From positions 1 to 22,318 of the IMG/VR virus record IMGVR_UViG_3300029448_000488: a stretch of 22,318 bases of DNA. The stretch is one strand, 5' to 3'. Both the position numbers and the translations under genes were made by a program. Source of the stretch: a virus. The notes beneath the pieces are model-generated. The model had not been told where the DNA came from. It worked only from the letters and a program-made list of their open reading frames with translations, and searched no databases. Below are positions 1-22,318 of the stretch, in pieces. The first letter of the stretch is position 1. Every line of letters starts with the position of its first letter.

Positions 1-64
1 AATGATGATGACCCTCGCCACCTGATAATCTTTGTTTAATCTTTAGTTCTAAATCTTGTTTCAT
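1..64 (-). CDS. Start of a leftward gene of unknown function (partial)
   Basis: An ATG on the minus strand at 64 opens a frame that stays open to the window edge. It gives about 21 residues beginning MKQDLELKIKQRL and ending in Gly-Gly-Glu-Gly and several His. Only this N-terminus is visible, so no family can be assigned. A weak purine stretch (GGGAAA) lies 7-12 nt before the ATG. The gene would diverge from the rightward run that starts at 157, so the 92 bp between them would hold control signals for both. The frame could be chance because so little is seen. Confidence 0.4.
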   Translation of the reverse strand, partial: MKQDLELKIKQRLSGGEGHHH

Positions 65-99
65 AAAGTTGTTTCCCACAGCTTTAAATTAAATAACTC

Positions 100-127
100 T
101 TGCCGTCAAGTATAAAAATGATATATC
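100..127 (+). promoter_or_regulatory. Candidate extended -10 promoter for the rightward run
   Basis: A -35-like TTGCCG (100-105), a 16-nt spacer and an extended -10 (TG at 119-120, A, then TATATC at 122-127) lie 29 nt before the first rightward gene. The same TGA-TATAT core with an upstream TTGAC occurs in the two leftward promoters near 4276-4301 and 4822-4848, which supports it. An interrupted palindrome, CTTG-CCGT-CAAG (99-110), overlaps the -35 and could be an operator. Promoter function is inferred. Confidence 0.5.
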
Positions 128-156
128 AAAAATAATTATAAACAACTAGGAGCAAC

Positions 157-399
157 ATGACATTAGAAGAATATAAAAAGGAAAACTACACCTCATACTA
201 TTCGTTTGGTCAAGCATTAGGAATTGAGGGGTATAACCCTGCTTGTTTATGCCAACGATGGTGTCTTACAGGCAACCCTAAATACTGGACTTTACCCAGT
301 AGCAAGTGGATGATTAAGATTGAGGAATTCACCAAAGGTGCTGTTACAATTTCTGATCTTGTAAAAGAACACGCAAGAAAGAAAGGTGAGCATGAATGA
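157..399 (+). CDS. Small Cro/YdaS-like helix-turn-helix protein
   Basis: This 80-residue protein is a probable DNA-binding regulator. Residues about 14-36 fit a helix-turn-helix (SFGQALGI, then QRWCLTGN). They are followed by a Pro-Ser, a helix MIKIEEFTKG and the ending AVTISDLV. That order is typical of Cro/YdaS-type repressors, which usually end in a motif like 'KIEKATGGKVT..DL'. The start is ATG at 157 behind AGGAG (149-153). It is the first gene after the candidate promoter at 100-127, next to a small palindrome, so it could regulate its own divergent promoter region. The assignment rests on pattern similarity. The Cys-rich middle (Cys30, Cys32, Cys36) is unusual for the family and could suggest a different fold. 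Confidence 0.55.
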   Translation: MTLEEYKKENYTSYYSFGQALGIEGYNPACLCQRWCLTGNPKYWTLPSSKWMIKIEEFTKGAVTISDLVKEHARKKGEHE

Positions 400-649
400 T
401 AAGTTCAGATTTGATCCAGTCAAAATTGAGTGGTTTGATATCAATGCTTCAGATGGGGGTTGGCAAACTGAAGATGAAATTAAAAACCATGAACCTGCAA
501 TCTGTTGTGACGTTTGTTATATTTATCACGAAGATGCTGATAAAGTTATTACTTTTAGTTCTTACAACTTGCATAGCGATGGTTCTATTGATTATGGTTT
601 TCTTACTGCATTTCCTAGAGGATGCATTAGAAAGATTACAAAGCTATGA
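392..649 (+). CDS. Small phage protein of unknown function
   Basis: This 85-residue acidic protein begins MNDKFRFDPVKIEWFD. The pattern is an early 'I-E-W-x-D', a Gly-Trp, then 'ICCDVCYIYHEDADKVI' and 'FPRGCIRKI' at the C-terminus. It resembles small beta-rich proteins found in many phages, in which a strand with an aromatic-Asp motif is followed by 'vGyli.ede..i' and 'iPr..I..i'. Their role is not known to me. The start is ATG 392, overlapping the previous stop by 8 nt with GGTGAG just upstream. GTG at 386 in the same frame is an alternative. Three Cys (CCxxC) lie mid-protein. Confidence 0.6.
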   Translation: MNDKFRFDPVKIEWFDINASDGGWQTEDEIKNHEPAICCDVCYIYHEDADKVITFSSYNLHSDGSIDYGFLTAFPRGCIRKITKL

Positions 650-864
650 ATGATGAACATAGAGGCGACTTGGATTTAGAAGTTAGGATTGATAAGTTGC
701 AAGATCAACTCAACGAATACGAGAAACTTGTAGGTAAATACGATGAAGAGAATGGAAACTTACAGGTTATCATTTCTAAATTGCAAGAAGAGAAACTAGA
801 ATTAAGAAAACAACTAGATCAACTACTACACGAAAGGAATGTAAGAGACTATGAGATACGCTAA
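646..864 (+). CDS. Short coiled-coil protein, unknown function
   Basis: This 72-residue protein is almost entirely predicted coiled coil. Heptad-like Leu/Ile spacing runs from about residue 11 to 62 (for example IDKLQDQLNEYEKLV and ISKLQEEKLELRKQL). It is highly charged, rich in Glu, Lys and Gln, with no Cys or Pro. ATG 646 overlaps the previous stop in an ATGA arrangement, which suggests translational coupling. There is no strong Shine-Dalgarno of its own. It could be an oligomerisation or adaptor protein. No family is recognised. Confidence 0.55.
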   Translation: MNDEHRGDLDLEVRIDKLQDQLNEYEKLVGKYDEENGNLQVIISKLQEEKLELRKQLDQLLHERNVRDYEIR

Positions 865-1234
865 ACACTTTAGTAAGGATTTATATTCAGCACGACACCG
901 AGACTTTGATGGTATCGCTATGGTTGATATTGACAGCGTTGAGATCTGTAAAAACTGGGGTTGCTGGAAGCCATTGGCAATAGTTGAAACTGTTTATGAT
1001 ACAGGTAACTATGTCAAGTATACAACTGTTAGTGAGTATATAGCTAGAGAGTTAAATATACCCTGTTTTTTAGTGTTTTATAAGAAAGGGTTAGGTCAGG
1101 GTCTATTTTATAAGATCAAGCAAATATACCCCTTTAAAAGGCGTTTAAGACCTGTTTCTGAGAGGGTTTGGATTACCTATTTGAGAAAGTTACAAGCGGA
1201 ACACCAAGTTGTTTGTAAACATGGCAGAAAATAG
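851..1234 (+). CDS. Possible PD-(D/E)XK nuclease-like protein lacking the catalytic Lys
   Basis: The protein has 127 residues. The N-terminus has His-Arg (16-17) followed by VDIDSVEI (25-32), then Pro-Leu-Ala-Ile-Val-Glu (41-46). A later segment reads 'ARELNIPCFLVFY' (65-77). This order (HR, DxD-x-(I/V)-E, PxAxxE, then 'A..L.IP.y.v.y') matches small phage proteins with a restriction-endonuclease-like core, where the second motif is normally ExK. Here it is Glu46-Thr-Val-Tyr, so the usual Lys is missing and the enzyme may be inactive or use another residue. Several Cys (33, 38, 72, 122) are present. It overlaps the coiled-coil gene by 14 nt and has AAGAG before its ATG. The family call is inference from motifs. 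Confidence 0.5.
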   Translation: MRYAKHFSKDLYSARHRDFDGIAMVDIDSVEICKNWGCWKPLAIVETVYDTGNYVKYTTVSEYIARELNIPCFLVFYKKGLGQGLFYKIKQIYPFKRRLRPVSERVWITYLRKLQAEHQVVCKHGRK

Positions 1235-1242
1235 GTATAATT

Positions 1243-1899
1243 GTGGCGAATAGATCGTTCTTACTGACAACTTATGTTCTTTATCACCACTTGGATAAGG
1301 TAAAAGGTCAGGCAAAGAGCAACTGCATCAATGTTTATATGTCTATTATGAAATATGCGTGGAAGCGGAACAATTATGAGTGTGGTTTAAGGCATAGCAC
1401 GATTGCAAAGGACACAGGTCTTTCTAGGTCTACCATTCACCGCACTTTGCTCACACTTGCCAAGCTAAATATACTGAAGATGATTAAAGGTAGGTCAGGA
1501 AAAACCTATCGTATAAATGCCGCATTTTTAGTACCTGAAAAGACTGGTATGTATAAATCTGACACATCAATGTATCAAATTGACACAAACAATGTGTCAA
1601 ATATACAGACATTAGAAGAACAATATATAACATTATACAATATACTTAAATCAGATAAAGATAAGTATGAAAAGATTGAACTGTTAAGTACACTCCCCCT
1701 TGCTGATCTTCAAAATAATTTAAAAAGAAATCCTTATTATATAAAGGAAGCCATCGCATTAAAAAGGGAAAACGAAAAGCCGAAAGTGGAACTGAATGCA
1801 GGTGCGGTGATGAAAAACTTAGCTAAAAAGAAGAACCCTTATTATGCGATGAAGAAAGCATATAATATTAGAAACAACATTAAACCATGGGAGGATTAA
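1243..1899 (+). CDS. Winged-helix (HTH_36-like) DNA-binding protein
   Basis: This 218-residue protein has a clear winged helix at residues about 45-95. LRHSTIAKDTGLSRSTIHR forms helix-turn-helix, followed by a third helix 'TLLTLAKLNILKMIKG' and a wing with 'RSGKTYRI'. This matches the HTH_36 type common in phage and plasmid replication-initiator-like proteins. The C-terminal half (100-218) is a charged linker with a short helical region, and it carries no recognisable helicase-loader motif. The start is GTG 1243 with AGGT 7 nt upstream. It lies between the nuclease-like gene and the terminase-side genes. It could act in replication initiation or as a transcription regulator. I cannot decide between these. 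Confidence 0.65.
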   Translation: MANRSFLLTTYVLYHHLDKVKGQAKSNCINVYMSIMKYAWKRNNYECGLRHSTIAKDTGLSRSTIHRTLLTLAKLNILKMIKGRSGKTYRINAAFLVPEKTGMYKSDTSMYQIDTNNVSNIQTLEEQYITLYNILKSDKDKYEKIELLSTLPLADLQNNLKRNPYYIKEAIALKRENEKPKVELNAGAVMKNLAKKKNPYYAMKKAYNIRNNIKPWED

Positions 1900-2313
1900 T
1901 TGGTAGGTAGACCTATGCAAAAAATCCTATGCCAAGGTAAGTCTAGGCAAACAGGTAAACCTTGTGGTTGTAAGGGTTACAGAACTGCAACAGGATTGTA
2001 CCTTTGCAAATATCATGGTGGACAAAATAGATTTGCATTTAACAAACACAAATATTCTGATAAAGCTAGGATTAGAAAACTAAAAGGACTTAAACAATTT
2101 AAAAATTACAGTGATGAAGAACTCAAAGAATACTATTACCAAAAAGTCAAACCAAGAATTGATAACAACGAACCAACTAGATACTATCTGCGAGAAACTC
2201 GTAAACGGACTGACTTTAGTAGAGATTTTAGAGGACAACCAGTATCAGTTCAGCTTGATGAAGTTCTACGCTTGGTTAAAAAAGAACCCAGAAATAGAAC
2301 AAAGAATCGTTGA
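1900..2313 (+). CDS. Cys/His (HGG-motif) small protein, overlaps terS
   Basis: The protein has 137 residues. The N-terminus has Cys11, Cys22, Cys24, Cys36 and His39 followed by Gly-Gly (Thr-Gly-Lys-Pro-Cys, then Cys-Lys-Tyr-His-Gly-Gly). This resembles the small zinc-binding 'C...GxPC...C..HGG' proteins that often sit just before phage terminase genes. Their role is not established. The middle (43-90) is basic. The start TTG 1900 directly follows the previous stop and sits 5 nt after a strong GGGAGGA. ATG 1915 in frame is the alternative. The last 203 nt overlap the terminase small subunit in another frame. From about residue 95 on the sequence is Arg-rich and looks like an antisense-free shadow of terS, so the useful part of this protein may be only the first 90 residues. 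Confidence 0.6.
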   Translation: MVGRPMQKILCQGKSRQTGKPCGCKGYRTATGLYLCKYHGGQNRFAFNKHKYSDKARIRKLKGLKQFKNYSDEELKEYYYQKVKPRIDNNEPTRYYLRETRKRTDFSRDFRGQPVSVQLDEVLRLVKKEPRNRTKNR

Positions 2314-2596
2314 AGCTAGAAAGCATGGGGTTCAAACACTGGTTGAAAAGATGCTTCGTATTTATGATACCAATAAAGTTCCTGATAATTCACTTATTTT
2401 GTTTCTTAGAGATAAACAAAGTTTCTTGAAATGGATCGCAGGTAAGATCACAGACATTTATTCAGACAACAAAGTTCAGCAAGTGAAACAGGACACTACG
2501 CTTAATGTTTCATGGCAAGATACATCAGATATAAAAGAGATTGAGGGGATTGTAGAAGAGATAGAAAAGCCTACCCCCCTCTACATTAAAGAATAA
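2111..2596 (+). CDS. terS: Terminase small subunit (DNA recognition)
   Basis: This 161-residue protein would bind viral DNA and pass it to the large subunit for packaging. Residues 22-60 form the DNA-binding helix-turn-helix (QLDTICEKLVNGLTLVEI, then FYAWLKKNPEI). The conserved stretch 'Q-R-I-V-E-A-R-KHG' (64-73) and the end 'FLKWIAGKITDIYSDN' (105-120) match the phage-type TerS family ('..W..k.pef...y..Ar......WlasKl.p..Yg'). The Glu-rich tail (137-152) could contact the large subunit. The start is uncertain: GTG 2111 or ATG 2114 has no Shine-Dalgarno nearby, and TTG 2159 is a further option just before the domain. It lies 203 nt inside the upstream gene in the +1 frame. The large subunit follows only after a 2.8 kb interruption. 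Confidence 0.75.
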   Translation: MMKNSKNTITKKSNQELITTNQLDTICEKLVNGLTLVEILEDNQYQFSLMKFYAWLKKNPEIEQRIVEARKHGVQTLVEKMLRIYDTNKVPDNSLILFLRDKQSFLKWIAGKITDIYSDNKVQQVKQDTTLNVSWQDTSDIKEIEGIVEEIEKPTPLYIKE

Positions 2597-2812
2597 TTAA
2601 TTTAATTTATTTTTATTTTTTTTTATTTTCATTGCCAATGAACTAATTTTTTGTGATGTTTTAGATCTTACATTAAACTTTTTTTCTAGTTTAAATTCAG
2701 TATCCCAAATATCAAGCAAAGAAATAAAACCATTTTTATTTTTAGAAATTTTATCAAATTCTTTGTAGATAAAATTAATCATTTTTAATTCTTTTTTTTC
2801 TTTCGCTTTCAT
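2597..2812 (-). CDS. Small basic protein, unknown function
   Basis: This 71-residue, Lys-rich protein (MKAKEKKELKMINFIYKEF at the N-terminus, ending KKNKNKLN) is mostly helical by composition. No family is recognised. It is the last gene of the leftward cassette. Its stop abuts the terS stop, so the two genes converge without a gap. ATG 2812 overlaps the upstream stop (TAATG), with GAGG about 7 nt before it, which indicates coupled translation. The U-rich stretch just beyond (2597-2635) has no GC-rich hairpin, so I do not call a terminator. Confidence 0.5.
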   Translation of the reverse strand: MKAKEKKELKMINFIYKEFDKISKNKNGFISLLDIWDTEFKLEKKFNVRSKTSQKISSLAMKIKKNKNKLN

Positions 2813-3051
2813 TACGCTACCTCTTTTTCATAGATGGTTTTATAATTATATTCATCGTTTACTTTGATGATGTCTATTCTTGTTTTTTTTATTTCATCTC
2901 CATCTTCAACCCACTTTGGATTTTCAATTTCATTATCAATCATACCCAAAGCTGATTGTTTAGATGTAGCGGTTACAGTCCAGCGATAAACAATTTCGCA
3001 GGTGTAATTCTTCCACTCACAATTTTTATAATCGTTTTTATTTAGTTTCAT
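2812..3051 (-). CDS. Small protein of unknown function
   Basis: This 79-residue protein begins MKLNKNDYKNCEWKNYTCE. The segment 'CEIVYRWTVTATSKQSAL' followed by 'IENPKWVEDGDEIKKTRIDIIKV' looks like a small alpha/beta fold. Its strand, 'A-short-side-chain' helix and strand order resembles small DpnD/PcfM-like proteins (a beta strand, then 'A.s..eA......'). That resemblance is weak. It has a good ribosome site, GAAAGGACCAACA, before its ATG, one of the repeated leaders of the cassette. The stop overlaps the next ATG. Confidence 0.5.
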   Translation of the reverse strand: MKLNKNDYKNCEWKNYTCEIVYRWTVTATSKQSALGMIDNEIENPKWVEDGDEIKKTRIDIIKVNDEYNYKTIYEKEVA

Positions 3052-3232
3052 TGTTGGTCCTTTCGTTGTTGTTATTTTGTTTTAATTTCTTGTATATCAT
3101 TTTTATAGATAGATCAAGATAATCTTTTTTTAATTTATTAACGCACATCTTTTTAAATAAACCACCACCAGACCAACAGTTCAAAAAGGTATCGCCTTTT
3201 AATTTGTTGATCTGATTGGTGGTCAATTTCAT
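3038..3232 (-). CDS. Small basic protein, unknown function
   Basis: This 64-residue, strongly basic protein begins MKLTTNQINKLKGDTFLNCW and has Gly-Gly-Gly-Leu-Phe in the middle. It ends in an Asn-rich tail (NNNNERTNNETK) encoded by the leader of the next gene. ATG 3232 overlaps the upstream stop (TAATG), and no separate Shine-Dalgarno is seen, so it probably depends on coupling. No family is recognised. Confidence 0.45.
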   Translation of the reverse strand: MKLTTNQINKLKGDTFLNCWSGGGLFKKMCVNKLKKDYLDLSIKMIYKKLKQNNNNERTNNETK

Positions 3233-3426
3233 TAGTTTGTTTTTTTAATATACGTTCCGTTATATTTATAAAAAGAATTATCTATTCTTTTATAATTTTT
3301 ATTTAAGTATCTCATGCAAGATAGAACAGATTTAAAACTTTCAATTTCTAAATCTAAATCTTTCCTTTCCTCAAACAATATAACTTCATTATCTCTTTCT
3401 ACTATTCCTAAATTATATTTTTTCAT
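3232..3426 (-). CDS. Small protein of unknown function
   Basis: This 64-residue protein begins MKKYNLGIVERDNEVILFEE. It has a pair of likely beta strands followed by a helix (SFKSVLSCMRYLNKNYKRI), and the layout suggests one small alpha/beta domain. A GAAAGGGAAATAAA leader precedes the ATG. That leader is also the coding end and stop codon of the 38-residue gene upstream. No family is recognised. Confidence 0.5.
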   Translation of the reverse strand: MKKYNLGIVERDNEVILFEERKDLDLEIESFKSVLSCMRYLNKNYKRIDNSFYKYNGTYIKKTN

Positions 3427-3427
3427 T

Positions 3428-3544
3428 TTATTTCCCTTTCTTTTTTGTTTTTTTTATTAGCTTGATTGTATTAGCAACAGTCATTGTCTTAGGCACAATG
3501 ATGCCGTATTTTTTGGCGAGTTCTTTTTGTATTGAGTATTTCAT
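3428..3544 (-). CDS. 38-residue basic peptide, unknown function
   Basis: Reading leftward from ATG 3544 gives 38 residues: MKYSIQKELAKKYGIIVP, then TMTVANTIKLI and a Lys-rich end. 'IQKELAKKYGIIVPKTMTV' could be a short helix-turn-helix-like segment, but the protein is too small to be sure. It is preceded by GAAAGGATAAT, the recurrent cassette leader. Its final codons (Lys-Gly-Lys-stop) form the leader of the next gene. The good ribosome site and fit between neighbours (1-nt gaps) support a real gene. Confidence 0.5.
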   Translation of the reverse strand: MKYSIQKELAKKYGIIVPKTMTVANTIKLIKKTKKKGK

Positions 3545-3545
3545 A

Positions 3546-3740
3546 TTATCCTTTCAGTTGTTTATTAATAATTTTATTTTCATTACTAATAATGTTTTTA
3601 CATTTTTTTTTAAAAAGTTTTTTTGCTTCAGTTAAATTATAACCAATATACCTTTCTTTTATGTAAAGCTCATGACCATATTTATTCATGATGAAATCAC
3701 TTAAAGTAAATCCATCAACATTATGTTTATTTATAATCAT
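3546..3740 (-). CDS. Small protein of unknown function
   Basis: This 64-residue protein begins MIINKHNVDGFTLSDFIMNK and continues with 'GHELYIKERYIGYNLTEAKKLFKKKCKN'. The strand, 'G.....A...F' helix order resembles a small alpha/beta unit, with 'Y-x-x-x-E-A-x-x-x-F' typical of a helix. It ends Gln-Leu-Lys-Gly-stop. Those last codons (AAAGGATAA) are the ribosome site of the next gene. A GAAAGGATAAAACAAA leader precedes its own ATG. Confidence 0.5.
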   Translation of the reverse strand: MIINKHNVDGFTLSDFIMNKYGHELYIKERYIGYNLTEAKKLFKKKCKNIISNENKIINKQLKG

Positions 3741-3762
3741 TTTGTTTTATCCTTTCTGTTGT

Positions 3763-3849
3763 TTAAAATTTTTGATCTACTTTGGTTAACACATAATAAC
3801 TTACAATAGCTGTTATAACTAAGATTAATATTCCAAGAACTGTTGTCAT
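3763..3849 (-). CDS. 28-residue single-span membrane peptide
   Basis: The peptide starts MTTVLGILILVITAIVSYY and ends with a short polar tail (LTKVDQKF). About 18 consecutive hydrophobic residues would span the inner membrane once. Its ATG overlaps the stop of the preceding gene in a TAATG, which strongly suggests coupled translation. Possible roles for such phage peptides include small holin-like or membrane-altering proteins, but the sequence shows only the membrane segment. It is shorter than usual gene-calling cutoffs. Confidence 0.5.
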   Translation of the reverse strand: MTTVLGILILVITAIVSYYVLTKVDQKF

Positions 3850-4001
3850 TATGCTACCTGCCTTTCAACAATTACTTTTTTAATTCCTTTACCATTTTTA
3901 TATGGAATTATTTTATATGGTGTTTTACTTTCTTGAGCTGTTTTTTGTAATTCTTTTAAATACAAATTCCAGTCGTTAGCTATTGTTTTTTGTTGTTGCA
4001 T
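3849..4001 (-). CDS. 50-residue basic protein, unknown function
   Basis: Reading leftward from ATG 4001 gives 50 residues. They begin MQQQKTIANDWNLYLKELQK and end 'KKVIVERQVA'. The N-terminal half is likely one helix, and the second half holds two short strands. A GAAAGGTAATACA leader (one of the repeated cassette leaders) gives a clear start. The stop overlaps the ATG of the 28-residue membrane peptide, so the two are probably co-translated. No family is recognised. Confidence 0.5.
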   Translation of the reverse strand: MQQQKTIANDWNLYLKELQKTAQESKTPYKIIPYKNGKGIKKVIVERQVA

Positions 4002-4024
4002 TGTATTACCTTTCTATTGTTGTT

Positions 4025-4246
4025 TTAATATTGAACTCTAATAAATTCATTATTATCATTGTAAATAGGAACACCATCTACAACTCTATAATAAGAAATT
4101 GATTTAAAAGAGCTGTGTTTTTTTAGTTCGTTTTTCTTTGGTGTAAATGTTGCATAACCAGTACCAAAGATTGAATTGAAATTAACATATTGAGTATCAA
4201 ATTTACCCTCTTTATTAATTCCATAACACTCAAAGTATCTTTGCAT
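4025..4246 (-). CDS. Small protein of unknown function
   Basis: This 73-residue protein begins MQRYFECYGINKEGKFDTQY and has many aromatic residues. It contains 'GTGYATFTPKKNELKKHSSF' and ends 'DNNEFIRVQY', so it is likely beta-rich. I chose ATG 4246 because it follows a strong GAAAGGATAAAACA leader. An upstream ATG at 4285 lies inside the -10 region of the candidate promoter (4276-4301) and is therefore unlikely. It is the first gene of the second leftward transcription unit. Confidence 0.55.
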   Translation of the reverse strand: MQRYFECYGINKEGKFDTQYVNFNSIFGTGYATFTPKKNELKKHSSFKSISYYRVVDGVPIYNDNNEFIRVQY

Positions 4247-4275
4247 TGTTTTATCCTTTCGTTGTTTATCTGTCG

Positions 4276-4301
4276 TATATATCAATTTTATATATAGTCA
4301 A
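4276..4301 (-). promoter_or_regulatory. Candidate leftward promoter for genes 4246 to 2597
   Basis: On the minus strand TTGACT (4301-4296) is followed after 14 nt by TATATA (4281-4276), with TG one base before (extended -10). With the alternative -10 TATACG the spacer is 16 nt. It lies about 30 nt upstream of the first gene and right after the terminator of the upstream unit. Its sequence closely parallels the promoter at 4822-4848. Confidence 0.55.
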
Positions 4302-4337
4302 TAGTTAAAATTAAAAAAAATAAAATTATTTTAAGCA

Positions 4338-4375
4338 TAAAAAAACCCCTGTTAAAAATTAATCTAACAGGGGTT
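4338..4375 (-). terminator. Rho-independent terminator of the 4788-4390 unit
   Basis: An 11-bp perfect stem (4344-4354 with 4365-4375; AACCCCTGTTA and its complement) with a 10-nt loop is followed, on the minus strand, by seven T. It sits 15 nt after the stop of the gene at 4390. The plus strand lacks a T tract after the stem, so the terminator acts leftward. Confidence 0.85.
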
Positions 4376-4389
4376 AATTTGTTTATTGG

Positions 4390-4584
4390 TTAATTATTTT
4401 TAGCGTAATTGTCGCAATGTTTTTCAGCTTCATTGATTGTCTTAACATTATAAACTGTAAAGCAATCTATTTCTTGATCTCTAACGCCTATCTCATCAAT
4501 AGGATAAACATTGAAAGTTGCTCCTCCATGCCAATCAATTTCAAAGAAATCATATTTAAAAGTTGTTTTTATTTCTTGTGCCAT
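4390..4584 (-). CDS. Small acidic protein, unknown function
   Basis: This 64-residue protein begins MAQEIKTTFKYDFFEIDWHG and contains 'FTVYNVKTINEAEKHCDNY'. Strands followed by 'INEAEKHCDNYAKN' resemble the compact proteins in which a beta sheet is closed by an 'eAe..C..ya' helix, seen in several small phage proteins of unknown role. GAAGGATAAAACAAA precedes the ATG, and the last codons of the upstream gene form that leader. The terminator at 4338-4375 follows it. Confidence 0.5.
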   Translation of the reverse strand: MAQEIKTTFKYDFFEIDWHGGATFNVYPIDEIGVRDQEIDCFTVYNVKTINEAEKHCDNYAKNN

Positions 4585-4590
4585 TTTGTT

Positions 4591-4788
4591 TTATCCTTCC
4601 ATTACTTGTTTAATTTCTATTATCTCATCTTGATAAACACAATTTGAACTTTTCCAGTCATTAATCCTTTCAAATAAATCTTTAAGATCATTTGAAAAAA
4701 AATGATTTAATTTTACATCATTTTCTTTTTTGTATTTAACAATGTAGTTGTAAAAACCATTAATTACTTGTGGTTTATTTTTTGTCAT
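4591..4788 (-). CDS. Small protein of unknown function
   Basis: This 65-residue protein begins MTKNKPQVINGFYNYIVKYK, contains 'LKDLFERINDWKSSNCVYQ' and ends in 'Val-Met-Glu-Gly'. Its last codons, GAA-GGA-TAA, are the ribosome site of the next gene. GAAAGGTAATAAA precedes its ATG. It is the first gene of the leftward cassette and lies downstream of the candidate promoter at 4822-4848. No family is recognised. Confidence 0.5.
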   Translation of the reverse strand: MTKNKPQVINGFYNYIVKYKKENDVKLNHFFSNDLKDLFERINDWKSSNCVYQDEIIEIKQVMEG

Positions 4789-4821
4789 TTTATTACCTTT
4801 CGTTTCATTGTTTTAAATATC

Positions 4822-4848
4822 AATATATCAGATTAATATATAAGTCAA
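4822..4848 (-). promoter_or_regulatory. Candidate leftward promoter for genes 4788 and 4584
   Basis: TTGACT (4848-4843 on the minus strand) is followed by a 15-nt spacer ending in TGA and by TATATT (4827-4822). This extended -10 arrangement parallels the promoter at 4276-4301 and the rightward one at 100-127. It lies 34 nt before the first gene of the cassette. Confidence 0.55.
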
Positions 4849-4978
4849 TACATAGAATTAAATTAATTTAAAAATATTATTGGTGTTGAAAGTTGCTATT
4901 CTTATCAAGACATCGCCGCATCCATTTCTCACAACATCAGCAACGGCTCAATAATATTTAAGACAACCTATAATATAT

Positions 4979-5003
4979 TTCCGATACTGTTTAGTTATCG
5001 GAA
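4979..5003. repeat. Inverted repeat, 8-bp arms
   Basis: TTCCGATA (4979-4986) and TATCGGAA (4996-5003) are perfect reverse complements separated by 9 nt. Neither strand has a convincing T tract after the stem, so an operator or RNA hairpin is more likely than a terminator. Confidence 0.7.
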
Positions 5004-5056
5004 CTATATTTATTAAGAAATATGTTGTTGTATTTTTGCAACAGTTGTTTTTTTAG

Positions 5057-5095
5057 ATTGGCGACCCCCCTATACCCCACAAAATGGTCGCCGAT
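5057..5095. repeat. Inverted repeat, 10-bp arms with C-rich loop
   Basis: ATTGGCGACC (5057-5066) pairs with GGTCGCCGAT (5086-5095), with one G-T wobble. The 19-nt loop is very C-rich (CCCC, TATA, CCCC). The right arm runs into the direct repeat CGATATAT (5092-5099, 5101-5108). It is about 320 bp before terL. Confidence 0.65.
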
Positions 5096-5130
5096 ATATA
5101 CGATATATTACATGGGACTGTAGGACACCT

Positions 5131-5174
5131 TTACACGAACACACACACCCCACACCCCACAAACAACCCACACC
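5131..5174. repeat. CA-rich low-complexity tract
   Basis: On the plus strand the stretch consists almost only of A and C (CACACACC, CCCCAC and similar units). The minus strand is correspondingly G/T-rich with three runs of three or more G, and two further G runs lie in 5065-5078. Such strand-biased tracts occur at phage packaging sites, origins or G-quadruplex-forming sites. Confidence 0.6.
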
Positions 5175-5181
5175 TTTTCCT

Positions 5182-5209
5182 TTGCTAGACCTCCTTTTCA
5201 AAATAATAT
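5182..5209 (+). promoter_or_regulatory. Candidate rightward promoter for the packaging/head genes
   Basis: TTGCTA (5182-5187), a 16-nt spacer and TAATAT (5204-5209) lie 19 nt before the gene at 5229. Each box matches four of six consensus bases and there is no extended -10 TG, so this is weaker than the three TGA-TATAT promoters. Its place at the head of a long rightward gene run is the main support. Confidence 0.35.
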
Positions 5210-5228
5210 TTTACTATATGTAGTAGGT

Positions 5229-5417
5229 ATGGATGAGTTTGATACTAAAGATATTAAATCAGTCGTTTACATTGATCCTAAAACAAACAATGTGGTGATT
5301 AAGATTACAGGTTTACCTAATGAAATGACCTCTATGATGTATATGGATTGGGTCATGGCAAGTCTTGGTTTTGAATATAATCCAGATAACAACTACGTTA
5401 CAGACACTGTTCACTAA
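5229..5417 (+). CDS. Small protein preceding terminase large subunit
   Basis: This 62-residue acidic protein begins MDEFDTKDIKSVVYIDPKTN. It continues 'VVIKITGLPNEMTSMMYMDW', a strand-strand-helix pattern, and ends in an Asp/Asn-rich tail. It resembles small proteins placed directly before terL in marine podoviruses. The function is unknown to me. Its TAA overlaps the terL ATG by one base (TAATG), which implies coupled translation and perhaps matched stoichiometry with the motor. AGTAGG lies just before the ATG. Confidence 0.65.
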   Translation: MDEFDTKDIKSVVYIDPKTNNVVIKITGLPNEMTSMMYMDWVMASLGFEYNPDNNYVTDTVH

Positions 5418-6688
5418 TGGAAGCTAAAATAGAATACACCCCTAGAAAATTTCAAAAGTATATACACTATCGTATCAATCAATATCGTTGGTCAGTGCTA
5501 GTTTGCCATAGAAGGTTTGGCAAAACCGTCTGTATGATTAATCATTTGATACGATCTGCAATGACGAGCAAACTCAAGAACCCTAGATTTGCTTATATTG
5601 CTCCAACCTTTAAACAAGCCAAATCTATTGCTTGGGATTACATGAAACAGTTTACCCAAAAGATACAAGGTACAAGATTTAACGAAACAGAACTTAGAGT
5701 AGATTTACCCAATGGTGCTAGAATTACCTTACTAGGTTCAGAGAACTGCGATGGATTAAGGGGTATTTATCTTGATGGTTGTGTGATTGATGAATATGCC
5801 AACGTCAATGAACGATTGTTTCCAGAGATTATTAGACCTGCACTCTCAGATAGAAAAGGTTACTGCGTATTTATTGGAACACCTCAAGGAATGAATAATA
5901 ACTTCTATGAGCTTTATCTTCATGCACAATCCGCAGACGATTGGTTTCATTACAAAGCCAGAGCCTCAGATACGAAGATTGTAGATCAAGAAGAGTTAGA
6001 TGCTGCACAAGCCATTATGGGTGAAAATAAGTTTAAGCAAGAGTTTGAATGTGAGTGGACGGCAAACATTGAAGGTGCAATTTATGGCAAGACCATAGCA
6101 GATATGGAGAACAGCAGACAAATTACTCGTGTGCCTTATGATCCTTCCTTGCCTGTCTATACCGCTTGGGACTTAGGGGTCTCAGATCACACGGCGATTA
6201 TCTTTTGGCAGCAACTAGGCAGATCCATTAATATTATAGATTACATTGAAGAACGAGGTCAGGGTTTACCTTTCTTTGTTCAGCTGATTAAAGAAAAAGA
6301 TTATGTCTATGCAGATCATTATGCACCCCATGATATTGAAGTGACTGACTTTGGTAATGGTAAGACCCGTAGAGAGGTCGCTTATCAATTAGGGGTGAGG
6401 TTCAAAGTCGTTCCAAAATTACCCCTAGAAGATGGAATACACGCAACCAGTATGTTGTTGCCAAGAGTTTGGATTGATGTAGATCATTGCAAAAAACTCA
6501 TAGATGCGTTAAGACATTATCACAGAAAGTACATAGACAAGAACAGGATGTTCAGATCTAAACCTGTACACGATTGGAGTAGTCATGCTTGTGATGCTAT
6601 GAGGTATCTTGCAGTTGGACTACAAGAACTTAATACTAGACAAACTGCACCACAAAGTGTAGCAGATAATGAATACAGGATTATATAA
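5417..6688 (+). CDS. terL: Terminase large subunit (packaging ATPase/nuclease)
   Basis: This 423-residue motor cuts concatemeric DNA and pumps it through the portal. The N-terminal ATPase has Walker A CHRRFGKT (30-37), Walker B GCVIDEYAN (121-129, Asp125-Glu126) and the coupling motif IGTPQG (153-158). The C-terminal RNase H-like nuclease has AWDLGVSDHTAIIF (250-263, Asp252), a middle acidic position in YADHYAPHD (298-306) and HDWSSHACDAMRY (385-397, Asp393). Length and motif order are those of a complete podovirus TerL. It starts by TAATG overlap with the small gene before it. The small subunit is unusually distant (ends at 2596). Confidence 0.95.
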   Translation: MEAKIEYTPRKFQKYIHYRINQYRWSVLVCHRRFGKTVCMINHLIRSAMTSKLKNPRFAYIAPTFKQAKSIAWDYMKQFTQKIQGTRFNETELRVDLPNGARITLLGSENCDGLRGIYLDGCVIDEYANVNERLFPEIIRPALSDRKGYCVFIGTPQGMNNNFYELYLHAQSADDWFHYKARASDTKIVDQEELDAAQAIMGENKFKQEFECEWTANIEGAIYGKTIADMENSRQITRVPYDPSLPVYTAWDLGVSDHTAIIFWQQLGRSINIIDYIEERGQGLPFFVQLIKEKDYVYADHYAPHDIEVTDFGNGKTRREVAYQLGVRFKVVPKLPLEDGIHATSMLLPRVWIDVDHCKKLIDALRHYHRKYIDKNRMFRSKPVHDWSSHACDAMRYLAVGLQELNTRQTAPQSVADNEYRII

Positions 6689-6691
6689 ATT

Positions 6692-6913
6692 ATGGGATCA
6701 ATTTTTTCGCCAAAAATGCCAGCATTACCTCCAGTGCAACCCGCACCTGAACCGCCATCTGCGGAATTATCAGCTGAAGAAAAAGAACAGATTAGACAAG
6801 ATCAATTAAGAAGAGATCGTAAAAGAACAGGCAGACGTTCTACAATATTAACTGGACCAATGGGTGTTGAAGAAGAAGCAGAGATTGGTAAGAAAACTTT
6901 ATTAGGAGAATAG
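6692..6913 (+). CDS. Small Pro-rich virion-region protein, first of tandem pair
   Basis: This 73-residue protein has a Pro-rich N-terminus (MPALPPVQPAPEPP), a charged helix (EEKEQIRQDQLRRDRKRTG) and the ending 'RRSTILTGPMGV...GKKTLLGE'. The ending '(R)xSTILTgp.Gv.....lg+ktLLG' is common in small proteins encoded between terL and portal in podoviruses. The exact role is not known. It is homologous to the next gene (shared ILTGP, GV and LLG ends). No clear Shine-Dalgarno is seen. AGGA lies 12 nt before the ATG. Confidence 0.7.
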   Translation: MGSIFSPKMPALPPVQPAPEPPSAELSAEEKEQIRQDQLRRDRKRTGRRSTILTGPMGVEEEAEIGKKTLLGE

Positions 6914-6914
6914 T

Positions 6915-7139
6915 ATGGGAGGCGTAATCAGAAAACCATCACCCCCTGCTCCACCTCCACCACAACCTGTGACAGCTCCAACAGAAGCAGAAGTTTCACA
7001 ATCTACTGCAACATCTATGGATGGTTATGACAGCAGAAAAACAAAACGTAGAGGAAGATCTGCAACGATACTAACTGGACCTGCGGGTGTACAAGAAGAA
7101 ACAGCAACACTTGGTAGAAGAAGTTTATTAGGACAATAA
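6915..7139 (+). CDS. Small Pro-rich virion-region protein, second of tandem pair
   Basis: This 74-residue protein has a Pro-rich start (KPSPPAPPPPQP), a Lys/Arg-rich centre and the C-terminal 'GRSATILTGPAGVQEE' followed by 'LGRRSLLGQ'. It aligns along its second half with the preceding protein, so the pair arose by tandem duplication. AGGAGAATAGT gives a good start at ATG 6915. Its stop overlaps the portal ATG (TAATG), which suggests it is translated with the portal. It may be a head or portal accessory protein. Confidence 0.7.
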   Translation: MGGVIRKPSPPAPPPPQPVTAPTEAEVSQSTATSMDGYDSRKTKRRGRSATILTGPAGVQEETATLGRRSLLGQ

Positions 7140-8758
7140 TGGCAAAGACAGATTTAACAAAAGCATTGATGAAACGATTTGATCGTTTGTCATCACAAAG
7201 ACAAAACTGGGAAACGCATTGGCAAGAAGTAGCAGACTACATGATGCCAAGAAAAGCAGATGTTACTAAAACAAGATCAAGAGGTGATAAAAGAACAGAA
7301 CTTATCTTTGATAGTTCTCCTTTACAAGCAGTAGAATTATTATCAGCATCATTACATGGTATGCTAACAAACCCATCTACACCTTGGTTCTCTTTAAGAT
7401 TTAAAGAAGAGGATATGGATTTTGAAGATGAAGCAAAAGAATGGTTAGAGTCTGCAACAGATACAATGTACACCGCATTCAATCGTTCTAACTTTCAACA
7501 AGAGATCTTTGAACTTTATCACGATCTGATTACTTTTGGTACAGCTGCAATGTTTGTTGAAGAAGATGAAGATGATATTTTAAAATTTTCTACAAGGCAC
7601 ATTAATGAAATTTACATTGCAGAAAACGACAAAGGTAAAATAGATACCATATTTAGAAAGTTTAAATTATCTGCAAGAGCTGCAATACAAAAGTTTGGAA
7701 CATCTCCAGAGTTTGAAGTGATTGCAAAAAAAGATCCATATGAAGAAGTAGAAATTATTCACGCAGTATATCCAAGAGCAGACTTTGATCCAGTTAAACA
7801 AGATCAAAAAAATATGCCATTTGAATCTGTATACATGAGTGAAAAAGGTGAAGAGCTATCGGTATCAGGTTACAGAGAGTTTCCATTTGTTGTACCAAGA
7901 TATTTAAAAGCATCACATGAAATTTACGGAAGATCACCAGCGATGACTGCTTTACCTGATGTGAAGATGTTAAATGAAATGTCTAAGACGACAATTAAAG
8001 CAGCACAGAAACAAGTAGATCCCCCTTTACTTGTGCCTGACGATGGTTTCTTACTCCCTGTTAGAACTGTCCCTGGTGGTTTAAATTTTTATAGATCAGG
8101 AACACGAGATAGAATTGAACCTTTAAACATTGGTGCAAACAATCCATTAGGATTGAACATGGAAGAGCAAAGAAGAAACTCAATTAGAAATAGTTTCTAT
8201 GTTAATCAACTGATGATGCAACAAGGTCCACAAATGACAGCAACAGAAGTGATTCAAAGAAATGAAGAGAAGATGAGATTATTAGGACCAGTGTTAGGAA
8301 GATTACAATCAGAATTACTTAAACCATTAATTGATAGAGCGTTTAATATTCTCTTGAGAAAAAATATGTTTAGACCTGCACCAGAATTTTTAGCAGGTAA
8401 AGATGTAGAGATTGAATATGTATCACCACTAGCTAAAGCTCAAAAGTCTACTGAGTTACAATCTATTATGCGTGGTATAGAAATTATGGGATCACTTGCA
8501 AATGTTGCACCTGTGTTTGATTATGTAAACTTTGATAAGTTAGTAAAACATTTACTAGATATTGTCGGTGTTCCACAAAAAGTGTTAAAACCACAATCAC
8601 AAGTGAATGCAGAAAGACAACAAAAAGAACAACAACAACAGCAGATGCAAGATATGCAGACACTTCAACAAGTTGCAGAAGCTGGAGGAAAGGTAGCACC
8701 ACTTGCTAAAGCATTACCCGAAGAAGCAAAGGCTCTAGCAAACGCTGAAATTGAATAG
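7139..8758 (+). CDS. Portal (head-tail connector) protein
   Basis: This 539-residue protein forms the ring at the capsid vertex through which DNA is packaged and to which the tail attaches. The N-terminus (LMKRFDRLSSQRQNWETHW, then 'ADYMMPRK') and 'FDSSPLQAVELLSASLHGML' are typical of the T7 gp8-like head-tail connector family (Head-tail_con). Further hallmarks are 'PFVVPRYLK', 'YGRSPAM.ALPDVKMLNEM' and 'QGPQMTATEVIQR.EE'. The C-terminal 50 residues are Gln-rich (QQKEQQQQQMQDMQ). The length is as expected. It starts with a TAATG overlap and AGGA before the ATG. Confidence 0.92.
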   Translation: MAKTDLTKALMKRFDRLSSQRQNWETHWQEVADYMMPRKADVTKTRSRGDKRTELIFDSSPLQAVELLSASLHGMLTNPSTPWFSLRFKEEDMDFEDEAKEWLESATDTMYTAFNRSNFQQEIFELYHDLITFGTAAMFVEEDEDDILKFSTRHINEIYIAENDKGKIDTIFRKFKLSARAAIQKFGTSPEFEVIAKKDPYEEVEIIHAVYPRADFDPVKQDQKNMPFESVYMSEKGEELSVSGYREFPFVVPRYLKASHEIYGRSPAMTALPDVKMLNEMSKTTIKAAQKQVDPPLLVPDDGFLLPVRTVPGGLNFYRSGTRDRIEPLNIGANNPLGLNMEEQRRNSIRNSFYVNQLMMQQGPQMTATEVIQRNEEKMRLLGPVLGRLQSELLKPLIDRAFNILLRKNMFRPAPEFLAGKDVEIEYVSPLAKAQKSTELQSIMRGIEIMGSLANVAPVFDYVNFDKLVKHLLDIVGVPQKVLKPQSQVNAERQQKEQQQQQMQDMQTLQQVAEAGGKVAPLAKALPEEAKALANAEIE

Positions 8759-8994
8759 TGATAAAAGAAATAAAAAAACTCAAAGAAGTTTATAAAATAG
8801 TTTTTGGATCAGACCAAGGCAAGTTTGTCATGGATGATTTAGAAAAGCGATGTCACTTTATGTCTACCACCAATGTAAAAGGTGATAGCCACGAAAGTGC
8901 ATATATGGAAGGACAACGCAGCGTTCTTCTATTTATTAAATCAATGCTGCAAAAGGAAAACGAAAATGTCAAACGAACAGATAACGGAGAGTAA
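8758..8994 (+). CDS. Bbp19-like phage protein
   Basis: This 78-residue protein has 'VYKIVFGSDQGKFVMDDLEK' near the N-terminus, then a Cys-His-Phe, and finally 'HESAYMEGQRSVLLFI'. This 'F..vF.s..G..vl.dL...c.f......E.a..eGqR.vll.I' pattern matches the Bbp19-like domain named from BPP-1. It is usually encoded between portal and scaffold, as here. Its molecular role is not established. The GTG start at 8758 overlaps the portal stop (TAGTG) and has no own Shine-Dalgarno, so it depends on coupling. Its end overlaps the scaffold gene by 29 nt. Confidence 0.75.
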   Translation: MIKEIKKLKEVYKIVFGSDQGKFVMDDLEKRCHFMSTTNVKGDSHESAYMEGQRSVLLFIKSMLQKENENVKRTDNGE

Positions 8995-9847
8995 CACTCC
9001 GCCTGTAGAGACACCAACACAACCCGAAACATCTACAGAAACAAATCAAACCACTGTATCATCAACAACTGATAGTACAGTACAAACAGCTAAATCTTGG
9101 AAAGATATCATCAGTGAAGAGTTTAGAAACGATCCAAACATTTCTAAGTTCACAGAGATTGATGCGTTAGCAAAGTCATACATCAATGCAACACGCATGA
9201 TTGGTCAAGATAAAGTTGCTGTCCCTAATAATAATTCTACTGAAGATCAGTGGAATGAAGTCTATGATAAACTTGGACGACCTGAAACGCCTGACAAGTA
9301 TAAGCTAGATTTTAAATCAGAAGTTGCTCCTGTAGATGATAATGCAATTAAAGCATTTGCAGATGTGGCTCACAAAACAGGTTTGAATGAAAGACAAGCT
9401 CAAGCGATCTTGGATTTTTATAAATCAAACTCAGAACAATCTTTGCAACAAGCACAAGTAGATACTGAAACTGCACAAGCTCAAGCTCAACAGCAGTTGA
9501 GACAAGAGTGGGGAAAACAATACGATGAGAACATTAAGAAAGCTGCATCTATTGCGAATGCAAATATGTCTGCTGAAGTGTTAGATATGCAAATGAAAGA
9601 TGGCACAAGACTTGGAGATCATCCAGATGTCATTAAAGGATTTGCTAAGATTGCTGGAATGTTATCTGAGGATAAAATGGTAACAACTGAAAGTGAAAAC
9701 GTCAATCAAGGTAGAGATCTTGAACAAGAAATCTCTAGGATTATGAATGATCCACAAAGTCCATATTGGAATAAAGGTCATCCAGAACACGCTAAAATCG
9801 TACAGCAAGTCTTTACGATGAGAGAGATGATGAATGGCGGAAAATAA
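8966..9847 (+). CDS. Scaffolding / capsid assembly protein
   Basis: This 293-residue acidic protein guides capsid assembly and would be absent from mature virions. After a Thr/Pro/Glu-rich leader (2-45) comes 'SWKDIISEEFRNDPNISKF' with 'ALAKSYINA', then 'LGRPETPDKYKLDF', a central helix rich in Gln/Ala (AQAQAQQQLRQEW) and a charged C-terminus. 'LA.syi.a....G..kv.vP' and 'lGRPe.p.dYkl' are typical for podovirus scaffold proteins. I chose ATG 8966 because AAAAGGAAAACGAAA precedes it. The frame extends upstream, but that part overlaps the Bbp19-like gene. Confidence 0.85.
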   Translation: MSNEQITESNTPPVETPTQPETSTETNQTTVSSTTDSTVQTAKSWKDIISEEFRNDPNISKFTEIDALAKSYINATRMIGQDKVAVPNNNSTEDQWNEVYDKLGRPETPDKYKLDFKSEVAPVDDNAIKAFADVAHKTGLNERQAQAILDFYKSNSEQSLQQAQVDTETAQAQAQQQLRQEWGKQYDENIKKAASIANANMSAEVLDMQMKDGTRLGDHPDVIKGFAKIAGMLSEDKMVTTESENVNQGRDLEQEISRIMNDPQSPYWNKGHPEHAKIVQQVFTMREMMNGGK

Positions 9848-10007
9848 TCTAACAGATAGAGAACTTAGGTTAGAAGTCTTACGATTGGTGAAGGAGTGCG
9901 GAACTGAGTATCAGAAACAAAACCCCTTGCCAATCGCTGACGAATACGTTAAGTGGGTTAATAGTAAGACAATTCGTAAAAAGAACCTTACTGACAAGAA
10001 GGAATAG
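9834..10007 (+). CDS. 57-residue protein between scaffold and capsid
   Basis: Reading from ATG 9834 (overlapping the scaffold stop by 14 nt) gives 57 residues. They begin MAENNLTDRELRLEVLRLVK, contain 'LPIADEYVKWVN' and end in a Lys-rich tail. The helix-turn-helix-size fold 'LR..vL.lv......i.......i...y..w' resembles small proteins in the same place in marine podoviruses. No function is known to me. There is no AGGA right before the ATG, so the protein is probably made by coupling to the scaffold. Confidence 0.6.
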   Translation: MAENNLTDRELRLEVLRLVKECGTEYQKQNPLPIADEYVKWVNSKTIRKKNLTDKKE

Positions 10008-10012
10008 ACTCT

Positions 10013-10069
10013 GGTCTAACAGACCTTAAATGCAAGAGATGCCTATCAATTCTGATGGAGAACCTCTCT
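10013..10069 (+). promoter_or_regulatory. Structured leader before the capsid gene
   Basis: Two possible RNA hairpins lie in the 103-nt gap before the capsid gene: GGTCT-AAC-AGACC (10013-10025) and AGAGA (10035-10039) with TCTCT (10065-10069), inside which TTCT (10050-10053) pairs with AGAA (10059-10062). The second is followed by GTTTTGTT. It could be a weak attenuator, an RNA processing site or a stability element for the highly expressed capsid message. No clear promoter is seen. Confidence 0.4.
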
Positions 10070-10110
10070 GTTTTGTTCAACTAAACTATAACAAATAAGG
10101 AGAGACAAAT

Positions 10111-10974
10111 ATGTCTACACAAGTAACAACAGCTTTTGTACAGCAGTATTCTGCTAACATACAAATGCTATCTCAACAAATGGGATCGTTGTTAAGAGAC
10201 AAAGTTCGTCTTGAATCAGTCGTTGGAAAGAATGCGTTCTTTGACCAAGTTGGTTCTGTAACTGCTCAAAAAAGAACGAGCAGACACGGAGACACTCCAC
10301 AAATTGATACTCCTCACGAGAGAAGAAGAGTTTCATTGGTGGACTATGAGTTCGCAGACTTAATTGACGATCAAGACAAGGTAAGACTCTTAATTGATCC
10401 AACTTCATCTTATGCTCAAGCAGCAGCTTACGCTATGGGTAGAGCAATGGATGATGAAATCATAACTGCAGCATTAGGCACAGCACAAACTGGCGAAACT
10501 GGAAGTACAGCAACAGCTTTACCTTCAGGTCAAAAGTTAGGTACTGCTGATACTGATGGTTTAACAATCGCAAAACTAAGATCAGCAAAAGAAATCTTAG
10601 ATGCAGCGTCTGTTGATCCTTCAATCACTAGACACATCATTGTGTCGCCTAAGCAGATTACTGATTTATTAGGTACAACAGAAGTGACTTCAAGTGACTT
10701 CAATACAGTAAAAGCATTAGCTTCAGGTGATGTAAATCAATTCTTAGGCTTTAATTTTATTGTATCAAACAGATTGAATGCTACTGGTTCTAAAAGACAG
10801 TGTATCGCTTACGCTCAAGATGGTTTAGCTATCGGTGTAGGAAAAGATGTAACAGCAAGAATAGATGAGAGAGCTGACAAAGGTTATGCGACTCAAGTTT
10901 ATTACTGTGCATCATTCGGTGCGACTAGAATGGAAGAAGCTAAAGTAGTTGAAATCCAAGCAACCGAATCATAA
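10111..10974 (+). CDS. Major capsid protein
   Basis: This 287-residue shell protein directly follows the scaffold. The N-terminus (MSTQVTTAFVQQYSANIQML, then 'LLRDKVRLESVVGK') leads into 'RHGDTPQIDTPHERRRVSLVDYE' and 'DLIDDQDKVRLLIDP'. 'YAQAAAYAMGRAMDDEIITA' is the long spine helix of the HK97-type fold. 'LRSAKEILDAASVDP' and 'GFNFIVSNRL' match Bbp17-like phage capsid proteins. AAGGAGAGACAAAT precedes the ATG. It is a perfect Shine-Dalgarno, consistent with high expression. Confidence 0.9.
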   Translation: MSTQVTTAFVQQYSANIQMLSQQMGSLLRDKVRLESVVGKNAFFDQVGSVTAQKRTSRHGDTPQIDTPHERRRVSLVDYEFADLIDDQDKVRLLIDPTSSYAQAAAYAMGRAMDDEIITAALGTAQTGETGSTATALPSGQKLGTADTDGLTIAKLRSAKEILDAASVDPSITRHIIVSPKQITDLLGTTEVTSSDFNTVKALASGDVNQFLGFNFIVSNRLNATGSKRQCIAYAQDGLAIGVGKDVTARIDERADKGYATQVYYCASFGATRMEEAKVVEIQATES

Positions 10975-10992
10975 TAGGAGGAGATAAAAATT

Positions 10993-11472
10993 ATGACTAC
11001 TAAAAATTCAACATTAGTATCTAACTTTGAAGCATCTCCACAGGTTGCAAACGAAGCTAGTAACTTACACGGAGTTGTAAGGGTAGCACAAGGTACTATC
11101 GCATTAGCGGCAGGTGATTCTACAGACAACGATGTTGTTATGTTAGCACCTATCCCATCTAACGCTACAGTAACTCAGCTATTTATTGGCTCGGACAACT
11201 TAGGTGGTTCATGCACATTCAACGTTGGTATCTACTCAACTGATGGAACAGTAAAAGATGAAGATGTCTTTGCTACTTCTGTTGCAGATGCAGCTGGAAT
11301 GGCAGACGTTAGATTCGAAGAAGCTAACATCAACACTGCTGGTCAAAAGATGTACGAATTAGCTGGTGACAGTGAGGACTCTGGTGGGTTCTACTATGTT
11401 GCTGCTACTTTCAATGCAACTGGTGGTACAGCTGGTGACATGAGTTTTAACGTTCAATACGTTGTAAACTAA
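10993..11472 (+). CDS. Capsid-associated (cement/Bbp16-position) protein
   Basis: This 159-residue protein follows the capsid gene with its own AGGAGGAG site. It is beta-rich and without a membrane segment: 'ALAAGDSTDNDVVMLAPIPSN', 'TQLFIGSDNLGG' and 'FYYVAATFNA'. The place and Gly/Ala/Asp-rich composition fit the BPP-1 Bbp16-type capsid decoration proteins, which clamp the lattice. Sequence identity to that family cannot be judged by eye, so the role is from position and composition. Confidence 0.65.
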   Translation: MTTKNSTLVSNFEASPQVANEASNLHGVVRVAQGTIALAAGDSTDNDVVMLAPIPSNATVTQLFIGSDNLGGSCTFNVGIYSTDGTVKDEDVFATSVADAAGMADVRFEEANINTAGQKMYELAGDSEDSGGFYYVAATFNATGGTAGDMSFNVQYVVN

Positions 11473-11485
11473 TCACAATAATTAT

Positions 11486-11505
11486 GGGGGGTGGTAACAC
11501 CCCCC
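11486..11505 (+). promoter_or_regulatory. Very stable GUAA-loop hairpin between capsid and tail genes
   Basis: GGGGGGTG (11486-11493), loop GTAA (11494-11497) and CACCCCCC (11498-11505) form an 8-bp G-C-rich stem closed by a GNRA-type tetraloop. It starts 13 nt after the stop of the preceding gene and ends 6 nt before the ATG at 11512. There is no run of T after it, so it may act as a partial attenuator, a 3' stabiliser of the capsid message or a brake on translation of the next gene. Confidence 0.75.
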
Positions 11506-11511
11506 TGATTT

Positions 11512-11721
11512 ATGCAAAAACTTAAAGAACTCAAAACAATACTTCATTATAAAAAAGGCGATTACGTCTATAGATTTATCTTGGTAGATAGATTTAAACA
11601 TACATCCAAAGCACATTATGGTTGGAATCCAGATCAAGGAATGACCGAAGAAGAGATTTGGCAAATGTCTACACCTAGAAAGATTAGGCGTAAATATATT
11701 ATCAAAGATGACAAAAAATGA
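11512..11721 (+). CDS. Small basic protein, first of a second tandem pair
   Basis: This 69-residue protein begins MQKLKELKTILHYKKGDYVY, contains 'RFILVDRFKHTSK' and the segment 'PDQGMTEEEIW', and ends in basic residues. It shares the order '..VYR(F/Y).LV..', 'QG(M/L)T.(E/Q)EI(W/Y)' and an (I/L)-rich end with the next gene, which suggests tandem duplication. No ribosome site lies before ATG 11512, because the 20 nt upstream are the GUAA-loop hairpin. Its place between capsid-associated and tail tubular genes suggests a small structural or assembly protein. No family is named. Confidence 0.6.
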   Translation: MQKLKELKTILHYKKGDYVYRFILVDRFKHTSKAHYGWNPDQGMTEEEIWQMSTPRKIRRKYIIKDDKK

Positions 11722-11932
11722 TTTTGATCCTCGTAATTTAGGACAATACAAAGAACCTAAGAAGTTATTGCATTTTCAATGGCAAGACGATACTAGAGTA
11801 TATAGATATGCTTTGGTTGAAATTATTTCAGAAAAAGATATTGATGGAAGATCAAAGCAAAAGAAAGACGAACAAGGTCTAACGCAACAGGAGATTTATA
11901 ATAAATATGGCATCAGTAGTAGATATTTGTAA
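11708..11932 (+). CDS. Small protein, second of the tandem pair
   Basis: This 74-residue protein begins MTKNDFDPRNLGQYKEPKKL, contains 'VYRYALVEIISEKDID' and 'QGLTQQEIYNKYGISS'. It overlaps the previous gene by 14 nt and the tail tubular A gene by 26 nt. It is related to the previous protein by the VYR-x-x-LV and QG-x-T-x-x-EI motifs. The role is unknown. A tail or connector accessory protein is possible from the position. Confidence 0.6.
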   Translation: MTKNDFDPRNLGQYKEPKKLLHFQWQDDTRVYRYALVEIISEKDIDGRSKQKKDEQGLTQQEIYNKYGISSRYL

Positions 11933-12488
11933 CGGAGCATTAAATCAACTGGGTGCATCTACCATCCTTTCATTGACTGAAGATTCTAAAAATGCAAGAT
12001 TATGTAATGCAAGATACAATCAAGTACGAGATTCAATATTCAGATCTCACCCTTGGAATTGTTTACAAAAGCGAGTTCAACTTGCACAAGATACAGACAC
12101 TCCACCATGGGGATTTTCCAACCAATATACTTTGCCACCAGATTGTTTACGATTGCTCAGAATATTGGACTACGACTCAGACCACAAAGTAGAAGGTAGA
12201 AAGATTTTAACAAACAATTCTTCAATGAAGATTTTGTATATTTCAAGAGTAGAAGATCCAAATGAGTATGACGAATTATTAAGAGAAACATTATCTGCAG
12301 CACTCGCTGCTGACATTGCTTATGCCGTAACATCATCAAATCCACTTACACAAAATATGTATAGATTGTTTCAAGATAAATTAAAAGAAGCAAGATTTGT
12401 TGATTCAACTGAAGGTCAGAATACGACTCAAGAAAATGGTTTAGCAGATGTGATTGATGCAGGTTCATTCATTAACTCAAGGTTTTAA
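11907..12488 (+). CDS. Tail tubular protein A-like (head-tail adaptor)
   Basis: This 193-residue protein would form the ring beneath the portal (T7 gp11-like). 'MASVVDICNGALNQLGASTILSL' followed by 'NARLCNARYNQVRDSIFRSHPWN' is typical, as is 'PPDCLRLLRI' in the middle. 'LLRETLSAALAADIAYAVT' and a final helix 'YRLFQDKLKEAR' match the C-terminal helical half. Length agrees with the family (about 190-200). ATG 11907 lies 26 nt inside the previous gene and about 14 nt after AGGAG, a rather long gap. Confidence 0.88.
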   Translation: MASVVDICNGALNQLGASTILSLTEDSKNARLCNARYNQVRDSIFRSHPWNCLQKRVQLAQDTDTPPWGFSNQYTLPPDCLRLLRILDYDSDHKVEGRKILTNNSSMKILYISRVEDPNEYDELLRETLSAALAADIAYAVTSSNPLTQNMYRLFQDKLKEARFVDSTEGQNTTQENGLADVIDAGSFINSRF

Positions 12489-12490
12489 AT

Positions 12491-14731
12491 ATGGCAAGAG
12501 TTGCCGCACAGCTTACAAACTTTACAGGTGGAGAATTTTCACCAAGATTAGATGGTCGTAATGATTTATCTAAATATACATCTGCGTGTAAGACGTTAGA
12601 AAACTTTGTCATATATCCTCATGGATCAGCAGCAAGAAGATCAGGAACTCAGTTTGTTGCAGAGGTTAAAGATAGTTCTGCAAAAACAAGATTAATTCCA
12701 TTTGAATTTTCTACCACACAAACGTATATGCTTGAGTTTGGAAATCAATATATTCGTTTCTATAAAGACAATGGTGCAATACTAGAAGGCGATGTAACGA
12801 TCTCTGGTGCAACCCAAGCAGATCCAGTTGTAATTACTGCTACTGCTCATGGGTATTCAAACAATGATGAAATAGAAATCTCAGGTGTGGTTGGGATGAC
12901 TGAACTTAATGGCAAACGCTATAGAGTTGCAAACAAAACAACCAATACATTTGAGATCACAGATATAGATGGAAACGATATAGATGGTTCAGGATTTACA
13001 GCATATACATCTGGGGGTACTGCAAATAGAGTTTATGAAATATCTACCCCATACGGAACTAATGATTTATTTGATATTAAGTTTGCTCAGTCAGCTGACG
13101 TAATGTATCTTTGTCATCCAGATCACGAAGTAGAAAAACTTTCAAGAACAGGTCATACATCATGGACATTGGCAGATGTTGAATTTACTGATGGTCCCTA
13201 CCTAGACGATAATATTACAACAACAACTTTAAGCACTTCAACTCATACAGTTGGAACAGGAAGAACATTAACCGCTAGTGCAGATTTATTTGTATCTACA
13301 GATGTTGGAAGATTAGTTAGATTTAGAGATGGTTATGGAAAAATTACAGCTTATACTTCTGCAACATCAGTTACTTGGGAAATATTAGAAGATACAGATT
13401 CTGGATCATCATCTACTGATTGGTCATTAGGTTCATTCTCAGATACCACAGGTCATCCAACTTGCGTAACTTTCTTTGAACAAAGATTAGTTTTTGCAGG
13501 AACAACCGACCAACCTCAAACCATATTCTTTTCTAAGTCAGGTGATTATGAAAACATGAATGAGAATAGAGGTGGTACGATTGCAGATGATGATGCCATT
13601 ATTTATACCATTGCATCTAACCAAGTAAACGCTGTACGTTTTATGACTGCAACAAGAACATTGATTATTGGTACTGCAGGTGGTGAGTTTACTGTATCAG
13701 GTGGTGCAACCGATGCAGCAATTACTCCAACAAATATCTTAATTAAGAAACAATCTAATCATGGTGCAGCTAATGTAGATGCTATTGCTGCAGGTAACGC
13801 AACATTATTTTTACAACGTGCTAAAAGAAAAGTTAGAGAACTTGCTTATAACTTTGATGTAGATGGTTATCTTGCACCTGACATGACGATCCTTGCTGAG
13901 CATATTACCGAAGGTGGTGTAACTCAAATGGCATTCCAACAAGAACCTAATCAAATTGTTTGGATGGTAAGAGGTGATGGAGAGTTAATAGGTTTTACTT
14001 ATCAAAGAGATCAACAAGTTACTGCTTGGCATAGACATATCTTTGGTGGATCATTTAGTTCAGGTAATGCAGTATGTGAAAGTGTTGCTGTGATACCAAC
14101 GGATAATAACGAATATCAAGTTTATGTAATTATTAAAAGAACTGTAAACAGTGTAACAAGAAGATATGTAGAGTATTTACATAACTTTGACTTTGATGAG
14201 ACCGATGACACATCATTTAATTTTTTAGATTCACAATTAGAATATGATGGGAGTGCAACGACAACGATTTCAGGATTAGATCACTTAGAAGGTGAGACAG
14301 TATCTGTTCTTGCAGATGGTGCAACTCATCCTGATAAAACAGTTTCATCTGGATCAATTACATTAGATCGTTCATCTGAAAAAGTTAAAGTAGGATTACC
14401 TTATACATCGTTATTACAAACCATGAGAATAGATGCAGGATCTCAGGATGGAACATCACAAGGTAAAACAAAAAGAATCTATGATGTCACCATTAGATTA
14501 TATGAATCTATTGGTGTGGAAGTAGGACCTGATTTAAACAATATGGAACGTATACCATTTAGATCTTCAGCAGATGAAATGGATGAAGGAGTTCCAGTAT
14601 TTACAGGAGATAAAGAAGTAGAATTTAGGGGTAACTATGAAACCGATGGTTTTGTGTTTGTAAGACAAACTCAACCTTTACCTTTAACGATTTTATCGTT
14701 ATATCCTAGATTACAGACAAATGACGGATAA
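12491..14731 (+). CDS. Tail tubular protein B-like nozzle protein
   Basis: This 746-residue protein would form the hexameric tail nozzle. The N-terminus 'QLTNFTGGEFSPRLDGRNDL' and 'LENFVIYPHGSAARRSGTQF' are typical of the T7 gp12/tubular-B type. 'RLIPFEFSTTQTYMLEFGNQ' and 'RLVFAGTTDQPQTIFFSKS' with 'LIIGTAGGEFTVSGG' are further family hallmarks. Inserted at about 96-175 is a repeat-like domain ('VVITATAHGYSNNDEIEISG', 'TNTFEIT', 'YTSGGTA') of the FCCH-like beta type common in phage tail proteins. The start is ATG 12491, and the stop overlaps the next gene by 11 nt. Confidence 0.9.
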   Translation: MARVAAQLTNFTGGEFSPRLDGRNDLSKYTSACKTLENFVIYPHGSAARRSGTQFVAEVKDSSAKTRLIPFEFSTTQTYMLEFGNQYIRFYKDNGAILEGDVTISGATQADPVVITATAHGYSNNDEIEISGVVGMTELNGKRYRVANKTTNTFEITDIDGNDIDGSGFTAYTSGGTANRVYEISTPYGTNDLFDIKFAQSADVMYLCHPDHEVEKLSRTGHTSWTLADVEFTDGPYLDDNITTTTLSTSTHTVGTGRTLTASADLFVSTDVGRLVRFRDGYGKITAYTSATSVTWEILEDTDSGSSSTDWSLGSFSDTTGHPTCVTFFEQRLVFAGTTDQPQTIFFSKSGDYENMNENRGGTIADDDAIIYTIASNQVNAVRFMTATRTLIIGTAGGEFTVSGGATDAAITPTNILIKKQSNHGAANVDAIAAGNATLFLQRAKRKVRELAYNFDVDGYLAPDMTILAEHITEGGVTQMAFQQEPNQIVWMVRGDGELIGFTYQRDQQVTAWHRHIFGGSFSSGNAVCESVAVIPTDNNEYQVYVIIKRTVNSVTRRYVEYLHNFDFDETDDTSFNFLDSQLEYDGSATTTISGLDHLEGETVSVLADGATHPDKTVSSGSITLDRSSEKVKVGLPYTSLLQTMRIDAGSQDGTSQGKTKRIYDVTIRLYESIGVEVGPDLNNMERIPFRSSADEMDEGVPVFTGDKEVEFRGNYETDGFVFVRQTQPLPLTILSLYPRLQTNDG

Positions 14732-15176
14732 CATACTACATATTGTGCCATTCACTAAAGATCATGGCATATATATTCTGTCACAACAAATGAACCATAT
14801 CCTTATGGATAAGGATGCAAAGTTTGAAGGAGAAGCATTGAACTTAGAAGAAAACGGATTAGCATTCACAGGTTTAGTTGATGACAAACCTATCTTTGCT
14901 GCAGGAATGAAACCAATATGGAAAGGTGTTGCAGAAGGTTGGGTGCTGGCTACCGCAAAAGTTTGGGATCATCCTTTACTAGTAGCTCGTGCAATCAAAA
15001 AAGATTTTGCTCGTGTTGCAAAAGAACATGGTTTATGGAGAGTACAAACTGCAGTAAGATCTAACTTTGCACAAGGTTTAAGATTTGCAAAATGGTTAGG
15101 TCTACAAGATGAAGGAATTATGAAACAATACGGATTTGATAAAACAGATCACAACAGATATGCGAGGATATTTTAA
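14721..15176 (+). CDS. gp13-like internal virion protein (GNAT-like fold)
   Basis: This 151-residue protein has 'FTGLVDDKPIFAAGMKPIWKGV' and 'EHGLWRVQTAVRSNFAQGLRF', then 'WLGLQDEGIMKQYGFDKTDH' ending in Tyr-Ala-Arg-Ile-Phe. This 'v......A.rfaewLGF..EG.l..Y..dg.D...yar' end is typical of GNAT-like proteins and of the T7 gp13 (DUF2833) group that sits before internal core proteins. The canonical acetyl-CoA loop (Q/R-x-x-G-x-G/A) is not visible, so enzymatic activity is doubtful. It starts 11 nt inside the tail tubular B gene and ends in a TAATG with the next gene. Confidence 0.7.
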   Translation: MTDNILHIVPFTKDHGIYILSQQMNHILMDKDAKFEGEALNLEENGLAFTGLVDDKPIFAAGMKPIWKGVAEGWVLATAKVWDHPLLVARAIKKDFARVAKEHGLWRVQTAVRSNFAQGLRFAKWLGLQDEGIMKQYGFDKTDHNRYARIF

Positions 15177-15661
15177 TGGCATTTATTGCACCAGCAATTA
15201 CAGCTAGTCAAATAGCTACAGCAGCAGGAGTAGTTTCAGCGGCAACATCAGTTGCAGCTGCAAGACAAGCCAGTGCTGCTGGTAAATATAATCAACAAGT
15301 TCAAAACAGAAATGCACAAATTGCAGAACAAGAAGGCGAAAGAATAGAACAACAAGCTGAATTTGATATTGCAAGATTTGAAGATCAATTTAGACAATTA
15401 CAAGGTCAAACCAAAACAAGAATATTATTTTCTGGTGCTGATCTTTCTGGAACAGGTTTAAGAATATTAAGACAAAATGCAGAACAAGCAGAAATAGAAA
15501 AAGATATTATTGAATATAATGCTAAAGTTGGAAAACAAAAAAAATTTGAAGAAGCTCAATTTTCTCGTATTCAAGGTCAGGTTGCTAGAAATCAAGCTAA
15601 GGCACAAGAGATTGGTTACTATGCACAAGCAGGAACAAGTTTACTTAAAACATTTGGATAA
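15176..15661 (+). CDS. gp14-like internal virion protein
   Basis: This 161-residue protein has an Ala-rich hydrophobic N-terminus (APAITASQIATAAGVVSAAT), followed by long Gln/Glu-rich helices (IAEQEGERIEQQAEFDIARF) and 'LFSGADLSGTGLRIL'. This is the pattern of the T7 gp14-like virion core proteins that insert in the outer membrane during ejection. The start ATG overlaps the stop of the gp13-like gene by one base. The family length is close to 160-200. Confidence 0.75.
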   Translation: MAFIAPAITASQIATAAGVVSAATSVAAARQASAAGKYNQQVQNRNAQIAEQEGERIEQQAEFDIARFEDQFRQLQGQTKTRILFSGADLSGTGLRILRQNAEQAEIEKDIIEYNAKVGKQKKFEEAQFSRIQGQVARNQAKAQEIGYYAQAGTSLLKTFG

Positions 15662-15663
15662 TT

Positions 15664-17124
15664 ATGGCGATAAAGATTCCTACATATACAGCACAAGGTA
15701 GACCCACTACAGAAATTGGAGCTGTAAAATCAACATCTCAAATTAGTCCAACTGGAGGTGTTGCAGGTGCTTTATTACCAGCTGCCAATCAAGTTGCAGA
15801 ATTTGCTCTTCAAAAAAGAAATATTGCTGAAAAAACTGAAAGTGTAAAAATTGTAAATACAATTAAAGGAGATATTGATAAAACAATACAACAAAACAAA
15901 GATAATATAAATGAAGATGATGCAATAAACAAACTTCAAAAATCATATCAAACAAGCAAAGATTCAAAATTAGCAAATATTAAAAACAGAAGAGTTAGAG
16001 AAAGAGTTAATAATTTATTAGATATTGAATATTCTGAATATGTAAATACAGTTAAAAAAAATTCATATAACGCATTAGAAAAAGATACTATTAAAGTTAC
16101 CAATGATGGTTTGAATATTATTATAGGAAAATATTCTACAGAAAAAGATCTTAAAAAAAGAAAAAAATATGAAGAGCAAGGAATTAAATCTATAAAAGAA
16201 CTTTCAAGAGATTTTAAATTTCCTAAAAATAAAGAAGAAGATCATATTAAAAAATTTAAAAAGAATTTATTATCAGGAGATTTTATTAGAGTTGTAAAAA
16301 ATAGCAGAAATGTTGATTTAATGAAATCAATAGATGATAGTTTAGGTGGAGAAAAAACAACCTCTAATGAAGAATTTGCAGCTATATCTTATAACTCAAT
16401 TCAAACAAGAATTAATGAACTTACAGTTGTTGGAGATGAAAATGCTAATTTTAATGAAGCGAGAGATTTGATTGAAAATTATGAAAAATTAGAAAGAAGT
16501 AATGGTTTTAAACCATCTACTGTTTTAAAAAATAAAATCGCATCTATAAAAGAATCAATTAATAAACAAGAAGTTCAACATGAAAATATTATAAACAAAA
16601 TAGGAGAAAATAAATCATTCTATGATTTTTCTAAAGATGCAAAAACAAGTTTATTAAAAAGTATCACTGATAAAAAACTTGGAATACCAGCAACACTTGA
16701 AGATCGTTTAATAGCAAATGAAATAGAAGCTGAATATGATCAAATGATTAATGATTATATTGATGGAAATCCTGAAGCTACTTTAGAAAATAAAAAATCA
16801 TTTGTTAGAAATTTAACAAGTACCTTAAATAATATTTATCAAGATAGAAAAATATCAAGAATAAAATCCAGATCTTTTACTGAAGATACTTTTGATATTG
16901 TTGCAGAAAAAAATAGAGTAATGAAAGATGCAAAACTTTTAGCACAAGGTCAATTAGATGCTTTAACTGTAAAGAGATATAGACAGATAGCAAAAGCACA
17001 AGGTTATGTAACGAAAATTACTGAAAATGGAAAAACAATAACAGTAGGAGATATTGGAGCTTTTTTAAATGATTATCTACCAATATTAAAAAAACAAGTA
17101 ACAGCAACTCAAGTCACGGAGTAA
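15664..17124 (+). CDS. Large internal virion (ejection) protein, T7 gp15 position
   Basis: The protein has 486 residues, rich in Lys, Asn, Ile and Glu and mostly helical. A Gly/Ala-rich N-terminal stretch (QISPTGGVAGALLPAANQVAEF) is followed by charged helices and ends in 'TITVGDIGAFLNDYLPILKK'. It lies between the gp14-like gene and the largest ejection gene, the T7 gp15 position. No enzyme motif is seen. Lytic transglycosylase residues are absent. The codons are even more A/T-rich than in the head genes. TTTGGATAATT precedes ATG 15664. Confidence 0.65.
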   Translation: MAIKIPTYTAQGRPTTEIGAVKSTSQISPTGGVAGALLPAANQVAEFALQKRNIAEKTESVKIVNTIKGDIDKTIQQNKDNINEDDAINKLQKSYQTSKDSKLANIKNRRVRERVNNLLDIEYSEYVNTVKKNSYNALEKDTIKVTNDGLNIIIGKYSTEKDLKKRKKYEEQGIKSIKELSRDFKFPKNKEEDHIKKFKKNLLSGDFIRVVKNSRNVDLMKSIDDSLGGEKTTSNEEFAAISYNSIQTRINELTVVGDENANFNEARDLIENYEKLERSNGFKPSTVLKNKIASIKESINKQEVQHENIINKIGENKSFYDFSKDAKTSLLKSITDKKLGIPATLEDRLIANEIEAEYDQMINDYIDGNPEATLENKKSFVRNLTSTLNNIYQDRKISRIKSRSFTEDTFDIVAEKNRVMKDAKLLAQGQLDALTVKRYRQIAKAQGYVTKITENGKTITVGDIGAFLNDYLPILKKQVTATQVTE

Positions 17125-17125
17125 C

Positions 17126-20100
17126 ATGGCAACACAATTATCTCCAGAGGTTTTAGGAATCTTAGAAATAGATGAAAAGGAAACCAAACCTATTGTTCCT
17201 ATACAACCAGGTTTAAATAAAAAACCTGATGAAAAAGATGTTAACTTTTGGAATACTTTAGAAGATATGGCACTTTCTGTTCCTCAAGGAGCTATTAATG
17301 CAGTTGAAGCACAAGGAGATTTTTTAGAAGAAAATATTATTCCTCTTGGTGGACTTGAGTTTGGTGATGGAGATGGAACAACTACATTTAAAGATTTTAT
17401 TCCAAGAATAGTTACACCTCAAAAATGGAAAGAACAAAAATATTCTGAAAAAAGAAATTTACCACAATTTCATCAACCAGAAACAAAAGCAGGACAAGTC
17501 ACAGAAGGTATATCAAGATTTTTAACTGGTTATGCTGGACCTGCTAAATTTTTAAAAGGTTATAATCGCTTAGGAAGAGCAAGAGCATATATTGCAGGAG
17601 GTATTGCTGATCTTACTGTCTTTGATCCTAATGAAGGTCGTTTATCCGATATGCTTATAGAATTTGATTCTCCTGTTCTTAATAATGCAGTGACTCAATA
17701 TTTAGCAACTAATGAAAGTGACACAGAATTTGAAGGAAGATTAAAAAATGTTTTAGAAGGAATAATGTTAGGAGGAATCGTTGATGTAGTTGCTACTGGA
17801 TTAAGATCTTCTCCTGAAGCAGCAAAATCTGCAGTTCAAAAAGCAAGACAAATATATCACGGTGTAAAAGGTTTCAAGAAAATGAAAGCAACAAACGATC
17901 TTGATGTAAGAGCTAAAATTCAAAAAGAAACAGCTGATGTTATAAATGATATTGAAAAAGGAAAAAAAACTAAAAGAACGAAAAAAGCTGCTTTTGAGGG
18001 ACACGCATCTATTAATTTAAAAGAAGCAGTTAAAACAATAAAATCATCAAAAGAAACTGCTAAACAAACATCTGAACTTTGGATTAGTAGAGTTATTAAT
18101 ACAGGTGCATTTAAAAGTGGTGATGAAGTTTTACATACGATTGACAATGTAACAGACAATGCTTTTGATGACGTTACGAAAGAATATTTAGAAAACGATG
18201 TTTTAAAAAATGAAGTTGCAGAAGAATTAGCAACTCTTTTATCAAGAGATAAAAACGAAGTTTTAAAAACTGTATTTAAAGAAAAAGATTCAAAAGAAGG
18301 TGTTGTCAAAATGTTAGCAACAAAACAAGTTTTACAAGATTTAGCAGTTGATTATCAAAAAGTTGCAGGAAAATATCTTGATGAATTTGGAGATGATGTT
18401 TCAAATTGGTCTAAAGAAGCAAAAGAAGAAATTGCTTTACGAGGTAAGGTGATTGCAGAAACTTTTTACAAAACAAAAGAAATTATAAGAGGAGCGGCAA
18501 GAGTAACTCAAGCAGGTAGACTAAAAGTTTCAAGAGCGGGTGGAGAAATATTAGAGATTGGTAAGATTGCAACTTTATTTAAAAACTTTGATTCTAACCC
18601 CGCAGTCTTAGCAAAAAAAATAAAAGATATAGCACCAGATCAAATTATACATGAAGTTTCTAAATCAAAATTCTCAAGATATATTGAAGCATTTAATTCA
18701 CTATATATTAACTCTTTATTGTCAGGAACTTTTACTCATGCAATTAACATACTTTCAAACTCTTACGAATTACTTTTAAAACCTATAGAAGTTGTTGCAG
18801 GAGCTGCACTTAGAAGAGACAAAAGAACAATACAGCTTGGTTTTGCTCAATATCAAGGAATGATATTTCAAATTGGCGATACTTTTAGAGCAATTAGAAC
18901 AGCATTTAAACAAGGTGATGCGGTTTTAGATCCGTTTCAAAGAACTCAAGATAATTTACAAATTGTTGATGGAAAAGCCATAAGACCCATAAGTGGAAGT
19001 GCATTAGAAATATCTGGAATTGCAGGAAATATGATTGATTTTTTAGGAAAAGTTGTTGAGCTTCCTGTAAGATTATTAATGACAGGTGATGAAATATTTA
19101 AACAATTTAATTACAGAGGAAGATTATATTCTGAAGCGGTTGCGAATACTTTAGAACTTGGTTTAGATCTTGGATCTAAAGAGGGAAAAGCAAATATAGA
19201 AAAAATATTTAAAAATGGTTTTGATAAAAATGGAAAAGCAAATGTTTTAGATAATGAAATTGCAGCTAGATCTTTACAAAATGCAAGAGAGGCAACTTTT
19301 ACAAATGGATTAAATGATGGAAGGTTTTTTAATATTGGATATGCTTGGCAAAAATTTATTGAACAAGCTCCGTATTTAAGATTTTTAACTCCATTTGTTA
19401 GAACACCAACAAATTTATGGAGACAGTTTGAAACTCGTATTCCTGTTTATGGTGCATTTACAAAACCTATGAGAGATGCTTGGAACTCTGGAGATCCTAG
19501 AGCTAGAGCAGATGTTCTTGGTAGGCAAATATTTGGTATATCTGCAATGACCTATGCAATGAATTTAGCTATGTCAGATATAGAAGATAAAGATGGAAAT
19601 GTTTATAGAAGAATAACAGGAGCTGGACCAAAAGATTATCAAATTAGAAAACAATGGGAAGCAAATGGATGGCAACCATATTCTATTGCAGAAAAACAAG
19701 ATGATGGATCTATTGTTTATAAACAATATAATAGAATGGACCCTCGTTTTTATATATTTGGTATCATGGCAGATGTATGGGAAAATTCAGATAATATTAA
19801 TGATGAAGATAAAGAAAATATAGCATTTGTTGCTGTCTCATCAGCAGCTAAAGGTTTATTAAACAAAGCATACATGAGAGGTTTAGCAGATGCCTATGAA
19901 GTTGGATCAAGTGATGATCCTAAAAAATTATCAAAATATTTAGGTAGAATTGTAGGTAATTCAATTCCTTATCAAGCACTTGTAGGTCAAGGTATACCAG
20001 GAATTATAGAGGCAGATCAAGAATCTTATGAAGCTAGAGATTTTGTAGATGAGGTTATAAAAAAAGCATATTTTATTTCTAAAGATGAAAATTTAGAAGT

Positions 20101-20656
20101 AAGAAGAGATATATTAACTGGTGAACCTGTTACTAAAAATCCAACATCTATTTATTATAATCCTGAAGGTGGTTTGTCTTATTTAGGTTTAACAGCTGGT
20201 CCTCTTATGGTTGGAAGAAAATCAAAAATAAAAGAAGATAAAGTTCGTGTTGAAATTATGAGATTAAGAAGAAGATTAACTCAACCAGATCGTAAAATTG
20301 AAAATATTAACTTAACACAAATTATTAAAAATGGTCAATCAGCTCATAACTATTGGATAGAAAGAATAGGTAAGACTGAAATAAATGGTCTTAATTTATA
20401 TGATACTTTATCAGATGTCATAGAGTCTCAAGAATATGAACTTGCTCAAGAAGGAGATGAGAATAATCGTGGAGGAAAAGAGATTATTATTGACACTGTT
20501 TTTAATGCTTTTAAAAGACAAGCAAGAGCAGATATGATAGAAGATTATGATCTTTCTGACCAAATTGAAATTGCTAGAGAGCAAAAATACGGATTAAGAG
20601 AACAATCTTATGATATAGAAGAAAAACAAGGTAAAGAAATATTGCCTAGAAAGTAA
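17126..20656 (+). CDS. Very large internal virion (ejection) protein, T7 gp16 position
   Basis: This 1176-residue protein probably forms, with the previous protein, the trans-envelope DNA conduit. The N-terminal 120 residues are polar. 'RFLTGYAGPAKFLKGYNRLG' is near 129-148. Hydrophobic parts include 'YINSLLSGTFTHAINILSNS' (about 525) and 'LPVRLLMTGDEIFKQFNYRG' (about 650). 'PYLRFLTPFVRTPTNLWRQF' (about 750) is followed by 'AMTYAMNLAMSD'. The 'LSG..TH..N..sN' and 'DE.FK...YR' motifs recur in large podovirus ejection proteins. No N-terminal lytic transglycosylase, as in T7 gp16, is visible. GGAGTAAC precedes the ATG. Confidence 0.75.
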   Translation: MATQLSPEVLGILEIDEKETKPIVPIQPGLNKKPDEKDVNFWNTLEDMALSVPQGAINAVEAQGDFLEENIIPLGGLEFGDGDGTTTFKDFIPRIVTPQKWKEQKYSEKRNLPQFHQPETKAGQVTEGISRFLTGYAGPAKFLKGYNRLGRARAYIAGGIADLTVFDPNEGRLSDMLIEFDSPVLNNAVTQYLATNESDTEFEGRLKNVLEGIMLGGIVDVVATGLRSSPEAAKSAVQKARQIYHGVKGFKKMKATNDLDVRAKIQKETADVINDIEKGKKTKRTKKAAFEGHASINLKEAVKTIKSSKETAKQTSELWISRVINTGAFKSGDEVLHTIDNVTDNAFDDVTKEYLENDVLKNEVAEELATLLSRDKNEVLKTVFKEKDSKEGVVKMLATKQVLQDLAVDYQKVAGKYLDEFGDDVSNWSKEAKEEIALRGKVIAETFYKTKEIIRGAARVTQAGRLKVSRAGGEILEIGKIATLFKNFDSNPAVLAKKIKDIAPDQIIHEVSKSKFSRYIEAFNSLYINSLLSGTFTHAINILSNSYELLLKPIEVVAGAALRRDKRTIQLGFAQYQGMIFQIGDTFRAIRTAFKQGDAVLDPFQRTQDNLQIVDGKAIRPISGSALEISGIAGNMIDFLGKVVELPVRLLMTGDEIFKQFNYRGRLYSEAVANTLELGLDLGSKEGKANIEKIFKNGFDKNGKANVLDNEIAARSLQNAREATFTNGLNDGRFFNIGYAWQKFIEQAPYLRFLTPFVRTPTNLWRQFETRIPVYGAFTKPMRDAWNSGDPRARADVLGRQIFGISAMTYAMNLAMSDIEDKDGNVYRRITGAGPKDYQIRKQWEANGWQPYSIAEKQDDGSIVYKQYNRMDPRFYIFGIMADVWENSDNINDEDKENIAFVAVSSAAKGLLNKAYMRGLADAYEVGSSDDPKKLSKYLGRIVGNSIPYQALVGQGIPGIIEADQESYEARDFVDEVIKKAYFISKDENLEVRRDILTGEPVTKNPTSIYYNPEGGLSYLGLTAGPLMVGRKSKIKEDKVRVEIMRLRRRLTQPDRKIENINLTQIIKNGQSAHNYWIERIGKTEINGLNLYDTLSDVIESQEYELAQEGDENNRGGKEIIIDTVFNAFKRQARADMIEDYDLSDQIEIAREQKYGLREQSYDIEEKQGKEILPRK

Positions 20657-20676
20657 AATGATTATATAGGATAACC

Positions 20677-22053
20677 ATGACAATATCATCTACAACAGTT
20701 AGAAATTCATACTCAGGTGACGGATCTACTACTGCGTTTAATTACACATTTAAGATATTTGAGAATAGCGATCTTGAGGTTATTTTAAGAACAGACTCTA
20801 CAGGTTCAGAAACTGTACAGACAATCACAACCCACTACACCATGACAGGTGCTGGGAATGCAAATGGTGGAACAGTAACTTTTGTCACTGCTCCTGCAAG
20901 TGGTATTACAGTTGTTCTTAGAAGAGCTATCCCGCAAACTCAAGCAATAGATTATATTGCGAATGATCCTTTTCCTGCGGAGAGCCATGAAGAGGGATTG
21001 GATCGCTCAATGATGGCAATTCAACAACTTCAAGAAGAAGTGAATCGTACTATTAAGTTTTCTAAAACCAATGACTTTAATTCTAATGCTGAAGATGCAG
21101 GTACATTTACTGTAGGTCAAACTACAAGATCAGGAAAGATTTTAGCTTTTGATGAGAATGGAGATATATCGGTTACTCAAGAGATTGGTACTTATCAAGG
21201 TACAGATACCACAACAACAACTTCAAACTATAACGTAAGAGATTTAATTAAATCAACATCAACCAATGAACTCAACAATGTTTATATCTGTACAGCAGAT
21301 AGTGTAGCAGGTGATTTACTCACTGATACCGATCACTTTGAACTCATTATTGATGCAGTTACAGCGGCAACGTCTGCAACGAATGCAGCAGCTTCTGCGA
21401 CAGCGGCAGCAAACTCAGCTACAGCTGCAGCCACATCAGAATCCAACGCTGCTACCTCTGAGTCTAATGCAAGTACATCAGAGACTAACGCATCCACAAG
21501 TGAAACCAATGCAGGAACATCAGAAACGAATGCAGCAAACAGTGCAACCGCAGCTGCATCATCTGCGACTTCAGCATCTAGCTCTGCTACGACTGCTACA
21601 ACAAAAGCAAGTGAAGCATCAACTTCAGCTACCAATGCTGCAACGAGTGCAACTAATGCTTCAACTTCAGAAACTAATGCTGCAACGAGTGCAAGCAACG
21701 CAAGTACGTCAGAAACCAATGCTGCCACTTCAGCTTCTAATGCTTCTACTTCAGAGACGAATGCGGCTACATCAGCAACCTCAGCTTCTAATGCTCAGAC
21801 TGCTGCGGAAGCGGCTCAGGCAGCGGCAGAACTAGCGGCAGATAATTTTGATGATACTTACCTTGGTGCAAAAGCCTCTGATCCTACAGTGGATAACGAT
21901 GGGGATGCTTTAAATGCTGGAGATTTATATTTTAATACAACATCAAATGTTCTTAAATATTACGATGGATCATCATGGAACAATATAGAAGCTGTTGATA
22001 CATCTAATTTAGCAACAAACGGATTCGCTATTGCTATGGCAATCGCATTATAA
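20677..22053 (+). CDS. Tail fibre protein with T7-type N-terminus and repeat shaft
   Basis: The protein has 458 residues. The N-terminus 1-130 ('NSYSGDGSTTAFNYTFKIFE', 'TFVTAPASGITVVLRRAIPQ', 'MAIQQLQEEVNRTIKFS') is the T7 gp17 N-terminal tail-attachment domain. Residues about 229-390 are an Ala/Ser/Thr/Asn repeat rod ('TSETNAA', 'TSASNAS' heptads), typical of phage fibre shafts. 'YLGAKASDPTVDNDGDALNA' and 'GDLYFNTTSNVLKYYDGSSW' form a widespread small fibre module. The final residues are hydrophobic (FAIAMAIAL). No large receptor-binding tip is present, so it may pair with the next gene product. AGGATAACC precedes the ATG. Confidence 0.85.
   Translation: MTISSTTVRNSYSGDGSTTAFNYTFKIFENSDLEVILRTDSTGSETVQTITTHYTMTGAGNANGGTVTFVTAPASGITVVLRRAIPQTQAIDYIANDPFPAESHEEGLDRSMMAIQQLQEEVNRTIKFSKTNDFNSNAEDAGTFTVGQTTRSGKILAFDENGDISVTQEIGTYQGTDTTTTTSNYNVRDLIKSTSTNELNNVYICTADSVAGDLLTDTDHFELIIDAVTAATSATNAAASATAAANSATAAATSESNAATSESNASTSETNASTSETNAGTSETNAANSATAAASSATSASSSATTATTKASEASTSATNAATSATNASTSETNAATSASNASTSETNAATSASNASTSETNAATSATSASNAQTAAEAAQAAAELAADNFDDTYLGAKASDPTVDNDGDALNAGDLYFNTTSNVLKYYDGSSWNNIEAVDTSNLATNGFAIAMAIAL
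21367..21840 (+). repeat. Heptad-repeat coding region of the fibre shaft
   Basis: DNA coding for Ala/Ser/Thr/Asn/Glu heptads. The longest conserved unit is 14 residues (NASTSETNAATSAS), present in near-identical copies at about residues 327-355. Synonymous bases vary between copies, so the repeat is old or under selection at the protein level. It produces spurious open frames on both strands. Confidence 0.85.
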
Positions 22054-22067
22054 TATAGGAGATAAAT

Positions 22068-22318
22068 ATGGCACAAAACTTTAGAAGATATACAAGCAAC
22101 GATGTAGGCACAAGTGCTGCAACATTATTTACTGCTGATAGCTATGACACTGTTGTAGGTATTTCAGTTGCTAATGTAACAGGATCAAGTGTTGTCGCAT
22201 CAGTTTATATCAATGATGGTGCAAATGATATTTACCTAGTTAAAGATGCTCCAATTCCTACAGGTTCATCACTTCAAGTTCTTGATGGTGGTGCTAAATT
22301 TGTAGTTCAATCTGGAGA
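22068..22318 (+). CDS. Start of a virion protein gene (partial at 3' end)
   Basis: An ATG at 22068 behind AGGAGATAAAT opens a frame of at least 83 codons that runs off the window. It begins MAQNFRRYTSNDVGTSAATL, continues 'YDTVVGISVANVTGSSV', 'VYINDGANDIYLVKDAPIP' and 'GSSLQVLDGGAKFVVQSG'. This is a beta-rich, Gly/Asp/Val-rich pattern seen in small virion or fibre-associated proteins next to the fibre gene in marine phages. It may be a fibre-tip or collar protein. Confidence 0.65.
   Translation, partial: MAQNFRRYTSNDVGTSAATLFTADSYDTVVGISVANVTGSSVVASVYINDGANDIYLVKDAPIPTGSSLQVLDGGAKFVVQSG

Follow-up and report, generated by a model that had tools for sequence, protein, structure and literature searches.

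A clade-wide array of small, rapidly replaced genes separates terS from terL in HTVC010P-type pelagiphages

Introduction

The early region of bacteriophage T7 comprises small genes of varied content that are served by promoters of host type and end at a terminator, and its gene 0.3 encodes Ocr. Small early genes of phages such as T7 and T4 often act on the machinery of the host. In T4-type phages small genes are said to be shuffled by mobile promoter/stem-loop cassettes, reportedly described by Arbiol et al. in 2010. Archaeal viruses have early anti-defence clusters, in which unrelated small accessory genes, known anti-defence genes among them, are provided with common early regulatory sequences (PMC11065993).

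For HTVC010P-like phages, the hypervariable genomic islands reported in the parts of the literature cited here are tail-fibre or receptor regions (PMC3909814, PMC6487183, PMC10504331), and those parts of the three papers contain no description of an array between terS and terL. Passages of one of them note that terminase subunits under-recruit, and offer no explanation (PMC3909814).

Results

The phage and the locus

The window, i.e. the whole stretch of DNA analysed here, is 22,318 nucleotides long (positions 1-22,318 of IMG/VR record IMGVR_UViG_3300029448_000488), and the array of small genes occupies 2597-4788. The phage is an oceanic, SAR11-infecting pelagiphage of the HTVC010P type. Its TerL is 78-84% identical at the amino acid level to those of HTVC010P-type isolates and falls inside their clade, and the gene layout around terS and terL is the same as in these isolates and in IMG/VR loci. 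The terminase genes are separated by 2.8 kb, and in addition to the array this interval contains a rightward gene of 62 aa and a conserved non-coding region.

2111-2596, plus strand: TerS, terminase small subunit (PHROG 1482, E 3.7e-13; homologues in all relatives)
4860-5228, no strand: non-coding control region, conserved in the alignment of relatives
5229-5417, plus strand: conserved 62-aa gene before terL, present in all HTVC010P-type loci tested
5417-6688, plus strand: TerL, terminase large subunit (several terminase PHROGs)

The putative start of terS gives an overlap of 203 nt with the upstream gene. An attempt to locate the physical ends of the genome as cos or pac sites placed none.

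Eleven small coding genes

A preliminary description of this DNA had terS and terL split by leftward genes of 28-79 aa. This is confirmed by the identification of TerS and TerL with PHROGs, and by the presence of exactly 11 leftward ATG-initiated open reading frames in 2597-4788, encoding 65, 64, 73, 50, 28, 64, 38, 64, 64, 79 and 71 aa from mini-gene 11 to mini-gene 1. Their spacing is -14 to +23 nt, except for one gap of 143 nt.

2597-2812, minus strand: mini-gene 1, 71 aa; Shine-Dalgarno motif; homologue in the L075 array (70% aa, dN 0.29 / dS 1.43)
2812-3051, minus strand: mini-gene 2, 79 aa; Shine-Dalgarno motif; homologue searches empty
3038-3232, minus strand: mini-gene 3, 64 aa; the only one lacking a Shine-Dalgarno motif; homologue in the L007 array (75% aa)
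3232-3426, minus strand: mini-gene 4, 64 aa; Shine-Dalgarno motif; missing in L007
3428-3544, minus strand: mini-gene 5, 38 aa; L007 homologue (91% aa, dN 0.087 / dS 0.48)
3546-3740, minus strand: mini-gene 6, 64 aa; indel relative to L007; homologues in L052 (66% aa) and in L131 (75%), the array of another phage type
3763-3849, minus strand: mini-gene 7, 28 aa; one hydrophobic segment; L007 homologue (82% aa, dN 0.081 / dS 0.24)
3849-4001, minus strand: mini-gene 8, 50 aa; Shine-Dalgarno motif
4025-4246, minus strand: mini-gene 9, 73 aa; Shine-Dalgarno motif; would open the second transcription unit
4390-4584, minus strand: mini-gene 10, 64 aa; L096 homologue (55% aa, dN 0.40 / dS 1.49)
4591-4788, minus strand: mini-gene 11, 65 aa; Shine-Dalgarno motif; would open the first transcription unit

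The DNA has a G+C content of 24% and database matches are missing for most of the frames, so they might be chance open reading frames in AT-rich sequence, in a region serving control or packaging only. We regard this as extremely improbable. A Shine-Dalgarno motif is found for 10 of the 11 mini-genes and, by the same rule, for none on the opposite strand; dinucleotide shuffles gave a mean of 0.29 such genes and a maximum of 2. Pairs of mini-gene homologues show purifying selection, with a pooled pN/pS of 0.32, and the frames are tightly tiled, covering 91% of the region.

Searches of PHROGs (all eleven proteins) and Pfam (the ten other than the 28-aa protein) gave no function for any of them, in agreement with the original assessment. 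Mini-gene 11 has a weak match to PHROG 36694, a family of unknown function; an eight-member family including it was dropped, as it depends on one weak link. The product of mini-gene 10 is predicted to have four strands and one helix (pLDDT 82), and a structure search with this model returned matches at background level only. Scans of IMG/VR with single mini-proteins yielded 0 or 1 relative each, which agrees with fast turnover.

Promoter-like elements, terminator and control region

4822-4848, minus strand: promoter-like element P1, TTGACT ... TATATT, a duplicated element
4344-4375, minus strand: intrinsic terminator, 13-bp stem and T tract; hairpin shared with L007 (in a 94% block) and resembling those of L012 and L013
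4276-4301, minus strand: promoter-like element P2, TTGACT ... TATATA, the second copy of P1

A plain scan with the sigma-70 consensus found 24 sites where 28 were expected. Since this is no better than chance, promoters were judged by the duplicated element (consensus TTGACT/TATATW) and by the relatives. Across the latter there are 15 leftward promoter-like elements and 0 rightward, where shuffled sequences gave 3.5 on average and 7 at most; the elements are located in a minority of the relatives. The block had been thought to possess its own promoters and a strong terminator. The duplicated promoter-like element and the terminator are in line with this, but the terminator is internal; it comes behind the second of the genes to be transcribed, with the second promoter-like copy beyond it, which points to two leftward transcription units and not one. 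The same promoter-terminator-promoter arrangement is retained in L007, around different genes. One RNA-seq study used pelagiphages of types other than HTVC010P (PMC12753301).

The control region contains hairpins at 4979-5003 and 5060-5092, with a core near 5065-5130. A hairpin of this kind is also present in the terS-terL spacer of HTVC106P. The core was considered as a repeated late promoter and rejected, there being at most one site per genome.

The array in the clade and its sister groups

terS and terL are 1.4-5.1 kb apart in all 55 of the 55 distinct HTVC010P-type loci that have both genes. They are adjacent in the sister groups HTVC028P, HTVC106P and L145/L146/L151, as had been anticipated for genomes without the cassette, and some members of these groups have an array directly behind terS. 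On this comparison of layouts the terS-terL split is a derived, clade-wide trait.

The adjacency in the sister groups, together with the block's own promoter-like sequences and its opposite orientation, could indicate a self-contained mobile unit inserted between terS and terL, as first proposed. We now consider this improbable. The block is at the same site in every HTVC010P-type locus tested, and it varies gene by gene and not as a whole. No recombinase gene was found among the 11 window proteins or in the Pfam and PHROG matches obtained with 116 representatives of array families, and no end repeats of a mobile unit were seen. Moreover, because the sister-group array sits beside terS, a movement of terS past the array is equally possible and as simple.

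Gene turnover, order and junctions

Array genes are shared far less often than downstream genes, as expected of a locus of turnover. At TerL identities of at least 99%, 34% of array genes are shared compared with 93% of size-matched downstream genes; at identities of 75-93% the corresponding values are 3-4% and 71-78%, again size-matched. The arrays of 52 loci contain 192-220 (approximately 200) families, more than half of them singletons.

The order of shared genes is concordant in 456 pairs and discordant in 0 (154 and 0 where TerL identity is below 90%), which in part reflects common ancestry. The preliminary description held that relatives always carrying the same small genes in the same order would speak against it; there is no conflict of order, but most of the genes themselves differ. 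Since shared genes are never reordered, they would come and go in place and not be shuffled. The array resembles the T4-type cassettes in its promoter-terminator units and in its small interchangeable genes, which are separated by repeated intergenic elements; it differs in its fixed order (456 against 0), and in that most junctions consist of a ribosome-binding site only.

Ends of homology blocks lie no more than 15 nt from the start or stop of a gene in 71% of cases, against 17%; faster divergence of the non-coding junctions could be a partial cause. One such junction is repeated.

3538-3564, minus strand: ribosome-binding junction repeat, copy 1, before mini-gene 5; 27-nt direct repeat
3739-3765, minus strand: ribosome-binding junction repeat, copy 2, before mini-gene 6

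The copies are 85% identical and spaced by 201 nt, and L007 has one copy. The repeated junction flanks the mini-gene 6 indel that distinguishes the two arrays.

Anti-restriction genes at the same site

An Ocr-like gene is found in the terS-terL slot of relatives, L076 and L025 among them, though it is absent from the window itself. It scores 26.5 bits in Pfam (cut-off 25) and matches PHROG 2568 with E 4.1e-16, and a profile search of the PDB returned T7 Ocr as the sole match (E 2.7e-5). Compared with Ocr chains, the predicted structure (pLDDT 70) gives a Z of 2.1-2.4 and a Foldseek E of 7.9, values that do not exceed background. Eighteen of 24 Ocr relatives are in the terS-terL slot, and four are in the sister layout. 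L110 has a DNA methyltransferase in the slot. Anti-restriction assignments extend to few of the approximately 200 array families. PADLOC matches of array families all had E 0.002 or worse, and were discarded.

These genes fit the initial guess that such a cluster harbours host-takeover or anti-defence proteins. Alternatively, this could be a hypervariable locus serving host adaptation, its products acting chiefly to adjust transcription and metabolism of the host or superinfection, and anti-defence genes riding along only now and then. Most families have no assignment, and small early genes in other phages frequently target host machinery, as this would require; by contrast, the confidently named families of known function (Ocr-like and DNA methyltransferase) are of anti-restriction type, and we think the alternative rather unlikely.

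The locus is like the T7 early region in its small genes of varied content, its promoter-like elements and terminator, and the Ocr-like gene in the slot of relatives. It is unlike it in position, the array being in the terS-terL interval, on the opposite strand and with no phage RNA polymerase gene after it, and in the lack of Ocr in the window. With the archaeal virus clusters (PMC11065993) it has in common unrelated small accessory genes under shared regulatory sequences, some of known anti-defence type; there, however, the element stands in front of single genes and timing comes from measurement, whereas the array comprises two probable operons for which early timing is inferred.

Discussion

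We favour, with a probability of about 0.62, the reading that the array is an early, host-transcribed anti-defence or takeover locus that has diversified in place by gain, loss and exchange of genes. The block would be the small-gene accessory locus of the phage, made up of a pair of leftward operons that each have a copy of the same host-type (sigma-70-like) promoter in front, with an intrinsic terminator between them. Host RNA polymerase probably transcribes both soon after entry of the DNA, and the small proteins may neutralize the defences of the host or redirect it; we infer such an anti-defence role for the window's own 11 proteins from their locus. Single genes would be gained, lost and replaced in place, the exchanged segments ending at the ribosome-binding junctions before each gene, by recombination between phages having an array at the same site. 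The nuclease and the single-strand-annealing protein that belong to this group of phages might assist in this. Gene order would be retained, while content changes at a far higher rate than elsewhere in the genome.

A more specific form of this is tentative, though quite conceivable. The array could be an order-preserving, open-ended anti-defence array in which ribosome-binding junctions act as short recombination sites, so that these phages trade single defence-countering genes in place from a common pool, also with phages of other types. Crossovers in the array would then bring together terS and terL in new combinations as well.

Phages of the HTVC010P type rank among the sea's most abundant viruses. 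A fixed address with approximately 200 rotating families of small genes, some of anti-restriction type, would provide a testable list of anti-defence candidates. The under-recruitment of terminase genes in marine viromes (PMC3909814) might also be explained in part by the decoupling of terS and terL across the array.

Gene layout of the terS-terL interval

By sequence, the window phage is an HTVC010P-type pelagiphage; its TerL has 78-84% amino acid identity with isolates of the HTVC010P group and is placed inside their clade. The genes and regions discussed here are:

1900-2313, gene upstream of terS, with an HGG motif and zinc-ribbon-like
2111-2596, TerS, matching PHROG 1482 (terminase small subunit; E 3.7e-13)
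2597-4788, leftward, array of mini-genes 1-11, numbered from the terS end
4860-5228, non-coding control region
5229-5417, rightward, 62-aa gene
5417-6688, TerL, matching several terminase families
20677-22053, tail-fibre-like protein that includes a long stretch of NAATSATNASTSE-type repeats

The preliminary description had eleven leftward mini-genes separating terS from terL, and exactly 11 leftward ORFs (28-79 aa) are indeed found there; they overlap or are separated by short gaps, and together they occupy 91% of 2597-4788. The 62-aa gene and the non-coding region also lie between the array and TerL. We note that the TerS frame and the gene before it share 203 nt, read in different frames; the annotated TerS of the isolates ('DNA binding protein') is shorter, with a smaller overlap.

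The array frames are genes. A single rule (ATG ORF of at least 28 aa plus a Shine-Dalgarno motif) was applied to both strands and to shuffled sequence, giving 10 leftward and no rightward genes in the window array, against a mean of 0.29 and a maximum of 2 in 300 dinucleotide shuffles. In relatives the motif precedes 53-74% of leftward ORFs of at least 40 aa, compared with 1-3% of rightward ORFs of 25-80 aa. Five window mini-gene pairs have dN/dS of ~0.18-0.33. The possibility that the frames are not translated is contradicted by the Shine-Dalgarno excess over shuffles and by a pooled pN/pS of 0.32 (274 homologous mini-gene pairs; <0.7 in 99% of them).

Gene turnover, order and junctions

Turnover was measured pairwise between loci using size-matched small genes (28-130 aa, preceded by a Shine-Dalgarno motif). 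Where TerL identity is at least 99%, a homologue is present in the partner locus for 34% of array genes, versus 72% of the genes upstream of terS and 93% of those downstream of terL; at 75-93% identity these values are 3-4%, 36-42% and 71-78%. Depending on how they are clustered, the array genes of 52 loci form 192-220 families, with the curve still climbing, and 124 of 192 occur once. Homologues of array genes sit in an array in 1189 of 1212 cases, within fetched stretches centred on the locus rather than genome-wide. A copy of mini-gene 6 (75% identity) lies in the array of L131, which is of another phage type and has a different TerS; there a long mini-gene array (269-5234) points away from a terS of another family. 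The array of L086 (HTVC024P) includes a 256-aa GP88-family protein (624-1394; Pfam E 5.8e-52), far larger than its neighbours.

Among pairs of shared array genes, 456 are concordant in order and none is discordant; 154 of the concordant pairs come from phages with TerL <90% identical. None of 124 family pairs co-occurring more than once conflicts in order (shuffles: mean 74.8, minimum 58). This argues against shuffling, although shared ancestry explains part of it. Thus of the pattern that was to count against an inserted cassette, i.e. the same small genes in the same order in relatives, the order is kept but gene content is mostly different.

Between close relatives, 71% of homology-block ends lie no more than 15 nt from the start or stop of a gene, versus 17% at random. 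The clearest case is L007, a relative with TerL 98% and TerS 96% identical to those of the window, which has mini-genes 7, 5 and 3 in the same order and lacks 6 and 4. Mini-gene 6 is flanked by a 27-nt direct repeat containing the ribosome-binding junction TAAACAAC[AT]GAAAGGATAA, and L007 has one copy of the repeat at this site. Junctions can also be retained in front of different genes: positions 2807-2826 are identical in both phages, and the downstream genes differ. As a guess from annotation in isolates, the nuclease and single-strand-annealing protein of the group might drive these changes.

Origin of the split

In all 55 distinct HTVC010P-type loci that contain both terS and terL, the two are separated by a gap of 1.4-5.1 kb. 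Outside the clade, where we looked for adjacency as the preliminary description proposed, the spacing is 398 nt in HTVC028P (joined across record ends), 476 nt in HTVC106P and ~480 nt in podovirus ctXG6705, which has a TerS of a different PHROG. In the sister group (L145, L146 and L151; TerL ~50% identical) terS adjoins terL, and directly behind terS, on the opposite strand, begins an array that includes an Ocr-like gene. Because the gap is in all 55 HTVC010P-type loci and the genes are close or adjacent in the phages compared from outside the clade, the split is derived and clade-wide. It could have arisen either by the array moving past terS or by terS moving past the array; the suggested insertion of a self-contained unit in this phage is not supported, as the split is not peculiar to this phage and movement of terS is equally possible. 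In ctXG6705, from spring water, 13 leftward mini-genes lie directly upstream of terS, beside the terminase genes (L129, 1369-4071).

The control region adjoining the 62-aa gene has remained with terL. It is strongly conserved and has two hairpins; the terS-terL spacer of HTVC106P contains a hairpin (TTCCGATA...TATCGGAA) of the same kind as one of them. The region may serve in packaging, as an origin or as a late promoter.

Transcription and function

A promoter-like TTGACT/TATATW element precedes both mini-gene 11 and mini-gene 9, and a strong terminator lies between mini-genes 10 and 9. The proposal that the block has its own promoters and a strong terminator agrees with these sequence signals, but the terminator is internal. 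L007 keeps the layout of promoter, gene, terminator, promoter, genes, with different genes. Relatives have 15 leftward and 0 rightward promoter-like sites (shuffles: mean 3.5), present in a minority of loci. We infer early expression of the array; an RNA-seq study of pelagiphages covered other pelagiphage types (PMC12753301).

As the preliminary description reported, none of the 11 window mini-proteins has a recognised function. We surveyed 116 family representatives taken from this slot in relatives, and these include a DNA methyltransferase and an Ocr-like anti-restriction protein, whose Pfam match exceeds the cut-off. The L145 copy of the latter matches a PHROG with E 4.1e-16, and T7 Ocr was the sole match in a PDB profile search. 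When a model of the Ocr-like protein was compared by fold, Ocr chains did not rise above background. Among 24 IMG/VR relatives of Ocr, 18 are in the terS-terL slot, and the sister layout accounts for 4. The expectation of a host-takeover or anti-defence site is therefore supported by the slot in relatives, but not by the window proteins, for which such a role is putative. On the best reading, the array would be an early accessory locus including anti-defence genes, and we propose that in this phage group it works like the early region of T7.

Hypervariable small-gene loci with anti-defence genes are already known. As far as the literature examined shows, the location of such a locus between terS and terL, the size-matched turnover measure, the kept order and the link to Ocr are new.

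Comparison of loci indicates that, across the array, terS has been reassorted relative to terL. TerL is identical in L015 and L017, whose TerS proteins are only 34% identical, and L077 shows the same pattern with L097 and L100 (over all these relatives, TerL 97-100% and TerS 34-38%). Terminase genes under-recruit in marine viromes, an observation reported without explanation (PMC3909814); one cause may be crossing over at the array.

Follow-up and report, generated by a model that had tools for sequence, protein, structure and literature searches.

The locus analysed here raises the question of what a long gene-free stretch is for when it lies between two oppositely directed transcription units of a phage. 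We studied the whole of a 22,318-nt window (IMG/VR record IMGVR_UViG_3300029448_000488, positions 1-22,318), which by its sequence is a fragment of an HTVC010P-type pelagiphage, a phage of the ocean bacterium SAR11. Its TerL shares 83.7% identity with that of HTVC034P and 82.7% with that of HTVC010P, and its late genes follow an order like that of the isolates. The plus strand carries an O-like replication initiator gene (1243-1899; phrog_678, 5.4e-7) and an Sf6-type terS (2111-2596; phrog_1482; PF20901 at 39.3 bits, with a curated cut-off of 27). The small genes of a leftward cassette come next on the minus strand (2597-4788, from the gene layout), followed by the gene-free stretch (4789-5228) and, on the plus strand again, by the late operon, which opens with a 62-aa ORF (5229-5417) and continues with terL (5417-6688; phrog_2, 5.7e-38; no Pfam match). 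In the window, terS and terL are thus separated by the 2.2-kb leftward cassette. The terS of the window overlaps the preceding ORF by about 200 bases, and in 8 of 11 genomes the TerS open frame extends 105-210 nt 5' of the annotated start, adding a helix-turn-helix-like part.

A sequence-only reading had described positions 4861-5228 as gene-free, dense in signals and flanked by divergent transcription, and had suggested an origin, a packaging site or a switch between the leftward cassette and the late genes. The setting was described correctly: no ORF of at least 50 aa occurs between the start of the leftward gene (4788) and the ATG at 5229, and oppositely directed genes flank the stretch. 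The signals themselves exist in the window, but relatives keep only some of them, and among the functions offered the packaging site fits best, the origin and, as the main role, the cassette switch being unsupported. Our analyses suggested that the stretch probably starts packaging or late gene expression rather than genome copying.

Taken alone, the window sequence does hold more signals than expected by chance. The 368-nt interval folded with z = -4.0 as single-stranded DNA and -3.1 as RNA, and none of 100 shuffles was as good in either case. Perfect arms of at least 7 bp with at least 3 G-C pairs gave three entries (two being the same hairpin), which 2 of 200 shuffles matched, and an exact 8-mer repeated at a spacing of 8-12 nt was seen in 9 of 300 shuffles. 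Both reported inverted repeats are present as well. The first consists of TTCCGATA and TATCGGAA (4979-4986/4996-5003), with 15-nt arms that are 93% complementary; the second is a G+C stem, GGCGACC/GGTCGCC (5060-5066/5086-5092), around a C-rich loop. When conservation in close relatives was examined, the first repeat proved to be kept, but the G+C stem (5060-5092) was not and is, as a stem, peculiar to this phage. The tandem CGATATAT pair was likewise found at 5092 and 5101, but it is special to this phage, relatives mostly showing a plain TATATATATA run in its place. As for the 11-mer said to be shared with a promoter, GATATATACGA occurs at 5093 and on the minus strand at 4273, but the promoter status of that other copy was unsupported. 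It is one of 22 shared 11-mers, mostly A+T words; the shuffle mean was 9.8, and 22 was reached in 3 of 200 shuffles.

What relatives retain is a chain of short blocks. In the alignment of relatives selected by TerL, the chain starts with AAGTTGCTATTCT, CTCRC...CGG, the dyads and a T-rich stretch, after which comes a tract of C or G whose end is TATACCCC(A)AAAA, followed by a short RYCGC arm, a run of alternating A/T and finally CATGGGACTNNAGGACWCCYTTA. In the window, the plus strand carries conserved block A, AAGTTGCTATTCT (4890-4902; alignment consensus aAaguUgcuAUucu), conserved block B, CTCACAACATCAGCAACGGC (4928-4947; consensus cUcgc...A.CGG), and a C-tract with its arm, CCCCCCTATACCCCACAAAATGGTCGCC (5065-5092), which by eye is kept as a sequence type, some relatives having a G-tract instead of the C-tract. 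The core block (TATATATA-CATGGGACTNNAGGACACC; 5093-5133, plus strand) comprises the alternating A/T run and then CATGGGACTGTAGGACACCTTTA (5111-5133), which contains GGAC-N4-GGAC.

In all 11 genomes scanned (the 10 complete isolates and the window), the core block was the single best-scoring site and occupied the homologous place, as scored by a position matrix built from 41 unique sites that included the window and several isolates and left out Greip, Lederberg and HTVC024P. Next-best scores were far lower in most genomes; the margins were modest for HTVC024P (3.3 vs -6.5) and Greip (9.8 vs -3.0) and small for Lederberg (6.1 vs 2.6). In each of the 10 complete isolate genomes, the block core stands once, upstream of a 61-63-aa ORF and terL. 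Among the matches listed, the distance from block to terL is mostly 260-350 nt and that from block to terS about 1.1-4.3 kb, TerS and block both having been found in 201 of the 349 loci with any match. According to annotation tables read by eye, the block-bearing gap is the longest intergenic gap in 9 of 10 isolates; in HTVC010P this gap spans the record ends, and in Lederberg a predicted 40-aa ORF (gp26) overlies the block. Four block types were distinguished, namely I (CATGGGACTNNAGGACWCC), II (NACCGGACTTGAGGACACC), III (CATGGATAATTTC) and IV (CATGGGATTT). Types III and IV retain the TATATATA-CATGG part only, and six of the 10 isolates (HTVC035P, HTVC100P, HTVC204P, Greip, HTVC024P and Lederberg) have lost the block's right half (GGAC...). 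The type I block had no exact pattern match in a collection of genomes covering 84,980 species of bacteria and archaea. A search with a 23-base pattern recovered at least 120 stretches; conservation counts over these contigs were not used, because that search selects type I. A leader ORF inside the block (ATG GGA CTC GAG GAC) was set aside, since in our own reading some variants have CTG TAG and others lack the ATG. In many relatives (L022, L032, L033, L044 and others), rightward hairpins resembling intrinsic terminators, with T-runs (such as CCCGG...CCGGGTTTTTTT), were seen about 200-300 nt upstream of the block; by eye, they are absent from the window.

The first inverted repeat belongs to a second conserved element, a dyad of the form GATAA-N7-TTATC. 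In the window, the TTCCGATA/TATCGGAA dyad (4979-5003) has the core GATAC-N7-TTATC at 4983-4999, one mismatch from this form. Across 65 unique HTVC010P-type regions, we counted 31 exact dyads with N7, 6 with N6, 3 with N8 and none at the other spacings from 2 to 14, and 68 unique HTVC106P-like regions gave 33 exact N7 dyads vs 0-13 at other spacings, the lineages in both counts not being independent. Of 11 genomes, 9 have an N7 dyad with at most one mismatch close to the block; it is absent there in HTVC010P and in Greip, which has an exact copy with N6. The dyads of relatives lie 106-170 nt (mostly 106-139) from the block. The flanks of the dyad showed no covariation, as 71 of 165 outer pairs were complementary vs 66.5 with flanks exchanged. 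Because the spacing is fixed and the flanks do not covary, the dyad suggests protein-binding DNA, an operator, rather than an RNA hairpin.

The same observations bear on whether the stretch acts as a structured RNA, that is, a leader, a small RNA or a packaging RNA. The fold z-scores of the window sequence would agree with such a role. However, Rfam gave no match at gathering thresholds, and RNAalifold on 56 relatives reached -11.5 (plus strand) and -15.0 kcal/mol (minus strand), weak values with unfavourable covariation terms (+10.1 and +10.4); the folds consisted chiefly of the dyad or of a helix within the invariant block. Covariation of the arms, the check once proposed for the hairpins, failed to appear in the dyad flanks or in the G+C stem, where a stem of at least 6 occurred in 13 of 64 relatives, at the level of chance (11.9 expected when arms were exchanged between genomes). 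Conserved RNA or hairpins were thus rejected, and we consider a structured RNA highly unlikely.

The position of the element was then compared with two other lines. In HTVC106P and HTVC028P, the order is TerS, a non-coding gap, an ORF of similar size and TerL, all in one direction and uninterrupted by a leftward cassette (for HTVC028P, two record ends were joined to read it, and L442 and other contigs show it unjoined). TerL identity is 47% for HTVC106P and 60% for HTVC028P. Their TerS proteins scored 36.1 and 67.2 bits, respectively, against PF20901, which places them above the cut-off together with those of the window and Lederberg; HTVC010P TerS, with 25.7 bits, falls just under the cut-off of 27. 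Measured from the last open frame of at least 100 codons, the gap between terS and the ORF was 286-343 nt in 9 of 12 HTVC106P-like loci and 219-251 nt in 10 of 11 HTVC028P-like loci, 4 of these 23 loci giving no value. Dyad counts covered 71 of 81 HTVC106P-like loci (80 fetched plus HTVC106P) and 49 of the 80 fetched HTVC028P-like loci, those with short upstream DNA and many more distant ones having been dropped. In some HTVC106P-like loci (among them L365, L369, L374, L385 and L386), coding sequence occupies that distance before terL. The core pattern was found in only 28 of 70 HTVC106P-like loci; of the 27 unique loci with a core, 22 have the dyad, whose usual positions relative to the core are about -121, -131, -153 or -163. 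These positions step by roughly one or two helical turns, although a small number of lineages could be enough to produce such a pattern. HTVC028P-like phages lack the dyads, with one exact N7 dyad in 42 unique regions.

Similarity of the DNA itself varied with the pair compared. The dyad regions of L032 and the HTVC106P-like L362 aligned with a score of 74, the maximum of 500 shuffles being 32; none of 500 shuffles was as good for L079 vs L362 either, and one was for the window vs L362. The similarity was weak for the window vs HTVC106P (11 of 500 shuffles) and for HTVC010P vs L362 (24 of 500). Among HTVC028P-like DNA, the window vs L442 stood out (3 of 500), and the other four of five tests (the window vs HTVC028P and three HTVC010P-type regions vs L442) were not significant. 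The parts of PMC10504331 available to us give TerL as the one core gene shared with HTVC106P. Since HTVC106P-like phages carry the dyads without a leftward cassette, although only terL is reported as shared, the element by its sequence belongs to the terminase module, and the dyads go with this module and not with the cassette. That HTVC106P-like phages keep dyads between terS and terL with no such cassette also speaks against a switch between cassette and late genes as the main role of the stretch.

The ORF after the gap appears to be part of the same arrangement. Of 43 loci examined in the three lines, 41 carry a counterpart of the 62-aa ORF, and in an alignment of 37 ORFs the window was 12-25% identical to the other lines, with Gly28 invariant. 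A terminal His was also invariant, partly by selection, since only ORFs of 52-72 aa with a His at one of the final three positions had been picked; the HTVC106P and HTVC028P counterparts, as annotated, end in His as well. The predicted model is beta-beta-alpha and of modest confidence (mean pLDDT 77, pTM 0.52). The ORF had no family match, and a known fold was not recovered, comparison of the model with the PDB giving no match at E <= 0.001. From its conserved place, the product is possibly a third protein of the terminase module.

An origin of replication in the gene-free stretch would make the A/T run an unwinding element, with flanking repeats bound by the O-like protein, a DnaA_C-like protein or host DnaA. 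The core is A/T-rich, an 18-bp, 1.9-copy C/A-rich repeat lies at 5140-5174 of the window (by eye not seen as such in relatives), and 8 of 10 isolates have their detrended cumulative GC-skew minimum no more than 650 nt from the block. Detrended skew was used because, without detrending, the minimum shifts with the point chosen to open the circle. However, the skew reflects the coding strand and not fork direction, since the operon from O to TerS (0.05-0.13) has the same sign as the late genes (0.08-0.12). The consensus of the DnaA box is TTWTNCACA. One such word lies within -500 to +250 of the block in 5 of 11 genomes; however, boxes do not cluster there, each of the 11 genomes having 0 or 1 in this range, and the word occurs nowhere in the window.

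A better origin candidate lies elsewhere. Repeats within gene O mark the lambda-type origin, and the O-like gene of this phage similarly bears 22-bp repeats in 2.5 copies (1549-1602, plus strand), which lie about 3.5 kb to the left of the gene-free stretch. TRF detected 21-22-bp tandem repeats in the O-like gene in 2 of 11 genomes, the window and HTVC034P, and the best internal repeat of this gene, scored without a shuffle control, had a lag of 21-22 and started at nt 307-340 in 10 of 11 genomes, HTVC203P being the exception. The repeat sequences differ between isolates. Judging from sequence, these repeats are possibly a lambda-type origin, and the gene-free stretch was set behind them as an origin; we regard an origin there as improbable. 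In HTVC034P (L003), the repeat ATGGGTATTAAAGAACACCC at positions 307-366 of the O-like gene resembles the CATGGGACTCGAGGACTCCC block of the same phage; the likeness was not seen in the other genomes looked at and may be chance.

Control of the late genes has to be weighed more closely. With the late operon starting at 5229, to the right of a cassette read the other way, a rightward late promoter very likely lies in this interval. A late-promoter-like segment, TTGCTAGACC ... TACTATATGTAGTA (5182-5225, plus strand), stands before the late operon, and by eye many, not all, relatives show TTGCCAGACC ... ACTAGATRTRGTATATG; in our own reading, the segment has no good -10. The leftward cassette has a sigma-70-like promoter of its own at 4848-4822 on the minus strand (TTGACT, 15 nt, TATATT; 10/12), just outside the interval 4861-5228. 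It is matched in L005, L006, L008 and L009 by TTGAC[TA], 16-17 nt (spacing by eye) and TATATT or TATAAC. A TATGTATTGAC box at the leftward promoter was observed to be common to four close relatives. Host promoters would be expected, because Skadi-1 is described as encoding no RNA polymerase in the available text of PMC10504331.

The whole stretch might accordingly serve late-operon control only, with the dyads as operators and the CATGGGACTNNAGGACACC block and A/T run as an activator site or promoter. In that case, expression of the 62-aa ORF, terL and the structural genes would be switched on by a regulator of phage or host origin, and the leftward cassette would be read from its left-edge promoter. 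Several observations fit: the late operon follows an opposed cassette, a separate leftward promoter-like site exists, a fixed dyad spacing with no covarying flanks is typical of a dimer operator, GGAC-N4-GGAC resembles a direct-repeat activator site in our own reading, block similarity tracks the adjacent terL, and Skadi-1 lacks its own polymerase in that same partial source (PMC10504331). Against this, no sigma-70 pair (15-19 nt spacing, at least 9/12 matches) covers 5093-5133 in the window, the search being for sigma-70 pairs only, and none is evident by eye over the block in relatives. The dyads, 106-170 nt from the block, are far for a usual activator. Furthermore, because HTVC106P-like phages share the dyads, yet terL is reported as the sole common core gene in the text available (PMC10504331), a common phage regulator would be required unless the host supplies one. 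Finally, a gap of 219-343 nt persists where terS and terL are co-directional and a new promoter is not strictly needed. We hold late control alone to be a plausible account, only slightly less probable than the packaging reading, though one that we would not expect to prevail.

If the stretch serves packaging, the ends of the virion genome might lie in it. A cos site or fixed terminal repeat, with the block marking the physical ends of a linear genome, would suit a block that heads the late operon, and single contigs agree with it: L004 begins inside the block and L099 stops 3 nt past it. With true contig ends defined by manually entered cut-off lists, 1 of 52 true left ends in the TerL set lay inside the block (L004) and 1 of 52 lay 70 nt before it. 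In the pattern set (109 of the at least 120 stretches, loci already in the set and the HTVC010P record being left out), the true contig ends within 100 nt of the block numbered 1 of 88 on the upstream side and 4 of 91 on the downstream side among the matches listed, and 9 of 91 downstream ends were within 200 nt, again among the matches listed. This mild excess downstream would reflect assembly breaks at a shared word. In HTVC106P-like phages, 3 of 53 true left ends (L363, L402 and L425) fall in the right part of the terS-terL gap. However, end positions were not common to the contigs, most of which continue through the block, and in 12 long contigs with the exact core (of 21 searched) the block positions were scattered and only once near an end. 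No sharp end was seen in HTVC106P-like or HTVC028P-like contigs (partly by eye), nor in the HTVC010P-type or long contigs, and a cos site was set aside on this evidence. The Skadi-2, Greip and Lederberg records are circular, although fixed ends might go unnoticed in concatemers from cells.

Virion contigs would be expected to break at a single base if the phage used a cos site, and since the ends are scattered, fixed ends at the block are not indicated; the contig ends are weak evidence against them, as cellular DNA could run through cos. Isolate record ends were not used, because six records (HTVC034P, HTVC035P, HTVC024P, HTVC100P, HTVC203P and HTVC204P) have the first base of an annotated leftward gene as base 1 and look like rotations. 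For Skadi, the accessible part of PMC10504331 describes 4 of 9 circular contigs as carrying 125-bp end repeats, derives the ends from assembly repeats and coverage, and places terL within the terminal repeat region. In OP131302 (Skadi-1) and its relatives, such 125-bp repeats could be assembly overlap and not physical ends. Taken together, we judge a cos site or fixed terminal repeat very improbable.

A packaging-initiation site with no fixed ends fits these results best and remains a candidate. We tentatively propose that about 4890-5228 is a pac-type packaging-initiation region of a headful phage, probably overlapping late control as in SPP1. Late in infection, TerS, alone or with a helper (a host DNA-bending protein or the 62-aa ORF product), would bind two kinds of site: the GATAA-N7-TTATC dyads and, mostly 106-139 bp to their right, the C-tract/CATGGGACTNNAGGACACC block. 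The A/T run that immediately precedes the block would bend or open, and TerL would be placed at the block and make the first cut. Packaging would then proceed headful by headful along the concatemer, leaving no fixed genome ends. Headful packaging, the binding protein, the TerL cut site, the direction of packaging and the promoter overlap are what we infer for this phage. The proposal draws on a single conserved site linked to the terminase genes (best site in 11 of 11 genomes, near terL in all 10 complete isolates scanned) and on the presence of the dyads in the terS-terL gap of HTVC106P-like phages. It also takes in the steadier distance to terL than to terS, the preferred N7 spacing, the similar dyad-region DNA of the two lines, the cassette-free layout of HTVC106P-like and HTVC028P-like loci, the length of the gap that bears the block and the SPP1 precedent. 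Headful packaging fits the scattered contig ends, and the Sf6-type TerS suggests it as well, because Sf6 is a headful packager, as stated in the available text of PMC9611059.

The correlation of the block with the terminase genes runs against the pac reading. Over 71 loci, block similarity correlated with TerL similarity (r 0.61) but not with TerS similarity (r 0.03; partial -0.22, a value reached or exceeded by 500 of 500 permutations), whereas a site recognised by TerS should track TerS. As terL adjoins the block, the TerL correlation is possibly due to linkage alone. By TerS type, the 43 loci with an HTVC010P-type TerS and a block (60 fetched, the rest without TerS or block) were all of type I, and the 43 loci with a Lederberg-type TerS and a block (80 fetched) comprised 8 of type I, 14 of type II, 16 of type III and 5 of type IV. 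The negative partial correlation speaks, indirectly, against TerS as the partner of the block. Also against the pac reading, HTVC028P-like phages lack the dyads and in most tests show no significant DNA similarity, HTVC010P and Greip have no N7 dyad within one mismatch, and contig ends mark no sharp terminus. The missing right half of the block in six isolates, the limited recovery of the core pattern in HTVC106P-like loci, the gp26 ORF over the Lederberg block and the location of P22 pac within terS weigh on the same side.

Comparison with known systems places the candidate pac region near SPP1 by its layout rather than by sequence homology. In the parts of PMC6316719 available, SPP1 pac (pacL-pacC-pacR) is one cis region heading the late genes, with separated sites around a cutting zone, and it overlaps late promoters in a headful packager; the equivalent features here are predicted from sequence. 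Unlike SPP1 pac, which overlaps the start of terS in the same partial source, the site adjoins the 62-aa ORF and terL, and terS is about 1.1-4.3 kb off behind an opposed cassette (among the matches listed). The phage resembles P22 and Sf6 in having a TerS of the Sf6 family (PF20901) and contigs with no sharp ends. Nevertheless, P22 pac is a 22-bp sequence inside terS, according to the accessible text (PMC9611059), whereas the conserved site here is outside terS. Like lambda cos, the site is conserved DNA ahead of the terminase large subunit and the structural genes; unlike lambda cos, it shows no sign of fixed ends in the contigs. A bolder version, which we regard as rather doubtful, is that the terminase is a three-gene module (TerS, the 62-aa ORF product and TerL) with a two-part packaging site of helically phased dyads and a single-copy CATGGGACTNNAGGACACC block, which would travel with terL between phage families and have TerL, the 62-aa protein or a host factor, rather than TerS, as its main recognition factor. 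The gap between terS and the site would then be an insertion spot for a variable opposed cassette.

HTVC010P-type phages are reported as the second most abundant known group of pelagiphages (PMC12753301, in the part available). The portions of literature searched, which did not include the genome paper (10.1099/mgen.0.000596), held no mapping of their replication start, packaging start or late control, and those on Alteromonas phage ZP6 and Ochrobactrum phage OH offered nothing decisive. As a kind, the element is a terminase-linked control site. Two features are unusual in the sequences compared: terS and the site are separated by a variable opposed cassette, and two phage lines have the dyads in common. 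If the element is the packaging site, its split from terS by such a cassette would be an unusual layout. The element offers a short, testable target for studies of packaging and late expression, and the O-gene repeats offer a separate target for replication.
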